Assembly (NCBI GenBank): GCA_002778785.1
Contig: PEZS01000008.1
Span: forward strand, 103,777 to 167,776
Length of the DNA stretch: 64,000 nt
DNA from: Bdellovibrionales bacterium CG10_big_fil_rev_8_21_14_0_10_45_34
Lineage (GTDB): Bacteria; Bdellovibrionota; Bdellovibrionia; Bdellovibrionales; 1-14-0-10-45-34
Direction of reading: 5' to 3'
In this document: positions 1 through 64,000 of the stretch, piece by piece
Layout: the number at the start of each line of letters is the position of its first letter
How positions within the stretch are numbered: position 1 is the stretch's first letter
Program-made: the position numbers and the translations under genes
The notes under the pieces: generated by a model
What the model was told of the DNA's origin: nothing
Databases searched by the model: none
The model's input: only the letters and a program-made list of their open reading frames with translations

Positions 1-715
1 CATTTGAAACCTGATTGAGCGCATCTTCAATCAATCTTCTGGCCGCAATTGCTTCGCCGCGGTTGATTTGTAAAGTGGCCAACTGAAGAAGCACATCAAC
101 ATGGTTCGAACGCAACCTATAGGCGCGATCTAGCAAAGAATAGCTTTCTTCAAGGTTTCCTTTCTTTTGCTCTTTAAGTGCTTCTTGATAGATTTGATTA
201 AAACTATCCGCGACCGTTCCCGTTTGTCTCTGCTTATAAAAGTAAAATCCGGCGCCAAGAGCAAAAAGAACTATCAAAAGCCAAAACGTGCGATTCGATT
301 GCTCGGCCTCTTGAGCCACTGAAGGATCTCGCCGATAGGTATAAACTTCTTTCGGCTCCTCTGCCTTCTCTCTCTTGCGGTTCTGCCCTTCCGCAACCTG
401 CTGCTCTATTCCCTGAATTATACTATCGTGCTTAACAAACATCCGACCACTCAAAGATTGTGTTAAGGTCTCTGTTTGCGTGTCATCAAAAGTTTTGGTG
501 GGGTTCTCTTCTAGCTGTTCAAACCGATTCTTTAATTTGTTAACAACTTCTTGGAACTCGCTAGCATCTCTGATAAATCCCCAACGCCCATGAGTCTTAC
601 AGATCTCGTCGACAAGTGAGAGTTCTTTGCCTGATATTGCCGTTCGCACTTCTTCGGCTGTGTAAGGACCGAGAATGAGCCCGCCCTGTTTCGCCAACCA
701 TATTCGCTCTTCCAC
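1..715 (-). CDS. GYF-like domain / TPR membrane protein (partial, C-terminus outside window)
   Basis: The reading frame runs off the left edge, so only about 238 N-terminal residues are visible. It starts at GTG (715), directly after an in-frame TAA and 11 nt after the purH stop, with a G-rich stretch upstream. The N-terminus (IWLAKQGGLILGPYTAEEV, then GRWGFI) matches the GYF_2/DUF4339 pattern, a small peptide-binding-like domain. A charged linker follows, then one membrane segment (FWLLIVLFALGAGFYFY), then TPR-like helices (GNLEESYSLLDRAYRLRSN). The likely topology is a cytoplasmic N-domain with TPRs across the membrane. It is the last visible gene of the alr-mla-purH string. The function is unknown; a scaffold role is inferred only from the domains. 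Confidence 0.75.
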   Translation of the reverse strand, partial: MEERIWLAKQGGLILGPYTAEEVRTAISGKELSLVDEICKTHGRWGFIRDASEFQEVVNKLKNRFEQLEENPTKTFDDTQTETLTQSLSGRMFVKHDSIIQGIEQQVAEGQNRKREKAEEPKEVYTYRRDPSVAQEAEQSNRTFWLLIVLFALGAGFYFYKQRQTGTVADSFNQIYQEALKEQKKGNLEESYSLLDRAYRLRSNHVDVLLQLATLQINRGEAIAARRLIEDALNQVSN

Positions 716-726
716 TTAGCCCCCGA

Positions 727-2232
727 CTAATGTCTGAAGTGCCTCTTGCCAGTAAGTACCATCGAAATCCCAAGCTCTTCACATCGCTTAAGAACTTCAT
801 CGTCTCGCTTGGATCCACCGGGCTGTATCACCCACCGTACTCCTGCTTGAGCAATTCTCTCAACTGAGTCTACAAATGGAAAGAATCCGTCACTAGCCAA
901 CACCCACTCTGCAGCAGCTTTCCCATGCACCTTCTCCGCGCGCGTGATGGCATGCTCAACTGCATCTACGCGGTTCACTTGCCCCATCCCAAGACCCAAA
1001 GACTGCCCGTGATGAACAATGGAAATCGCGTTGCTTTTTAATTGTGCCACAAGATTCCATGAAAATGTAAGATCCTCTAAAACTTTTGCGTCTGGTTTTT
1101 TGCCGTAGTACTTCCAGTCAGAAGTATCTAGCGAAACCTGATCGAAAGTCTGCCGCAAAATGCCCCCTCGTATCGAACGGTATTCATAACGAGGAATCGC
1201 CCAGGCCTCCTTTGGAAAAACCAAAACTCGCAACTGGGACTTCTTTCGTAAAAGCTCAATTGCCTCTTCTGTAATGGAGGGGACGACGATACATTCCAAA
1301 AATATGCTTGAAAGAAACTCGGTCATTTCGGTCGTGAGTTCGAAATTCGCAGAAACTATGCCACCGAACCGACTCACCGGATCTGCTTCTAACGCTTTTT
1401 TTAAGGCTGCAATCCCCGAGGAAGCATCACGTCCAAAGCCACAAGGACTATTGTGTTTTACAACACATGCTGCAGGAGTCGAAAAGACTTCAATGGCTCT
1501 CAGTGCTGACTCCAGATCCAGCAAATTGTTATACGAGAGTTCCTTACCCTGCAATATTTTCGATTGCTGCCAACCACTTTCATGTGCTGTCATCCAAACG
1601 GCTTCTTGATGAGGGTTCTCCCCATATCGGAGTACCCGATGCTCTCTTAAGGGCAGAGTCTCCTGAGTTGGCAAAAAGTATTTCGCTATCGTTGCGTCGT
1701 ACTGGGCCGTGTGCTGGAACACCTTTGCAGCAAGATAGCGTCGATCAGCGATATTAAGAGAGTAAGACTTTTCTGTCAGCCAGGCGTAGTCGGACGGATC
1801 ACAAACTACGGCTACGGATTCGAAGTTTTTTGAGGCCGCCCTCAAAAGGGTCGGGCCGCCAATATCGATCAGCTCTACTTGCTGGGCTTCATCCACTTTC
1901 TTTTCTATTCCGCTTTCAAATGGGTAGAGATTGCAAATCACCAGATCAAAAAGTTCCAACTGATTTTCTTTAAGGAGTATTTGGTCTTCTGTGTGGGACT
2001 TTCGTGCAAGAAGCGCCATATGTACCTTTGGGTGCAAGGTACGAACTCGGCCATCCATAACTTCAGGAAAACCGGTATGTTCTTCTATCGGTGTTACCCG
2101 CAGACCGCTGCCTTTGAGCAATGTGTAAGTACCACCAGTAGAGACAACGCGTGCGCCTGCTTCTACCAATGGCCTAAGAAAATCCACGATACCGGTTTTA
2201 TTTGAGACGCTAACAAGAATATTTTTGAACAT
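727..2232 (-). CDS. purH: Bifunctional AICAR formyltransferase / IMP cyclohydrolase
   Basis: PurH catalyses the last two steps of de novo purine synthesis: formylation of AICAR with 10-formyl-THF, then ring closure to IMP. The N-terminal MGS-like cyclohydrolase domain is clear (ILVSVSNKTG, VSTGGT, PEVMDGRVRTLHPKVH), and the transformylase domain carries RYGENPHQ, LSYNNLLDLESA, VVKHNSPCGFG and the C-terminal SDGFFPF and IQPGGS motifs. The length (501 aa) is slightly below the usual 510-530. The usual KHxNPCG motif reads KHNSPCG here; a Ser at that place also occurs in animal ATIC. It lies 18 nt downstream of the mlaD-like gene in the same operon, an unusual partner for a purine gene. Confidence 0.96.
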   Translation of the reverse strand: MFKNILVSVSNKTGIVDFLRPLVEAGARVVSTGGTYTLLKGSGLRVTPIEEHTGFPEVMDGRVRTLHPKVHMALLARKSHTEDQILLKENQLELFDLVICNLYPFESGIEKKVDEAQQVELIDIGGPTLLRAASKNFESVAVVCDPSDYAWLTEKSYSLNIADRRYLAAKVFQHTAQYDATIAKYFLPTQETLPLREHRVLRYGENPHQEAVWMTAHESGWQQSKILQGKELSYNNLLDLESALRAIEVFSTPAACVVKHNSPCGFGRDASSGIAALKKALEADPVSRFGGIVSANFELTTEMTEFLSSIFLECIVVPSITEEAIELLRKKSQLRVLVFPKEAWAIPRYEYRSIRGGILRQTFDQVSLDTSDWKYYGKKPDAKVLEDLTFSWNLVAQLKSNAISIVHHGQSLGLGMGQVNRVDAVEHAITRAEKVHGKAAAEWVLASDGFFPFVDSVERIAQAGVRWVIQPGGSKRDDEVLKRCEELGISMVLTGKRHFRH

Positions 2233-2250
2233 TAAGGCGTGTCCTCATGA

Positions 2251-3642
2251 CTAGAAATTCACTCTCGAGAGAAGTCTTGTCAGATCATCATTGCTGAAGT
2301 CAAGACCCGCGCCAAAGTAACTTGTTGAGTTACCCTCTCGAGAAGAAAAGTCATCAAAACCGCCGATCAGATAAAGCCCTTTGAGCAAGTCAAATCTTGC
2401 AAAAGCCCTGAGGTGAATGCTATTTTCTGTAAATTCAAAAGCGTCGAATGAAAGTCGCAGCTGTCTTCTAAAGAAATGATAATCAACTCCGAACCCACCG
2501 CTACTTTCGATGAGTCCGCCTCGTAACGCCAATTCATGAATATACTTGGCATACATGGCAGAAAATTTAACTTTATTTTTAAACACTTTGGTTTCTCGAG
2601 TCGTAGTCGTTCCACCTGGTTCATTGACCAGAGTCGTATCGACCCTCTCTATGACGCCAGTGGGGTCATCGACTACTTGGATAAGATAGTAACGATCTTG
2701 CCCCGGTTGTATCTGAAGCCCGAGGTAGGATTTAAATAGTCCCGGCCCGGTCTGGTACTCCGAACGCAAATCTAAACTGGTTTGGAGTGATGAAACATCG
2801 CCTAAGAAAAGGTTAACGTTATCCACAGCCTTATTCACTTCGACGATGGTCGTGTCATCGTTAACAAGCTTTCCGAGTGTTCCCTCTCCTGTATTGATCT
2901 TTCTCGTGATGTCTTCGATATTTCCCATGCTTCGGTCGAGTTTATCAACGCTTGCCATGAGTTTTCGCCAAGAGGAACGAAAGCCTTGCTCGCCTTCCTC
3001 GGTCATTGAGTCACGGATAACGTCTGATATCTCTCTGACATTTGAAACAATCTCTCTAAAATCTTGCTTGTTATCGCGGGACACTTCGGAGAGATCTTGA
3101 GTTACCTTTTCAATGTTATCGACGATGCGACCAAGCGCTGTGACGCGATCCCCTTCCTGAGTGGCCGACTTAAGAGCTTGCGCCACTTCCTTAAGATCGT
3201 CCGTAATTTCAGATACGTCTCCCATCACTTTATCAAGAGAACCACCTTCATTGATCTTGCCAATCTGCCCATTGTCTCCCAGCAGTGGATCTGCATCGCT
3301 TCCCGGAAAAAGTTCAACATAACGATCTCCAAGAATACCTAAGGACTTTATCGTAACTCGCGCCGAAGTTTTGACCGGCAAGTCCCCTCGAATCAACATC
3401 TCTACTCGGGCCTGACCATCTCGCAAATCAATACCTTCTATGATTCCGACATCGATACCAGCTGTCTTCACAGAGCCCTTCTTAACAAGGCCTGAGGCAT
3501 CACCGACTAAAAACCAATAGGATTTTGTTGAGCCCCTAAGGCTTGGATTCTCCGAGACGCGAAACGCCATATAGACGATCAGTCCAGAGATGATCGCCAC
3601 CACAAACCCAACTCTTAATGTGAGAGTAGGAACCCCATTCAC
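2251..3642 (-). CDS. mlaD: MCE-domain lipid-transport protein (MlaD-like)
   Basis: The substrate-binding subunit of an MCE/Mla ABC transporter, anchored in the inner membrane. Residues 7-27 form a single membrane segment and residues about 40-118 an MCE domain (GLVKKGSVKTAGIDVGIIEGI; LGILGDRYVELFPG). A long helical stretch rich in D/E and V follows (residues 130-270, coiled-coil-like), then a beta-rich C-terminus ending in VNF. At 463 residues it is far longer than E. coli MlaD (about 183 aa), so the tail probably makes a longer periplasmic tunnel or meets an outer-membrane partner (inference). The GTG start overlaps the mlaF stop by 4 nt (GTGA), which indicates translational coupling. Confidence 0.9.
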   Translation of the reverse strand: MNGVPTLTLRVGFVVAIISGLIVYMAFRVSENPSLRGSTKSYWFLVGDASGLVKKGSVKTAGIDVGIIEGIDLRDGQARVEMLIRGDLPVKTSARVTIKSLGILGDRYVELFPGSDADPLLGDNGQIGKINEGGSLDKVMGDVSEITDDLKEVAQALKSATQEGDRVTALGRIVDNIEKVTQDLSEVSRDNKQDFREIVSNVREISDVIRDSMTEEGEQGFRSSWRKLMASVDKLDRSMGNIEDITRKINTGEGTLGKLVNDDTTIVEVNKAVDNVNLFLGDVSSLQTSLDLRSEYQTGPGLFKSYLGLQIQPGQDRYYLIQVVDDPTGVIERVDTTLVNEPGGTTTTRETKVFKNKVKFSAMYAKYIHELALRGGLIESSGGFGVDYHFFRRQLRLSFDAFEFTENSIHLRAFARFDLLKGLYLIGGFDDFSSREGNSTSYFGAGLDFSNDDLTRLLSRVNF

Positions 3643-4424
3643 TCCCGATGAACCCCTTTTGAGACAAATCGTTTCACTAACTCAATTTCCGAACTTAAAA
3701 AGTCATCGGCAGTTCCGCTCAGTAAGATCACCCCATCGTTCAGCATTGCTATAAAATCTCCAAATCGAAATGCGGCATAAAGATCATGCGTCACAACTAC
3801 ACTCGTCATACCTTCGCGATGGCGATGTGTATCCAGAATTAGATTATCAACCATTTCGGTCATGATGGGATCCAGTCCTGTTGTTGGCTCATCATAAAAA
3901 AGGATTTCTGGATCTATGGCTAACGCGCGAGCTAGACCAACTCGCTTCCTCATTCCGCCACTTAATTCGGAAGGAAGTTTTTCGAAGTCTCTCGGCTTAA
4001 GGCCTACGCTAAGCAGTTTGTCTTGAGCCAATCTCCGCGCTGCTGCGCGCTTAAGATCTTTACGATGCTCTCGAATAGGGAACAGCACATTTTGAAGTGC
4101 AGTCATATCATCAAAAAGAGCCGCATTTTGAAAAAGGACTCCAAAGTTTTTCGAAAATTCAACAGCTTCATCGACATCAAACTTGGTAACGTCTTTTCCG
4201 AGGACTTCGATGAGCCCTGATGTTGGCGGTAGCAAGCCGAGCAGCATCTTAAGGAGCACGCTTTTCCCTGTTCCACTAAATCCGATCAGCACAGTGATTT
4301 TGCCTTTGGGAATCTCTAAATTGACGTCTCTGAGTACCTGCTCTTTACCATCAAATGACTTCTGTAACTTCTCTACTCGAATGACTACGGAGGCTGGGAC
4401 ATTGGGAGTAAGTAATTCTGGCAT
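3639..4424 (-). CDS. mlaF: ABC transporter ATPase, MlaF-like
   Basis: The cytoplasmic ATPase of the Mla phospholipid transporter. It has Walker A GFSGTGKS (residues 48-55), a Q-loop Gln at about 99, the signature LSGGMRKRVGLARAL (154-168), Walker B ILFYDEPTTGLDP (174-186) and the switch His in VVTHD. Its length (261 aa) is typical. It sits between the MlaE permease and the MlaD-like MCE protein in the standard E-F-D order. No MlaB (STAS) or MlaC gene follows in this operon. The identification as the Mla/MCE type rests mainly on the neighbours. Confidence 0.93.
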   Translation of the reverse strand: MPELLTPNVPASVVIRVEKLQKSFDGKEQVLRDVNLEIPKGKITVLIGFSGTGKSVLLKMLLGLLPPTSGLIEVLGKDVTKFDVDEAVEFSKNFGVLFQNAALFDDMTALQNVLFPIREHRKDLKRAAARRLAQDKLLSVGLKPRDFEKLPSELSGGMRKRVGLARALAIDPEILFYDEPTTGLDPIMTEMVDNLILDTHRHREGMTSVVVTHDLYAAFRFGDFIAMLNDGVILLSGTADDFLSSEIELVKRFVSKGVHRE

Positions 4425-4444
4425 CGCTCTCTCGCTTTAACATA

Positions 4445-5284
4445 TCACATGATAGCTAAATACAATCTTATCAATTTTGTTACGAAAAGATCGACGATAA
4501 TTATTGATACCATGCTAATTACGACACCGTGATGTGTAGCATCACCGACACCTTTGGCACCTCCTTCGGTATGAAATCCCTTGAACGTGCATACAGATGA
4601 AAATATTAGCCCAAACACCGCTCCCTTGATCACTCCTTCTACTATGTCTCTTGGTTCTGCCCAATCGTTGACCTTTGACCAAAAAACCGCCGGGTCTAGG
4701 TGTAGTACATGAACAGCCATGACGTGGGCTCCAAACATTGCCACAAACCCAAAAAAACTCGTCAGGAGTGGAGTTGCAATGACTCCCGCGATCACCCTTG
4801 GAGCAACTAAGTATTGAATAGGGCTCACTCCCATGATTTTCATTGCATCAATCTGCTCCGTAACTCTCATCGTACCCAGTTGGGCTGCCATGGCTCCGCC
4901 AGCACGAGCTGAAATAATGAGCCCAGTTAATACCGGTCCTAATTCCCGAAAAATGCCTAAAGCTACCGTAGCACCAATAAGACCTTCCGCGTTGATCATG
5001 CGAAATCCTAGATAACTCTGAAAGCAAAAGACCATTCCTGTAAACATTCCTGTTAAAGCGACGATGAGGAGGCTTTTGTTTGCCACAAACTCCAGTTGCA
5101 CTAAAAACTGCGTCCATCGGAAAGGGGGACGAAAGGCCATACGAAAAGCTTGAAAAATAAAAAGAGAAAGCTCTCCTAATTTTAAAAAGGGCATCTTAGC
5201 GAGATCAAGGAACTCGGAAAAGTCCCAAGAATTCCTTTCTTCGCCATTTGTGTCCGAGCTACCAGCACCTGTTGAGACGCTCAC
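4445..5284 (-). CDS. mlaE: ABC transporter permease, MlaE family
   Basis: The inner-membrane permease of the MCE/Mla lipid transporter. Family hallmarks are visible: FRPPFRWTQFLVQLEFV near the N-terminus, ARAGGAMAAQLGTMRVTEQIDAM in the centre (the coupling region), and several hydrophobic helices to the C-terminus. An extra N-terminal 40 residues, polar and then hydrophobic, precede the family core. The GTG start overlaps the alr stop by 4 nt (GTGA), so alr and mlaE are translationally coupled. The gap to mlaF is 20 nt. Confidence 0.93.
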   Translation of the reverse strand: MSVSTGAGSSDTNGEERNSWDFSEFLDLAKMPFLKLGELSLFIFQAFRMAFRPPFRWTQFLVQLEFVANKSLLIVALTGMFTGMVFCFQSYLGFRMINAEGLIGATVALGIFRELGPVLTGLIISARAGGAMAAQLGTMRVTEQIDAMKIMGVSPIQYLVAPRVIAGVIATPLLTSFFGFVAMFGAHVMAVHVLHLDPAVFWSKVNDWAEPRDIVEGVIKGAVFGLIFSSVCTFKGFHTEGGAKGVGDATHHGVVISMVSIIIVDLFVTKLIRLYLAIM

Positions 5285-6453
5285 GGCGTGTATCTCCGCG
5301 GTATTCGTGAATTGATGTTTGTAAGGACTTCGTACCCAATCGTGTTTGCATGATAAGCAAGTGTTTCCACTCTCACGGCAGACTGAGCTCCAAGGTTTGT
5401 TTCACCGAAAAGAAGTACGCTCTCACCAATAAGAAGTTGGTCTTTTTGCGTATGCTCTTCGAGACTTATCATAAGGTAGTCCATACACACTCGTCCTACA
5501 ACTGGACAAACTTCCTCTCTTACCACAACAGAGGCCTTGTTCGACAAACACCTCAAATATCCATCACCATAACCAACCGGAAGAACCGCTATCTTCATTT
5601 CTTTGGACGCTCGAAAGGTGCCGCCATAACTAACAATCTCGCCCCTCTTTAAATTTTGAAAGTGGACAATTTGACTTTTCAAACTCATGGCGGGCCTGAG
5701 ATCCGACAAGATTTTTTCTGTTGGACTACATCCGTAAAGGGAAATGCCCGGACGAAAAAACTTCATCTGACTTTTTGTGAAACTAGGTATCTGTTCTTCA
5801 ACTCGATCAAGTGGATTGCCATGAAGCACATAACCTGAAATGATCGGTGCGGAGCTTCCCCAGTGGATGGCTAGGTTCCAACCGTCAACATCATCCACGT
5901 AGTCGGCAAATATCTTGAGCTGAGCTAGGCTTGTTGAACTTTTATCGTAAAAATCTGCCGAAGAGTGGAGGTGGGTACAAAGCCCAACAAGATTTCGAAG
6001 GCTCGTGGCTTTGCCAACAACTTGCTTGGCAAGCGCCGGATCCATACCTAGGCGGTTCATTCCAGTATTGATTTTTAAATGAAAGCCAACGTCTCTAAAA
6101 AAACTTTTCAAAAGTTCAATTTCACTTTTGCGGCTCACAACTGGCGTAAGCTGATGCTTCCTGCATGCCCCAAGGCTGATTTCATCAAAAGTGGCAAAAA
6201 CAAGAATGGGGGTGAGAATTCCCGCTTGTCGAAGCTCGATACCCTCTTCTACGAGTGCTACACCAAAGCCGACTGGCTCCATATATTCCAGCGACTTGGC
6301 AACATCGATTAGACCATGACCATAAGCATTCGCCTTAACCATCGGGCAAAGGCCAGCACGATCGCCTAAAGTGCTCAAGAGAAGACTGTAGTTTTCTTTA
6401 ATTGCAGAAAGATTAATTTCCGCCCAAGTCTTTCGAAAGTGTGCCTCTACCAC
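5281..6453 (-). CDS. alr: Alanine racemase
   Basis: A PLP enzyme that interconverts L- and D-alanine for peptidoglycan. The PLP lysine lies in MVKANAYGHG (K40 from the start chosen here). The second catalytic Tyr is in IVSYGGTF, the glycine-rich phosphate-binding stretch is at VGYGDGY, and GRVCMDYLMI is also present. I chose the GTG at 6453 because a GGAGGG sequence lies 7 nt upstream. The ATG at 6474 would add only seven residues, has no comparable ribosome-binding site and would deepen the overlap. Either start overlaps the end of the degenerate-GGDEF gene (41 or 62 nt). The product feeds the mur pathway encoded at 53.6-60.8 kb. Confidence 0.94.
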   Translation of the reverse strand: MVEAHFRKTWAEINLSAIKENYSLLLSTLGDRAGLCPMVKANAYGHGLIDVAKSLEYMEPVGFGVALVEEGIELRQAGILTPILVFATFDEISLGACRKHQLTPVVSRKSEIELLKSFFRDVGFHLKINTGMNRLGMDPALAKQVVGKATSLRNLVGLCTHLHSSADFYDKSSTSLAQLKIFADYVDDVDGWNLAIHWGSSAPIISGYVLHGNPLDRVEEQIPSFTKSQMKFFRPGISLYGCSPTEKILSDLRPAMSLKSQIVHFQNLKRGEIVSYGGTFRASKEMKIAVLPVGYGDGYLRCLSNKASVVVREEVCPVVGRVCMDYLMISLEEHTQKDQLLIGESVLLFGETNLGAQSAVRVETLAYHANTIGYEVLTNINSRIPRRYTP

Positions 6454-7957
6454 TTGAGGGCCCTCCAATTTCATTCAAGCTTTCGATGGATTTGAACTCC
6501 GGACGAAAGGCCTCGTCTACGACATAGATGCACACTTTGTTTTTACTTCGAGACATCACCTGATCAAGTGCTTCCTGGGCCGACTCCACAAGAGCGTCCG
6601 CGTCTGATGAAAGATTCGGGAACTCACTAACACCTATACTGAGGCTCAAATGCCCTAAAGGTTGATGATCCATCATCGGAAACGCCGCCTGACTGATTGC
6701 ACGACGTATTTTTTCAGACTTAATGGCAGCCCCAACTCGAGACGTATGCGGCAGCACCATAACCAGTCGACCGCCACCCAAGTTAAAGATTCGATCGTTC
6801 GCGCGCGAAGCACGAAGGAGATATTTCACAACTTTACGTAAAAGAACATTCGAGAGCACGATACCATTTCGCTCGTTGTAAGATTTGAAATCATCAATTT
6901 CGATCGCAATCACTGAGAGTGGGTGTTTAATTCTGCGACTTCGAGACACCTCATCGGCAACGAAACTGTGTAGACCCTTTGCCAAATAGGCCTCTGTCTG
7001 GGAATCTTTGTTTTCTAAAAGGTGTAGTCTGAGCTGGGACTGCTTAAGTTCAATCTCTCTTATCAGTGAGCTTTTAATGAGTTCAACTGCTGAATCGTGA
7101 TGAAATGAGGGGCGCACAAAAACAAGTATATAAATTTGCCCATCGGTTAGTTCCAAACACAAAAAAGTGCGGTCTTCCACGAATCCCATCTTATCTAAAA
7201 AAACACGCAGTTCCGGTAGCTCAGAAGGGCTTCTTAGAAGCGGCAATAATGTTTTGGGATCTCTCTTCGAAAGATCGACTCCCAAACCTTCACTCGGATC
7301 GATCGGTAAATTCTTGCTAATTTGCAGCGGCAAACTTCGATGACTTGCAATAAAACGAAACAAACAGACTGGGCCTTGCTGAGTCCACGCAGACATCCAG
7401 TTAGCCAAGTTTTGAAAACAAGTCCCCATATCCTGTGAGTCTCGGATCAGCTGGCTCATCGAGAGCAACCCATCCAACTGAGATTCAAACCATGCAAGAT
7501 TACGATCTCTTAAAGTGATCTCTGCATGTAGCTCTAAATATTTTGATTCCGCTAACTGTCGTTTTTGTTGTACGTAACTCAGCTCAGCGACGCGGTCTAC
7601 TCTCAAAGTTAAGGCAATCGAGCCAAAGGAGCTCCAAAGTACTACGTCTGAAGCACCAAATTCAAGAGCTCTTTGTTGCTCATCAGGATCTTCCCCGTCT
7701 ACTAAAACGAGCAATGAAGATTCTACGTTGATGAGACGAACCGCCGCGAACAAATCAGACAAATCTGCATCTTCGGTGACAATATCTACTAACAGAATCG
7801 AGGTCGGCTGCGCCCTGAACTCTTCTAGCAAAAGAGAGGTGTCTTCAAATAACTGCGTGTTGTATCCGACAGATTCCAGCGACTCGGAGATGTATTTACG
7901 CCGAGTACGATTTTGGCAGTATACGAGCACCTGAAAGCGTGAGCGAAAATTATCCAC
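6413..7957 (-). CDS. Receiver-like / degenerate GGDEF domain protein
   Basis: A 514-residue cytoplasmic protein. Residues 8-120 resemble a response-regulator receiver (LLVDIV with D58 in the phospho-acceptor position, GASDVVLW), and 170-310 form a GAF-like middle. Residues 330-490 form a GGDEF fold (SRRIKHPLSVIAIEIDDFKSYNERNG; SLSIGVSEFP). The signature loop reads NLGGGRL (394-398) in place of GGDEF, so the catalytic acidic pair is missing. Diguanylate cyclase activity is unlikely, and GTP or c-di-GMP binding or a protein-interaction role is more plausible. The GTG start overlaps the upstream membrane-protein gene by 8 nt, with GGAGG just ahead. A two-gene signalling unit with that protein is inferred. 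Confidence 0.85.
   Translation of the reverse strand: MDNFRSRFQVLVYCQNRTRRKYISESLESVGYNTQLFEDTSLLLEEFRAQPTSILLVDIVTEDADLSDLFAAVRLINVESSLLVLVDGEDPDEQQRALEFGASDVVLWSSFGSIALTLRVDRVAELSYVQQKRQLAESKYLELHAEITLRDRNLAWFESQLDGLLSMSQLIRDSQDMGTCFQNLANWMSAWTQQGPVCLFRFIASHRSLPLQISKNLPIDPSEGLGVDLSKRDPKTLLPLLRSPSELPELRVFLDKMGFVEDRTFLCLELTDGQIYILVFVRPSFHHDSAVELIKSSLIREIELKQSQLRLHLLENKDSQTEAYLAKGLHSFVADEVSRSRRIKHPLSVIAIEIDDFKSYNERNGIVLSNVLLRKVVKYLLRASRANDRIFNLGGGRLVMVLPHTSRVGAAIKSEKIRRAISQAAFPMMDHQPLGHLSLSIGVSEFPNLSSDADALVESAQEALDQVMSRSKNKVCIYVVDEAFRPEFKSIESLNEIGGPSSGRGTLSKDLGGN
6461..6466 (-). promoter_or_regulatory. Ribosome-binding site that sets the alr start
   Basis: GGAGGG on the minus strand, 7 nt before the GTG at 6453. 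It lies inside the 3' end of the upstream gene and supports GTG-6453 over ATG-6474. Confidence 0.6.
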
Positions 7958-9380
7958 CCTGATCCTCCGACATGTCTCTAACTATAGACTTCGGTAGCTG
8001 AGGTTTCCACGCTGAACGAAGGACTGTTTTTTTGAACTCCTCGGATATAGGTTTCAACGTAATTTCTGTACCCGCAGGTCGAAAATCAATTTTAGGAAGC
8101 TCGTCTTCAGTGGTTTGAGATGATGCAGTTCGTTCACGAATTAAAGTTTCTTCTTCTTGCCATGACTGATTATGTCCACCCAGAGCCGCCGTCAGAGCCT
8201 TGATGCTTTCTTGACTCTCGGTAGTAAATGAAGTGGGCTCGCAAACTTCTGTCCACTCCTTGTTAAGAAGTCCTTCGAGTCGATCTAAAGCCATTTCTAC
8301 ATTTTTATGATCGCCTGTCTTCCACAGACCCTTGACCTTTAAAAGATCAATCTGTGCTTTTGCAGACGCGAGTGGAGCATAAATCTGACCCTTAAGCTGA
8401 GCCCAAAGTCTTCGCTGGCTTTCTTTCCAGGTGTGTTTTTCTTCGAATTGCTCTTCACTAAGTTGTCTTTGCACTTGATCTTGCCACTTTGACCAGTGAA
8501 ACAGAAAGTCAGTTAAGACAGGTTTTAGAAAATCCCTTTTCGATTCTGAAAGAGTTTTCAAATTGCCCATCCACTGCTCCTGAGAATCACCTTTAAATAG
8601 CTCTATCACGCGTCTTTCAACAAACACGCCAATATAATACCCTGCAAGTCCCAATAAAATAATCAGTCCCAAAGCAAGTAGCTGTAACGCAGTAAATGTT
8701 TTGGTGACCCTTGCTTCGTTTGTAGAGATCAGCTTCAACGTCAATGCGCCACCTAAAAGGGAGGCGCTATTAGCACTGATCTTGCTCAAATCGCTTTCAT
8801 CGTTTGCGTTGATAGAAACAATTGTATCTTCTTGTGCTCCTACCAGGTGGGCTTCAAAAGCTTGTCCTTTAAGATCTTTCAGTACGCTTTCAATGAATTT
8901 TGCCTCGATGATTCCCACAAAGCCGGCTGAATCTCCGCGACCCTTTGGAGCCCAGATGAGAAGTTGCTGTTTGTTATCAAGAGCGAAAAGGTTACTTTGG
9001 CTGAGTAGTCCTGAACTTCTTTGAGCTCTGGCAATGAGTCGAACAATTTCCCTTTGTTGATCAGCAGATCCTAACTGACCAAGGTCCGAAATCACCCATG
9101 CGGCTGACTGCCACTCAACTGCTCCAGCTGCAAGAAACGGAGAAGGTAGAGGCCCACCTCTTCCGGTCTGGTTCCAAACGGCCAACTGATAAGCACGGTT
9201 CTGGATTTCTCTTTCAAGCAAAGTTGTCGACATTGCCAACACTTGTTTGGAGTAACTGCTTAGTATCTCGCTGTTTACCTTCTCCAATTGAGAGTTAATG
9301 TCGCTCTTCTGAATCCAGTAACTGAACATAGAGAACACAATGAGTAACAACGGTAAAGTCCATCTTACTGATAGTGGCAT
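7950..9380 (-). CDS. Membrane protein with periplasmic domain, sensor-like
   Basis: No family recognised. From ATG-9380 (AAGGAAG just upstream) the protein begins MPLSVRW and a first membrane helix. About 200 extracytoplasmic residues follow, then a second helix (LLALGLIILLGLAGYYIGVF) and about 220 cytoplasmic residues that look helical and charged. This architecture matches one-CACHE-type or other two-helix sensors, but no HAMP, kinase or methyl-accepting signature is evident. A TTG at 9461 would add 27 basic residues. The stop overlaps the next gene by 8 nt, so it probably signals to the receiver/degenerate-GGDEF protein. Confidence 0.7.
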   Translation of the reverse strand: MPLSVRWTLPLLLIVFSMFSYWIQKSDINSQLEKVNSEILSSYSKQVLAMSTTLLEREIQNRAYQLAVWNQTGRGGPLPSPFLAAGAVEWQSAAWVISDLGQLGSADQQREIVRLIARAQRSSGLLSQSNLFALDNKQQLLIWAPKGRGDSAGFVGIIEAKFIESVLKDLKGQAFEAHLVGAQEDTIVSINANDESDLSKISANSASLLGGALTLKLISTNEARVTKTFTALQLLALGLIILLGLAGYYIGVFVERRVIELFKGDSQEQWMGNLKTLSESKRDFLKPVLTDFLFHWSKWQDQVQRQLSEEQFEEKHTWKESQRRLWAQLKGQIYAPLASAKAQIDLLKVKGLWKTGDHKNVEMALDRLEGLLNKEWTEVCEPTSFTTESQESIKALTAALGGHNQSWQEEETLIRERTASSQTTEDELPKIDFRPAGTEITLKPISEEFKKTVLRSAWKPQLPKSIVRDMSEDQGG

Positions 9381-9697
9381 AGACTTCCTTCCATCCTTGG
9401 TCGTCTTGCGAGCGCCAGCCCGCGTTGAATTTATTGTCCTTAGGCCAGGTGATTTGGTCAAGCTCCAGTCGTCGAAGGCAGGGCCCCAATCTTTTTTTTA
9501 CCTCCACACGAGGCGTTGGCAGCAGGTTAATCTAGTGAATGATTGCCGGGCGCTCAGAGACTTTGATGACGCGATATCAACGAAAGCGACTCAACCCTTG
9601 GTTTTCTTGCCTCAATGCAAAAATGGTAGCAAATGCTATGGATGATGGTTGCCGGTTGTCAGAAAAAACTGGATTTGCCTGAAAGAAGAGAGGATCA
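9381..9697. other. Divergent intergenic region upstream of nadB
   Basis: About 317 bp separate the minus-strand sensor gene from nadB (236 bp if the TTG start is used). It must hold both promoters. I see no convincing -35/-10 pair, no long palindrome and no small gene with a good ribosome-binding site. Confidence 0.4.
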
Positions 9698-11299
9698 ATG
9701 TCTTCAGTTTTGCGTTCTTCAGATTTCTTAGTGGTCGGGGGAGGAATCTCTGGCCTCTTGTTTGCCTTAGAGGCTTCAAAACTTGGAAATGTGAGAATCC
9801 TCGCCAAAAAGGAACTCACAGAAGGAAATACACCTTGGGCACAGGGAGGAATCGCAGCACACCAGATAGACGACCTTGAAGCCCACAAAAGAGACACCCT
9901 TAAAGCCGGCGCCGGACTGTGCCGGGAATTCGCAGTAGAAAAACTCCTGGGTACGGCCCCTGATTCAATCGCCTTGCTGCGAAAGTATGGAGTTAACTTT
10001 GAGCCCCACCTAGGTCTAGAAGGTGGACACTCCGCTCGCCGTATTCACCATGTTCAAGATCAAACCGGTAAGGCAATTCATGCTGCCCTCATTGATTCGA
10101 TTCGAGCCAACAAGAATATTGAGGTTGTCGAGAATTGCATTGCTATTGACTTAATCATAGATCGAAAAGTAGATCCGTGGAGATTTCACTCAAAACCCCA
10201 ATGCTTGGGTGTTTACGCTCTTGATAAAAAAACCAACCGAGTAGCAACCTATGTTGCCGACGAGATCATTTTAGCAACCGGAGGAGCTGGCAAAGTTTAC
10301 CTTTACACTTCGAACTGGGAGGGTGCGACAGGTGATGGGATTGCAATGGCATACCGAGCAGGTTGCCGCGTGTCTAATCTGGAGTTTATGCAGTTTCACC
10401 CGACATGTCTTTTTCATCGCGAGTCTCGAAACTTTCTCATCACCGAGGCTCTTCGTGGGGATGGAGCTATTTTGATTGATCACAAAGGCAATGCTTTCGC
10501 TAAAAAGTATCACGAAAAAGCGGAACTGGCCCCGCGCGATATAGTCGCTCGCGCCATCGATGCTGAAATAAAAAAATCAAGAGCTGAGTGTGTCTACCTT
10601 GATGCCAGACATCTTGGGTCGCAGTTTCTTGAGGAGCACTATCCTCAGATGTTTAGCCGGTGTCTCGAACTGGGTATTGATATTAGAACCGAGCCGATAC
10701 CTGTTGTTCCAGCGGCTCACTATCTTTGTGGTGGAGTACTTTGTGAGCCCGATGGCACAACTGACGTCAGTCATCTTTATGTTTTGGGAGAGAGCGCATG
10801 CACCGGGCTACATGGCGCCAATCGACTAGCTTCTAATTCTTTACTCGAGTGTGCAGCAATGGCACAGCTTTGCGTCGAAACAATCCGGTCTCGGTTTGGA
10901 GGCGCCGCCAAAAACGCCGAAGATTCCTCCGACAAAGCTGCCCTTCGAAAACTGATAAGACCGTGGCAATCGCCCGCGGTCCGAGACGATGACGAACTCA
11001 TTGTCATAACCCATATGTGGAATGAAGTGCGCCACCTCATGTCTAATTACGTGGGCATCGTGCGATCAAATAAAAGGTTGGAGCGCGCCCATCAACGCTT
11101 AGTTAACTTGTTAAATGAAGTGAAGAGCTATTACGACAATTTGGCGATACACCCACACATCATTGAGCTTCGCAATATTACGCTTGTAGCTCACTTAACT
11201 ATTCTATGCGCGCGAAAGAGAAAAGAGTCTCGCGGGATACATTACAATATTGATTGGCCCGAAACCAAGCCGGCCCGGGCGCGAGACTCGATAGTTTGA
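9698..11299 (+). CDS. nadB: L-aspartate oxidase
   Basis: An FAD enzyme oxidising L-aspartate to iminoaspartate, the first step of de novo NAD synthesis. The FAD-binding VVGGGISGL lies at residues 12-20. Other family motifs are EGNTPWAQGGIAA, GGHSARRIHHVQDQTGKAI, LATGGAGKVY, EFMQFHPT, LITEALRGDGAIL, LYVLGESACTGLHGANRLASNSLLE and the helical C-terminal domain. The length (533 aa) is normal. The ATG has AGAGG 4-5 nt upstream. nadA and nadC are not adjacent, so the gene appears to be transcribed alone. NadK, a later NAD(P) enzyme, is at 44.9 kb. Confidence 0.96.
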   Translation: MSSVLRSSDFLVVGGGISGLLFALEASKLGNVRILAKKELTEGNTPWAQGGIAAHQIDDLEAHKRDTLKAGAGLCREFAVEKLLGTAPDSIALLRKYGVNFEPHLGLEGGHSARRIHHVQDQTGKAIHAALIDSIRANKNIEVVENCIAIDLIIDRKVDPWRFHSKPQCLGVYALDKKTNRVATYVADEIILATGGAGKVYLYTSNWEGATGDGIAMAYRAGCRVSNLEFMQFHPTCLFHRESRNFLITEALRGDGAILIDHKGNAFAKKYHEKAELAPRDIVARAIDAEIKKSRAECVYLDARHLGSQFLEEHYPQMFSRCLELGIDIRTEPIPVVPAAHYLCGGVLCEPDGTTDVSHLYVLGESACTGLHGANRLASNSLLECAAMAQLCVETIRSRFGGAAKNAEDSSDKAALRKLIRPWQSPAVRDDDELIVITHMWNEVRHLMSNYVGIVRSNKRLERAHQRLVNLLNEVKSYYDNLAIHPHIIELRNITLVAHLTILCARKRKESRGIHYNIDWPETKPARARDSIV

Positions 11300-11342
11300 A
11301 TAAGATATTCTTAACAACAGATGAGTTTTAATCAAATTAACA

Positions 11343-11381
11343 AAATCAAAAAATAAAAAGGCGGTCGATTACCAACCGCCT
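11343..11381 (-). terminator. Rho-independent terminator of the DUF3015 gene
   Basis: On the minus strand GGCGGT (11380-11375) pairs with ACCGCC (11365-11360) around a 9-nt loop and is followed by a T-rich tract (11359 down to 11343). It sits just past the stop of the 11402-11887 gene. On the plus strand no T-run follows, so it does not obviously serve nadB. Confidence 0.8.
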
Positions 11382-11401
11382 CTCAATCCTATTGAGTATT
11401 C

Positions 11402-11887
11402 TTATGACTGTGGCTGGCAAAGACCAGCGGCTCTAAGCTCCAACTTAATATTTCTGTAGAGCTCCTCTCCGTTTTCAGCTGGAGTAACAACTGCGTCGTA
11501 TCGTGATTTCAAATGGGCGCCTAAATTCTGGCTATCTGAAGGTGAACACGAAAACGCCGCAGCCAGCGACCTTACATACTCGCCTTCACCTTGTGCCAAC
11601 TCTGCTTTTAACACTTCTGAATTATTCGCAACATAGTAAGCTGGCTCCATTTCACTGGCAGCCAAATCAAGTTTTTTGCAACCAAGGGTACCGGTTGTCA
11701 TTCCAAAGGTGGGAGGAACAAATACGTTCGTCGTCGCTCTAGTAGAGGTACCAAGGAATGTGGCACTGTCGGTAACTTCCCAACCAAGCCCACATCCATC
11801 CATCGAGTCTCGCGCCTGAGTAGCCAACGATAGTGCACTGATTGCTACGAATGCTGTCAAAATTCCAAACTTATGCATTGAAAACAT
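11402..11887 (-). CDS. DUF3015 family secreted protein
   Basis: A 161-residue exported protein with an N-terminal signal peptide (HKFGILTAFVAISALSLATQA). The mature part shows the DUF3015 pattern: MDGCGLGWEVTD, TSTRATTNVFVPPTFGMTTGTLGC, then a helical domain with two Cys (AFSCSP and the C-terminal LCQP). The family is common in Bdellovibrio-like and other proteobacteria, and no function is established. Two ATGs three codons apart could each start it; AGAGGG precedes the first at short spacing. It is monocistronic, with its own terminator. Confidence 0.88.
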   Translation of the reverse strand: MFSMHKFGILTAFVAISALSLATQARDSMDGCGLGWEVTDSATFLGTSTRATTNVFVPPTFGMTTGTLGCKKLDLAASEMEPAYYVANNSEVLKAELAQGEGEYVRSLAAAFSCSPSDSQNLGAHLKSRYDAVVTPAENGEELYRNIKLELRAAGLCQPQS

Positions 11888-11963
11888 TTATCCCTCTCTA
11901 TTTAGTTTGTTAATTCATACCTGCTACTGCATGTAAGAGGCTAAGCCAAACCCTAACAATATA

Positions 11964-14093
11964 TCAATCAAAAAAGTGGGCCCACGCGAATAGAACTTCG
12001 TTAAAATAAACATCGACTAGACCAATGCTCCTTAGGGTCTCAAGCGAAAGCCTCAATTCATTGTTGTGGGCCAAATGAAAGGCTAAAATCCCATCAAAAG
12101 TCCAAATCGACATTTGCTCAGTGATGTCATTTGTCAAATGAGGCCTGTCCCAAAAAAACGGAGCATAAAAGTTCTGCCTAAACGTAAGTTTAAACCTTTC
12201 TGAGAATCGAAAAATGAAACCGGCGTCGACACTTGGCCCCAATCGATACCCTCGGCGAACGGAGTTTCCGATATCTAACCTTCCTCCAGCGAGTAGGTAG
12301 CCAACCATACGGTCCACTCCGAACCGAGAAGCAAATCCGAAAGTTGCTTCGTTAGATAGTAAGGTGCAGTTCATGCATTGAAAATCCTTAGGGTTTTCGA
12401 TTCTCGAAAACACCCTCCATGACATAGGTGTTTCGAGACTCCAAAAAGGTGAGAGTGCAACAATATTTAGAAGGCGCGCTTGTTCGAACTGCAAATTCTT
12501 AGCCTCGAGCTCATAGATCAATTTTAATGCAGGAAATTCTATCTGCGAGTAAGGCGAGAAGCCCAAATCACTTGAGGCCAAGTCGTGATAAGCAGTTCGT
12601 ACTTCAACCACACTAAGTGGTCCAGAACTGTATTGATGGTCTCTAAAGCCGCCAGCAAACAACACGCGCCATGGATCATCCCCTATATGAGGAGGCGAAA
12701 ACTCGGAAGTCCAACTTGGGTCACTAAAGATCTCGCTGTCAGCTGTATCGTAATATAAGTTTCTGTTCTTTTTCTTGGTGCTCGGCAAACTTGCTCTTAA
12801 CGAGAGCAAATCTTTTCTAAATGTCGCTTTTTTTGCATCTGTCCCTTGTCCGAGATAATCTAAATAGGAAATGAGAAAGCTTACTGTCTCGGCTAACTCT
12901 GCAGCATCCTTGGCCGAACGCCTCTCTATATGTTCCACAGAGGATTCACGAAGGGCGCGCCAAAAAATATCTCTTTGCCCCTTGCCGAGGGCCTCCCAAT
13001 CCTGCTTTAAACTACGTGAAGCCGAAGGCCTAAAAACTATACCTTTCACGACGCCAGACTGCCTCGTAAGGGACTTCATGCTTTCGCCCGGTATCTCGTA
13101 CAATCTGTCGCTAGTCAGCTGCCATTCAGGTCGGACAGCCTCGATGGCGGCGAGAATCTGATACGAACAGTTTTCATCGAGAAAAAAATAATCAAAAAAG
13201 GAGTTTGTCTCGATCTCCCAGAGATGCTCAATCAACATTCTGATCTCACCCGGACTCAGCGCAATCTGATACTCCCATAGATCACGGTGTTCACCTCGAA
13301 TGTATTCACCAACCTTCAAATAAAATGGTTCGTTCGACCATTGCCCTAAATATCCGCCTGCCAATCCGAAGTACATGAACGCAAACGGATTTTCATCAGG
13401 AGGGACGTTCGCAGCAAAGTTGATACCCTGATCTAATAGCCCATCTCCTCTGTTCGAACCGATGCGTAAAAAAGTGTGACCGAACATCGAAGCAGGATTA
13501 CCTGAGTAGGCGCTCGAAAAAACAACGGTCAAAATTTGTAGCTCGCCAAACTGTCTTAAGAAACCATCAAACTTCTCGCACTCGCTTCGTGGAATTCCCA
13601 GGGAAAATGCATTATTGAGCAACCTTAGCCTTGCGGGCATCGCACACCTCGGGACTTGATTAAAGCGCCCAACGACTTGCCTTGGCGACTCTGCAAGAAA
13701 GGCCTCTAAAGAAGCAACCAGTTCAGCAAGAGGATCTGTACGCCCCATTTCTGAAAAAAAGAATTGATTACCATCGAGACGACTTCTAGTCCCTAGGAGC
13801 CAATGATTATGATAATGCATTATTTTTTGCCACGATCGTGATTTCGAAAAGTCTATTAACTCCTTTAGAGAGATTCCTCTCGACGAAAGCGACAGCGGCA
13901 AAGGGAGTTTGTAGGTCACCGCCTTGTCAACTTGATTCCCTATATTTGGGCCGTGGGTTGGCACTTGGACCTTTAGAGCAGCTTCTGAAAAGATCACTTT
14001 AAAAAGCGTAGTGATACAAAAAAAGACAAAAGCTATTACCAAAAATCTACCGTTTCCAGCAGACGGCGCGATCTTGCCTAAAATGACTCTCAT
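11964..14093 (-). CDS. DUF4105 (Lnb N-terminal-like) membrane-anchored protein
   Basis: A 709-residue protein with an N-terminal membrane helix (residues 17-37). Residues 140-330 match DUF4105: SGNPASMFGHTFLRIG (H206), GLAGGYLGQWSNEPFY, and FFLDENCSYQIL (C309). DUF4105 is the N-terminal domain of Lnb, which transfers an acyl chain within lipoproteins in some Firmicutes. His206 and Cys309 are the obvious candidate catalytic pair (inference). Residues 470-709 are beta-rich and look like an outer-membrane or periplasmic beta domain. Equivalent two-part proteins are frequent in Gram-negatives with unknown function. Activity as a lipoprotein acyltransferase is not shown here. Confidence 0.85.
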   Translation of the reverse strand: MRVILGKIAPSAGNGRFLVIAFVFFCITTLFKVIFSEAALKVQVPTHGPNIGNQVDKAVTYKLPLPLSLSSRGISLKELIDFSKSRSWQKIMHYHNHWLLGTRSRLDGNQFFFSEMGRTDPLAELVASLEAFLAESPRQVVGRFNQVPRCAMPARLRLLNNAFSLGIPRSECEKFDGFLRQFGELQILTVVFSSAYSGNPASMFGHTFLRIGSNRGDGLLDQGINFAANVPPDENPFAFMYFGLAGGYLGQWSNEPFYLKVGEYIRGEHRDLWEYQIALSPGEIRMLIEHLWEIETNSFFDYFFLDENCSYQILAAIEAVRPEWQLTSDRLYEIPGESMKSLTRQSGVVKGIVFRPSASRSLKQDWEALGKGQRDIFWRALRESSVEHIERRSAKDAAELAETVSFLISYLDYLGQGTDAKKATFRKDLLSLRASLPSTKKKNRNLYYDTADSEIFSDPSWTSEFSPPHIGDDPWRVLFAGGFRDHQYSSGPLSVVEVRTAYHDLASSDLGFSPYSQIEFPALKLIYELEAKNLQFEQARLLNIVALSPFWSLETPMSWRVFSRIENPKDFQCMNCTLLSNEATFGFASRFGVDRMVGYLLAGGRLDIGNSVRRGYRLGPSVDAGFIFRFSERFKLTFRQNFYAPFFWDRPHLTNDITEQMSIWTFDGILAFHLAHNNELRLSLETLRSIGLVDVYFNEVLFAWAHFFD

Positions 14094-14271
14094 GATACGA
14101 ATTGCCCTTTTTGAAGCTGAGTTAAAGTAAAAGTCTTTTGAATTGTTTTAGCCTAACTCGTCATCGCATAACTTGCTTTTGACAGAGACCTAGTCAACAA
14201 AGAGAGTGCCTAACCTTTATAATGTACTCAACATTGTCGAATCGATTCATCTATGTCATCTTTCACAAGAT

Positions 14272-15165
14272 ATGCTTTTTAATCGTTTTTTCTTCCTGTT
14301 TATCGCGGCTACTGGCCTCTGCCTTAGCGGCTGCTCTCATTTCTTGTACTATCCAAGCAGAAGGCTTTACATTACCCCCTCTCATTTAAGTTTTATTCCA
14401 GTCGAGATTGTCTATACCTCATCCGACGGAAAGCCTTTTGTTATATGGTATTTCGACTCAAAATCCAAAAGGATCGACCGTCCAATGATCTTATTCTTTC
14501 ATGGTAATGCCGAAAATATGTCCAGCCACTATTCATCAGCCTATTGGCTTCTAGAAAAAGGCTACGATTTTGCCATTTTTGATTATCCTGGTTACGGTCC
14601 TAGCCCGGGCTCCCCAAATCCTGAAAATACCGTTAGAAGTGGGGTATCATTTTTGGAGTGGGCAATTAAAATGTTTCCAAACCGTAAGTTCGTTGTTTGG
14701 GGCCAAAGCCTCGGCGGGGCTATCGCCCTAAGGTCAGTAATTGAATTGAGTTCTTTGAAACCTAAGAGTGAAGTTATTCTTGGAATCGTTGCCGAAAGCA
14801 CATTTAGCTCTTACCGTTCAGTTGGTGCGGATATTCTTTCTAGGTCTTTTTGGACGTGGCTTCTTCAACCCCTCTCTTATGTAGTGCTTAGTGATAAGTT
14901 CGCACCGCGAGGAAGGATTTCTGAAATCTCGCCTATTCCCTTATTGGTAGTTCATGGAAAAAGAGATCCGATGATTGATTTAAATGAAGGTGAAATGATT
15001 TTCGAAGAGGCAAAAGAGCCTAAGTACTTATTGACGGTAGAAGATGGCCACCATACAGACGCATTCGTCGGAAAATCCAGAGAAGAAAATCGCAATCTCT
15101 TCACACAGTTGTTAGAAAATAAATTTTCTTTTAGTAGCATAACTACTTCCGAACAACCTTTTTGA
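14272..15165 (+). CDS. Alpha/beta hydrolase lipoprotein
   Basis: A serine hydrolase predicted to be lipid-anchored. From ATG-14272 the N-terminus is a lipoprotein signal (LFNRFFFLFIAATG then LSGC). A GTG at 14206 would give an overlong 43-residue leader, so I prefer the internal ATG. The fold markers are FFHGNAENMSS (oxyanion region), FDYPGYGPS, the nucleophile elbow VWGQSLGG, an acid in VHGKRDPMID and a His in VEDGHHTDAF. It resembles BEM46/ABHD13-type hydrolases. The substrate is unknown; an envelope ester or peptide is likely from its location. It is convergent with the lipoprotein gene at 15180. Confidence 0.85.
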   Translation: MLFNRFFFLFIAATGLCLSGCSHFLYYPSRRLYITPSHLSFIPVEIVYTSSDGKPFVIWYFDSKSKRIDRPMILFFHGNAENMSSHYSSAYWLLEKGYDFAIFDYPGYGPSPGSPNPENTVRSGVSFLEWAIKMFPNRKFVVWGQSLGGAIALRSVIELSSLKPKSEVILGIVAESTFSSYRSVGADILSRSFWTWLLQPLSYVVLSDKFAPRGRISEISPIPLLVVHGKRDPMIDLNEGEMIFEEAKEPKYLLTVEDGHHTDAFVGKSREENRNLFTQLLENKFSFSSITTSEQPF

Positions 15166-15179
15166 ATACACGATTCCGC

Positions 15180-15785
15180 TCAATTCTGCTTGGGAATTAC
15201 CAGCTGGCGAGAATCCACTGGGCCTGTAATCGTTAGAACCGCGGATGACTGCTCGGCAATATGGGTGGGCACCGCAAATTTCATCCAGAAACCTTTCGCC
15301 CAACGTGTAAAATGAGGGAATCGATTGTTGAGTTCTGGAAATTTTTCTGTAGCTCTGACAAGTTTCGCTTCATACCTTTTTCCATCCTGATCGAGGAATA
15401 TCTTCCAAAGGCTATCGGCGTCGGCTAAGTTTATTAACTCTCTGGAATTAGAAAAGAAGCTAACAAACATTTCGTATTCAAATGCCCTTTGCTGCTGATC
15501 TTCGTCTCGCTCTTGCTGAATTTTACTCGCAGGCCACTCATAGACCATTGCCTTCTTTTGCAAAATTAGGTCTGCAGCACGATTTGAAATGGGAGTTACT
15601 GCCATCTCAAAATTTGTGACAAGGCCACTGTAAGACTTAACCCAGTAGGTGTGATCCTGTAAGTAATCGATGTAATGTTCAGGATCGCGGTTCTGCCGTG
15701 AAATTGTTGAACACGAAACCACCAGTAGCGACACCCCGGCCACCAGCATACGAAACTTTTTAGTGTTTGAAGCTCTTTGAAGCAA
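15180..15785 (-). CDS. Hypothetical lipoprotein downstream of pyrE
   Basis: No family recognised. It carries a short signal peptide (MLVAGVSLLVV) with lipobox VVSC, so it is a likely lipoprotein of about 180 mature residues. The mature part is polar and mixed alpha/beta, with a helical centre and a beta-like C-terminus (WMKFAVPTHIAEQSSAVLTI). It begins 27 nt after the pyrE stop and is probably co-transcribed with pyrE and the lipase-like gene. ATG-15749 is an alternative start nearer the signal peptide. Confidence 0.7.
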   Translation of the reverse strand: MLQRASNTKKFRMLVAGVSLLVVSCSTISRQNRDPEHYIDYLQDHTYWVKSYSGLVTNFEMAVTPISNRAADLILQKKAMVYEWPASKIQQERDEDQQQRAFEYEMFVSFFSNSRELINLADADSLWKIFLDQDGKRYEAKLVRATEKFPELNNRFPHFTRWAKGFWMKFAVPTHIAEQSSAVLTITGPVDSRQLVIPKQN

Positions 15786-15812
15786 TTCTGATTTCCTTTT
15801 CGATAAGCGACT

Positions 15813-16367
15813 CTACCTTGCAAGTATCTCAGACTTCGTAGTCAAAGAATGAAACCTCAGTCCGCGTTCTTCGATTTTCTCTCTTCCACCCTCTTCTCTG
15901 TCAACACAAGCAATAATCCCAAGTACCTGCAGGCCAGCCTCTTCGGCTCGCTCAACAGCTTTCAAAGAAGAACCACCCGTTGTCACAACATCTTCCATAA
16001 TTATCACCTTGTCTCCCACAGAGAAGTTCTTCAGACCTTCAACCCAGCGAGAGGTTCCGTGGCTTTTGGGTTCTTTTCGAATGTAAAATCCATTTAGCGG
16101 CCACCCATTTTGTGAGCTTCGAAGGCTTACCGCCGTGACGATGGGATCTGCCCCCATAGTCATACCACCGACTCCTTTGATCTGCCCTCGATATCTTTCC
16201 AAAAGTTCTAAGAAGGCCTGACTCATCCACTCGATCCACTTAGCATTGAGCAAGACTTGTTTCATATCGATGTAAAAATCGCTTTCAAGGCCCGAGGCCA
16301 GTTTAACCGTGCGCTTTTCGTAGCAAAGTGATCTTACCGCCTCTAACCAAACATCCTTATTGAACAC
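15813..16367 (-). CDS. pyrE: Orotate phosphoribosyltransferase
   Basis: Converts orotate plus PRPP to OMP in pyrimidine synthesis. The N-terminus has LASGLESDFYIDMKQVLL (typical SGxxSxxYxD), then GVGGMTMGADPI and FYIRKEPKSHGTSRWVEG. The PRPP-binding loop is VIIMEDVVTTGGSS. The length (184 aa) fits the short bacterial form. It overlaps the preceding hydrolase gene by 11 nt in another frame. Coupling to a lipase-like gene is unusual but gives no clear functional hint. Confidence 0.95.
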   Translation of the reverse strand: MFNKDVWLEAVRSLCYEKRTVKLASGLESDFYIDMKQVLLNAKWIEWMSQAFLELLERYRGQIKGVGGMTMGADPIVTAVSLRSSQNGWPLNGFYIRKEPKSHGTSRWVEGLKNFSVGDKVIIMEDVVTTGGSSLKAVERAEEAGLQVLGIIACVDREEGGREKIEERGLRFHSLTTKSEILAR

Positions 16368-17244
16368 TTTGGCTCCTTATCACGGACTTTACCCAACTTA
16401 GAAAGTCTTCTTGCACAAGTTCTCTGCCTAAATCGTTAAAAATCTCATGGTAAAAATCTCGATAAATCTTCAGTTCTTTCTCAGGTGATGCCAATTTCTC
16501 AAAAAACTTTTGCCCCATGGCCCCATTCACAATTCTATCGGTACCCGCTAACTGGACTAGGCAGGGCATTTTTATTTCCGTAGCTTCTTGAATTGCCAGA
16601 TTCATTGCTTCGACCATTTCGGTAAAGAGCCTTGAAGAAACTCGGTCATGTCGAAGGGGATCTTTATAATAGCCACTTGTAACCCTTGTATCTCTGCTTA
16701 AATCTTCGTAACGAATTTGGTTAGACATTGCAAATCTAGGGGCCCATTGACTTAAAATCTCTGCCAGCTTCTTTTTTACACCTGCTACAGGTATTGCAAT
16801 ACCCATTAGCGGTGAACTAAAAGCGAAACCCGCTATGTTAGAAACCGAGAATCTCTCTGCCCACCGAGAAAGCACTAGCCCACCCATTGAGTGACCAAAA
16901 AGCACCAGCGGCCCTTCAATTTCTTCTCGAAGCAAAAACCTCAAAACACGGTCGAGACTCTCAACATATTCATCAAAATGAAAGATATGCCCTCGTTGGC
17001 CATAGGATCGACCATGGCCAGGGAGGTCCCATGCGTAAAAGTTGATCCGCTGTGCGATTTCATTCTTCTCAATCATTTCCGATATAGCCCGGTGATAAGC
17101 CTCTGAATGTTCGCCGTGCCCATGAGAAATTACTACCGAGATATTGGCCTTTTGTTGAATCCAAGACTGGACGTAAATCTCGCCATGCTCGGCTCCAGAC
17201 TTTGCCGTCTTATCTAGTATGAATTTTTCTCTTCTCTCAAACAC
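16357..17244 (-). CDS. Alpha/beta hydrolase, monoacylglycerol lipase / lysophospholipase type
   Basis: A 295-residue hydrolase_4-family protein without a signal peptide. The oxyanion motif is ISHGHGEHSEAY, followed by AWDLPGHGRSYGQRGHIFHFDEYVESL, the nucleophile elbow FGHSMGG, Asp in QLAGTDRIV and His in RDFYHEIFND. The pattern is that of PldB/monoglyceride lipases, which split the ester of lysophospholipids or monoacylglycerols. Such activity would suit use of prey or self membrane lipids, but that is inference. It overlaps pyrE by 11 nt, making a three-gene unit with the lipoprotein at 15180. Confidence 0.88.
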   Translation of the reverse strand: MFERREKFILDKTAKSGAEHGEIYVQSWIQQKANISVVISHGHGEHSEAYHRAISEMIEKNEIAQRINFYAWDLPGHGRSYGQRGHIFHFDEYVESLDRVLRFLLREEIEGPLVLFGHSMGGLVLSRWAERFSVSNIAGFAFSSPLMGIAIPVAGVKKKLAEILSQWAPRFAMSNQIRYEDLSRDTRVTSGYYKDPLRHDRVSSRLFTEMVEAMNLAIQEATEIKMPCLVQLAGTDRIVNGAMGQKFFEKLASPEKELKIYRDFYHEIFNDLGRELVQEDFLSWVKSVIRSQSVQ

Positions 17245-17348
17245 TCAGCGACTCCAGGTTGCTCATCTATTCTAGGTAAATGAGCAGCATTCTTCCAAGG
17301 AAAATTTTAAGATGAGATTCTTCTAATATTCGGATAGCCTGTTTGTGA

Positions 17349-17876
17349 ATGAAACCATTCGCCCACTTGGCAAAAACTTTAACCTGCTTATTCGCTCTAG
17401 TGCTATCAGGAGGCGCTACCATCTGCCAAGGCCAATCTAAGGGCCAATCAAAATCACGCGACTCTAGCTATATCAATCTCCATCTTGGTCCAACACTGCC
17501 AAATCAAATAGATGGCGTAACAGAGATTTTACCTTCTTGGGGCGCGCGGTATGGATTTCCTATCTTCTCTGGATACTTACTCGAGTCAGGAGCTATCATT
17601 AGTCGGGGCAAAGGCACCCACGCTTATGATTTTCACACATCGATTCGTTCGGATATGGATATCAACGGGTATTTAATGGCTATTATGTATCTCGGTGCCG
17701 ACTTTCACTATTACGCGCCCCCTCACTCTGACTTTCATAGTGCTTTTGGGGGTCACGTGGGAATCGGAATCACAGCCCCCATCATCGATTCTATTTGGAT
17801 TCGCTCTGATATGAAATTTAATATTAATCCCGGAACATCACTCTATATTGGATTCGGCTTAGAGATGCCAATTTAG
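17349..17876 (+). CDS. Small exported beta-barrel-like protein
   Basis: No family recognised. The 175-residue product has an N-terminal signal peptide (LAKTLTCLFALVLSGGATICQG). The mature part alternates polar and hydrophobic residues and ends in a strand (LYIGFGLEMPI), consistent with a small eight-stranded outer-membrane barrel. The start is ATG-17349. Its last 18 nt overlap the 3' end of the convergent AddA-like gene. It is divergent from the lipase-like gene. Confidence 0.65.
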   Translation: MKPFAHLAKTLTCLFALVLSGGATICQGQSKGQSKSRDSSYINLHLGPTLPNQIDGVTEILPSWGARYGFPIFSGYLLESGAIISRGKGTHAYDFHTSIRSDMDINGYLMAIMYLGADFHYYAPPHSDFHSAFGGHVGIGITAPIIDSIWIRSDMKFNINPGTSLYIGFGLEMPI

Positions 17877-20800
17877 CCGAAAACATTTTTTAGAAAAAGG
17901 ATAGACGGCAACGAGATGGCATTTTGATCCTTTCCAAATCTGAGAAGTTGCTTCTGAATAAAGCTCAAGCTGCTTGCGAGCTTTGTCGACTTTTGCCTCA
18001 TCCCCCGTCTTGTAGTCTACAATCCAGTATCCGGCGTCAGTAAAACCACACAGATCTATTGCACCTGATAGCAAATGCCCTTCGTGCACAAAGCTAAATG
18101 GAAATTCCGCTTTGCCAGATTTCATCAACTGAACAAACGGAAACTCCTCTTGCTCAAACAGGTAATTGAGCGCATCAAGAACATACTGATCTTCACTTTC
18201 AAACAATTGTTGCGTAATGTGCGCAGGATCGGACTCTGTTTTTTGAAGAATCTCCATCAATCGGTGAACCTTGTTACCAAAAACCCTCGCATTTAACCTC
18301 TCCAGCCAACCTAAAGTTGAAACGCGCTTTCGTTGCCAGCTCTCCCTCTCATCTTTATTTAGAAAAGCAGAAACAGAAAGATTCAAAAATGAATCATCCC
18401 GCTCAGGCTCTGATCTTTGTGATACAAATAGCGACTCTGGCGCTCGCAGCAGAGGGGCTTCCGGATCGGATAGCTCAGGAGCCGGCTCTTCAGAAGGCAA
18501 ACTCGAACTGCCGTCTTGCTGCGAACTCCAAACCTTCGATAGCTTTTCTCCGGCAGATAATGCCAAGTGAAAACGAGCCTGCTCTCTAGAATAATCAGAA
18601 AGGCTTCCGATGATAGTTTCTGCCCATGATGATTTTTCAAAGCTGAATTTGATCAGATCGGACATATCTAAATGATCGCCAAGTTTCCAATGATGAGGAG
18701 GCTCGGGAATCAGTTTTGAAGACGGAGACATTGTAACCCACAACGATTGCTTGGCTCTAGTGAGGGCCACATACAGAAAGCGCGAAAACTCCTCTTTCTC
18801 GCTCGCCTTCTTCAACTCCGCATGAGATTGAGTTATCCAATTGTGAACAATTTCACCATCGATCTCACTTTTAAGAATAAGAGTGTAAGCTCCGCTTTTA
18901 TCATCCACAGGTAGTAGCGAATCTGGCTGATGCCTCAAACCTTTGCCGGCTCGACTAACAAGTACGTGCTCGAACTGCAAACCCTTTGATGCATGTATCG
19001 TCATCAACTGTACTCGATTAGTTTCAAACAAGCCTGGGGCATCGCTATCTGACTCGCGATCTTCAACACGATCTAGAATAGAATCCAAAAGAGTCTCTAA
19101 CTGAGAGGCCTCCTTGTAAGACCCATCTTTTAGCATATGGACAATCTTCCATATGTTCGCCTCTCTCACTCCCGTCGAGTCTATTGCAAAACTTGTCGAA
19201 AGAACGCCACGGGATTGCAAAAACTCGTAGAGGGCGCTGCTCAGCCCAGAACCCAAAAAAATGTTGTAAATTCGAATAAGCTCTTGAAACTTTAGCAAAA
19301 GCAGCTCATCCAGCAGGCGGGCTTCATTTGAGGTGAGACTCCGACTCAAAAAGTCAAAAAGTGAATCCGATTTAGGCCAGAGCTTTCGAAGCGCAATAAA
19401 GCTAGTGTCTTCTATATGAAACCAGGGGCTCCTAAGAAGTCCAAACAGAACGATATCATTTTCTGGTTCAAACAAAAAACGGCAAAACAACGCCAAATCC
19501 TTTACTTCTCTTCTCCTTTTGAAGCCCTTTCTTGCATGAACAAAAACTGGAATTTTATCTAGCTTGAGATGTCTACCAATTTCTACGAGATCTGAGTTAC
19601 TTCTCGATAGAATGACAATATCTTCGTAACTAGCACCAGAGGCGACAAGTGAGGCAATGTGACTTTTGATAGAAAGAACTTCGTCAGAGAAATCAAGACA
19701 GACCTCTAAATGCAAATCAGAAGTCGAGCCCTCACCGCTTTTATTCGCAGGTTCCATGGGTGTAAAGGCGGATAATCCTGAAAATATTTGATTGAAAACA
19801 TGCACCAATCGCCCTTGAGACCTATAGTTCTTTGATAGGGTCTCAAGTTTAAACTGAGAAGCCTTAAACTCAGCCTTTACTCCCTCAAACACTTCTCTAC
19901 GCGCGCCCCGAAAAAAATAGATGCTTTGTTGAGGGTCTCCAACAAAAACACACGATTTGTCTGAAATCCAAAGATTAAAAATTCTCATTTGCAGCGGATT
20001 CGTATCTTGAAATTCGTCTACAATCCATAGGTCGACCTCTCTTCGAAATTCTTCGAGAGCCTCGGGAAACTTCTGGCTTGCAAGAAGGCACAGGGGTGCT
20101 AGCTCGGAGACACTCACTTGCGAAGAAATCATCCGTGAGTTCCACCATCCTTCAAAAAATCTTTGCGCCAACTTATCGAAAAGAACATTACATCGCAAAA
20201 ACAACTCAGAATTATCTTTCTTGCTAAGATGATTCCTTAGAATCACTACATTCTTCTTTAACTCTGGAATAATTTCATCGATCGCTAGCTTATCTGGGTC
20301 AGAAGCCTTAGTGCTTTTTCTAAACGACGACGTACACAGCCATTCAATTTCGCACTGGTCTTTTGATGTCCAGCTATCCAAATCTTTTTTTAAAAAAACC
20401 TGGGCCCGCAAAAGATGTTCCTGAATCTTAGAGTACCTACTTTCCTTCAAATGCGGTGATATCAGTCTCAGCAGTTCTTCGATTTGCGAAACTGCCACAG
20501 AGACGATTCGTCCAAGATAAATTTTGTGAAGCTCAATATCTAAAGGTCGCAAAATTGGAGTTTCGATTTTTTGTCGCGCGTATTCTAGAAGGTGTAACAC
20601 AAGGCCTCGATAGCCGTAGATTTCCAAGAGTTCTTGAAACTCGAAGGAATCGGCATTGGATGGATCGTATTTCTGGCGGCTTTCTCCTATTAGCGACTTC
20701 AACTGCAGCATGGCTTCTTTTTGAACAAAACGCTCACTCACTAACTCTATTTGTTCAATCACATTCAGGTTAGGACGTACTCGATTCAAAAAATCATAGC

Positions 20801-21065
20801 AGAGCCCGTCAATGGTTGTAGTGACGATACTTTTTTGAGAAGAGGCAGCCCGTAAAAAATGAGCGTCCCCCACTTCAATGGCACATCGAATAATTCTCTC
20901 TTTAATTTCATGCGCAGCTTTTTTGGTGAATGTTGTAACCACAATACGCGGATAGGATTGCTGCCTTGAGAAATGGTTGAAGAAATATTCTTTCACATCT
21001 TTGACAAGCCCTGTGGTCTTGCCTGCTCCGGCACCAGCTTGTCTTAATACTTTAAACTTCTCCAA
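17859..21065 (-). CDS. addA: AddA/RecB-type UvrD-family helicase-nuclease
   Basis: A 1068-residue superfamily 1A helicase for processing double-strand breaks. Walker A is AGAGAGKTT (about residues 10-18), then FTKKAAHEI (Ia), WIVDEFQDTNPLQ (II), CVFVGDPQQSIYFFRGA (III), LSKNYRSQGRLV (IV), VQLMTIHASKGLQFEHVLV (V) and YVALTRAKQSLWV (VI). The C-terminus has the PD-(D/E)XK nuclease signature GAIDLCGF and IVDYKTG (about residue 1020). The TTG start has AAAGGA 7 nt upstream, overlapping the addB end. It lies 11 nt after addB, the normal partner. The symbol is by family; RexA or RecB-like naming is equally possible. Confidence 0.9.
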   Translation of the reverse strand: MEKFKVLRQAGAGAGKTTGLVKDVKEYFFNHFSRQQSYPRIVVTTFTKKAAHEIKERIIRCAIEVGDAHFLRAASSQKSIVTTTIDGLCYDFLNRVRPNLNVIEQIELVSERFVQKEAMLQLKSLIGESRQKYDPSNADSFEFQELLEIYGYRGLVLHLLEYARQKIETPILRPLDIELHKIYLGRIVSVAVSQIEELLRLISPHLKESRYSKIQEHLLRAQVFLKKDLDSWTSKDQCEIEWLCTSSFRKSTKASDPDKLAIDEIIPELKKNVVILRNHLSKKDNSELFLRCNVLFDKLAQRFFEGWWNSRMISSQVSVSELAPLCLLASQKFPEALEEFRREVDLWIVDEFQDTNPLQMRIFNLWISDKSCVFVGDPQQSIYFFRGARREVFEGVKAEFKASQFKLETLSKNYRSQGRLVHVFNQIFSGLSAFTPMEPANKSGEGSTSDLHLEVCLDFSDEVLSIKSHIASLVASGASYEDIVILSRSNSDLVEIGRHLKLDKIPVFVHARKGFKRRREVKDLALFCRFLFEPENDIVLFGLLRSPWFHIEDTSFIALRKLWPKSDSLFDFLSRSLTSNEARLLDELLLLKFQELIRIYNIFLGSGLSSALYEFLQSRGVLSTSFAIDSTGVREANIWKIVHMLKDGSYKEASQLETLLDSILDRVEDRESDSDAPGLFETNRVQLMTIHASKGLQFEHVLVSRAGKGLRHQPDSLLPVDDKSGAYTLILKSEIDGEIVHNWITQSHAELKKASEKEEFSRFLYVALTRAKQSLWVTMSPSSKLIPEPPHHWKLGDHLDMSDLIKFSFEKSSWAETIIGSLSDYSREQARFHLALSAGEKLSKVWSSQQDGSSSLPSEEPAPELSDPEAPLLRAPESLFVSQRSEPERDDSFLNLSVSAFLNKDERESWQRKRVSTLGWLERLNARVFGNKVHRLMEILQKTESDPAHITQQLFESEDQYVLDALNYLFEQEEFPFVQLMKSGKAEFPFSFVHEGHLLSGAIDLCGFTDAGYWIVDYKTGDEAKVDKARKQLELYSEATSQIWKGSKCHLVAVYPFSKKCFRLNWHL

Positions 21066-21076
21066 CTGGATGTCCT

Positions 21077-23854
21077 TTAGCCATGTAAATGAGGCGCCCT
21101 ACATATTGACACGAAATCGCAATAGTCACAGATCTTAGTTTCTCGAGGAATGGCATCAAAAACACCCGCCTTCTCAAGTTCGGTGAGCCTAGCGATCTCG
21201 CAGAGATTGCTGTGCAAAAACTCATGAAGTCCCGCTACGTCGACCTGCCTGCTTTCGGTCAAAAGAATCTCTGTAATAGAATTGCCCGCTAACCCAATTC
21301 CCAAGTCTCGAGACATCGATCGTAAGTCGATGTACCCAGAAACGACAACCTTCGCCTTCAAGCCTCTTTCAAAAATCATTTGGTTTGCGCCAAGCCAATA
21401 CAGCGCAGGCTGAAAGTTACCTTTAGGCACCCATTCCTTAGTTGTTTTGAAACTTGACGTAGATGACTTGTAATCAAAAACGGCCGCGGTATCATCACTG
21501 AGTATATCGATACGATCGATTTTACCTGTAATAGCAACGGGCAGTAAAACCTTATCTTGTTTGAGAAGCTCATTCGAGCCTAATAAGCCGAAGACTGGGC
21601 CCGCTTCAATTTCAAATGCCTCTTCAAGTAACTGCGCAACTATAATGAGGCCTCTTTGCGCCAGGGCCTTTCGATACTCCGCCTCAGCAGTGAGAAACCT
21701 ACGAAGTGTCTTCAACATCACCGCACTGTTAACTCGCAAAGAGTCCGTATCGATAAACCGAATGTTCTCCTCTTTAAGAGCCTCTGAGTAGGAAGAATCA
21801 AAAACTTCATTTAAAGTCTCAAGCCGCCAGTTCTCTGACTGACATTTTCTCAGAAGAGCGTGAATCAAAGTACCTTTAGAAAGTAGCCCAAGATCTTGGT
21901 CAATTAATTCACCTCCGAGTAAGCCCACTTTGCGAGAAGCCATATACCGAAAGCCGCAATCAGACAAAGTTTTCAATGCTGAGGCCGACCACTTTTTGTG
22001 AGGGGTCAACTTAGGGGCATGGGCAATGCGGGAATTCGCAGCAGAAGAATATGCAGTTGCCTCATCGGCCTGAATTCCTTGGCTAAGTTGACGTTGTACA
22101 TTATCCCATAGAGTCGCCCCAGGTAAATTCAATGACTCCCAATCGACTCCTTTTTCTTTTGCACAAAGTAACCATTCCAAAGAAGGAAGCAGCTCTCGCC
22201 CATCAAGCGCCAAGTTGGAGTGTGAAACAACAACTTCCCGCAGGGACCGCTTGAGCAATACACTCAGCGAAGTGCGGCGAAGAAAAACATCTGCGCTCCC
22301 TAGGCGAATACCTAAGTCCCTCTCTATCTTTGAGATCTGATCAAATGAAATTTCAAGAGGCGCACCTTGAGCCAAGTACTCCTCTGAACAACCCAAAATA
22401 TAAGCGTATTCCAGTTCGAGTGAAATCGCTTCTTCGTAAGTGACAAGATGTATGCCCTCGAATGTATCGGGTTTAAGCACAACTTCTTTTTGAGAGATTA
22501 ACCTAAGTGCTTGAGTCCAATGCTGAAAACTCGAAAGGTAACGATCCGGCATTTCTTCAAAGAAGGATTCGAGCATACGTGAGACAATCTCGTCTCTGAG
22601 TAAATCAGAATTTCTCATGGCAACATCGTTGAGCCACGCCCGTCCCGACTGGGGCTGAGTGTAGTTGTCCGCAAGATAGGAATTATCTAGTCCGGGCATC
22701 TCTAGACACTCATGTTGGTTCCCTAAGAGGTTTTTAAGACTCTTTCGAAACTCTCTAAAAGACTGCTCCTTGTATCTACCGTTACAAGATCGATCAAGAG
22801 AGAGCATTTCAAAATTGTACTTCCCGTAAACCATTTCTAGTCGCGAAAGCAAGTTTTGAACCTGAGGGTGCTCACAATATCGAAAGCTCGCGGATCTTTG
22901 AGACCTTATGCCACTAGATTTTAACAAGTGGAGTAGCACCGTCTTATAGACTGAAAGATCAGGTGCGACTATAGCGATCTTCTTAGAATCACCGCAGACG
23001 CTGAGCCATGACTCTACACAAGACACCGCATCGCGAACTTCAGCCAACTGACTCTGAAAGCGCTTCACGAAACAATTAGCACCTTTGTCGTTTCTATTCG
23101 TATCTGCACTTACTTGTTTCGCCTTCTTTGTAATGCCAGCCAAATTCTCGAGGATTTTGTACCTAGATTCGATGTAGCCTGCTGACGCGTCCAACTCCGA
23201 AAAAGTTCGTATGACGTAAATATCGCTCTGGCGAGATATTGCCGATATTAGCTCGACATCAAGCGAAGATATATTAAGACCAAGATCCACATAAATTCGC
23301 TTCGGAAGCGACAATTCATCAAGAGATAATACGTAGGTAGCAGCCCAGCCTTCGCAGATGAGCTGATGCTCATTGACATGAAGCCAGAGTTTTCTAGCCA
23401 ATTGCCAGTTTGCCAGTACCGAACGTTGCTCGTCTTGATCTATTTGCGTTTCGGTCGCTCCCGCTTCCCATTCCTCGACAATGTCAGCGAAGCCGGTAGC
23501 GGCAAGAGTCGGCAGATAAAATTCTAAAATATCTAAAGGTCGATTTTCTTTTGGGAGCTGAAACGAATTCTGCTTAAGATACTCTTCGAGTAACAACCCC
23601 ATTTGAGCCCGAGACACCAAGTTCCAAGTAGGGCGTCTTATCAAGAACTGACTCAAAAAGTAACTAGAGTAGATCTGAAAGTTCTGACTTGAAAAAAAAC
23701 CTTTTGATTTCGTCAAACGATTTAGAAGCTGCTTTCTCGCATAAGGATGTGCCGTTAGAACGAGAGTGTCTTCCTGCTCGAGGTAAAGTTCTAATTGATT
23801 GTAGTCACTAAGATTGAGAACATGAAGCATTCTAGGTACGAACCATACCACCAA
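21077..23854 (-). CDS. addB: AddB-type nuclease subunit
   Basis: The partner of the AddA-like helicase. The N-terminal part has a helicase-like fold without an intact Walker A (LVLTAHPYARKQLLNRL), and the C-terminal third has a PD-(D/E)XK nuclease (GKIDRIDIL, AAVFDYKSS). An Fe-S cluster is predicted from a Cys in SDCGFRY (about residue 642) plus C909, C912 and C918 in KICDYCDFVSIC, as known for AddB. The first start is TTG-23854, but ATG-23830 (MLHVLNLSD) is also possible; neither has a strong ribosome-binding site. It is 925 residues, shorter than B. subtilis AddB (about 1160). Confidence 0.85.
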   Translation of the reverse strand: MVVWFVPRMLHVLNLSDYNQLELYLEQEDTLVLTAHPYARKQLLNRLTKSKGFFSSQNFQIYSSYFLSQFLIRRPTWNLVSRAQMGLLLEEYLKQNSFQLPKENRPLDILEFYLPTLAATGFADIVEEWEAGATETQIDQDEQRSVLANWQLARKLWLHVNEHQLICEGWAATYVLSLDELSLPKRIYVDLGLNISSLDVELISAISRQSDIYVIRTFSELDASAGYIESRYKILENLAGITKKAKQVSADTNRNDKGANCFVKRFQSQLAEVRDAVSCVESWLSVCGDSKKIAIVAPDLSVYKTVLLHLLKSSGIRSQRSASFRYCEHPQVQNLLSRLEMVYGKYNFEMLSLDRSCNGRYKEQSFREFRKSLKNLLGNQHECLEMPGLDNSYLADNYTQPQSGRAWLNDVAMRNSDLLRDEIVSRMLESFFEEMPDRYLSSFQHWTQALRLISQKEVVLKPDTFEGIHLVTYEEAISLELEYAYILGCSEEYLAQGAPLEISFDQISKIERDLGIRLGSADVFLRRTSLSVLLKRSLREVVVSHSNLALDGRELLPSLEWLLCAKEKGVDWESLNLPGATLWDNVQRQLSQGIQADEATAYSSAANSRIAHAPKLTPHKKWSASALKTLSDCGFRYMASRKVGLLGGELIDQDLGLLSKGTLIHALLRKCQSENWRLETLNEVFDSSYSEALKEENIRFIDTDSLRVNSAVMLKTLRRFLTAEAEYRKALAQRGLIIVAQLLEEAFEIEAGPVFGLLGSNELLKQDKVLLPVAITGKIDRIDILSDDTAAVFDYKSSTSSFKTTKEWVPKGNFQPALYWLGANQMIFERGLKAKVVVSGYIDLRSMSRDLGIGLAGNSITEILLTESRQVDVAGLHEFLHSNLCEIARLTELEKAGVFDAIPRETKICDYCDFVSICRAPHLHG

Positions 23855-23912
23855 TGAACGCTGAGCTGTATGTAGAAAAGAAACAACAATTCCTATATGC
23901 CAAGATGTGGCA

Positions 23913-25016
23913 TTATCGGCGCTCTTTCAGCCCTCTAGGGCGACCATTTACAAAGTTGAAATCCGGATCGAAGGAGAGTTCAATGGTAAGCTGAGCCGCG
24001 TATCTTCTTTGCTCGTGCTGTCCGGGATATTGCCCTAGCTCAACGCCCCAGGTTGCTGCATCAATTTTAAACAATCCCATTTTTACTCCTAAACCGGCGG
24101 TATAATATCCCTGATGGAAGCCCCCTCTGACGTCAATAAAAGGAAGTGCAAACTCTATCCCCATATGCACTTTCTTTCCAAGCTGTTCATTGTAACGATT
24201 AATATTTTTAATATCGATTGAAGGCCTTATGTCTACCAACATGCTTTCAATCTCCAGCCCCATACCTGCAATCATTTCATCGCGCTGATTTGGCGGAGTG
24301 TTCGCGCCAGGCGAGGCCACAAACTTTGTCACGCCAACATCCTTCCAAACAAAACTGAATTTTGGACGAACACTTGTTGGCAGCTCAAACAAAAGCCCTA
24401 CGTCGGCGCCATAACCAACACCTTGTCGATTAACTTGCTCTCTTAAAGCTGTATCTGAAAGGGTTCCAAGGGTGTCCAAGCCCAAGGGCAGCTCAGCCCC
24501 AAATCGTGTGACACGTTTACCGACGACCCCAATGTAGGTCATAGGCAAAAGCTCGAATGAAAAACCCATGGCAAAACCGTAGTCATTAACAAGTCGCAAG
24601 TTAAGGTTCGGAAACGCTGGGTTTCCAAAATTAGCAGCGATATCAAAGCTATCATAAACAGCTAGGCCAAGATTCTTAGCGACAAAGGCGCTCTTGAATC
24701 CGCCACCCACCCAGGCATTTTTTCCGTAATATTGTCTGAGAGTATCGCTGATGCTCCCGCCGCTTTGCGTACTGCGAACATCTTCTATAATTTCTTGGCC
24801 ATTCGCAGCCAGCTGAGGATCAAAAATAACAAACTCAAACCCTTTAACTCGCGAAAGGGCCGCTGGATTGTAAAACAATGCATCGCGGTCTTGAGCAATT
24901 GTGGTGTAGGCGTTTCCCATTCCTAGCGCCCGAATAGATCTGTTGATCTCAGCAAGCTCGGCAGCAAATGCTCCCTCACCAAGAAGAACAGTTATCATGG
25001 CAACCAGCAATTTCAC
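23913..25016 (-). CDS. Outer-membrane protein, PorV/TraF-like family (paralogue 1)
   Basis: A 367-residue exported barrel. The signal peptide is MKLLVAMITVLLGEGAFA. The family motif follows: IRALGMGNAYTTIAQDRDALFYNPAALSRVKG, the pattern seen in PorV/PorQ, FadL-related and TraF_2 proteins. The rest alternates strands with glycine-rich turns, and the last strand is AQLTIELSFDPDF. It shares this motif with the products of 26009-27076 and 32542-33696. It follows the lipoprotein gene at 25027 by 10 nt and is probably co-transcribed. The exact function is unknown; a lipid or hydrophobic-substrate channel or a secretion-surface role is possible. Confidence 0.8.
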   Translation of the reverse strand: MKLLVAMITVLLGEGAFAAELAEINRSIRALGMGNAYTTIAQDRDALFYNPAALSRVKGFEFVIFDPQLAANGQEIIEDVRSTQSGGSISDTLRQYYGKNAWVGGGFKSAFVAKNLGLAVYDSFDIAANFGNPAFPNLNLRLVNDYGFAMGFSFELLPMTYIGVVGKRVTRFGAELPLGLDTLGTLSDTALREQVNRQGVGYGADVGLLFELPTSVRPKFSFVWKDVGVTKFVASPGANTPPNQRDEMIAGMGLEIESMLVDIRPSIDIKNINRYNEQLGKKVHMGIEFALPFIDVRGGFHQGYYTAGLGVKMGLFKIDAATWGVELGQYPGQHEQRRYAAQLTIELSFDPDFNFVNGRPRGLKERR

Positions 25017-25026
25017 AACACTACTC

Positions 25027-25926
25027 CTAAGGAATCAAAGCACAAACACCCAGGGCTTGAACAAGAGACCTATCTTGTATTCCAAGCCCCACACTTTCGT
25101 TTTCAACAATCAATGCCCGCATGGCCGCTCTTTGTGGCGCCGTCACCGCGCTTGGATCTTGTACTGAGCAAAAGTTAAGGGCTGGGTCTTGGTCTTCAAG
25201 TTGATCGCAAACACCTGCAATAGTTTCTAGATCCTGTCCCCCGATTGAGGTTCCAGCCGCTGAAAAAGAAGAGATTGCAAACGCCAAAGACACAGTCAGT
25301 TGATTAACTTCATCGTTAGTCAAATCAGTCGCACCCGAGCCGCCACACGGATCCCAGGTTGAATCGATTGTACCGTCTTCGTCAGCATCGCCCCTATATG
25401 TGAGATACGTACCTAAAGTAGCGAGGCCCACGAAAGTCCCCAAGAGATTCTCCGAAACACTCCGACTTGTAGCGCTTGGAGCGATTGCTGCCAGAATGTC
25501 GATAGAGGTCACGCAGTCTTCTGATTTGGTCTCTGTGCCCAATGGAAATGAGCTGACGAGTAGCTGAAAAAGTCTACCCGCACTGTCGTCGTCAGCTTGA
25601 ATTGTGTCTATGAGTGCAAGAATATCTAGTCCACACCTGCCAGCGTATGCAGAGGCCAGACCTGCAAGATTGTTTCTGTTCTGTTTGTTGACGTCCGTTA
25701 GAAGATCATACTCTGCGATGGCCTCGCTCCAACTTCCCTTCGCCAAATACCGATCAAAATTGTATTGAATAGCATCTTGAGTGCCTTGATCGGCCATGCT
25801 TTCGAAGATATTTGCGCAGCCCGATAATGAGATTGAACTCAACACAACGCATACCACTGCAACAAGAATTCTTTTGCCACGATCAGGCGTGTTTAATTTT
25901 TGAACACTTTCTGCTAAATACTTCAT
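25027..25926 (-). CDS. Lipoprotein with helical repeats and a DxDxDG motif
   Basis: No family recognised. The N-terminus is a lipoprotein signal ending LSGC. I chose ATG-25926 because AAGGA lies 7-8 nt upstream; ATG-25953 would add nine residues. The mature part is helical and TPR-like at first (NFDRYLAKGSWSEAIAEYDLLTDV), and has a calcium-loop-like GDADEDGTID and several Cys (CG, CD, CSV, CAL) that could pair in the periplasm. It sits between two PorV-like outer-membrane protein genes on the same strand. It looks architecturally similar to the plus-strand lipoprotein at 27251, so an accessory role for those barrels is inferred. Confidence 0.7.
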   Translation of the reverse strand: MKYLAESVQKLNTPDRGKRILVAVVCVVLSSISLSGCANIFESMADQGTQDAIQYNFDRYLAKGSWSEAIAEYDLLTDVNKQNRNNLAGLASAYAGRCGLDILALIDTIQADDDSAGRLFQLLVSSFPLGTETKSEDCVTSIDILAAIAPSATSRSVSENLLGTFVGLATLGTYLTYRGDADEDGTIDSTWDPCGGSGATDLTNDEVNQLTVSLAFAISSFSAAGTSIGGQDLETIAGVCDQLEDQDPALNFCSVQDPSAVTAPQRAAMRALIVENESVGLGIQDRSLVQALGVCALIP

Positions 25927-25927
25927 C

Positions 25928-25973
25928 CATGAATCCTTAAATACTGCGTCCATGATTCCTTAAATACTGCGTC
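25928..25973. repeat. 23-bp tandem duplication over a ribosome-binding site
   Basis: Two adjacent 23-bp units (25928-25950 and 25951-25973) differ at one base. Each carries, on the minus strand, an AAGGA box followed by ATG, so the start region of the lipoprotein gene is duplicated. Confidence 0.85.
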
Positions 25974-26008
25974 TCCGATTTTTTAGATACCTTGCCCTTG
26001 TTTTCCTT

Positions 26009-27076
26009 TTAAAATCGAAACGAAAACTTTCCTATGAGCCTTCGTGACTCCCTCGCTTGCGCTGCTGTACCGATTTCTTCTCCGTATGTCGCCACTTGAA
26101 ACTGCATAAATTTCACAGCCATTTCTGCACCAAGAGTCCAATACCTTTGGTTCATGCCAGCTCTCAAAAAAACAAAGTCTCCGATGTTTAGCTCCATGCC
26201 CGCGTGCACCTTCTTCATCGAATCGGTCTCTTCGTAAGCTCCCATAGCATCTCGGTACTCCGCTCCAATTTGCATCCTCACGAGCGGGGACAAAATGGGA
26301 TTGATAGAAATTCCAAGGTCCAGAGTTTGCTTGATGTTTTGGGGACGCCTCGTGGTGTTGTGTAAAAAGCCAGATCCGGCATCAAGAGCCGTGTCACCTG
26401 CATCTCTTAGAACACCTGCCACAGAAGGCAAATACTCCCAAGGCCCAGTTAAAGTGAGTGCCGCATCACCTGCAATGCCGCCGCCTTCATGCACAAGATC
26501 AGAGATTTGTAGGTTTGTTGAGTCCGCCGGAAGCACTTCTCGAATCTCAGACCGATTGATAACTCTTCCGTTGAACCCCAGTTTGACCCGCCCATCCCAA
26601 AACCGAAAATTAAAGCCGGCAACTAGGGCGTAATCATTGAAATAGTTTAAGGTGTAAGTTTGCCCCGTCTCGTCGACTTCGGCGTCGTAGGATTGTTTTA
26701 CTAAGAAGCCCATGCCAAAGTTTGTGTTCACATAAGACGGAAACAACTGAAATTTTGCGTGATACGGATACCCTTGGTTCTCTCTAAGAGTGTTGAGGAG
26801 GCCCTGCACATCGGTTATCCCACCCGTATTCTGGTATACTCTCTCTGCCGCTCCCGCTGAAACATGAACTTCTGGATCGATCATCGTGAGTATCGGGCCT
26901 CTTAGGCGTCCAAGACCATTAGGATTTAACAGAAGTGAGGTTTCGTCGTTGACTGTGGCAATACCCACGCCGCCCATTCCCATCTGCCTGACACCGTTGT
27001 AAAATTCGTAACGTTCACCTGTATAGGCTGATGTCGCAAACAGCGACAAAAAAATGCTAAAAGAAGACAGTCTCAT
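26009..27076 (-). CDS. Outer-membrane protein, PorV/TraF-like family (paralogue 2)
   Basis: A 355-residue exported barrel with signal peptide MRLSSFSIFLSLFATSAYTG. The motif VRQMGMGGVGIATVNDETSLLLNPNGLGRLRG aligns with that of the 23913 gene. Strands continue to a classical outer-membrane terminus (RRLIGKFSFRF, ending in Phe). It is transcribed first in a barrel-lipoprotein-barrel string (26009, 25027, 23913), with a divergent promoter region of 174 bp shared with the lipoprotein at 27251. No catalytic motif was seen. Confidence 0.8.
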   Translation of the reverse strand: MRLSSFSIFLSLFATSAYTGERYEFYNGVRQMGMGGVGIATVNDETSLLLNPNGLGRLRGPILTMIDPEVHVSAGAAERVYQNTGGITDVQGLLNTLRENQGYPYHAKFQLFPSYVNTNFGMGFLVKQSYDAEVDETGQTYTLNYFNDYALVAGFNFRFWDGRVKLGFNGRVINRSEIREVLPADSTNLQISDLVHEGGGIAGDAALTLTGPWEYLPSVAGVLRDAGDTALDAGSGFLHNTTRRPQNIKQTLDLGISINPILSPLVRMQIGAEYRDAMGAYEETDSMKKVHAGMELNIGDFVFLRAGMNQRYWTLGAEMAVKFMQFQVATYGEEIGTAAQARESRRLIGKFSFRF

Positions 27077-27250
27077 GTGTCTCTTTTCGGTACATTGCTG
27101 TCTCGATCCAACACGACTGCGACAAACTAGACCCCTTCATCTTCGATCTAAGTCTAGAGTCTCAACCTTTTAGTCAAGACCCGACTCGACCTAGACGATC
27201 ATCTATCTGTAAAGAGAATATTTACCGCAATACGCACCTGGAGTGACACA

Positions 27251-28027
27251 ATGATGGAATCCTCTAATAGCATGACGTTGTCTAAACAAATGGCCACCTA
27301 TTTAAAGAAAACTCTTGTTCTGGCAAATTGCCTGAGTCTATTTGTGCTGACGGGGTGTGAAACCTCCGAGGACAATACGATTGCAAAAGCCCAACACCAA
27401 CTGAACAAAGCGCAAACAGCTAACGATGGCTTGGTCGTATATCAGTCTGTAGCGGGAATAACGTCGCCGCAGGCCGCCCTTATAAGATGTTCTGCATTCT
27501 TTTTAATGGTTGGCTTCACTCCTGCTAGTAACAAATTCGTAAATGCTTACAAATCAATGACGGATGGGACGCCTGGCGATCCAGCACTTAAGATGATGAA
27601 CTTGCTGTCAATCGAGGCGAATACAAATCCAAATCCAGTCACTCAAGCCATAACGGGCGGAACCCCTGCTCAAGATGCTTCATATTTAAGCACTGAATGC
27701 GCTCGAAGCGGATCCAGCGGAATGGCCTTCTTAGCAGCAGCTACTCAAATCTCGACATCGATTGCCATAGCCGCACGAACGTTGACCTCTGGGGTAACTG
27801 TGGACAACTACCAGTCATTACTCGCGGACTTAGTTGCCGATCCAGATTCTGTTGCAAATGAAGCGACTCTAACTGCTATTGGTAGCGCAGCCTCAACAGC
27901 TTACGACACCTACTGTAGTGGCGCCAACGCGACTTCTGATTCGTGTAAAGAGATTAGTGCCGCTGTGACAACCGGTACGGATGCGAAATCTATTGGGCAG
28001 GCACTTGCCGATCTTCTTAAGGAATAG
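27251..28027 (+). CDS. Hypothetical lipoprotein
   Basis: No family recognised. ATG-27251 has GGAG 7 nt upstream. The N-terminus is long before the signal core (TLVLANCLSLFVLTGC), so ATG-27290 (MATYLKK) is an alternative start. The mature 220 residues are Ala/Ser/Thr-rich and helical, with spaced Cys (IRCS, TECAR, DTYCS, DSCKE). It is divergent from the PorV-like gene at 26009 and similar in style to the lipoprotein at 25027, which suggests one envelope module. Confidence 0.7.
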   Translation: MMESSNSMTLSKQMATYLKKTLVLANCLSLFVLTGCETSEDNTIAKAQHQLNKAQTANDGLVVYQSVAGITSPQAALIRCSAFFLMVGFTPASNKFVNAYKSMTDGTPGDPALKMMNLLSIEANTNPNPVTQAITGGTPAQDASYLSTECARSGSSGMAFLAAATQISTSIAIAARTLTSGVTVDNYQSLLADLVADPDSVANEATLTAIGSAASTAYDTYCSGANATSDSCKEISAAVTTGTDAKSIGQALADLLKE

Positions 28028-28125
28028 CTTCGCATTTTCCTGTGCGGGCGCTCAAACCTTAAGAAGGAAGCTGGTATATTACGTTATCAAGTACCACAGA
28101 GCTTTTTTTACTGTCCACGCGTGAA

Positions 28126-29628
28126 CTATAACATCTTTCTGAGCTGCTCTTTAGTGAGTGGCGGATGGTACGGATTAAATTTTATTTTCTGGGGCACGAC
28201 CATTGTATCCGGTGCTTCGTGGTGCCTGCCAGGAAAGAAAACTTCAAACCCCGATTTATCTCTTAGTGCCATCACTTTTCCTAAGGCGTTTCTCGTCGTG
28301 TATTTATCAAAATAAGAGTTGAGGTCCTCGCCGAAGGCCGATGAAAGTTCCCGACGAAAAACAGCAGTGCCCACAGACTGAAAAATATATTTTTTGTAAT
28401 AATCTCCCAAAACGGATTTTAGAGATCGCCCCTTTGAATCGAACAAGCCAGCTAAAAACGAAATAAAATTTCGCCCTTCGGTATAGGACTGATACGAAGT
28501 GGTTCTAGCGTATGCTCCTCGCCTATCCAAATTTACCGGCTCCAAAATCCCCTCTTCAACAACCTCGTAATTGGCGTCTCTCCAGCTCGCTATGGCTTCA
28601 TCCATCCAACCGGCATTTCCGTCTTTCGGCATCATAGACCTTGCATGATACATATGAGAAATCTCGTGGGAAAGAGCCCAAAGTGAAGTCGCAGTAGCAC
28701 CGCAGTACTCCATTCCACCGCCACCTTCAGTCAGATAAATGAGCAGTTCCGCAAAGGGATACTCACCGTAAGCAGACTCGAGTTCGGCCATCATTTCGAG
28801 CGCATGTGAAAGTGCTTTGTCGGTCTCTCCTCCCACGGCCGCATACACCCTTACCAAGACGTCCCGACCATCAATGGAGCGATAAACTCCCATGGCTTCT
28901 TCGGGGAACGCACCCTTGGGAGCGATGTGGTAGTATATCGAACTTGACGTGAAGTAATCTGGGTAAGAAATCAAAAACTTATTAGGCGCCGCTTCCACCA
29001 AACTTCCGTTGGTGTAAATGACGTGCTCTCGCTTAAGATTTTCCAAAGAAACAAAGAATTCAATGGGATGGTGATCGTATTCAAGATTGCTCACCATGTA
29101 CTGTTCAAGAAACTGACGGTCCTCTAGGTCGCTAAAAAAGAAGGCATTGCGAACCGAAGCAGCATCTTCTCTAGCTAGATCGCTACCATGTTTATCAACG
29201 AGCTCCTCATCAAGATCAGAAAACTGGAGATTCTTAGTAGATTGCGTCTGTGCCGTTAGAGTGTGAACGCCCGGCCCCACATGCGTCGATAAATAACGAA
29301 TCCTTGTATTGGCATCTTGGGTTACACCAGCAATTGAATGGCTTAGAAATTCACTTTTTTCTCCATTAATAAAAACTCCTGAAATCCAGTTACCGCTGAA
29401 ATCAAAAACCGGGTGCCCTCCGTTTTTAACCTGAAACGAAATTGTACTGCTAACTCTAGAAGTTCGGGACTTACCATCATAAGTGATTTCATGGCGAGCA
29501 CTCAGTATATCTACAAACACCAGGTTTTTGCCCATCACCATTAAATCGGGTGGTGCATTTTCAAAATCACTCGAAGCAAAAAGACAGTTAGTAAAAACGA
29601 ATGTAAACAAAACCACGAAGCAATTCAT
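28126..29628 (-). CDS. M1-family-like zinc metallopeptidase, exported
   Basis: A 500-residue protein with an N-terminal signal peptide (MNCFVVLFTFVFTNCLFA), probably acting in the periplasm or at the surface. Residues 35-260 form the beta-rich N-domain of M1 peptidases. The exopeptidase-like motif is GGGMEY (303-308), and the zinc site is HEISH (321-325) with exactly 18 residues before the Glu of WMDE (E344), the classic gluzincin HExxH-X18-E. The usual C-terminal helical domain is short. It begins 26 nt after the DUF2063 gene and so appears to be the last gene of the MNIO operon. A role in trimming the exported modified peptides is possible but inferred from position only. Confidence 0.85.
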   Translation of the reverse strand: MNCFVVLFTFVFTNCLFASSDFENAPPDLMVMGKNLVFVDILSARHEITYDGKSRTSRVSSTISFQVKNGGHPVFDFSGNWISGVFINGEKSEFLSHSIAGVTQDANTRIRYLSTHVGPGVHTLTAQTQSTKNLQFSDLDEELVDKHGSDLAREDAASVRNAFFFSDLEDRQFLEQYMVSNLEYDHHPIEFFVSLENLKREHVIYTNGSLVEAAPNKFLISYPDYFTSSSIYYHIAPKGAFPEEAMGVYRSIDGRDVLVRVYAAVGGETDKALSHALEMMAELESAYGEYPFAELLIYLTEGGGGMEYCGATATSLWALSHEISHMYHARSMMPKDGNAGWMDEAIASWRDANYEVVEEGILEPVNLDRRGAYARTTSYQSYTEGRNFISFLAGLFDSKGRSLKSVLGDYYKKYIFQSVGTAVFRRELSSAFGEDLNSYFDKYTTRNALGKVMALRDKSGFEVFFPGRHHEAPDTMVVPQKIKFNPYHPPLTKEQLRKML

Positions 29629-29654
29629 CGTGCCCCCAAGCTATTATGCCGCCC

Positions 29655-30665
29655 CTACGGCCCTGCAATCGTAACAGCGCAAGCTCTCATCCAGCAAGGA
29701 AGTTCTTTTTTGAGTGCCGAAATTACCTCGTCTATGTAGCCCGAGTGGCAATCTGCTTTCGAACTGACGGTGTCTATCTGACTTTCTGATTCAAAAGAAT
29801 CCAGCCAGTCTTGGAGTGACTGATAGTTTTTTAGAACCTCTAGTAACTGGGCGCCACCACGAGACACTTTTAAAAAATAAGCCTGCCCCTCATAATCATA
29901 CGGGAATAGCCAAATTGGCTCATTTAAAGAAACCTCGGAAAGGCCAGCTTCAGCAAAGTGAACATTAGCAGAGGGAAAGGTAGACGAGTTCAACTTATCG
30001 GGGCCAATTGCAGGTTCTTCTGCCCTGGTTGCGTCGAGTGATACCTGCGCGACAAATGCGTCAGTTAAGAATAATTTTTTATCTGGCAAATTATTTTGAA
30101 ACGCATCAATATTTTTCGCTGACACACAAATCGCTGACTCCAGCGGCAAAGAAATAACTTGCTCTTCTGCTAGAACAAAACGCTTCATGACGCAACCTAG
30201 AGTGAGAATTCGATCTAAGGATCTCTCAATCAGAAGAATTTCTCTTTCATCCACGCTTGATCCAGACTTTTCAGTTTGCGCCCATTTCACAAAATCGTCT
30301 CTGACTCCGTCGATTCGCCATGCTCGCGATGCCTGCTGATATCCAAACTCTACTGTCAACTCTTTGAGCCTATCTTGTGAAAAAACCTTCGAGAAAACAG
30401 GAAACCGCTCAGGAAGCGTTTTCGAAAACACTCTTCGAATAGAGTTTCTGTAAACTCTTAAGCCAATGACTTCTTGTTCTGATTTCGTCATTTCTAAGAC
30501 TTTTGAGAAATCTTTACGAGCCGCTGAGTGTTTGCTGCTTCCAACACTGGCGCCTAAACCTGCAATTGAAACTGCATTTTTATCACGTAAGCAGACCTGA
30601 GACATAAACTTGCTTTGAAACTTTAAAAGGGCACTTGGTGGTTCGTTTTGATCTGTATTATTCAT
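29655..30665 (-). CDS. DUF2063-type partner of the MNIO enzyme (BufC/HvfC-like)
   Basis: A 336-residue cytoplasmic protein. The N-terminal domain follows the DUF2063 pattern: LLKFQSKFM, then GLRVYRNSIRRVFSKTLPERFPVFSKVF, FGYQQASRAWRIDGVRDDFVKWA. DUF2063 proteins are known to assist MNIO enzymes in peptide recognition or modification. The middle and C-terminal parts are more divergent, and an inserted Ser-rich stretch follows residue 31. It lies directly downstream of the MNIO gene (65 nt). The call is by pattern plus context; the similarity is moderate. Confidence 0.75.
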   Translation of the reverse strand: MNNTDQNEPPSALLKFQSKFMSQVCLRDKNAVSIAGLGASVGSSKHSAARKDFSKVLEMTKSEQEVIGLRVYRNSIRRVFSKTLPERFPVFSKVFSQDRLKELTVEFGYQQASRAWRIDGVRDDFVKWAQTEKSGSSVDEREILLIERSLDRILTLGCVMKRFVLAEEQVISLPLESAICVSAKNIDAFQNNLPDKKLFLTDAFVAQVSLDATRAEEPAIGPDKLNSSTFPSANVHFAEAGLSEVSLNEPIWLFPYDYEGQAYFLKVSRGGAQLLEVLKNYQSLQDWLDSFESESQIDTVSSKADCHSGYIDEVISALKKELPCWMRACAVTIAGP

Positions 30666-30730
30666 CTAAAATATTCATCCTCAGCCTTCTAAATGCGAGA
30701 TCTCTGACTTACTATTACATTACTTTGCAT

Positions 30731-31609
30731 CTACGGACTCCCCTCTGGCTGACTTGTGTGATTTTCATCCCTAGAAACCTTTCCCCTTAACATGCTAATT
30801 TGAGAGACAATCACATTGAGGTCAGGGAAGTCTGCGTCCCACTCCAAAATAGTAGATCTGGGGCCTACGTTTTCGGTAAACCAGTCAATAAGCTCCCAGG
30901 TTTCATTCGCCATAGGTTTTGCATGCGTGTCTAAAGCTCCCCACTCTTTCTCTTGAAAGCCTGCCGCATGTAACTGCCAAATACTGTGGCTGGGCAGTGA
31001 TCTAATCGCCGCTATGGGGTCAACATCAAAATTGATCCGCGAAACTATTAAGTTATTAATATCAAGCAATATCCCGCAACCCGTTTTCTTGCTTAACTCG
31101 GCAAGAAATTCTGCTTCGCTCATGTCAGACTCAGGCCTGATATAACTCGAAAGATTCTCAAATCCTACTGGGCGCTTTAGAAAGTTTTGAACGTAGTCTA
31201 CGCGGGAGCCTACCCACTCCAAATTTTCTTCTGTGTGAGGAAAGGGCAGTAATTCCTGGGTGTATGTTTCGCCATAACTTGTCCAACAAAGATGATCTGT
31301 AATCCACTGAGGACTGCAAAAATCTGCAAGTTCGCGGAGCCCTTGCAGGTATTCTCTATTCAGTGGATCTGTGCCTGCAATCGAAAGACTAACCCCATGT
31401 AACACCAGGGGCTTAAGTTCGCAAAGTCGCTCAATCATTTCTCTTCGGCGAGGAGCAACCGTTGCTTTACCTTCAATAACTGTTAAGTAATTTTCAGTCA
31501 GTAGTTCAAAAAAATCCAACTTCGACGGATCATCTACTATCTCGTCAAAATAAAACGGGCGGAAACCCATTCCCGCCCCTAGAAAAGGCATTTCTGGCTT
31601 AATAACCAA
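30731..31609 (-). CDS. MNIO family (DUF692) peptide-modifying iron oxygenase, BufB-like
   Basis: MNIO enzymes use a cluster of two or three irons and oxygen to modify Cys or other residues in ribosomal peptides. This 292-residue protein shows the TIM-barrel motifs LGAGMGFRPFYFDEI, FFELLTENY, LHGVSLSIAG (H71), ITDHLCWT (D105, H106), VGFENLSSYI (E151), LLDINNLIVSRIN (D183, N186), LHAAGF (H214), DTHAKP (D227, H229) and ILEWD (E256). Many relatives have HxAGH where this one has HAAGF, so one commonly seen His is Phe (residue 218). The TTG start has GGAGGG about 6 nt upstream. It is flanked by two precursor genes and the DUF2063 partner. Confidence 0.93.
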   Translation of the reverse strand: MVIKPEMPFLGAGMGFRPFYFDEIVDDPSKLDFFELLTENYLTVIEGKATVAPRRREMIERLCELKPLVLHGVSLSIAGTDPLNREYLQGLRELADFCSPQWITDHLCWTSYGETYTQELLPFPHTEENLEWVGSRVDYVQNFLKRPVGFENLSSYIRPESDMSEAEFLAELSKKTGCGILLDINNLIVSRINFDVDPIAAIRSLPSHSIWQLHAAGFQEKEWGALDTHAKPMANETWELIDWFTENVGPRSTILEWDADFPDLNVIVSQISMLRGKVSRDENHTSQPEGSP

Positions 31610-31670
31610 AAAAGTCCCTCCGTTACCAGATATCGGATATCTAATATCTCGTTTACCTAGTACCTATTGC

Positions 31671-31874
31671 TTATTCACTATCTTTGTCACCATGATCGCC
31701 GTGGTCACCATGATCGCCGTGGTCTTTATGATCGCAGTCTTCACCTTTACACTTGTGGGCTTCTTTCTTCGCTTTCTTTCCATGATTATTCGCATAGGAC
31801 ACGCTAGCCAGTGAACCGACTGTAAATCCGCCTAGCGCAAGTGTAACCAATAGAGCTTTCATCTTGTTTTCCAT
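31671..31874 (-). CDS. Putative MNIO precursor peptide 2 with CX4C and DHG repeat
   Basis: A 67-residue secreted peptide. ATG-31874 has GAGG 6 nt upstream; an in-frame GTG 12 nt earlier is less likely. Residues 1-28 form a signal peptide ending SYA. The mature part is Lys-rich, then has C42-KGED-C47, DHK and four DHG units (51-62). The signal peptide is near-identical in pattern to that of the peptide at 32019, while the tail differs. His/Asp/Cys richness suggests metal binding (inference). It lies 61 nt ahead of the MNIO gene, as BufA-type substrates do. Confidence 0.85.
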   Translation of the reverse strand: MENKMKALLVTLALGGFTVGSLASVSYANNHGKKAKKEAHKCKGEDCDHKDHGDHGDHGDHGDKDSE

Positions 31875-32018
31875 TTTATTCCTCACTTTGTTTTGGGCCG
31901 CTATTTGTAGCCTTTTTTATCTCTCCGCCGAAATGGCGCAAAATTTCTGTTATAACATTGAGCCTTTAACTTTGAACTAAACTATCCTGAAGTAGCTAGT
32001 TTTTCTCAATGTAAAAAA

Positions 32019-32222
32019 CTACTCGTGTTCACCGTCTTCGCCTCCGCAGCCTTCACTACCGCATTTCGGTTCCTTGTCAGAAGTCTTCTTCATAGTGTCT
32101 TTCTTTGAAGTCGACTGTTTATCTTCCTTTTTCTTCTCTGCCAAAGCCACTGACGATACAGATCCTGCAGTGAAACCTGCAAGCGCAGCAGTGATAATGG
32201 CTGCTTTAACTTTCGCGTCCAT
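32019..32222 (-). CDS. Putative MNIO precursor peptide 1 with CX4C (CGSEGCGG)
   Basis: A 67-residue secreted peptide, first in the MNIO operon. ATG-32222 has a very strong AGGAGGAGG. The signal peptide (KAAIITAALAGFTAGS, cleavage near VALA at 28) is followed by a Lys/Ser/Thr-rich spacer. The acidic Cys-containing tail is PKCGSEGCGGEDGEHE (C54, C59). CGSEGCGG recalls the EGKCG motifs of known MNIO substrates such as bufferins and HvfA. It has the same total length and signal-peptide pattern as the precursor at 31671, so the two are duplicates with diverged cores. Confidence 0.87.
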   Translation of the reverse strand: MDAKVKAAIITAALAGFTAGSVSSVALAEKKKEDKQSTSKKDTMKKTSDKEPKCGSEGCGGEDGEHE

Positions 32223-32226
32223 CTGA

Positions 32227-32249
32227 TTCCTCCTCCTAAACAATTTAGG
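32227..32249 (-). promoter_or_regulatory. Hairpin overlapping the precursor 1 ribosome-binding site
   Basis: On the minus strand CCTAAA and TTTAGG (32249-32235, 3-nt loop) form a 6-bp stem, and its 3' arm runs into the AGGAGGAGG ribosome-binding site (32237-32228). Folding could limit access to the site. Confidence 0.55.
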
Positions 32250-32278
32250 AAAAAAATTGGTAAAATAATTTTTACCAA
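32250..32278 (-). terminator. Attenuator-like hairpin in the MNIO operon leader
   Basis: On the minus strand TTGGTAAAA (32278-32270) pairs perfectly with TTTTACCAA (32265-32257) around a 4-nt loop, followed by seven T (32256-32250). The form is that of an intrinsic terminator, but it lies upstream of the first gene, so it may act as an attenuator. The stem is A/T-rich and therefore weaker than usual. Confidence 0.6.
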
Positions 32279-32283
32279 AGTAA

Positions 32284-32371
32284 GGAAGTGTCTTTGTTTA
32301 GACTCAGTACAATCTCTATTTAAAATCGGGTAAAACTTCCGAAGCGTAGCAGTCGAAATAAAGACACTCCC
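32284..32371 (-). repeat. Spaced inverted repeat in the MNIO operon leader
   Basis: 16-bp arms at 32284-32299 and 32356-32371 match at 14 of 16 positions (GTGTCTTT core), separated by 56 bp. They could close a large stem upstream of the attenuator-like hairpin or mark a protein-binding pair. No known riboswitch class is recognised. Confidence 0.55.
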
Positions 32372-32411
32372 TAGGACCTTTAAAATCATTCTCTTAAGTT
32401 TTTCGAAAGGG

Positions 32412-32515
32412 AAATGTTTTTTTTACACTTAGACTTTTTAGCGAGTTGAGCCATCGCCGAATGTTCTTTTACTTAAAAATTTTAACCGGCCGAGCCGTCG
32501 TGAAATGTTTTTTAC
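32412..32515. repeat. Diverged ~45-bp direct repeats upstream of the MNIO leader
   Basis: A box of the form AATGTT(T/C)TTTTAC occurs at about 32412, 32460 and 32503, spaced 47 and 44 bp. The last two are each preceded by GAGCC-R-TCG (32448 and 32492). On the minus strand the box reads GTAAAA-R-AACATT. It lies between the outer-membrane gene at 32542 and the leader. Confidence 0.5.
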
Positions 32516-32541
32516 CCGACGGTCAAAGTCTTCGGGGGGGC

Positions 32542-33696
32542 TTAAAAGTCGAGATTTAAACGAACCATATAAAAGCGGTTTTCTTTTTTCGCATCGGTCG
32601 TTCCCACTTCTTCTGCATAGGTTGATGCGTCAAGCCGAAACCACGACAACTGTGCCCCTAAACCAAAGGAAAAATAACCTTGCCCAAGTCCCACTGCCCA
32701 GCGTCCCTTCCACCAACTGAACACTTGCCAGTCTAGCTCGAAACCTGTGTGCATACCTTTTGTAAAAGTCCAGTACCTGTGCCCCATATCCCTCACGTCA
32801 AACATAAACCGAGTTTTAAAAATCCAAAGGTCCGGCAGGTCCCATTTTGTACCGACGTCAAAAACCCGGCCCAGCTTAGGAGGATTGCCTGAGGTTAGTT
32901 GGTTATAAAGCTTCATGTTTGTCGTGAAGCCGTAGTCCACCAAGTTCCTTCCAACGACGGAAAAAGTGGGGCGCGCATACTGAAGAAACGAAAAGAACCC
33001 GTCATCGGGTATATCTGGCGAGTAGGAAGAGCCTAAATCAATATCAAAAGTCATGCCCTCTCGAGCCTCCTGAGGTCTGAAGAACTCAGTATTATTGATC
33101 AGGTCAAGTGCAATAAGATCTTTACCAACGTATCCACGATAGACTGCTTTAGCTGATGCCCCGACGCTCAAGGTATCCTCTAAGAAGTTTTTCGCATACC
33201 CGTAGACTATGGTTGTATCCGAGTACGCACTCACATTTAGCTGAGGACCGCCCTGCCTATGAATACTGGTATTGACTGACAAATCTACAGGAACTATCCC
33301 AATTCCCCAGCCCGGCCGGACCCAAAACGCAGAAAGCAAAGCCGTTCTTATGCCAAAATGATTTCCGTAGTTTCTCTCTAGTAGATCATTGAGTGACTGC
33401 TCCTTATCTGTTGCAGCATTAGCGTCGGTAATTTCTTTTTGGAGAGTTAGAATATCTGGCATACCTGCGGCCTGAATACCAAAATTCAGCTGACCCTCTT
33501 TGAGTCTTGCAAGCATGGCGGGATTATAAAAAACAGCGTTATAATCATCGATATTGGAAAAAGTTCCTCCGGACGACATGGAACGCGGCGCTTGATATAG
33601 TTGGTGGATCTTAAAGTCTATTAACTCTGTATGGGCACTTTGATGACCAAGTAGTACCAAAACACTCAAGGACAACGCCAAAACTATATTCTTCAC
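32542..33696 (-). CDS. Outer-membrane protein, PorV/TraF-like family (paralogue 3)
   Basis: A 384-residue exported barrel with signal peptide MKNIVLALSLSVLVLLGHQSAHT. The motif PRSMSSGGTFSNIDDYNAVFYNPAMLARLKEG matches the two other paralogues at 23913 and 26009. The terminus (FYMVRLNLDF) ends in Phe as expected for BAM substrates. It is transcribed toward the MNIO operon on the same strand, but 320 bp and repeated elements lie between, so they are probably separate transcription units. Confidence 0.8.
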   Translation of the reverse strand: MKNIVLALSLSVLVLLGHQSAHTELIDFKIHQLYQAPRSMSSGGTFSNIDDYNAVFYNPAMLARLKEGQLNFGIQAAGMPDILTLQKEITDANAATDKEQSLNDLLERNYGNHFGIRTALLSAFWVRPGWGIGIVPVDLSVNTSIHRQGGPQLNVSAYSDTTIVYGYAKNFLEDTLSVGASAKAVYRGYVGKDLIALDLINNTEFFRPQEAREGMTFDIDLGSSYSPDIPDDGFFSFLQYARPTFSVVGRNLVDYGFTTNMKLYNQLTSGNPPKLGRVFDVGTKWDLPDLWIFKTRFMFDVRDMGHRYWTFTKGMHTGFELDWQVFSWWKGRWAVGLGQGYFSFGLGAQLSWFRLDASTYAEEVGTTDAKKENRFYMVRLNLDF

Positions 33697-33755
33697 CGCC
33701 CACTACCCCCAGCCAATGTTCAATCAAAACTACACAATTTTACAAATAACCGCCT

Positions 33756-33766
33756 GTACAGTGTAC
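33756..33766. promoter_or_regulatory. Palindrome between divergent envelope genes
   Basis: GTACAGTGTAC is a perfect 11-bp palindrome in the 106-bp region between the divergent genes at 33696 and 33803. An operator is possible; no regulator is identified. Confidence 0.3.
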
Positions 33767-33802
33767 CTAAAGTTGAACAGATAGTGATACGATTTAAGTA
33801 AC

Positions 33803-34453
33803 ATGCTTCGACTCACAACTTTGGTACCGCTTTTTTTGATTGGCACTTCTGCATTTGGCTCAGAAATACGAACGCGTGAAGCCCCGCAGGATATCGGCCC
33901 ACAAAACGAAGTTCCGGCCTTTAGTGAGGAACTCACCGACTTTTCAAACGCAAGCGATTCGTCTCTTCCGCTCGAACTAGACCTAAGCCCAAACAAAAAC
34001 CAGCCTGTTTTGGCGAAGACCCAAAAAATCGTTACGTTACCCAAAGACTTGCTCTGGTTTTCTTTCGGAATGAGCGCCGAAAGCGAAGACTCGGTTGCCG
34101 GCAATCTGTTGTTTGGACTGCTCTGGTCTAGCGAAGTCAAATCGAAAAAATCCTGGGAGTTCGGTTTGCGCGTCAACCAAAAAGCAGGTGGCTACCTGCT
34201 CGCAAACCGAAAATTTTACCTTTCTACCACGGCGACTTTAAGACCTTACTTGCGGGCCGGCCTCTCTCTTTATCTTAAGCCTGAGGATCAACTCGCTAGT
34301 GTTCTTCGTTACCAGCAGTACCACCTTATGGGAGGGGCTGGCATGGAATGGTCGTACCGGACATTCCATCTTCGAACAGACATCGAGTTGGGTTTAGCCG
34401 TCGACAAGTATTATTACGCGGGCTATTTTTCGCTCGCTGCAGACTTGCCCTGA
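33803..34453 (+). CDS. Hypothetical exported beta-barrel-like protein
   Basis: No family recognised. The 216-residue product has a clear signal peptide (MLRLTTLVPLFLIGTSAFGS), a polar linker of about 60 residues, then alternating strands with aromatic girdles (SWEFGLRVNQKAGGYLLANRKFYLS, YLRAGLSLYL, YHLMGGAGMEWSYR). Its last 31 nt overlap the 3' end of the convergent coaE gene. Confidence 0.65.
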   Translation: MLRLTTLVPLFLIGTSAFGSEIRTREAPQDIGPQNEVPAFSEELTDFSNASDSSLPLELDLSPNKNQPVLAKTQKIVTLPKDLLWFSFGMSAESEDSVAGNLLFGLLWSSEVKSKKSWEFGLRVNQKAGGYLLANRKFYLSTTATLRPYLRAGLSLYLKPEDQLASVLRYQQYHLMGGAGMEWSYRTFHLRTDIELGLAVDKYYYAGYFSLAADLP

Positions 34454-35037
34454 AGAAACTCGACGAGTTCTTCTGTTTTACCATCGAGATCTTCGAATGC
34501 CCCGGAGTTCTCGACAACATAGGTCGCTAGCTTTCTCTTTTCTTCTAGCGGCATTTGGGCGGATATCCTAGATCTGACCTCGGCTTCGCTCAGTCCCATT
34601 CGCTTTTTGAGGCGATCAATTTGCTCTTTTTCGGAGGAGACAACAACCACGGTAGCAAAAAAATCGGCCTGCAAATTGTTTTCAAAAAGCAGCGGTACGT
34701 CGTAAAAACCAAATTCCTTAGCGGAGCTGGATTCAGCAGATGCTTTTTGCTGCAAAAACTCATCGCGAACCAATGGGTGAATGATTTTTTCAACTTTTTT
34801 TCTAAGAGATGCATTCTGGAAAATCTCTTTTCCAAGCCGAATTCGGTCGAGCTTTCCTTCGGAATCAAATATTTCACTGCTCACTTCAGTTCGAAGTTGC
34901 TCTAAGGCTGTAGGGCGATTCGTCACGCTTTTTGCAATTTCATCTGCATCGAGTACCGGGTACCCTAGAGCCCTGAGCTTGCTGGCTAAGCTACTCTTGC
35001 CGGTTCCTATTCCGCCTGTGATCGCGACCCATTTCAC
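34423..35037 (-). CDS. coaE: Dephospho-CoA kinase
   Basis: Phosphorylates dephospho-CoA to CoA, the last step of CoA synthesis. The P-loop is TGGIGTGKSS at the N-terminus, followed by YPVLDADEIAKSV, HPLVRDEFLQQ, DVPLLFE and the lid RLKKRMGLSEAEVRSRISAQM. The length (204 aa) is normal. The 31-nt convergent overlap at the 3' end removes only tail codons. The phosphopantetheinyl transferase, which consumes CoA, lies just upstream on the same strand, with a heptanucleotide repeat between them. Confidence 0.95.
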   Translation of the reverse strand: MKWVAITGGIGTGKSSLASKLRALGYPVLDADEIAKSVTNRPTALEQLRTEVSSEIFDSEGKLDRIRLGKEIFQNASLRKKVEKIIHPLVRDEFLQQKASAESSSAKEFGFYDVPLLFENNLQADFFATVVVVSSEKEQIDRLKKRMGLSEAEVRSRISAQMPLEEKRKLATYVVENSGAFEDLDGKTEELVEFLQGKSAASEK

Positions 35038-35075
35038 ACTTCAATCCTCATGCCAAGCTATACTACCTATGCCTA

Positions 35076-35117
35076 TTTCTGATTTCTGATTTCTGATTTC
35101 TGATTTCTGATTTCTGA
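35076..35117. repeat. Heptanucleotide tandem repeat (TTTCTGA)6
   Basis: Six perfect copies of TTTCTGA in the 137 bp between coaE and the phosphopantetheinyl transferase gene, followed by a degenerate TTCTTATTCTTCTTATTC tract. It is a candidate slippage site; it lies outside coding sequence. Confidence 0.95.
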
Positions 35118-35174
35118 TTCTTATTCTTCTTATTCTCGTTTCAAAAATCTCGCTAATTTCCAAACCGTTTCTGG

Positions 35175-35891
35175 TTAAATACGCACTGAAAGCACAAAGC
35201 TGCAATCCGGCATATTCATAGACCGACAAGTTTCACGAAAAGAGATCACCTTGTATTCATAGCCACGTAATTTGACTAGTATCTCATCGCTATCCAGAAT
35301 CTCCAACAAACTTGGCAAATTCGAAAGTAACTTTTCGCCTGAACATTTTAGGAGCGCTTCTTTTGCAGCCCAAATTTCAAAAAAATCTTCCACTCGTCCG
35401 TCTTGTAAACGATCTCCTTCTTTTTCTCGAAAGACTCGTTGAGCGATTGCTTTATAATTTACGGCCGTGTGATTCTGAATATCGATCCCCACTTTTCGGT
35501 GCCAGCTCAATGCTGTCGCTATTAACCACTCTGAATGTGAAACGCTCGAATAAGCACAAGGTAGACCCTGACCTTTTTCTAGCACTCTATTTGTCTTGAG
35601 AGAGGTTTCTAGTGCTCGAGCGATAAGAAACTGAAATCTCCTTAAGGGATCTGATTTCAATTTCGACTGTTCAATTTGCTCTTCACTTAAGAATTGATCA
35701 ACTTCGAGAAGGCGCGCTAAGGCTTTAGGGTCTAGGTCTAGTTTCTGAAAGGTACTACCTCCAAGAATAGCGGTCCTTTCGTCATGGGCATCCACCTCAC
35801 AGAGAGCAATCGACTCCGATTCCCACCTCAACTGGCGGTAGTGCAAGCGTCCCAGGGCTATAGTCTCAACATCCAACATGACAAGACTCAT
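35175..35891 (-). CDS. 4'-phosphopantetheinyl transferase (Sfp/EntD-like)
   Basis: Transfers phosphopantetheine from CoA to a carrier-protein serine. The family signatures are VGIDIQ (the metal-binding Asp motif, with Gln replacing the commoner Glu) and FFEIWAAKEALLK. The preceding SSVSHSEW carries the substrate-binding Ser/His pattern. I favour ATG-35891; a TTG at 35906 would add five residues. It is 238 residues long, the Sfp size rather than the short AcpS. The carrier it serves is not in the window; acyl carrier protein or a lipid/polyketide carrier are candidates. It is divergent from the kinase gene, with about 60 bp between starts. Confidence 0.85.
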   Translation of the reverse strand: MSLVMLDVETIALGRLHYRQLRWESESIALCEVDAHDERTAILGGSTFQKLDLDPKALARLLEVDQFLSEEQIEQSKLKSDPLRRFQFLIARALETSLKTNRVLEKGQGLPCAYSSVSHSEWLIATALSWHRKVGIDIQNHTAVNYKAIAQRVFREKEGDRLQDGRVEDFFEIWAAKEALLKCSGEKLLSNLPSLLEILDSDEILVKLRGYEYKVISFRETCRSMNMPDCSFVLSVRI

Positions 35892-35952
35892 AGCGAGTCT
35901 CTTCAATCATTTCAAGCCTCTAGCTTGATTCTCCGATAGAAATAACGGAGGC

Positions 35953-37890
35953 GTGGTGTCCCAAAACTTCGAGTATTTTGGCAAATATATCCTTCTTGAA
36001 AAGTTGGCTACAGGGGGTATGGCCGAGGTTTACCTGGCAAAGACCTATGGTGTAGACAACGTATCAAGGCTTTTTGCCGTAAAAAGGATCCTTCCAGAAT
36101 ATTCGAACAATTCTGATTTTATCACGATGTTTAAAGAAGAGGCTAAGATTGCCATTAATCTTAACCATAGCAACGTTGTGTCCATCATCGAATTCGGCGA
36201 AGAAAAAGGCCAACTTTTTATCTCCATGGAGTACGTCGAAGGCAACAACCTTCGTCAGATCCTCAACAAACTCAATCAAAACCGTCTGAGAATATCTGTC
36301 GAAAATGCCGTTTTTATTTGTAAAGAAGTGGCACGCGGACTTGACCACGCTCATCGCTGTGTCGACTCAAGCACCGGACAGCCGCTAAACATTTCTCACC
36401 GTGACATTTCGCCGCAAAACGTAATGGTCAATTATGAAGGCGAAGTGAAGATCTGCGATTTTGGTATTGCCAAAGCAGAGAGCCGCATGGAGTCCACACA
36501 AGCCGGCACCTTAAAAGGTAAGTTTGGATATATGAGTCCCGAACAGGCTGAAGGACTCGATATCGATTACCGAACAGATATTTTTTCTTTGGGAATTGTT
36601 CTTTGGGAACTGCTCGCCCAAGAGAGACTTTTTGTTTCAAACAATGAGATCAATACTTTGAAGAAGATAAGAGAGTGCCAAATACCCTCTCTGTCTAAAA
36701 TAGATCCCGCTATTCCTGCAGAACTTGAGCGCATTGTCATGAAGGCGTTGGCTAAAGACAGAAACCTGCGCTTTCAATCGGCAGCTGATCTGCACAGAGA
36801 TCTCAATCGCCTGCTTAACCGACATGCTCCGGACTTTTCACCTGACGATTTCAGTCTCTTTATTAAACAACTCTACATGGTGGAGCGCGAAGAGGCCCGA
36901 ATGCGAATGATCGATTACGCTAGATTCCAACCGGCACCACCAGATCAAGGACGCACGGAAGTCGTGACTTCAATGACTCAAACAGTTACCGAGTCAGATG
37001 TGGCAATGGCGCCTGAAGATATCGATCTTAGTTTTGAAACCAACGGAGCTACGCTCGCCACTAAAACACAGACGAAAACTCATCCTTCCAACTTTAATGA
37101 AGAGCGTAGGCAAGCTTCGACGTTCAACCCTCACCCTGGCCCTAAAGTTACTGTTCCACAGAACAGAAATTCACCTTTTTACGACGACGACTTGTTTGAG
37201 GCTTCAAGAAGCATTTCAAGAAGAAATACTGCGCCCCTTCCAATAGGAAAAATGCTGATCTGGGCGACAATCATCGGAGCCAGTGCCTGGATGTACTTCG
37301 GGGGCGAGGGAGAAAAACAGTTTCATTCATTAAGGGAAACGCTATTTTCCTCCAGCTCATCACCCTCCGAGATTAGCGATACGGCTAACCTGAGTTCTAA
37401 AGAAGCCCCTGCCCCCAAGGTGCGCCTCATGGTTACAAGCGTTCCGGCAGGTGCCGAAATCTTTCTTGATGGCACTCCAACGAAAGTAATCACACCTGGC
37501 CAAATTGAAGTGCCGAAAAACCAGCCTTTCTCTGTAGAAATTCGAAAGGATGGGTACATCAACTATGCGAAACCCCTTTTGATGACTCAGTCAGATACGC
37601 TCGAAGTGACCCTTAAAAAGGGTCGATTTGGCTACCTCGATATCGAAGTTTATGGCTCGACGGCGGAGATATATATTAATGGCGAGAAAATTGCCAAGAA
37701 ACCGCCAATAAGGCGGCTCGCCGTTGCCGCAGGCGCAAGAATTCGCATCGAAGCTAAAGACCCCGTATCGGGTTCAACTGCAGAGCAAGTCGTAGAGGTG
37801 GACGTAGACTCAGTTTTACCCGTGAAATTATTCTTAAATTCTGATAGCTTCACCCGAAATCCAGCCAACAGATACCGTAGACGCAATTAA
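35953..37890 (+). CDS. Membrane serine/threonine protein kinase with PEGA repeats
   Basis: An N-terminal eukaryotic-like kinase: GGMAEVYLA glycine loop (21-29), VAIK-type lysine in FAVKR (K44), HRDISPQN (149-156), CDFGIAK (168-174) and GYMSPEQ. A low-complexity linker leads to one membrane helix (MLIWATIIGASAWMYFG) and two PEGA-type beta domains (SVPAGAEIFLDG; IEVYGSTAEIYINGEK). All catalytic residues are present, so it should be active. PEGA domains face the periplasm and may sense envelope state. Two adjacent GTG codons follow GGAGG; the second (35956) has the better spacing. It ends 37 nt before the acyl-CoA synthetase gene. Confidence 0.9.
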   Translation: MVSQNFEYFGKYILLEKLATGGMAEVYLAKTYGVDNVSRLFAVKRILPEYSNNSDFITMFKEEAKIAINLNHSNVVSIIEFGEEKGQLFISMEYVEGNNLRQILNKLNQNRLRISVENAVFICKEVARGLDHAHRCVDSSTGQPLNISHRDISPQNVMVNYEGEVKICDFGIAKAESRMESTQAGTLKGKFGYMSPEQAEGLDIDYRTDIFSLGIVLWELLAQERLFVSNNEINTLKKIRECQIPSLSKIDPAIPAELERIVMKALAKDRNLRFQSAADLHRDLNRLLNRHAPDFSPDDFSLFIKQLYMVEREEARMRMIDYARFQPAPPDQGRTEVVTSMTQTVTESDVAMAPEDIDLSFETNGATLATKTQTKTHPSNFNEERRQASTFNPHPGPKVTVPQNRNSPFYDDDLFEASRSISRRNTAPLPIGKMLIWATIIGASAWMYFGGEGEKQFHSLRETLFSSSSSPSEISDTANLSSKEAPAPKVRLMVTSVPAGAEIFLDGTPTKVITPGQIEVPKNQPFSVEIRKDGYINYAKPLLMTQSDTLEVTLKKGRFGYLDIEVYGSTAEIYINGEKIAKKPPIRRLAVAAGARIRIEAKDPVSGSTAEQVVEVDVDSVLPVKLFLNSDSFTRNPANRYRRRN

Positions 37891-37927
37891 GCCGTTTGCA
37901 TCTGGACTTCATAATGGGGAATTTATC

Positions 37928-39691
37928 ATGAAAGCTCAACAAACGCGCATCGATGGCGAAGAACAAACCCTCCTTTATTGTTTAAGAGCCGCCTATAAGA
38001 GAACTCTGAATTCTCCTGCCGCCAGGTACAAAAACGGTAAAACTTGGGAGATAGTATCGTGGCCAGAATACATAGAAGCAATATCGAGGTTTGCTAACGA
38101 ATTGAAGAATATGGGAGCCAAAAAAGGCGACCGAATTGCTTTGTTTGCAAACACAGGTATTGGTTGGGGTATAGCAGACTTTGCAGTTCTTTCTATTGGC
38201 GGAATTTCAGTGCCAGTTTACCCCAACGCCTCTGAGGTAGAAATTGAGCATTTAGTAAAGGACGCCAGGCCAAAAGTCATTCTTTGTGAAAACGACTCCT
38301 TTATAAAGAAACTTCCAAGTGTCGGCATCGATGTAAAAGTGGCACTCTTAAATACACAAATTGAGAAATCCTCAAAAATGGATCCGGGCGAATTGGAGGC
38401 ATTTTTTCAGGAGGCCGAAAGCCACTCCATCTCTGACATCGCTACGATCGTCTACACGTCTGGAACTAGCGGAACCCAAAAAGGCGTTGTGCTGACTCAT
38501 GAGCAAGTTAAGAGCGAGGTTGTGGATGTTTTTGATATTATACCTATCGAGCCCACTGACGACAGCTTAACATTTCTACCATTTGCGCATGTGCTTGGAA
38601 GAGTTGAGCTTTGGGGACATATGTACCGCGGATTCACGATGAACTTTGCCGAAAGTATAGAAAAGATCCGCTACAACATCAAAGAGATCAAACCTACTTT
38701 TCTCATCGCCGTCCCTCGCATTTTTGAAAAACTGTTTGCAGCAATCCAGACTCAGGCAACACGATCAGATATTTCTGAAAAAGCTTTTAACTGGTCTCGA
38801 AAGGTGGCTATCAATGTTGCAGCCTATAGAGTGGAGCGGACTCCGGTTCCTTTAATTGACTTGGCCCAATATCAGATTGCAAAGAAACTGGTTTTTTCAA
38901 AAGTGTCGGAGCAATTGGGCGGACGTCTAAGAATGGCCTTTTCAGGAGGAGCTCCACTTGCCGAAGAAATCGGGCGTTTTTTCTATTCCGTCGGAATAAC
39001 TATAGTAGAGGGCTATGGCCTTACAGAAACGACAGCCGCCATTTTTGCAAACACCCCTTACGAGTTTCGCTTCGGCACCGTAGGAATGCCTGTAGGCGAC
39101 GTTAAGTTTCGCCTCGACTCAGATGGTGAGATTCTCGTCAAAAGCAAAAAAATCATGAAGGAGTATTGGAACCTTCAAGACGATACCAAAGCCGCTTTCA
39201 CAGAAGATGGCTACTTTAAGACAGGCGACATTGGCGAAGTAGTGAGCGAAAAATTTTTACGAATTACTGATAGAAAAAAAGACCTGATCAAAACTTCTGG
39301 CGGCAAGTACGTAGCCCCTCAAAAACTTGAGAATCTCATTAAGCTTTCGCCACTTGTTTCGAATGTTTTGATTCATGGGGATCGCCGAAAATACATCGTT
39401 GCGTTGATTACCCTTCAAAAAGAGAACGTGAAGTCAAAGCTTGAAAACAATGGTGAAGCGAAAAAACTTCAAGAAGAGGTATTTCACTCGCACCCGATGG
39501 TCGACAAATGGCTGCGCGAGCACATTCGCGACGTAAATTTGAGCCTAGCCAGTTACGAGTCAATCAAGAACTTTCGTATTCTGGCGGAAGACTTTTCTGT
39601 GGAGTCTGGAGAGCTTACTCCTTCATTAAAGGTAAAAAGAAGAATCGCAGACAAGAGATATCAAGCAGAGCTAGATTCACTCTACCAGTGA
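37928..39691 (+). CDS. Long-chain acyl-CoA synthetase (AMP-forming)
   Basis: A 587-residue ANL-superfamily enzyme that activates fatty acids via acyl-AMP. The AMP-binding P-loop is IVYTSGTSGTQKGVVLTHEQ, followed by LPFAHVLGR, VEGYGLTETTAAIF, KTGDIGEV and the hinge DRKKDLIKTSGGKYVAPQKLE. The pattern is that of the FAA1/FadD15 subgroup. The start is ATG-37928 after GGGG. It lies 37 nt downstream of the PEGA kinase and may be co-transcribed. Supply of acyl-CoA from scavenged lipids would fit the lipase-like proteins elsewhere in the window (inference). Confidence 0.93.
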   Translation: MKAQQTRIDGEEQTLLYCLRAAYKRTLNSPAARYKNGKTWEIVSWPEYIEAISRFANELKNMGAKKGDRIALFANTGIGWGIADFAVLSIGGISVPVYPNASEVEIEHLVKDARPKVILCENDSFIKKLPSVGIDVKVALLNTQIEKSSKMDPGELEAFFQEAESHSISDIATIVYTSGTSGTQKGVVLTHEQVKSEVVDVFDIIPIEPTDDSLTFLPFAHVLGRVELWGHMYRGFTMNFAESIEKIRYNIKEIKPTFLIAVPRIFEKLFAAIQTQATRSDISEKAFNWSRKVAINVAAYRVERTPVPLIDLAQYQIAKKLVFSKVSEQLGGRLRMAFSGGAPLAEEIGRFFYSVGITIVEGYGLTETTAAIFANTPYEFRFGTVGMPVGDVKFRLDSDGEILVKSKKIMKEYWNLQDDTKAAFTEDGYFKTGDIGEVVSEKFLRITDRKKDLIKTSGGKYVAPQKLENLIKLSPLVSNVLIHGDRRKYIVALITLQKENVKSKLENNGEAKKLQEEVFHSHPMVDKWLREHIRDVNLSLASYESIKNFRILAEDFSVESGELTPSLKVKRRIADKRYQAELDSLYQ

Positions 39692-39696
39692 AATTG

Positions 39697-39928
39697 TTCT
39701 TGCGATCAGAACACTAAGACTCAGGTTCCTCCGCTCGACCGAAAGTTCTCAGATGGTTTCTTCTTGCGATCAGACCTCCGGCGAGCGCGAGCTTGCCAAG
39801 TTCTCAGTTTATTTCTTTCTTTACTCAGACACGGACTCCTGTCCTCGCCGGCGTCGCAGCTAGCGCATGCGACCGCATCACGCTCGCCGGAGGTCTAAGT
39901 AAAGAAAGAAATAAACTGAGAACTTGGC
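39697..39928. repeat. Interleaved inverted and direct repeats between convergent genes
   Basis: A 31-bp perfect inverted repeat (39795-39825 with 39898-39928) and a 16-bp perfect inverted repeat (39772-39787 with 39881-39896) are arranged A-B-A'-B' rather than nested. A 14-bp direct repeat (39697-39710 and 39761-39774) and a shared AAGTTCTCAG lie to the left. The whole block fills the gap between the acyl-CoA synthetase gene and the convergent barrel gene. It could end transcription from both sides, or be a REP/BIME-like element. Confidence 0.85.
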
Positions 39929-39937
39929 TAAGCAGCT

Positions 39938-40825
39938 TTAGAAATAAAAACGGAATAGGAGATTGGCGTAGGCGTGGCTGAAATTCATACTGCGCGCGTC
40001 ACCTGCGTTTGTTAAGGCAGAGCTACCACTTTCTGCTGTTCCGGTTAACGCTGTCCCTGACCTAGCATGATTGAAGCTCGTAAAATTCATGTAGCGATAA
40101 CCAAGACTAAATAGTGCCGCTACGTTATCAACGAACAAGAACTCCGTACCAAGTGCTCCAAAAGTACTGACAGTGCTCGAGGTGGCCTCTTCTGTGTAGT
40201 TGACCACTCCCGGGTAGGTTGCAAGACCCTGAGCTGTTAGAGTGTACTCCGTGAGAACTCGCGCTTGTGACAGCCCAGCCCCAAATGAGAAAATTAGCCG
40301 AAACTCACTTTCTTTTATCAAAAAGATTTCTAAGGCTGCAGTCGGTCCCCAAATAAGCAGCTGCGAGTTAATGCTCATCAACTCGTTGCCTAGAGAGTCA
40401 GTTGCACTCAGTTGGGTGATTTTTTTAGGATACAAAAGCTCTAACCCAAAACGAAGCTGGCCTGCGCTGCGTGATAGCATAAAGCCAAACTCGGCGCCGT
40501 ACCCATTTTGTAAGGGAGCGCTAACAACGGTTTGACTGCCGCTCGTGTTCTCGATGGCGCTAACGCTACTAGGAAGATAAAAATAGGAACCTCCGAAGTA
40601 AGCACCAAAGGATTTTTCTTCAAATCGAAACACCCGCGAGAACCCATTCTCGGGGAGCAACACAAAAACAAAGAAAGCACTCGCCCAAAGCGCACTCACC
40701 CACTTGCCACTTGATAAACCTCTCGATGTATCATTTGAACTGCGCAAATGACAGGCGCCGGAAGCTGTAAAACCAATACCCAATTGATGAAGAAGAGAGC
40801 GCGGACTACTTAAAATTGGTGTCAT
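39938..40825 (-). CDS. Outer-membrane beta-barrel protein
   Basis: No family recognised. The frame codes for 295 residues; the signal core is VSALWASAFFVFVLL at about 43-57, so the true start may lie inside. The mature part alternates strands (KSFGAYFGGSYFYL, RFGLELLYPKK, LIFSFGAGLS, LFSLGYRYMNF) and ends HAYANLLFRFYF, an ideal BAM signal. The first ATG overlaps the stop of the giant lipoprotein gene by 4 nt, so the two are translationally coupled and may work together. Confidence 0.75.
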   Translation of the reverse strand: MTPILSSPRSLLHQLGIGFTASGACHLRSSNDTSRGLSSGKWVSALWASAFFVFVLLPENGFSRVFRFEEKSFGAYFGGSYFYLPSSVSAIENTSGSQTVVSAPLQNGYGAEFGFMLSRSAGQLRFGLELLYPKKITQLSATDSLGNELMSINSQLLIWGPTAALEIFLIKESEFRLIFSFGAGLSQARVLTEYTLTAQGLATYPGVVNYTEEATSSTVSTFGALGTEFLFVDNVAALFSLGYRYMNFTSFNHARSGTALTGTAESGSSALTNAGDARSMNFSHAYANLLFRFYF

Positions 40826-43800
40826 CTCTTCATATTGTATGTCGCTTCGGATTCAAGAATAACATGCGTTCTAAAAAACTCGACCTCTTCTATAAAGCTT
40901 TTCTGAGATAAAGATTCTAGGAAGCTTGCCGAATTTGGGGCAAACTGCCCTTTCTCGACCCATGACCAGAACAATCTGGTAACAAAGCCTCGCGTTGCCG
41001 GATCTGAAAGTGCGGCACTAACTAGACCGGCTGTTCGATCTAACGGATGTTCTGTTAGAAATGCTCCAAAATTCACAGAACTTTCTCTACCGGACTTAAG
41101 GGACTTAGTAACATTCGCCCTCAAAGGTGGAATAAGTGCCGTGTCTAAACTTCCCAGCGCGAGCGAAACTGATTTTAAACAATCTTCTCTATTGCTTAAA
41201 ATTTGGTTGATGCTCAAACGAGTAGCTTGAACCTCACGACTGGTCGCATTCCAAAGCGGTACAAGAACCTCAGGAAGCATTTGACGATCGCGACCAGACA
41301 TATCATCTACAAAAAAATCAAAGACTTGGTCAAAGACTTCACGGTCAGAGGCGATAAATTGGATAACTTTGATTGCACTAGTGGGCTTGTCGACAAATCT
41401 CCCCAAAATTGCAACATACTGATAGAACCGGGTAACGAACTGATTCCACAAATGCGGAGATTCCTTCAGTTTCCACAGTTTGATGAAGGCACTATCAAAG
41501 AGACTCGTGCCATTTTTAGTTTCTACCAACTGCGTGATCAAATCCCTTAGTTCTGCGACCGATTTATCATCAAGCGACATAAGAAACTGAAAGAGTGAAC
41601 CCAAAACAGGCTCCAGCACTCCCCGCTCCTTCAACTGATAAAGTACCCACGACACCCGCGCAAAGAAACCCCAATATTGCGGCCTATGAACCAAATACAG
41701 TTGATTCTTCATGGGATCAGTCGAGCTCCGCATTTCTTTTGGCGTCGAGAGCAACATTCCTTGGTACATTCTTTGAAAGAATCGAAGATCCTTATTAGCT
41801 GCCATATCCTCGAGCACAAACATATTTCCGTTCATGTTTCGGAATCGAAAGTACTTATCACCATCGGGCAAACTCGATTGGTGCATCATATTTGTATAAA
41901 GCTCGCCGGCTTTACCAAAAGCGCCTAGAAGATTCATTGTCGAAACAAGATTGCTGCTCTTAGCAATATTGATCTGAAAATGTATTCCCACTTCGTGAAC
42001 TGTGTAGAGTTCGAGGGGGAGCTTCACTTTAAACCGTGAGTTATTCACCAAAATATCGAGTTGATCCAGAGAATTGGCAAGTCGCAAAATCGGCTTCGAA
42101 TTAGCATCCGGCCAGTAGGCAAAAGCATTAACTTGAGAAATGCTACGATCGAGATATCGGATAAGATCAAAGTCTTTCAGATCAATTCTAAAACCCTCTC
42201 TGTCTAAACTTTCTCGCGATATAAGTCCTTGGACTGCTTTAACTAGCTCTTCGAGGTTTTGATACCTCAACAACGATCTAAAAAATTCTTTCACTTCGCT
42301 TCTGTAGCCTACTTCACTCAACCTTTTATAAACACCTTCATCGTAAAAGTAGTTGTCTCCACGCTCTGAGAAAGCTCGAAAAGCTTTCTCAAAAGTTGCT
42401 TCTCCGCCACGGATGCCATTCATTTTCATCACCCGTAGCGCGTTCTCCTTAAGTTTTCGTTTTTCGCGAACTGATATCTGAAATGCACTCGTAAAATCAA
42501 ATGGTGATGTTTGTTTTGTTTGCAAAGACAGAACTTCAGTAACAACACGCGGAAAATCGCGATCCGAAACAGCATCCAAAAAACACTGGCCCATTGTCTC
42601 TCGCTCGCTGCGAGGAGCACGCAGCAAGACATCTGTTACACTCTGAAATAGCTCTCCTTGCTCGGCCCAATGCTTGAAAAACTGTTGCCACCTCTTGCTT
42701 TGTTCAGAAGTTTGAAAGAGGGTCAAAAGCTCCTGACTGGCTGACTGAATTTCTGACTTGAGTGACAAGACCCAACGAATGGAATCGGTGAGAGGTTGCC
42801 ACAGTGACTCTGAAGAAACAGTAGCTAGTAAACTCTTTAGTGTAACGCCGCTTAAATGATCTTTTGTGCAATCATAAAGATTTTGAATACCCTTTGCACT
42901 ATTTAAAGTTATCTCTTTATTCAAACAACTTTGACCGTGGACACGACTTTCAGACCACTCTTTTATTCGGCGCAAAAACTCAGGGTCCGGCTGACGTCTG
43001 TCTACTAAAAGCTTTTCGCTAAGCGCCCATTCGTCCTTTCGACTTTCAAATAAAGACAAGGCAAACCTAAAAATCTTCTCGGCATCTCCCGACGCAATGA
43101 GAGGCTCCAAAGTAACTAGCAACGATTCAAACTGGTCATGCGAGATAAACCAGCCCACCAACCCAACCCAGGCACTAAACAGTTCTTCATCTTTAGCGGT
43201 TTCTGAAAGAATAGCCATCATGGGTAGCTCTTGATGCCAAAGAGACATGTCGTAAGCCCACTCAACTAGGTCCATCGGTGAGACACCTGAATCTTTGTAT
43301 GACGCCAGTATGCGAACCATATTTGCCGAAATTGTCTTATGGTTGCCGTCTAAAAAATCTTGTAGCTCTGCGCGCAAACTCGACCAATAGTTGCCCTTTG
43401 AGCCGTGCAAAGTTTCAAAACGTGCCCACCATTGGCTAAATCTTTGAACCTCAGGCTCCTTAACATGAATGGTTGTTGCGTCTAAAAACTCAGCCAAAAT
43501 TCCACTGTCGAACAAGGATTGTACGAGTGCCTGAGAAGCTAACCATCCATTTTGGCCAACAAACTCGATCAACGAATCAGTAAGACCGTTTTTTTCGAGC
43601 CATAACCAGAGATCTTCGAGCATCCCTCCTGATTGAGGAGTCACAACATGTGAAGACAGTTTTACAAGAGTCTCTATCTCAACCTTAGAGTTGCCCCAGT
43701 CGCAGGCTTCAATAACTCCGCTCAGAAGCCATGGGAACTCCCCGCTAAGTGCTGAGCGAAGATTCCCTAGTCTCGTTCTATGCCTGAGAAACTCCGTAAC

Positions 43801-44685
43801 TGTCTTTAAGGGATGCGCGATTTTTAGTGAAACGCCATTGCCTGACACGCATAAGAGTGGCTTTCTTAAGCGCTGAATCACGTTTGATGTCACATCGGCA
43901 AAAGTTAAGCCGGTCGTCTCATCCCGAACGAGTAATGCCCCTAGGGTTCCTGCAAAGAGAGTCGGCTGTTTGGCAACTATTCGATAAAGCTCTGCAAGCT
44001 CTCCTTTTGGCAACTGAACTGCTCTTTCGACAAATGAACTTTTAATAAACGAATCAAGCGATGATAAAAAGCTCTCTAAATTGCTAGCAAACTGCACATC
44101 GCCTGTTGCCAACTCCGAAAGGCTTTTCACTGAACTATAAACCTCGGGCGAGCCCAGCCACACCGAAAGAATTCTAACGAATTCTTTAAAGTCGTTTTGT
44201 TCAACAAGTTCCAAAAAGCCGCTTTTAAAGAGTTTTACAAGATTTCTTCCGGGTTCCTGATCGAGCAAAAAGCCAAACAGACGAAGAGATTCATGTGCTG
44301 TTTTCTGTTTAAGAAGAATTTCGGAAAGTGAAAAAGCTCTCTTTATTTCCCCCACCTCTTCTAACTTCTTGAAATGAGAAACCAACTTGAGCAGATTTTC
44401 ATCTGACCCCATAACATGTTCGTTATAGGTGTCTACGACAACTCGCCACTGTAAGTCGTCCATGTCTTTAAGTATTTTAACCATCGGATCAAGGCGCTTC
44501 TGTTCACCGCTGACACATTCGGTGAGATCAATAACCTGATTCTTGCTCAGCCTACGAATATCAAATCGAAGTGAACGACAGGCTTCGAGGGCCTGGTCGT
44601 TAAAGTGGCTTTTTGGTGTTTCGTTGTTTGGACTGCATCCCCCGAACGAAAGCCCCAAAGAGAATGCTAGGAGCAACCAAACCAC
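40822..44685 (-). CDS. Very large helical lipoprotein
   Basis: No family recognised. The product has 1287 residues. The N-terminus (VWLLLAFSLGLSFGGC) is a lipoprotein signal with Cys at 17. From GTG-44685 it lacks a basic n-region, whereas the in-frame codons just upstream encode IIKR, so a rare upstream start is conceivable. The mature protein appears almost entirely helical, with repeated aromatic-leucine helices that suggest a HEAT/TPR-like solenoid, but no repeat consensus was derived. It is the first gene of a pair with the barrel at 39938 (4-nt overlap). Large lipoproteins of this kind are common in predatory bacteria; a structural envelope role is only a guess. Confidence 0.75.
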   Translation of the reverse strand: MVWLLLAFSLGLSFGGCSPNNETPKSHFNDQALEACRSLRFDIRRLSKNQVIDLTECVSGEQKRLDPMVKILKDMDDLQWRVVVDTYNEHVMGSDENLLKLVSHFKKLEEVGEIKRAFSLSEILLKQKTAHESLRLFGFLLDQEPGRNLVKLFKSGFLELVEQNDFKEFVRILSVWLGSPEVYSSVKSLSELATGDVQFASNLESFLSSLDSFIKSSFVERAVQLPKGELAELYRIVAKQPTLFAGTLGALLVRDETTGLTFADVTSNVIQRLRKPLLCVSGNGVSLKIAHPLKTVTEFLRHRTRLGNLRSALSGEFPWLLSGVIEACDWGNSKVEIETLVKLSSHVVTPQSGGMLEDLWLWLEKNGLTDSLIEFVGQNGWLASQALVQSLFDSGILAEFLDATTIHVKEPEVQRFSQWWARFETLHGSKGNYWSSLRAELQDFLDGNHKTISANMVRILASYKDSGVSPMDLVEWAYDMSLWHQELPMMAILSETAKDEELFSAWVGLVGWFISHDQFESLLVTLEPLIASGDAEKIFRFALSLFESRKDEWALSEKLLVDRRQPDPEFLRRIKEWSESRVHGQSCLNKEITLNSAKGIQNLYDCTKDHLSGVTLKSLLATVSSESLWQPLTDSIRWVLSLKSEIQSASQELLTLFQTSEQSKRWQQFFKHWAEQGELFQSVTDVLLRAPRSERETMGQCFLDAVSDRDFPRVVTEVLSLQTKQTSPFDFTSAFQISVREKRKLKENALRVMKMNGIRGGEATFEKAFRAFSERGDNYFYDEGVYKRLSEVGYRSEVKEFFRSLLRYQNLEELVKAVQGLISRESLDREGFRIDLKDFDLIRYLDRSISQVNAFAYWPDANSKPILRLANSLDQLDILVNNSRFKVKLPLELYTVHEVGIHFQINIAKSSNLVSTMNLLGAFGKAGELYTNMMHQSSLPDGDKYFRFRNMNGNMFVLEDMAANKDLRFFQRMYQGMLLSTPKEMRSSTDPMKNQLYLVHRPQYWGFFARVSWVLYQLKERGVLEPVLGSLFQFLMSLDDKSVAELRDLITQLVETKNGTSLFDSAFIKLWKLKESPHLWNQFVTRFYQYVAILGRFVDKPTSAIKVIQFIASDREVFDQVFDFFVDDMSGRDRQMLPEVLVPLWNATSREVQATRLSINQILSNREDCLKSVSLALGSLDTALIPPLRANVTKSLKSGRESSVNFGAFLTEHPLDRTAGLVSAALSDPATRGFVTRLFWSWVEKGQFAPNSASFLESLSQKSFIEEVEFFRTHVILESEATYNMKR

Positions 44686-44946
44686 CCTTTTAATAATCAG
44701 ACGTTCTATTGTGCCCCCACTTTCGACTCAGATGTTCCAAATGTGTGCTTCCTTCAACCGCTTCAACAACCCGGCACCTAGTCTATTTTTATCTCATTTG
44801 AACGACCAGGGACTTCCTAGGTTTGAGAAAATGTTACATGCAATTCTCAATGAGAAAATATAAACTCTCGAAGGGGCTTGGGCGTCAACAGCCCCTAACA
44901 AACGCTGTGGCAATTTTTGCGTAAACTAAAACGGAGATGTTTGTTC
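44686..44946. other. Divergent intergenic region upstream of nadK
   Basis: 261 bp holding promoters for the large lipoprotein gene and nadK. Two small structures are visible: a 13-bp palindrome TTCTCAATGAGAA (44844-44856) and a G/C stem GGGGCT/AGCCCC (44873-44895, 11-nt loop) without a T-run. No gene is seen. Confidence 0.4.
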
Positions 44947-45813
44947 ATGAGTAAGAAGCAAATCAGGGCAGTGGCCCTCGCATTTAAACCTCAAAAACCC
45001 GAGGCAAAGCTAATGGCTCAGCGAGTTATTTCATTGTGCCGGTCACAAAAGATCACTGTTTATAGCGCACCAGAGCAGCCGAGACTCCAAGGCATCGAGG
45101 ATTGGATCGAAAAGTCTAAGGCGCGGAAGGTAGACCTCGTCATTGCTTTGGGGGGAGACGGCACCTATTTGCGCGCCGCGCGATATCTCAATGGCACAGA
45201 GGTTCCCGTTCTGGGAATTCACATGGGCTTTCTTGGTTTTTTAACTCCGGCCCGACATGAAGATCTCGAACGTCTGCTCAATCTGGCATTTCAAGGAAAA
45301 CTCCCCGTACTGAAGCGAGCCCTTTTAGAAGTTCAGTTTCAGTCTAAATCAAGTTCTATCAAGTGTTTGGCGCTAAATGATGTCGTACTGGAGCGTGGTG
45401 GGAATGGGCGACTTATGAACCTAAGCATTCACTCCGGCAAAGATTTTGTCACCCGCCTAAAAGCCGACGGGCTGATTGTGTCAACTCCAACCGGATCAAC
45501 AGCTTACAACCTTGCGGCAAGTGGACCTATAATTCATCCTGGCGTGGCTGCTTTAGTCGTTACGCCAATTTGCCCGCACAGCCTAACAACTCGGCCCTTG
45601 GTACTTTGCGATGAGCACAGCTTAATGCTTGAGGTGGAGTCGCCCACTCAAACCTCGTCGCTAGTTATAGATGGATATGAAGCCGGACATTTCTCGGCTG
45701 GCGATCGGATCGTTATTCGAAGGTCGAAGAAAAGCCATCATATGCTCGTACCTCCCACCTACTCATACTTTGAGACACTTCGCGAAAAACTACGATTCGG
45801 TGAGCGGGATTAG
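44947..45813 (+). CDS. nadK: NAD kinase
   Basis: Phosphorylates NAD to NADP. The diagnostic motifs are IALGGDGTYLRAARYL (GGDGT), GIHMGFLGFL, LNDVVLERG and DGLIVSTPTGSTAYNLAASGPI. I start at ATG-44947, with GGAG 10 nt upstream; TTG-44941 and TTG-44917 are in-frame alternatives. The length of 288 residues is typical. It precedes recN on the same strand by about 150 bp, an arrangement also seen in many other bacteria where nadK and recN are neighbours. Confidence 0.95.
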   Translation: MSKKQIRAVALAFKPQKPEAKLMAQRVISLCRSQKITVYSAPEQPRLQGIEDWIEKSKARKVDLVIALGGDGTYLRAARYLNGTEVPVLGIHMGFLGFLTPARHEDLERLLNLAFQGKLPVLKRALLEVQFQSKSSSIKCLALNDVVLERGGNGRLMNLSIHSGKDFVTRLKADGLIVSTPTGSTAYNLAASGPIIHPGVAALVVTPICPHSLTTRPLVLCDEHSLMLEVESPTQTSSLVIDGYEAGHFSAGDRIVIRRSKKSHHMLVPPTYSYFETLREKLRFGERD

Positions 45814-45962
45814 TGGACTAAAAGGCGAATCTATTCGAATTGTCTTCTAATGGACCTTGAGTAAAGTATTGGTGGCTTTGGGTTTTGTTCGATTGACGGC
45901 TTGAAGGATTGAAGGTCTTTTCTCGTTCAAACTTGCCACGCCTTCGAAAAAGGGGACGACAC

Positions 45963-47660
45963 ATGCTCTTAGAACTAAGAGTCAATCATTTTGCTCTCAT
46001 TGACAATGTACACCTAGAGTTCGGCCAAGGTCTCAACATCCTCAGCGGCGAGACGGGGGCCGGCAAATCGATACTGTTAAAAAGTCTCGCCTTGTTAATG
46101 GGGAATAAAAGTTCCGCTGACAACATTCGAAATGGTTTTGATCAAGCTCAAGTCGAAGGTGTTTTTGATATTCACTTGCGGGAGGACATTAAACGTAAGC
46201 TCGTTGAATTAGAAATTGAAGAAAGCGAAGGTATGCTTATCGTCAGAAGGGTAATACTGCCTCAAGGAAGATCACGCGTTTATATTAACGACACACTTTC
46301 TTCTCTCAGCACTTTGCAAAGCTTGGTGTCACCCCTTGTTGAAATTAGCTCAGAAAACGTTCCTTTAATTGAAATGACAAGCCAACATGAAAACAAAAAT
46401 CTCGCTTCAAAAAGCTATCACCTAGAGCTAGTAGATCAATTTGCTGGTCTTTCGCAGCTGCTGGACAAATATAAGTCAGAGCACAAACAACTTTTGGAAG
46501 CTCAAAAAAAGATCAATGAACTGTTGAGCCAATCGCAATCAGTTCACCAAAGAGTCGATTTTCTTAAGTATCAGTATGAGGAGCTTTCTGCGTTTAACCC
46601 CCGAGAAAACGAAGAAGAAGAGTTAGAATCGAAGTTTGTATTACAAAAGAACTTCTCGAGACTTCAGGAATTCGTTTCGTCCGCGGAAGCTCTTCTCTTG
46701 ACGGACGAAGACTCAGTTCTTTCGCGAGTTCATCGTGTCTTTCATCTGGGATCCCAAGTTTCTGATCTCGACGAGTCCCTCGAACGCAAGCTGGCTCCTT
46801 TAAAAGAAGCAAAGGCCTTGATCGAAGATGTTGCCTACGGCATTAGAAGTTATGCAAAGGAACTTGTCCTCGATTCAGAGGAGCTTGAGAACATTGAACG
46901 TCGCCTCACAACTTTTCGCCAATTGTCGAGAAAGTATGGACCAACCTCCTCGGATCTCATTGAAGCCTTCAGCAAGATCCAAAAAGAACTTCTAGATTTA
47001 GAAAACCTTGAGCAAACTTTAGAAGCACTCGAAGAAGAGAAAAAGCAGTGCGAAAAAATGGCTCGCAAAACAGCGAAAGAACTTCACACTCGTCGGGAAA
47101 AGGCTGCCTTGGCTTTGGCAAAAGAGGTTAACCAAGAATTGTCGGAGCTTAATATGAAAGGACTTTTGTTTTCGATTGGCCTGACCGAAAGCGAATTCAT
47201 GAACTCAACTGGCCTGACGGAACTTGAGTTCCGCGTGCAAGCCTCAAAATCTGACAAAGCGTTACCTTTAACCAAAGCAGCTAGTGGCGGCGAGTTGAGC
47301 CGAATTCTATTAGCACTCAAACAGGTTAGCGGTCGCTCAGATCGCCCTCGCACATGTGTTTTTGATGAAGTCGACACAGGCGTAAGCGGTGTTACTGCCG
47401 AAAAAGTAGGTCGAAAGCTTAAGGCCATTGCCAAAGGACAGCAGGTTTTTTGTGTCACGCATTTGCCGCAAGTTGCTGCCTTTGCCGACCACCATTTTGT
47501 GATCAGCAAGGAAACAAACGGTCAAAGTGCTCAAACTGTTGTCGAAAGACTAAAAATGACAGAGCGGGTTCGCGAAATTGCACGACTTCTCTCAGGCGAG
47601 AAGATCTCCAAAGCCGGCCTGGAAAACGCCAAACAACTCATCGAACAAGCCTGCCCTTGA
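45963..47660 (+). CDS. recN: DNA repair ATPase RecN
   Basis: An SMC-like ATPase used in double-strand break repair. ATG-45963 (MLLELRVNHFALID) has AGGGG 8 nt upstream, and the 18 codons before it do not match the family. Walker A is LSGETGAGKS; two coiled-coil arms follow (QLLEAQKKINELLSQSQ; LEALEEEKKQCEKMARKTAKELHTRRE). The C-terminal head carries AASGGELSRILLALK and Walker B VFDEVDTGVSG. The length is 565 residues, as usual. No LexA-type box is obvious upstream. It functions in the same process as the AddAB pair at 17.9-23.9 kb. Confidence 0.95.
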   Translation: MLLELRVNHFALIDNVHLEFGQGLNILSGETGAGKSILLKSLALLMGNKSSADNIRNGFDQAQVEGVFDIHLREDIKRKLVELEIEESEGMLIVRRVILPQGRSRVYINDTLSSLSTLQSLVSPLVEISSENVPLIEMTSQHENKNLASKSYHLELVDQFAGLSQLLDKYKSEHKQLLEAQKKINELLSQSQSVHQRVDFLKYQYEELSAFNPRENEEEELESKFVLQKNFSRLQEFVSSAEALLLTDEDSVLSRVHRVFHLGSQVSDLDESLERKLAPLKEAKALIEDVAYGIRSYAKELVLDSEELENIERRLTTFRQLSRKYGPTSSDLIEAFSKIQKELLDLENLEQTLEALEEEKKQCEKMARKTAKELHTRREKAALALAKEVNQELSELNMKGLLFSIGLTESEFMNSTGLTELEFRVQASKSDKALPLTKAASGGELSRILLALKQVSGRSDRPRTCVFDEVDTGVSGVTAEKVGRKLKAIAKGQQVFCVTHLPQVAAFADHHFVISKETNGQSAQTVVERLKMTERVREIARLLSGEKISKAGLENAKQLIEQACP

Positions 47661-47725
47661 CGAACTGAAAGTGCGATGTTGAAATTCTCTCTTCAATAAG
47701 GCGGGGGCCTTTTAGAGGGGGAAGT

Positions 47726-48595
47726 ATGATGGGTAGAACTTTACTGGTTTTCGCTTGTTTTTTGATGTCTGCGCAGGCTCAAACTCAAGAATCCATCCCC
47801 AAGCTTCTGGAAGAAGTGCAAATCCAAAACCTTTTAACTACTATTAGTTCGCTATCTGCTATTGAGAGTCGTTCCGTTCGCAGCGCCGGAAACGGCTTTG
47901 CTCAGAAGTGGATCACTGAGGAATTCGTCAGAATCGGCTATCAGCCAGTTCAGCAATGCTTTGCCTCTCAGAGCTGGGGAGAAGTTTGCAACATACTAGC
48001 AATCAAATTGGCAGATCAACCTACCGAAGAAATGATCGTTCTCACTGCTCATTTGGACTCAGTAGGTGAACCCTATGCAGGTGCAGACGACAACGCCAGC
48101 GGAATTTCTGGGCTATTAGAGATTGCACGGGTTTTGCGAAGCAAGCGGTCACACCGTAATATTGTTTTTTTAGCCAACAACGCCGAAGAGGTCGGCACTA
48201 AAGGCAGTCAGTACTTTGTTTCAAAACTTAAAAGTGAGAATCGATTGAGGTTTGTCCATTCTGTTTTTGTAATGGATATGATCGGCTACAACAAGGCGAA
48301 CAAGGTCGATATTGAAACCTATGAACCTTTTCGCGCAGATGCAGTTAGCTTTGCTAAACTCATCGCAGAACATATAGATCTAAAAACAAATATCGTAGTA
48401 CCAGGTTGGGGGAGCGATCATATTCCTTTTTTAAAAGCTGGAATCAGAGCATTTCTCACAATCAATGACTCCGATACCAATACTCCTTGCTATCACAGAG
48501 CCTGTGACACTCCGAACACGATCGACGCTGAATATCTGCGCAAAATGGTTCAGGTGAATCTGCTGGGCGTAACTCAAGCTGCCAGTCTTTTTTAG
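47726..48595 (+). CDS. Exported M28-family zinc aminopeptidase
   Basis: A 289-residue secreted peptidase with signal peptide MGRTLLVFACFLMSAQA. The two-zinc site is complete: H in TAHLDS, bridging D in GADDNASG, the Glu pair in NNAEEVG, D in VMDMIGY and H near the C-terminus (TPCYHRACDTPN). Four Cys may form disulfides outside the cytoplasm. M28 enzymes remove N-terminal residues from peptides. GGGGG lies a few bases upstream of ATG-47726, with a second ATG directly after. Confidence 0.9.
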   Translation: MMGRTLLVFACFLMSAQAQTQESIPKLLEEVQIQNLLTTISSLSAIESRSVRSAGNGFAQKWITEEFVRIGYQPVQQCFASQSWGEVCNILAIKLADQPTEEMIVLTAHLDSVGEPYAGADDNASGISGLLEIARVLRSKRSHRNIVFLANNAEEVGTKGSQYFVSKLKSENRLRFVHSVFVMDMIGYNKANKVDIETYEPFRADAVSFAKLIAEHIDLKTNIVVPGWGSDHIPFLKAGIRAFLTINDSDTNTPCYHRACDTPNTIDAEYLRKMVQVNLLGVTQAASLF

Positions 48596-48692
48596 TCGTA
48601 CCAGTTCTCTGGTTGTCGCTGCGTCGAAAATTGCATCGCCCAATAGTGATTCAAAGAGGACTCCATCAGAGCGTATTTTTTGAATCGCTTAT

Positions 48693-49574
48693 TCAAAATG
48701 GGACTTGGTGGTTTACGGATTTAAAGCCCGCGGTAGAATTTGTAATCTCGAAAACATTCGGAGCATCCAACCACGTCCCGAGATTGACAAAAACGGTCTC
48801 GGAATTTTTTGTACGATACAGCTCGCGTACATGGGTGTGACCTGTGATAATCCAATCAATTCGATGTCGCCTAGAAAAGCTTTCCGCAAAATGTCGCATC
48901 ATTTCTCTTACACTTTCCGTTCTAGCTTCAATTTTAAGTTGTGAGCTCCTGCGGCTTTGATTGCTCCATGTTTTTCCGATACTCTCAATCACACTGCCCG
49001 GAACATTCTTTATCAGCCACTTGACTGGCTGCGATCTTAAAAGCTTTCGCAAGCGAATGTATCCCTCGTCAGAAGGGTTCATAAGATCTCCGTGCGACAC
49101 GTAGAAATTTAATTCGCCAGCTGCAAAAAAATGTGAGTCCTTAAACACTTGAGCGCCACTCTGACCAAGAAATTCATTATCAAGCTGAAAATCGTGATTG
49201 CCCTCAAAGTAAAATATCTTAATTCCCTTTAAAGAAAGCTCCTTGAGCAAAGTAAAAAATTCAGAATACTTATGACGCCAATATTGACTAGGCCCAACCC
49301 AAACGTCGAATATGTCTCCAAGAAAGAATAGATGAGTGGGAACACTCGCATCTCTCAATTCAATATCTGTGCTAAATCCTAAAGCAGTCCGGTTGGGAGC
49401 CGCAGTCTCATCCCTCTGAGTCTTCTCAGGTTTTGAACCAGACCCCAAGCAGAATCTAAGATAACTGATAAGCTTTTTATAGTTATCATCATCAACCGAA
49501 CGAATATGGATGTCCGACAAAAATGACAGACAATAGTCTGCCGATACATCTAAATTTATCGACTTCTGATCCAT
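48693..49574 (-). CDS. lpxH: UDP-2,3-diacylglucosamine pyrophosphatase-like phosphoesterase
   Basis: A calcineurin-type metallophosphoesterase that would cut UDP-2,3-diacylglucosamine to lipid X in lipid A synthesis. All metal motifs are visible: LSDIHI (D21, H23), LGDIFDVW (D87), EGNHD, VSHGD and TGHTH. DVWVG after GDIFD is typical of LpxH. An insertion of about 30 polar residues (44-78) separates the first two motifs and makes the protein 293 residues rather than about 240. It starts 63 nt downstream of ftsZ on the same strand and may end the dcw transcript. A non-LpxH phosphoesterase is the alternative. Confidence 0.85.
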   Translation of the reverse strand: MDQKSINLDVSADYCLSFLSDIHIRSVDDDNYKKLISYLRFCLGSGSKPEKTQRDETAAPNRTALGFSTDIELRDASVPTHLFFLGDIFDVWVGPSQYWRHKYSEFFTLLKELSLKGIKIFYFEGNHDFQLDNEFLGQSGAQVFKDSHFFAAGELNFYVSHGDLMNPSDEGYIRLRKLLRSQPVKWLIKNVPGSVIESIGKTWSNQSRRSSQLKIEARTESVREMMRHFAESFSRRHRIDWIITGHTHVRELYRTKNSETVFVNLGTWLDAPNVFEITNSTAGFKSVNHQVPF

Positions 49575-49637
49575 GGCCCAGGATCATAGATAGACACAAG
49601 AAATGCAAGACGCTGGGCCGGTGAGCTAAAACTAAAC

Positions 49638-51374
49638 CTACATCTCCACTTCAGAGTCGCGCTGCCTTCTAATATAGGCAGGAACTTCGAGCGACTTTGG
49701 ATCAAAAGGAGCTTTCACGTCACGAGCCATTCTTCGCGCCGCTTCAAGTGGCCCCTCTTGATTTGTAGTAGATTCGACGTTCATTGTAAGTTGCTCAGGG
49801 TGGTGTGTGGCGACCGAACTTACTCTCTCTTTCTGTGCCTCACGATAGGCTCTTGCTTTTGCCAGCAACAGTTCTCTAGGAAGAATATTCTCTTTTGTCA
49901 CCTCAGACGCCACTTCAGCACCGTTCACCGCATTCAAATCTACGCTTGGTGATTCTTCTTTATGGGGCGGCTCGCTAGCAATCTTGTGCTTGGCGGACTC
50001 TGAGTTTGTCGACTCAAGATTCACCTCTTGATTAATTGAGGCGTTTCTCGGCGATAGGTGAGTCGCGGGTTCACCTATTATTTTTCCTTCATTCGCTTGA
50101 GACATTATTCCTCCTTCAACGGAGGAAAGGTTCGAAGCTTGTGTGGCCGCTTCAACCGGCGCTACAACCCCAGGAGCTACAGTGTCTTGTGGTTGAGCAG
50201 ATGTCTGCATTTCAGCGGGCGTAGCTACTGAATTGTCGACACCTGATGCGCTGACAACAGAAGTAGATGCATTTTCGGCAACGGGGGCTATATTTTCTGA
50301 CTGGGCACTTCCAACCGGAAACTGCTGCATTTGTGGCGCCTGAGACTGCTGAGTCTTATTGTTTGTCACAAACTGAGTTGAGCTTGAAACATAAGGTGCT
50401 TTAAAGTTTTCTTTTTCTTCGAAGCCAAAGCCTGTAGCGACAACTGTAACCCGAATGTCATCTTTCATCTCTTCGTCGATAACAGCGCCAAAAATAATCT
50501 CGGCATCTTCGTGGGCGGCGTCAGTAATCAACGTCGCGGCTTCATTTACTTCATGAAGGCTCATTGATAATCCACCAGTAATGTTGATTATCACTCCTGT
50601 GGCACCGTCGATAGAAATGTTCTCTAATAGCGGAGAAGAAATAGCATTGGTTGCAGCTTCGATAGCGCGATTCTCTCCGCTGGATAAACCGGAGCCCATA
50701 AGTGCCATCCCCTTAGAAGCCATAACTGTTCGCACATCCGCAAAGTCCAAATTGATAAGACCGCGAATGTTGATCAAGTTGGAGATTCCCTGAACCGCTT
50801 GCAAAAGCACTTCGTTGGCTTTCTTAAGCGTTTCTAGAAAAGGAGTTTTCTCTGCAGAAATTGTCAGCAGTTTTTGATTAGGGATTACAATCAGAGTATC
50901 AACGTTTTCTTTGAGCTCTTGGATTCCAGCCTCTGCATGCCTACGCTTACGCGGTCCTTCAAAAAGGAATGGTTTTGTGACCACACCAATAGTAAGAGCA
51001 CCTAATTCACGTGCAATCTTAGCAACAACGGGTGCGCCGCCCGTTCCAGTTCCACCGCCCATACCGGCGGTAACAAAGACCATGTCTGCTCCTTCAAGAA
51101 CAGCAACGATGTCGTTGTAAGACTCCACGGCAGCTCGGCGACCGATGTCGGGATTTGCTCCTGCTCCGAGCCCTTTTGTGAGCTCTCTACCGAGTTGTAA
51201 TTTTACAGGAGCTGGACTACCTGTGAGTGCCTGGTGATCCGTGTTTGCCACCAAAAACTCTACACCGCTAAGCCCGCCTGTTATCATTGTCGAAACGGCG
51301 TTGCTGCCTGCTCCTCCAACACCAATGACTTTAATATTCGCACCCACGCTAGAACTTTCTTCGAGTTCAAACAT
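49638..51374 (-). CDS. ftsZ: Cell division protein FtsZ with very long C-terminal linker
   Basis: The tubulin-like GTPase that forms the division ring. The GTP-binding parts are [11 protein letters not shown] (17-27), [13 protein letters not shown] (106-118) and the T7 loop [11 protein letters not shown] (208-218). The globular core ends near 320. Residues 321-560 are a Q/S/T/E/A-rich, presumably disordered linker, and the last 18 residues carry the conserved tail peptide [10 protein letters not shown]. At 578 residues it is about 190 longer than usual. The start is ATG-51374 after GGGGGAAGT. It lies 8 nt after ftsA. Confidence 0.97.
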
Positions 51375-51382
51375 ACTTCCCC

Positions 51383-52603
51383 CTAAAGAATCTCATCAAT
51401 CCAATCTTTTATTCTACTCATCCAAACTTGACCCGCAGGACGCCTTCGAGACTTCAACCACTCTCTTTCTTGTAGGCTCCCGTATGTAACCAATCCCAAT
51501 GCTGTTGAAAATGAGGGGGCCCTAACAGCCTCAATCATTCCTCCAAATACATTTGGAGTCGCCTTTCTTATTGGCATATCAAATATGAATTCCCCGAGCT
51601 CTGTAACACCGTCTAACTGGCTTCCGCCGCCAGTGAGAACAATTCCTGAGCCAATAAGCTGAGAAAGACCACTCTTCTCAATCTCTTGTTTTACAAATTC
51701 AAACGTCTCTTCGATCCGCGGTTCAATCACTTCGCAGAGATTTCTTCGAAGCACAGCCCTTGACGGCCTGCCGCCCACGCCTTCAACTTCAATCGTCTCT
51801 TCACTATCTATTAAAGCAGCCAGAGCGCAGCCATATTTTTTCTTAAGATTTTCGGCACTGATCTGCGGAGTTCGCAAACCCATTGCAAGATCATTTGTTA
51901 CATGGATTCCGCCCACGGGAACTGATGCGGTGTAAGCCAGATTTCCTTGGATATATATGACAAGATCTGTAGTTCCGCCGCCCATATCAATGAGTGCGGT
52001 CCCAAGTTTCTTTTCGTCGTCTTCCAAAACCGCCAAAGACGAAGCCAAAGGCTCTAGAACGGTTCCTATAACTTTTAGATTTGCTCGCTCGGCACATTTG
52101 ATAATGTTTTGAAGAGCAGTTTTACCGCCGGTGACTATATGAACAGACGCTTCGAGCCTTACACCAGACATACCAACTGGGTCGAAAATACCATCTTGAT
52201 CGTCGAGCTTGAAGTCCCGAGCTAAAGCATGCAAAACCTGTCTCTCTTGAGGAACAGCAACTGTTTTTGCGGCTTCAATGACCCGATCTACATCAGTTGC
52301 CGTAACATCTTGGCCACGAATTGCGATAATTCCTTTAGAGTCGAAAGACTTAAGATGCGAACCGGCCACGCCTACCCACACCTTTGATAGCTCAACACCT
52401 GCCATGAGCTCTGCTTCTTCTCTTGCTTTTTGAATGGCTTCTGTAGTCGCTTCAATGTTAACAACTACACCCTTTTTGAGAGCTTGGTTGGGCGCCGTTC
52501 CGACTCCCACAACGTCAATTCCGCTTTGGGTGAGATTTCCTATGACGACTGCGACTTTGGTCGAGCCAATGTCGAGTCCTGCCACGAGTTGATTTGATTC
52601 CAC
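51383..52603 (-). CDS. ftsA: Cell division protein FtsA
   Basis: An actin-like ATPase that tethers FtsZ to the membrane. Phosphate 1 is VAGLDIGSTKVAVVIG; the FtsA-specific 1C region follows (VELSKVWVGVAGSHLKSF). Later motifs are LIDMGGGTTDLVIY, VGGIHVTNDLAMGLRT and VLTGGGSQLDGV. The C-terminal amphipathic membrane-targeting helix is VWMSRIKDWIDEIL. The start is GTG. It is directly upstream of ftsZ (8 nt), the near-universal arrangement. Confidence 0.97.
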   Translation of the reverse strand: MESNQLVAGLDIGSTKVAVVIGNLTQSGIDVVGVGTAPNQALKKGVVVNIEATTEAIQKAREEAELMAGVELSKVWVGVAGSHLKSFDSKGIIAIRGQDVTATDVDRVIEAAKTVAVPQERQVLHALARDFKLDDQDGIFDPVGMSGVRLEASVHIVTGGKTALQNIIKCAERANLKVIGTVLEPLASSLAVLEDDEKKLGTALIDMGGGTTDLVIYIQGNLAYTASVPVGGIHVTNDLAMGLRTPQISAENLKKKYGCALAALIDSEETIEVEGVGGRPSRAVLRRNLCEVIEPRIEETFEFVKQEIEKSGLSQLIGSGIVLTGGGSQLDGVTELGEFIFDMPIRKATPNVFGGMIEAVRAPSFSTALGLVTYGSLQEREWLKSRRRPAGQVWMSRIKDWIDEIL

Positions 52604-52729
52604 TTTCTTAAGCCCTCCGCTGGTGTCCGTCTTTTGGTGCGCAATCTCTTTGGCTTTACCCGCCTAGACTCAATTAGAGTTCAGACGGAGCACCCAGTCC
52701 ATGGTGCTGTGTCAATCTTAGACTTTAGG

Positions 52730-53461
52730 CTATCGACGGTTACGCGGGCTGACAAGGACTTTCAATTCGTAGTTTGCATCGATGACGCGATCACTAATCT
52801 CGTGACGATCGAGATACTCAATGACTTCGTTCACTCGTTCAATCTTTGTCCTTATACTTTCTTTTCCGAAATGGATGCGATGGTTTCCACCAATTAGATG
52901 AAATAAAAGTTTGCCGCTCTTCTCAAGATCAATACTAGAAATAGATTTCTTGGAAAACCGTCCTTCTGGTGGAAGGTTTTCTAAAATTTCAATCGCAAGA
53001 TTTCTAAGTTCCTTGTTATTAACTATCTTGGGGTTTCTAAATACAGGATAAGATGCGTATGAGCTCAATTTCTTGTAACCACTTAGGTAACCTTCTCTAC
53101 CAACGACTCTAAATTCGCCTTTGTAATTCATAAATACCCCGGCAACCGCGCTGGTAGTGATTTTGATTCTAAGGCTTGCCGGGAACTGCCTATTAACTTG
53201 CGCACTTTCAATCCAAGGCTCTTTAACTAAATCTTTTTGAATCTCTTCTAGTGATACGTCCCATATCCAGCGATGACGTAGTTTATTTGTCGTCTCTTCA
53301 GTGATTCGCTGAAGTTCTGCGTTCCAGGGCCCGAGATCCTGCGAGGATCCAATCTCGACAAGTTCGATGCGAAACCAGCCATCTTGCACAGCGACAGTAC
53401 TCGCTACTGCGATCGCGCTTAACATAAAAAGAAAAGCTACTCGTTGAATCCAAGATTTCAC
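52730..53461 (-). CDS. ftsQ: Cell division protein FtsQ/DivIB
   Basis: A bitopic divisome scaffold. A short cytoplasmic start (MKSWIQRV) leads to one membrane helix (AFLFMLSAIAVASTVAV), then a POTRA domain (LRHRWIWDVSLEEIQKDLVKEPWIESAQVNRQFPASLRIKI) and the beta domain (VAGVFMNYKGEFRVVGREGYLSG). The sequence is weakly conserved as usual, but order between murB and ftsA settles the call. The start is GTG. The gap to ftsA is 126 nt and to murB 152 nt, so internal promoters are possible. No ddl gene lies between murB and ftsQ. Confidence 0.9.
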   Translation of the reverse strand: MKSWIQRVAFLFMLSAIAVASTVAVQDGWFRIELVEIGSSQDLGPWNAELQRITEETTNKLRHRWIWDVSLEEIQKDLVKEPWIESAQVNRQFPASLRIKITTSAVAGVFMNYKGEFRVVGREGYLSGYKKLSSYASYPVFRNPKIVNNKELRNLAIEILENLPPEGRFSKKSISSIDLEKSGKLLFHLIGGNHRIHFGKESIRTKIERVNEVIEYLDRHEISDRVIDANYELKVLVSPRNRR

Positions 53462-53613
53462 TTCGTTCTACGCCCCTCATACAAGTTTGAAGGCAATTTT
53501 AGTACCTGGGCATATTTAACTTAAACAGCAGCAGACGGAAGTCGAGTTCTAGAAACTACTAGTGCCCTTTGCCATTCATCCACACTACGGGGCAAACGAA
53601 ATGGCAATAGTCC

Positions 53614-54507
53614 TTACCATTCTCCTAGATAAACGACTTCAGTCTTTAATCGAACTTTGGTTTTTTCTAAGACGACTCTTTTTACATGTTCAATGAGACT
53701 TGCGATATCTTCAGCGGTTGCATCTAGTTTGTTCACTATAAAATTGGCATGCTTGGCAGACACTTGAGCTCCACCGATGGCAAACCCTTTTAGTCCGCTA
53801 CTCTCTATCAACTGGCCCGCCTTATACCCTTCGGGGTTAACGAAAACTGATCCACAGCTTGGCATATCTAAGGGCTGCTTCTTAAGCCTTGTAGCATTTG
53901 CCAGCTTCACTTTTTCTAAAATTCCCGCGTCCGGCGCTAAAGGCCAACTAATTCCCACGCGCAAAATGATCCCAGGCTCCCACCCTCTGCAGTGTCGGTA
54001 ACTGATATCGAGATGATTCTTAGTCAGTCTCTCGACCCGTCCGTCGTCTCTCATCACGTCAATCCAGTTTACAAGTTCCATAAACTCCCGCGGCTTGAAA
54101 CCTTCAGCGACTCCCGCGTTCATCACTACACCGCCGCCTACGTCACCCGGAAGACCCGCAAGGAAAAGCGCCGGCGCTAACTTGTGCTTAAGAAAAGCCT
54201 TCAGCAATTTACTTTTAGGGACACCACATTCGCACACCAGTACAAGTTGTTGTTCAACGTACTCCGCCACTTGGTTTAATTTAGTGAGATGTATCACCAA
54301 TCCCCGAACGCCCTTGTCTGAAATGAGTACGTTCGTACCACCGCCAAGGACAGAATAAGAAATCTCGTTTTGTTTTGCCCAAAGCAAAGCTTCTCGCAGC
54401 TCGGCCTCTGAGGTGGGCTGTGCATAAAAATCGGCGCTCCCGCCAACTGACCATGAAGTAAAGGGTTTTAAGCTTACGCTCTTTTGAATCTTCACCAAGT
54501 TTTCCAA
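53614..54507 (-). CDS. murB: UDP-N-acetylenolpyruvoylglucosamine reductase
   Basis: An FAD/NADPH enzyme that makes UDP-MurNAc. Motifs are TSWSVGGSADFYAQP, VLGGGTNVLISDKGVRG, AGLPGDVGGGVVMNAGV, YRHCRG, and PSCGSVFVNPEGYKAGQLIE with the catalytic Ser in GSVF. The shorter C-terminal region (AKHANFIVN) marks the type II form. It starts at TTG-54507. It lies 92 nt downstream of murC in the canonical dcw order. Confidence 0.96.
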   Translation of the reverse strand: MENLVKIQKSVSLKPFTSWSVGGSADFYAQPTSEAELREALLWAKQNEISYSVLGGGTNVLISDKGVRGLVIHLTKLNQVAEYVEQQLVLVCECGVPKSKLLKAFLKHKLAPALFLAGLPGDVGGGVVMNAGVAEGFKPREFMELVNWIDVMRDDGRVERLTKNHLDISYRHCRGWEPGIILRVGISWPLAPDAGILEKVKLANATRLKKQPLDMPSCGSVFVNPEGYKAGQLIESSGLKGFAIGGAQVSAKHANFIVNKLDATAEDIASLIEHVKRVVLEKTKVRLKTEVVYLGEW

Positions 54508-54599
54508 GTTAATAATTTAACAGCGCGGAAAGTCCCAACCCTATTATCCCGCTCTCTATCTGCTACTTTTTCAAATTCACTGAAGGAGTCGGATTTTCC

Positions 54600-55958
54600 C
54601 TACACTTTTAAAAACTCTCTTGAGACCTTCCAAATGTCGCCAGCTCCAAGAAACAATACCGTGTCATTCTGTTTTGCAATCTCCTTAGCTTCTCTAACCG
54701 CGAGGGATGAGTCAAAACTGAACACCACCTGGTCGACACTGTACTTGCCGCACTTTTGAATGGAATCAACCAATGCCTCAGACGTTATTCCCGCAATGAG
54801 CGGCTCCCCTGCTGAATAGATAGGCAGCACAAAGGTGCGATCCGCAAGAGTGAATGAATCTAAAAAATCCTGCCAACAAGTTTGTGTTCGACTGTAGCGA
54901 TGCGGCTGAAAAACAACGATCAGCTTGCCACTACCCAAGTCTTCCTTGATGGCCGCAAGAGTTGCCCTAATTTCAGTAGGGTGATGCCCATAATCGTCGA
55001 TCACTTTCACCCCATCTTTGATGCCCAACAGAGTCATCCTTCGATCGACGCCTCCAAATTTTGCAATTCCGTCTGCGCACTTTTGCCCATCGATTCCAAG
55101 TTCTCTACCTACAGCAATAGCAGCTAGCATATTGAGGGCGTTGTGTCGTCCTGGTATGGGCGCGGTTAACTGTGCAATTTTGCTTCCTTGAAACAGCACC
55201 TCAAAGCTTTTTGAAGAGCCGACGAGCTGGTAGTCGTTTTGCGCTTCGAAACCGTAATAAACAATTCGTTTACGAAAATCAGAATAGATTTCTCGTATCA
55301 ACGGATCATCCCCGCATACAACTGCTAAGCCGTAGAAGGGCACCCGCTCGGCAAATTTCAAAAAAGCAGTTTTTAAGGCCTCAAACGATCCGTAGTGATC
55401 TAAGTGATCATTATCGACATTGGTAACGACAGCAATTTCAGGAGAAAGCTGCAAAAAACTGCCATCACTTTCATCAGCTTCAGCAACCAACCAGTCACCC
55501 TCGCCTAGCTTTGAGGTGCTTTTGATCAAGTCCAGCCTTCCACCAACGACCACTGTCGGGTCTAAATCATTCTGAATCATCATTGTTGCTATCAGGCTTG
55601 TTGTTGTTGTCTTTCCGTGAGTACCACCGACTGCAATTCCTCTTTTTAATCGCATGACTTCGTGGAGGACTTCCGCACGGCCAATCGTGGGAATGCCTCT
55701 TTCTTTGGCGTCGACGAGCTCAGGGTTAGAGAATTTCACGGCACTACTAAATACAACTACGTCAGCATCTTTAACATTTCTACGATCGTGACCAATAGAA
55801 ATGGGAATACCCACTTCACGTAGCCTCGCAGTCTGAGCCCCTTCACTCACATCCGACCCCGAAACTTTTACTCCCATGTTGTGAAGGAGCTCGGCAAGAC
55901 CGCTCATTCCGATCCCCCCGATTCCTACGAAATGCATTCTATATTTTGAAATTCTCAC
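54600..55958 (-). CDS. murC: UDP-N-acetylmuramate-L-alanine ligase
   Basis: Adds L-Ala to UDP-MurNAc. The N-terminal HFVGIGGIGMSGLAELL, the ATP loop VGGTHGKTTTTSLIA, VTNVDNDHLDHYG, PGRHNALNMLAAIAV and VIDDYGHHPTEIRATL, and later VFQPHRYSRT, are all family signatures. The length (452 aa) is typical. The GTG start overlaps the murG stop by 4 nt (GTGA). Confidence 0.97.
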   Translation of the reverse strand: MRISKYRMHFVGIGGIGMSGLAELLHNMGVKVSGSDVSEGAQTARLREVGIPISIGHDRRNVKDADVVVFSSAVKFSNPELVDAKERGIPTIGRAEVLHEVMRLKRGIAVGGTHGKTTTTSLIATMMIQNDLDPTVVVGGRLDLIKSTSKLGEGDWLVAEADESDGSFLQLSPEIAVVTNVDNDHLDHYGSFEALKTAFLKFAERVPFYGLAVVCGDDPLIREIYSDFRKRIVYYGFEAQNDYQLVGSSKSFEVLFQGSKIAQLTAPIPGRHNALNMLAAIAVGRELGIDGQKCADGIAKFGGVDRRMTLLGIKDGVKVIDDYGHHPTEIRATLAAIKEDLGSGKLIVVFQPHRYSRTQTCWQDFLDSFTLADRTFVLPIYSAGEPLIAGITSEALVDSIQKCGKYSVDQVVFSFDSSLAVREAKEIAKQNDTVLFLGAGDIWKVSREFLKV

Positions 55959-57049
55959 TTTTTTGCAATCTCCACTAATTTTAAGACAATATCTTCCGCC
56001 GCCTGCGGAAATGCAAACCGAGAGAACCTCTGCCCCATTTCGTCAAAATGCTCTTTTTGACTCTTCCATTTGCGAATAAGAGACTTAATCGATTCGGGCG
56101 AAAAATCTCTTTGCTCAATCATCTCGGCAGCACCTACTTTTACAACTTCTTGCGCATTTTTTTTCTGATGGTCGTCGGCTGCGGTGGGAAGCGGAACAAA
56201 TATCGCTGGTTTTTGGCACATAGCAAGCTCACCCACTGTTCCTGCTCCTGCTCGGCAAATCACTAAGTCTGCCCAGTCATAGTAATCCGACATGGGGTCC
56301 AAAAACTGATGGACCTTCACTCTCGGATGATCTTTCAAACCATTGTAAACTTTTTGATAATCTAGCTTCCCAGTTTGCAAGACGACTCGTGCCCCATCAT
56401 TCCACGACTGATCCGGCTCACTAAAAGCTCGAAGTGCTATCTCATTTAGGGGGCGCGCGCCCTGACTACCTCCAAAAATGAGTAGATGCATTTCTGGACT
56501 TGGCGTTCGCACCTTTGGCTTCATTGCTTTTCTCAAAGGTACGCCAAAAAAGTATTTGTGTGGTGAACTTAGAAACTCCCCAGAACGCTGGAAGTAAAGA
56601 AATGCGTGTCGAACGAATCGAGAGAGAATTCTATTGGTCTTTCCGGGATGAGCATTTGAATCCCAAAGGGCACATGGAAATCCCAAAAACGAGGCCATTA
56701 AAAGCGTCGGCCCCGATGCGTACCCCCCGACACCTAAGACGACATTTGGTCGAAGTTTCAACAGTAAAAAAACACTGTGGAGGAGTGCCAGCGGAATTGC
56801 TATCAGAGATGTTAGTTTTCTTAGCAGTGACTCTCGGGCTAGCGAGCCAATTTTAATGTAATAGATTGAAAATCCCTTTTCGGGAATAACTCGAGCTTCA
56901 ATACCTGCTCTTGTTCCTACGAAAAGAACCTCGGCACCGATTGCATCTCGGGCATGCTCGGCGATTGCTAATGCCGGATACAAATGTCCGCCTGTTCCGC
57001 CGCCGGCAATCATGATTTTGATATTTCCTTTTGATCGATTAAGTTTCAA
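55955..57049 (-). CDS. murG: Undecaprenyl-PP-MurNAc-pentapeptide GlcNAc transferase
   Basis: Converts lipid I to lipid II at the inner face of the membrane. Motifs are MIAGGGTGGHLYPALAIAEH near the N-terminus, GVGGYASGP, WDSNAHPGKTNR, LIFGGSQGARPLNE, CRAGAGTVGELA and FVPLPTAADDHQKKNA. The frame opens at TTG-57049, with AGGTG upstream; ATG-57013 (AAAGGA upstream) is an alternative. It overlaps murC by 4 nt and follows ftsW by 8 nt. Confidence 0.97.
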   Translation of the reverse strand: MKLNRSKGNIKIMIAGGGTGGHLYPALAIAEHARDAIGAEVLFVGTRAGIEARVIPEKGFSIYYIKIGSLARESLLRKLTSLIAIPLALLHSVFLLLKLRPNVVLGVGGYASGPTLLMASFLGFPCALWDSNAHPGKTNRILSRFVRHAFLYFQRSGEFLSSPHKYFFGVPLRKAMKPKVRTPSPEMHLLIFGGSQGARPLNEIALRAFSEPDQSWNDGARVVLQTGKLDYQKVYNGLKDHPRVKVHQFLDPMSDYYDWADLVICRAGAGTVGELAMCQKPAIFVPLPTAADDHQKKNAQEVVKVGAAEMIEQRDFSPESIKSLIRKWKSQKEHFDEMGQRFSRFAFPQAAEDIVLKLVEIAKK

Positions 57050-57057
57050 TTGTTCAC

Positions 57058-58188
57058 CTAATAGGCTCTGCTGCGCCTTAGCTCAGGGTGCGACAGTAGA
57101 CCAAACAAAATACCCATTGATAGCAACGAGCTCCCGCCGTAAGACAAAAATGGCAATGTCAGTCCCTTTGTAGGCAAGGCTCCTAAGACCACGCCAACAT
57201 TTATCAACACCTGAAGAGAAAACAAAGAAGCAAGTCCGTAAGCCCACAAAGATCTGCGAGAGTCGGTTTGACGGTAGGCCTTTCGAAATCCATACAGAGC
57301 TAAAAAGGCAAAAACACCCAGCACTAACAAGAACCCCACAAAACCCAACTCTTCACCTAGCACGGCTAAAGTGAAGTCAGTATGTGCTTCGGGTAGAAAA
57401 TAAAGTTTTGCCTGACTCTCTCCAATGCCCACTCCCCAGAAGCCGCCCGCTCGAAAACCAGCCAAACTCTGGATGACTTGAAAACCAGATCGTTCAGGAT
57501 CTTCCCAGGGATTCAAAAAAGAAATCAATCTTGCACGTCGGTAAGGCACATTGATTATCAAAAGATAAAAAAGAGTGGCTGCGGATGTTGTGAGAGCTAC
57601 CAACCATTTTGTGGAAACGCCGGACAGTGCAAAAAGAACAAGACCTACTAAAACTGTTATGGCTATTGAGCCAAAATCCGGTTGAAAATGAAATGCCACA
57701 ACAGGAGAGACCAAAAGAATTCTTTTCAGCCAAGTGCCCAGCGGCTTCGAACCTTCTGCCTTGAGCCAAAGAGATACAAACGCTAGCGGAAAGAACACTT
57801 TTACCAGCTCTGCCGGCTCCACCCGAAACCCGAGGGGGAATGCGATCCAGCGCGAGGCCCCACCCGCGGAATGTCCAATACCCGGAACAAAAGTTAAAAC
57901 CAGTAGGAGCACTAACAACGTCCAAATTACCGGTAGCGATTTTTCTAACCATTTTAGCGAAAGTCTGTTGACGAATAAAAAAGAAGCCAAGGCTACAAAG
58001 GCAAACAAAAACTGCCTTCTGGCAAAGTAAAGTCCATCACCGATGAGTTCCGTCGCATAGATAAAGCTCGTGCTATAAACCTGCACAACGCCAAAACCCA
58101 CCACAGACAGAAGTACGAGAAATAAGTTTTGATCTACACTTTGAAAGAACCGGAGACTTGATTCCTTAAAATTCGCAAGAGCCTTCAA
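57058..58188 (-). CDS. ftsW: Peptidoglycan polymerase FtsW (SEDS family)
   Basis: A 376-residue membrane glycosyltransferase with about ten helices. SEDS hallmarks are VEPAELVKVFFPLAFVSLWL, FQPDFGSIAI (with the catalytic Asp), EAHTDFTLAVLGEELGFVG and LPTKGLTLPFLSYGGSSLLSMG. The TTG start has GGAG 5 nt upstream. FtsW pairs with the class b PBP FtsI, whose gene is not in this window. A gap of 163 nt separates it from murD. Confidence 0.95.
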   Translation of the reverse strand: MKALANFKESSLRFFQSVDQNLFLVLLSVVGFGVVQVYSTSFIYATELIGDGLYFARRQFLFAFVALASFLFVNRLSLKWLEKSLPVIWTLLVLLLVLTFVPGIGHSAGGASRWIAFPLGFRVEPAELVKVFFPLAFVSLWLKAEGSKPLGTWLKRILLVSPVVAFHFQPDFGSIAITVLVGLVLFALSGVSTKWLVALTTSAATLFYLLIINVPYRRARLISFLNPWEDPERSGFQVIQSLAGFRAGGFWGVGIGESQAKLYFLPEAHTDFTLAVLGEELGFVGFLLVLGVFAFLALYGFRKAYRQTDSRRSLWAYGLASLFSLQVLINVGVVLGALPTKGLTLPFLSYGGSSLLSMGILFGLLSHPELRRSRAY

Positions 58189-58351
58189 CTTAACTCCTTC
58201 AGGGTGCGCTCGAGGTCATGAAATGCCGGCTGTCTGCTCAGCATGCTTTCTTAGCTTTCAGTAGATAACCGACGAGCTCAACCTCTTAAATTTTGGGCTT
58301 CACCTAATAAGGGGTCAAGTGCACTTTTGAAATTTAGCCAGACGAACGAAC

Positions 58352-59737
58352 TTATTTAAATTCATTAACGAGTTTTTTGAAGTAATTCCCCCGTTCTTCA
58401 TAGCTATCGAAAATATCAAAACTAGGACTGCCTGGCGATAACAAGACAGTATCACCTATGCGCGACTTTTGATAAGCTATCAAGACTGCTTCTTCGAACG
58501 TTCCTATCAAAAAGGTCTCTGTAAAATCTCCGATTTCTCTGTTTATTCTTTCTTTCGCCTCACCTATCAAAATAAGGGTTTTAACTTTGAGGCGAATGAG
58601 ATCTTCGAGCTTCGCGAAATTCTGATTGGAGTCTTTACCCCCAGCGATCAAAATAACATTTTCATCAAAAGACTCCAAAGCCTTGCGAGTCGCCTGAACG
58701 TTTGTGGCCTTCGAGTCGTTGAAAAACTCAACACCACCCACTCTCCGAACGTACTCTAAGCGGTGCGGAAGCCCTGAAAAGGTTTCCATAACATTCTGAA
58801 TGATCTCGGGAGTAGCGCCATGAGTTCGGGCAATGCAAATAGCAGCCATGATGTTTTCTGTCGAGTGTCGACCACGCATTTTGATAGATTTTACGTTATA
58901 GTATTCAATCTCTGGACCAAGCCGGACGCGGATTTCTTTGCCGATATTCACGCATCCGCCAATATTCATGATTTGAGGTTCAAGGGACGCCTTTTTAGAG
59001 AAATAAAATATTCTGCCTCTTTGAACCGCTGGATCCCTCGCCATATCCACAACAAGGTTCTCATCAGCGTTGAGTATAGAAGTCGTCTCAACTTGAACAT
59101 TTTGAAATACACGTCTCTGGGTTCGCACATATTCTTCGAAACCCTTATAACGATCTAAATGGGCCTCAGAAATATTAGTGAATACGATGTTAATCGGGTT
59201 AAAGCGCTCCACCATTTCAAGCTGAAAACTGGGGATCTCAACAATTACAAGATCTGCCTTTTCTCCTGACAACAAGTAGTCCACCAACGGAGTATTCGTT
59301 GCACCGCCAAACCAAACCTTCTTACCTGCTTGAGTCAGCATAAGCTCAATAGTCTTACCGGTTGTAGTTTTTCCGTTTGTTCCTGCAATCGCAATCACAG
59401 GTTCATTGATAAACTGGGAGACAAATTCGATCTCGCTCGTAGTCCTGACTCCGTGTTGTCTTACATATTGAAAAAGTTTGAGCTCAGGAGAGACTCCCGG
59501 ACTCAGAATAATGAGATCTTGCCCCAACATAGATTTCGGAGTGTGACCGCCAAGATCAAACTGAACGTTCTCGAGATTTTCAACCTCTTCGAGAGCCTCT
59601 GCCAATTCAGCAGGCGACTTATGATCGCTCACCGTTACCTGCGCCCCGGCCTGAGACAAAAATCGCGTCATCGCTACGCCTGTCTTCCCGAGACCAACAA
59701 TCATGATTTTTTGATCTTTAATTTCAGCCAATTCCAT
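58352..59737 (-). CDS. murD: UDP-N-acetylmuramoylalanine-D-glutamate ligase
   Basis: Adds D-Glu to UDP-MurNAc-L-Ala. The N-terminus has MIVGLGKTGVAMTRFLSQAG, then LSPGVSPE, the ATP loop IAGTNGKTTTGKTI, FTNISEAHLDRY, MRGRHSTENIMAAICIA, FFNDSKATNVQATRKAL and LLSPGSPSFDIFDSYEERGNYF. The length (461 aa) is normal. The start is ATG-59737 with a perfect AGGAGG, 8 nt after mraY. Confidence 0.97.
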   Translation of the reverse strand: MELAEIKDQKIMIVGLGKTGVAMTRFLSQAGAQVTVSDHKSPAELAEALEEVENLENVQFDLGGHTPKSMLGQDLIILSPGVSPELKLFQYVRQHGVRTTSEIEFVSQFINEPVIAIAGTNGKTTTGKTIELMLTQAGKKVWFGGATNTPLVDYLLSGEKADLVIVEIPSFQLEMVERFNPINIVFTNISEAHLDRYKGFEEYVRTQRRVFQNVQVETTSILNADENLVVDMARDPAVQRGRIFYFSKKASLEPQIMNIGGCVNIGKEIRVRLGPEIEYYNVKSIKMRGRHSTENIMAAICIARTHGATPEIIQNVMETFSGLPHRLEYVRRVGGVEFFNDSKATNVQATRKALESFDENVILIAGGKDSNQNFAKLEDLIRLKVKTLILIGEAKERINREIGDFTETFLIGTFEEAVLIAYQKSRIGDTVLLSPGSPSFDIFDSYEERGNYFKKLVNEFK

Positions 59738-59745
59738 TAGACCTC

Positions 59746-60822
59746 CTATCTAAGCTTGAGTGTTGTGAGACTCAAGACTGCTAGTAAAACTGATACAATC
59801 CAAAATCTTATAATGACCTTTGGCTCCGCAACGCCTCTTAGCTCAAAGTGATGATGAATGGGCGCCATTCGAAAGATTCGTTTCTTGGTTAATTTGTAAG
59901 ACGCCACCTGAGCAATAACTGAAAGGGCTTCCACCACGAATACTCCACCAATAAGAATGAGGAGTATTTCGTTTTTTGTGAACACAGCAAGGGCACCTAA
60001 AAAGCCACCCAAACTGAGGCTTCCTACGTCCCCCATAAAAAGCTGAGCAGGGTAACTGTTGAACCACAAAAATCCAAAACCCGCTCCAACGAAAGCAGCA
60101 GCAAATGGCGTAAGCTCGCCGACACCAAACACGTAAGTGATCTGTAAATAATCCGCAAGCCCTTTGTGACCGGCTAAGTAAGCAAATAAGCCATAAGTCA
60201 AAGCTGCAACAGTAAAGGGGACAATCGCTAGTCCGTCTAATCCGTCTGTTAAGTTGAGCGCATTGGCACAACCTACGATAACGAAGCTTCCAAACAGTAC
60301 GTAGTACCAACCCAGATCTGGTACAAAGTTTTTAAAGAAAGGAACCTGAAGCGTCGTCGAAAAATCAAAGTAGCGAACGAGAATGCCCAAAACAATAAAG
60401 CAGAGAACAAACTCCAGAAGCAATCGCAACTTGCCCGAAAGCCCCTTAACATTCTTTTTCTTAACCTTTAGCCAATCATCAAAAAAACCAATCAGCCCAA
60501 AACCCGCGACGATGCAAACAGTTCCAAAAACCAAAGGGTCCGAAAGATCTATCCAAAATAAAAGACTCACGAGAACACTCGCCAAAATGAGAATTCCGCC
60601 CATTGTTGGAGTGCCTTTTTTCTGAAGGTGAGACTGAGGGCCATCCTCGCGAATCTCTTGGCCCATTTGGTAGTGTTTCATTCTTGAAATAAACGGTCTA
60701 CCTATTGCCCACGCAAAACTAAATGAAGTAATAAATGAGAGAAAACTGCGAAATGTTATGTAACGGAAAAGATTGAGCGCGCTAATCTCTCCACTCAGAG
60801 AGTAAAGCCAGTGGAATATCAT
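59746..60822 (-). CDS. mraY: Phospho-N-acetylmuramoyl-pentapeptide transferase
   Basis: Makes lipid I by moving phospho-MurNAc-pentapeptide onto undecaprenyl phosphate. A 358-residue, ten-helix protein with [29 protein letters not shown] (catalytic Asp pair), [26 protein letters not shown] and [11 protein letters not shown]. It is the first dcw gene here: the genes expected upstream (murF, murE, ftsI) are absent and accessory genes start 326 bp away. Confidence 0.97.
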
Positions 60823-61148
60823 CTAAGAATCTTCTTTTCTACTTTTTGTCTTCTGGTTTATTTTCTGTTTGCAAAGTCGCAGTTATAAAAAAATCTGCTT
60901 AATAAATCAAGCAAAAATTACATAACTCCTTAGAAACTTTGAGCTTTTTTGCTCTGAGCTTCCAACGGCGATTCGGCTTCGAATCACCTCTCGCTAAAAT
61001 TAAGGGGCCGATACTTCGTAGCGGACATTTAATCGATTTTTCCTTAAGAAGCTTGCTGCGCCCATTACCCGATTCGATACCGGCAACTTCCGTAAAAGAG
61101 GTTTACAAAAGTCATACATTGTATTAGTATTACATAGTAGGAGTTTCA
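60823..61148. other. Divergent intergenic region between mraY and higB
   Basis: 326 bp without a gene. It must hold the promoter for mraY and the downstream mur genes. A 5-bp stem TGCTT/AAGCA with a T-run on the minus strand (about 60888-60910) is terminator-like but weak. The higBA promoter occupies the right end. Confidence 0.5.
61102..61130 (+). promoter_or_regulatory. Promoter and operator of higBA
   Basis: TTTACA (61102-61107) and TAGTAT (61125-61130) are 17 bp apart, 18 bp before the toxin start. The spacer holds the perfect palindrome ATACATTGTAT (61114-61124), well placed for repression by the antitoxin. Confidence 0.6.
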
Positions 61149-61490
61149 ATGCGCCGGCTGTTCGTTCAATCGACTGGATTTTATAGAATCCTCAATCATC
61201 GGCCTGATGGGGAGGAGATTTTACGTAGGATTGAGTGGGAGATATTGAACAATCCGGAAGTTGGAGACTTAGTCCAGAGTACCGGCGGCGTTCGAAAGAT
61301 GCGAATTGCTGACCACAGCAGAGGAAAGGGCAAACGCGGAGGGATGAGGGTGCTCTATTTGGACCTACCGGATAGGAATCACACTCATTTGATTTGGATT
61401 TACAGCAAAGACGATGCCGACGATTTAAGCCCAAGTGGAAAGAAAATGATTAGATTACTTGTCGAAAAAATAAAAGGAGCATTCAAATGA
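61149..61490 (+). CDS. higB: RelE/HigB-family toxin
   Basis: A 113-residue ribosome-dependent mRNA interferase-like toxin. The pattern LVQSTGGVRKMRIADHSRGKGKRGGMRVLYLDLP and HLIWIYSKDDADDLSPSGKKMIRLLVEKIKGA matches the HigB-2 group. The toxin gene comes first and overlaps the antitoxin by 4 nt (ATGA), the typical higBA order. AGGAG lies 6-7 nt before the ATG. It is adjacent to the truncated dcw end and probably acquired. Confidence 0.88.
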   Translation: MRRLFVQSTGFYRILNHRPDGEEILRRIEWEILNNPEVGDLVQSTGGVRKMRIADHSRGKGKRGGMRVLYLDLPDRNHTHLIWIYSKDDADDLSPSGKKMIRLLVEKIKGAFK

Positions 61491-61804
61491 AAAGGATGAA
61501 AGTAGAGGAGGCTCTTATAAAGGGTCTTGAAGAGGCACTAGAGTTTGAGGAAGGACGCAGAAAACTAAAAACTAATTTTCGAGAACTGCCATCAGCGGCG
61601 CCGAAGTTTTCCGCCACCCAAGTCCGTAAGATTCGTAAAGAGCTATTTTATATGACACAAGAAGAGTTCGCCGTCGTCTTAAATGTAAGCGTCGCTACTT
61701 TACGATCATGGGAACAAGGCGTTCGCAAGCCTTCCGACTCTTCTCTCCGTCTTCTTGAAATCCTGAAATCAAGACCAGACATCTTACAAGTTTTAGCGGG
61801 CTAG
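61487..61804 (+). CDS. higA: HigA-type antitoxin with XRE helix-turn-helix
   Basis: A 105-residue antitoxin and repressor. The N-terminal half is acidic and helical (toxin binding, inferred). The C-terminal half is a Cro/C1 HTH: ATQVRKIRKELFYMTQEEFAVVLNVSVATLRSWEQGVRKPSDSSLRLLEIL. It likely binds the palindrome at 61114-61124. It overlaps higB by 4 nt. Confidence 0.9.
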   Translation: MKRMKVEEALIKGLEEALEFEEGRRKLKTNFRELPSAAPKFSATQVRKIRKELFYMTQEEFAVVLNVSVATLRSWEQGVRKPSDSSLRLLEILKSRPDILQVLAG

Positions 61805-61921
61805 TGGGCAGCGCCATGCGCTTCGGAAGAAAAGCAGTTGAAGAGTGAGTGATTGATCTTCAAACAAATCTTGCGCAACAAGTGATACGGTAAACTTTAG
61901 TGAGAAAAAGCGAAGCCAGCG

Positions 61922-62563
61922 ATGAAAGCAATAGAGGAAGACCCGATCCTTGATAAAATAATCGAAGAACTTGTTTGTGAGCATAGCTGCCACACGGTGA
62001 TTCTTTATGGCTCTCGAGCTCGCGGGGATTCGGCCGCTACGAGCGACTACGACGTGATCGGGATCATACGATTTGGTCACAAGTATCGGATCGCTCGCAA
62101 ATATAACGGATTCTATATCGACGCATTTGTTTATCCTGAAAAGTTCCTCGGCAAGACTGGGGAAGAGTTTTTACATTTAAAGGACGGCAAGGTTGTTTAT
62201 GAAAAAACTCGTTACGGCTCTCGGCTTTTAAAAAGTATAAATACCGCAAGCAAAAAGGAGTATGTGCCACTGCCTAAGGATGAAATCGCGGCACGAAGAG
62301 TTTGGCTTCACAAAATGTACGAGCGCAGCTTAATTGGAGACATGGAAGGCAGTTATAGAAGAATATGGCTTCAGAGTGCATTGCTCTATGAATATTTTCA
62401 TCTTCGAAAAAAGAGATACTCTGGGTGTAAGCTAAGCTTGGAGTGGCTTAAGAAAAATGACTCTTCAACTCACAAGCTTTTTGCAAAACTATTAACGGAA
62501 CCCTCAAACCAAAAAGCATTGAAAAGACTCGTCGAACGAGTTAGCCAACGCCCACTTGCTTGA
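61922..62563 (+). CDS. Nucleotidyltransferase-domain protein
   Basis: A 213-residue protein with a minimal nucleotidyltransferase fold: VILYGSRARGDSAATSDYDVIGI holds the GS motif and the two metal Asp of SDYD, and a third acid lies in GFYIDAF. The C-terminal 110 residues are helical and basic (RRVWLHKMYERS; YRRIWLQSALLYEYFHLRKKRY), somewhat like HEPN-type bundles, but no Rx4-6H motif is certain. Such proteins act as MNT antitoxins, as antibiotic nucleotidyltransferases, or are orphans. No partner toxin lies next to it. Confidence 0.75.
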   Translation: MKAIEEDPILDKIIEELVCEHSCHTVILYGSRARGDSAATSDYDVIGIIRFGHKYRIARKYNGFYIDAFVYPEKFLGKTGEEFLHLKDGKVVYEKTRYGSRLLKSINTASKKEYVPLPKDEIAARRVWLHKMYERSLIGDMEGSYRRIWLQSALLYEYFHLRKKRYSGCKLSLEWLKKNDSSTHKLFAKLLTEPSNQKALKRLVERVSQRPLA

Positions 62564-62570
62564 TAGCTCC

Positions 62571-62668
62571 GGCGATGGAGTAACAACGGCGATGGAGTAA
62601 CAACGGCGATGGAGTAACAACGGCGATGGAGTAACAACGGCGATGGAGTAACAACGGCGATGGAGTAA
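62571..62668 (+). repeat. 17-bp tandem repeat, 5.8 copies
   Basis: Five identical units GGCGATGGAGTAACAAC (from 62571 to 62655) plus 13 bp of a sixth. Every unit contains ATGGAGTAA. It begins 7 bp after the nucleotidyltransferase stop and ends before an A/T-rich stretch. Confidence 0.97.
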
Positions 62669-63137
62669 GTTTTTAAAAAAACATTTTTAATACTATTACT
62701 TTGCAATCATTAAATATTTTTGTTTATCGCAATTAATGCAGCTCGTGAAATGTAAAAACTTAATTTTTCAGTTGACGCCATTTTTGAGTCTCTATTCGCC
62801 TCAGGAATTCACCAACAACATCTTACACACGAACGGACTCGAGCAGCCCAACGTCGACATCTTGAATACACCTCTACGACTCTTTAAAGAAGCCTATTTA
62901 GGCATGCCGAAAACAACCCTGCAAAACCAAACCCTACGAAAAACTGTCTTTAAAACCCCGTGCTAGACTGCGCTCGGTTTGTGATTGTTGTGTGGTCGCT
63001 CAGTGGTAACAGATACATCTACTAACACCACCTTAGCCAATCATAAGCCAAATTTCGTACTACCGGACACGCTTAAGGTAAAAAGCGTGAAAGTAACTAG
63101 TTCGATAACGACTTTTACACTAACCCTTGGAGGTAAA
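62669..63137. other. A/T-rich region without a recognised gene
   Basis: 469 bp between the tandem repeat and the HNH gene. A 76-codon open frame (62736-62966) has no ribosome-binding site and no recognised similarity. The end carries the GGAGG of the HNH gene. Nothing else was seen. Confidence 0.5.
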
Positions 63138-64000
63138 ATGATTCACAAAGCATTTCAAGTAACAAACGACCCGCTCAAACTCAGTCAGCTTTCGATTGAT
63201 GAATTGCATAACCAAACCAAAGAAGCCGTGGCCCGAGAGCGTGACGCTCTTGTCAAAGTGCTCCACCACTTGCGCGAAGTTGAACGCAGAAAGCTTTTTT
63301 CAATCTACAAACGTCAAAGCCTTTTTGACTATTGTGTTTCGGAGCTTGGGTATTCGGAAGGTGCCGCTAGCAGGAGAATTCAAGCCATGAGATTCATTCA
63401 CGAAATACCCGAGGTCGAAGAGAAGGTTGCATCTGGCAAACTTTCCCTTACGAATATCGCGCAAGCTCAAAGCTTCTTTAGAGAAGTTAAGAAACAAAAA
63501 ACTCAAGCGACTCTGACTAGTCAACAAATCGAGACGATAGACAAACTCAAAGTGTTAAAATGTCTAGAGTCAAAGTCCTCCAGGCAAGGACAGCAATATT
63601 TGTGTACACTAGATCGCTCTGCTGCAAAGATAAAAGAAAGTACGCGCGAAGTTGCTCCCGACCTAACCCAGGTGACATTTAATATGGATGCTGAGCTGAA
63701 GAATCTCCTTCAGAATGTTCGCACTTTGCTTGGTCCTAAAGCCGCAAGGGCAAATTAGTCAAACCTAATTCTAGAGATGGCCAAGGTTTCAGAGCAAGCC
63801 TTGCTGGAAAAGAAATTCGGAAAGAAGGGCGCTAAAGAAATGAAGTCGCCAGAGTTGGACTCTCCGTCTGCAACCCCGGCGCCGGAGAGAAGCGAAAACC
63901 CAAGATACATTTCAAGAGAGACTAAAAGACAGCTCTGGATCAAGTACCAAGGCAAGTGCAGTCGGTGCAGTAGCAAAGGGAACTTAAACGTCGATCACAT
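63138..64000 (+). pseudogene. HNH endonuclease interrupted by an in-frame TAG (3' end outside window)
   Basis: ATG-63138 with GGAGG 5 nt upstream opens a 206-codon frame ending at TAG 63756-63758. The N-terminal part (LSIDELHNQTKEAVARERDALVKVLHHLREVERRKLF, then FDYCVSELGYSEGAASRRIQAM) matches the helical domain that precedes an HNH nuclease in a family common in Bdellovibrio relatives. Beyond the TAG the same frame stays open to the window edge and encodes MAKVSEQALLEKKFGKKG, RYISRETKRQLWIKYQGKCSRC and NLNVDH, the start of the HNH domain. So one nonsense codon splits the gene. It may be decayed, or read through at low level. Confidence 0.8.

Follow-up and report, generated by a model that had tools for sequence, protein, structure and literature searches.

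On the minus strand of the window, as we call the whole 64,000-nucleotide stretch of Bdellovibrionales DNA that was analysed, two small exported peptides, P1 and P2, precede an MNIO enzyme, a partner protein and a peptidase. Does this cluster encode a bufferin-like peptide-modification system and, if so, do its precursors and its peptidase point to a new product, as the original prediction proposed? Characterised members of the MNIO-PME1 clusters bind copper. More than 24,000 MNIO-PME1 loci are known, and conversion of Cys to 5-thiooxazole by MNIO enzymes has been reported for bufferin 1, oxazolin, fontiphorin and gonophorin (PMC13097082). This class is known and large, and the operon of the window appears to be a divergent variant that falls below curated cut-offs. 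With a probability of roughly three in four, we read it as a divergent MNIO-PME1 system of the bufferin/oxazolin or 'captophorin' type, whose modified peptides would buffer periplasmic copper. The bufferin/HvfA-like assignment, which had been predicted and which the analysis bears out, is supported by the agreement of the gene order, the exported precursors with Cys motifs, the conserved MNIO ligands and the DUF2063-type partner. It is weakened because the MNIO and the partner score under curated cut-offs, and because both Cys of P2 are followed by charged residues, an arrangement that FonBC does not process (PMC13097082).

Gene layout of the locus

The genome measures 3.06 Mb, and its relatives were taken at the order and phylum level, the genomes searched including none of the same family. 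All five predicted open reading frames, including the two 67-residue exported peptides, are present on one strand (Table 1). Precursors, MNIO and DUF2063-type partner (32222-29655, minus strand) follow one another in the canonical bufABC order and, in related operons across the phylum, the precursors likewise lie directly upstream of the MNIO. The gaps from P1 through P2, MNIO and partner to the peptidase are 144, 61, 65 and 26 nt. The last three are as first described, but the first had been given as 132 nt, a value that disagrees with the 67-residue length of P2 since it needs a 71-residue product with a GTG start, whereas 67 residues need the ATG. Ribosome-binding sequences support the start codons of P1 (ATG; aggaggagg), P2 (ATG; gagg) and the MNIO (TTG; ggaggg).

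Table 1 Features of the operon, in window coordinates
Feature	Position	Strand	Evidence
P1 precursor, 67 aa	32019..32222	-	ORF and Shine-Dalgarno; precursor HMM E 7e-6; HvfA model E 2.9e-4, below cut-off
P2 precursor, 67 aa	31671..31874	-	ORF and Shine-Dalgarno; precursor HMM E 2e-10; P1 paralogue
18-nt tandem repeat coding the P2 His/Asp tail	31686..31739	-	three in-register copies, the third 72% alike
MNIO enzyme (PF05114), 292 aa, TTG start; proposed Cys-oxidising	30731..31609	-	259.9 bits
PME1-like partner, 336 aa	29655..30665	-	DUF2063 E 3e-5; HvfC model E 0.0036; profile-profile
Exported M1-like zinc metallopeptidase, 500 aa	28126..29628	-	GGMEYCGAT, HEISH-x18-E

Promoter matches were at chance level (8 versus 7.4 expected) and an Rfam search matched no family. 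A weak 15-nt repeat lies 5' of P1, and a 22-nt inverted repeat (32283-32304 / 32351-32372; 86% complementary, 46-nt spacer) is found upstream of the same gene. Both flanks of the operon hold minus-strand genes for outer-membrane-barrel-like proteins, three paralogues of 21-25% identity (23913-25016, 26009-27076 and 32542-33696). Elsewhere in the window, a 1287-residue ORF (40822-44685) and its neighbour (39938-40825) are without a Pfam match at E 0.01.

The precursor peptides

P1 combines a Sec-type leader (MDAKVKAAIITAALAGFTAGSVSSVALA) with the core EPKCG-SEGCG, in the same register as EGKCG-EGKCG, and P2 combines the leader MENKMKALLVTLALGGFTVGSLASVSYA with the core AHKCK-GEDCD, followed by a DHGDHGDHGDHGD tail. 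Each peptide has a single Cys pair (CxxxxC) with Lys before Cys, and this C-x4-C spacing is that of EGKCG-EGKCG in oxazolin and fontiphorin (PMC13097082). The residues that follow the Cys are Gly and Gly in P1, and Lys and Asp in P2. Furthermore, P2 has the highest His fraction among the precursors compared (17%, the next being 8%). The description 'Cys-rich', which the original prediction had used for the known systems, is a poor fit to peptides with two Cys each.

The two precursors had been described as unlike, a view that does not survive comparison: judging by their sequences, the two are paralogous and their leaders are similar. They share 43% identity overall and 15 of 28 leader residues, P1 is the second-best match of P2 in a genome-wide search, and their global alignment score of 91, against 29 ± 9 in shuffles, was reached in none of 2000 trials. 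They are also of the family type. When the 568 ORFs of the window were compared with an HMM built from 65 MNIO-linked precursors of other genomes, with the window genome left out, only P1 and P2 matched. Neither the 2-Cys size nor the tandem arrangement is unique, as precursors with two Cys are also seen at related loci (L032, L045, L116 and L127), as are tandem precursors (L001, L111, L133 and L060), and bufferin clusters with tandem precursors have already been reported (PMC12452194). Related precursors, too, include some in which Lys, Asp or Glu comes after Cys.

A homologue search with P1 across 368 phylum genomes gave no match elsewhere. P1 and P2 matched neither DUF2282 nor the Buf_6/12Cys domain, the domains of BufA1/BufA2 precursors, and the HvfA equivalog NF050188 scored 21.4 bits, below its 95-bit cut-off. 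We rejected P2 as an HxsA4 (His-Xaa-Ser) peptide, because the NCBIfam match (E 2.7e-5, 25 bits against a cut-off of 55) involves only the low-complexity His tail.

Two known types of operon serve for comparison. Like HvfABC/oxazolin, fontiphorin and gonophorin (the EGKCG, or Lys-Cys, captophorins), it pairs an exported precursor with a Lys-Cys-Gly core with an MNIO and a probable DUF2063 partner in the same gene order; in contrast to the HvfABC/oxazolin type, it has one Cys pair where that type has repeats, as well as two precursors and no DoxX. It shares with the BufA2/BufB bufferins (Buf_6/12Cys, Cys-Lys) the tandem precursors, the Cys-Lys of P2 and an MNIO for which BufB is the best model, but those bufferins have 6 or 12 Cys rather than two, and their BufA2 model is matched by neither peptide. 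Distinctive to the operon are its two minimal 2-Cys paralogous substrates, the different residues after their Cys and the His/Asp-rich tail on P2.

Across the phylum, 124 of the 368 genomes searched, about a third, carry an MNIO, and the precursors are diverse. In an Opitutia MAG (L098), the precursor upstream of the MNIO consists of near-perfect GCKGKD repeats with 10 Cys.

The MNIO enzyme, its partner and the proposed pathway

The identity of the MNIO was correctly predicted (PF05114, 260 bits). Matched by motif, the residues at the reported site-3 ligands of HvfB, N175, D242 and H244 (PMC13419390), are all kept, as are the other conserved His/Asp/Glu that were checked and the catalytic Asp of FonB (PMC13097082). 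The enzyme is also the most deviant of about 77 compared, with 13 changes across 62 conserved columns, where the median is 3 and the next most deviant enzyme has 8, including His118 to Gln at a position that is 99% His in the other MNIOs compared; its activity or product could therefore differ. Its terminal branch in the MNIO tree is 1.74 against a median of 0.5. The tree groups it with repeat-type and not Buf2-type enzymes, a placement with weak forks and a long branch that we did not use as evidence. Its best NCBIfam model, the BufB equivalog NF050167, gives 265.6 bits, under the cut-off of 310, and the HvfB equivalog NF003818 gives 193.4 bits, under the cut-off of 360; both MNIO paralogues in the same genome score over the BufB cut-off. 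At the FonB-numbered selectivity positions the enzyme has Arg15, Pro in place of R16 (the second Arg) and Ala in place of Phe250; among 82 MNIOs, 26 have Pro at position 16 and 16 have Ala at the Phe250 site. When the whole collection was scanned for a closely related operon, only five distant MNIOs came up.

The DUF2063-type assignment of the partner is supported by profile-profile comparison with 33 partner proteins of related operons (88%, E 2.9e-6), whereas its own DUF2063 match, N-terminal at about residues 51-128, scores 24.7 bits and is thus below the Pfam gathering score of 27.2. The HvfC model scored 17 against a cut-off of 142. The partner is very probably a divergent DUF2063-type PME1 protein. 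An RRE domain is expected after the DUF2063-like domain; the order of strands and helices is only suggestive of one, and an AlphaFold2 model made from five divergent rows had a pLDDT of 41.6, too low to be of use. In searches with the partner, none of 139 further genomes from the order yielded a homologue at E 1e-3, and plasmids gave no match.

The chemistry, the role of copper, leader recognition and export of the modified form are all proposed here from characterised relatives. In the cytoplasm, the partner would recognise a leader common to P1 and P2 and hand the peptides to the MNIO; preliminary evidence for such partner-leader binding exists for bufferin 1 (PMC12452194). A mixed-valent di-iron centre in the MNIO would oxidise both Cys in every K-C-x4-C core, with 5-thiooxazoles on both peptides as the most likely outcome. 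The modified peptides would then be exported via Sec, with removal of the leader by an ordinary signal peptidase, and the mature peptides would chelate and so buffer copper in the periplasm, the His-rich tail of P2 being a possible second metal-binding segment. The downstream M1-like peptidase would be a separate exported enzyme, adjacent by chance.

Alternatively, the divergent MNIO might have a changed pocket chemistry and install something other than a 5-thiooxazole, or modify only one of the two peptides. Its deviation and long branch, the different residues after the Cys of P1 and P2 and the Ala at the equivalent of FonB Phe250 would all fit such a change. However, all of the ligands and the catalytic Asp that were checked are kept, Ala at this site is common in the phylum, and charged residues after Cys are seen in related precursors, and we consider this alternative unlikely. 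With the arguments for new chemistry from an added peptidase (see below) and from unlike precursors both failing, enzyme divergence is the sole positive argument that remains, and a weak one; new product chemistry is possible. It is doubtful that an accelerated MNIO and partner have specialised on CG/CG and CK/CD substrates so as to yield two different modified metal ligands, of which one would carry a second, His-rich site, serving a metal or a stress beyond the reach of the genome's two canonical bufferin-type operons. In a single operon, two paralogous one-pair precursors with different residues after Cys and a strongly diverged MNIO provide a small natural experiment on the substrate-selectivity rules that have been proposed for FonB.

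The two further canonical MNIO operons of the genome are of the BufA2 type and of a KCADGSCG type with a DoxX-like gene. The former (L001, G000:C1:105103-108888) encodes a tandem pair of BufA2-type precursors, one of which has a lipobox-like Cys, together with an MNIO that exceeds the BufB cut-off and an HvfC-like partner; the BufA2 model scores 66.2 bits there (cut-off 60). The latter (L002, G000:C11:410553-414344) encodes a precursor with three KCADGSCG repeats, an MNIO and a partner, with DoxX-like and ECF-sigma-like genes, assigned by eye, on the opposite strand. It is like the operon of the window in its K-C-x4-C motif, its similar leader and the order of MNIO and partner, and differs in that its one precursor holds three repeats, that the DoxX-like and ECF-sigma-like genes lie close by and that its MNIO passes the BufB cut-off; the two MNIOs are 41% identical.

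A decaying operon, that is, a third and redundant copy under relaxed constraint with no present activity, could account for the long MNIO branch, the divergent partner and the minimal 2-Cys precursors in a genome with two other MNIO operons, but is very unlikely given that the frames are all open, the Shine-Dalgarno sequences are strong, each catalytic residue checked is kept and two precursors with similar leaders are retained.

The downstream M1-like peptidase

The peptidase of the window has intact GGMEYCGAT and HExxH-x18-E motifs, which are common to its family. The M1-type assignment made originally applies at the level of this family: PF01433 is matched by 20 of 24 members (E up to 0.1, best 9.3e-9), whereas the window protein itself scores under the Pfam cut-off. 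The family profile also matches aminopeptidase N (5e-8), and on these sequence comparisons the family is M1-like. The window peptidase and its family share GGME and HExxH-x18-E with M1 metallopeptidases such as aminopeptidase N, LTA4H and the cold-active aminopeptidase, and differ from them in being short (440-500 aa) exported proteins of weak sequence similarity that are untied to MNIO.

The original prediction counted this enzyme as an added part of the system. If it were a true component, it might trim P1 and P2 after export, which would make this a bufferin-like pathway whose peptides mature by proteolysis into a new product. The 26-nt gap on the same strand and the predicted export of both peptidase and peptides are compatible with this, and M1 includes aminopeptidases able to trim an exposed N-terminus. 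However, homologues occur in 105 of the 368 phylum genomes, often in several copies, and some of these genomes (G012, G024, G006, G094 and G086) are free of MNIO. No MNIO was found in the short flanks of 48 peptidase homologue loci, and the peptidase was absent from 81 other MNIO loci, where most flanks span about 1.5 to 5 kb. Where the two share a contig, among the matches listed, they lie tens of kb apart as judged by eye, and in the material examined the peptidase adjoins an MNIO nowhere but at the window locus. We give the trimming role little credence, and a maturation enzyme was rejected as a conserved feature of such operons. Because the peptidase is present without MNIO elsewhere and absent from the other MNIO loci examined, the most plausible reading is that of a neighbour outside the proposed MNIO-PME1 system. 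From the 26-nt gap it is likely to be co-transcribed with the operon. The peptidases form a phylum-wide family that is usually located away from MNIO; in phylum genomes of family f12, for example G223, G224, G237 and G241, up to four scored peptidase matches each were found among the matches listed.
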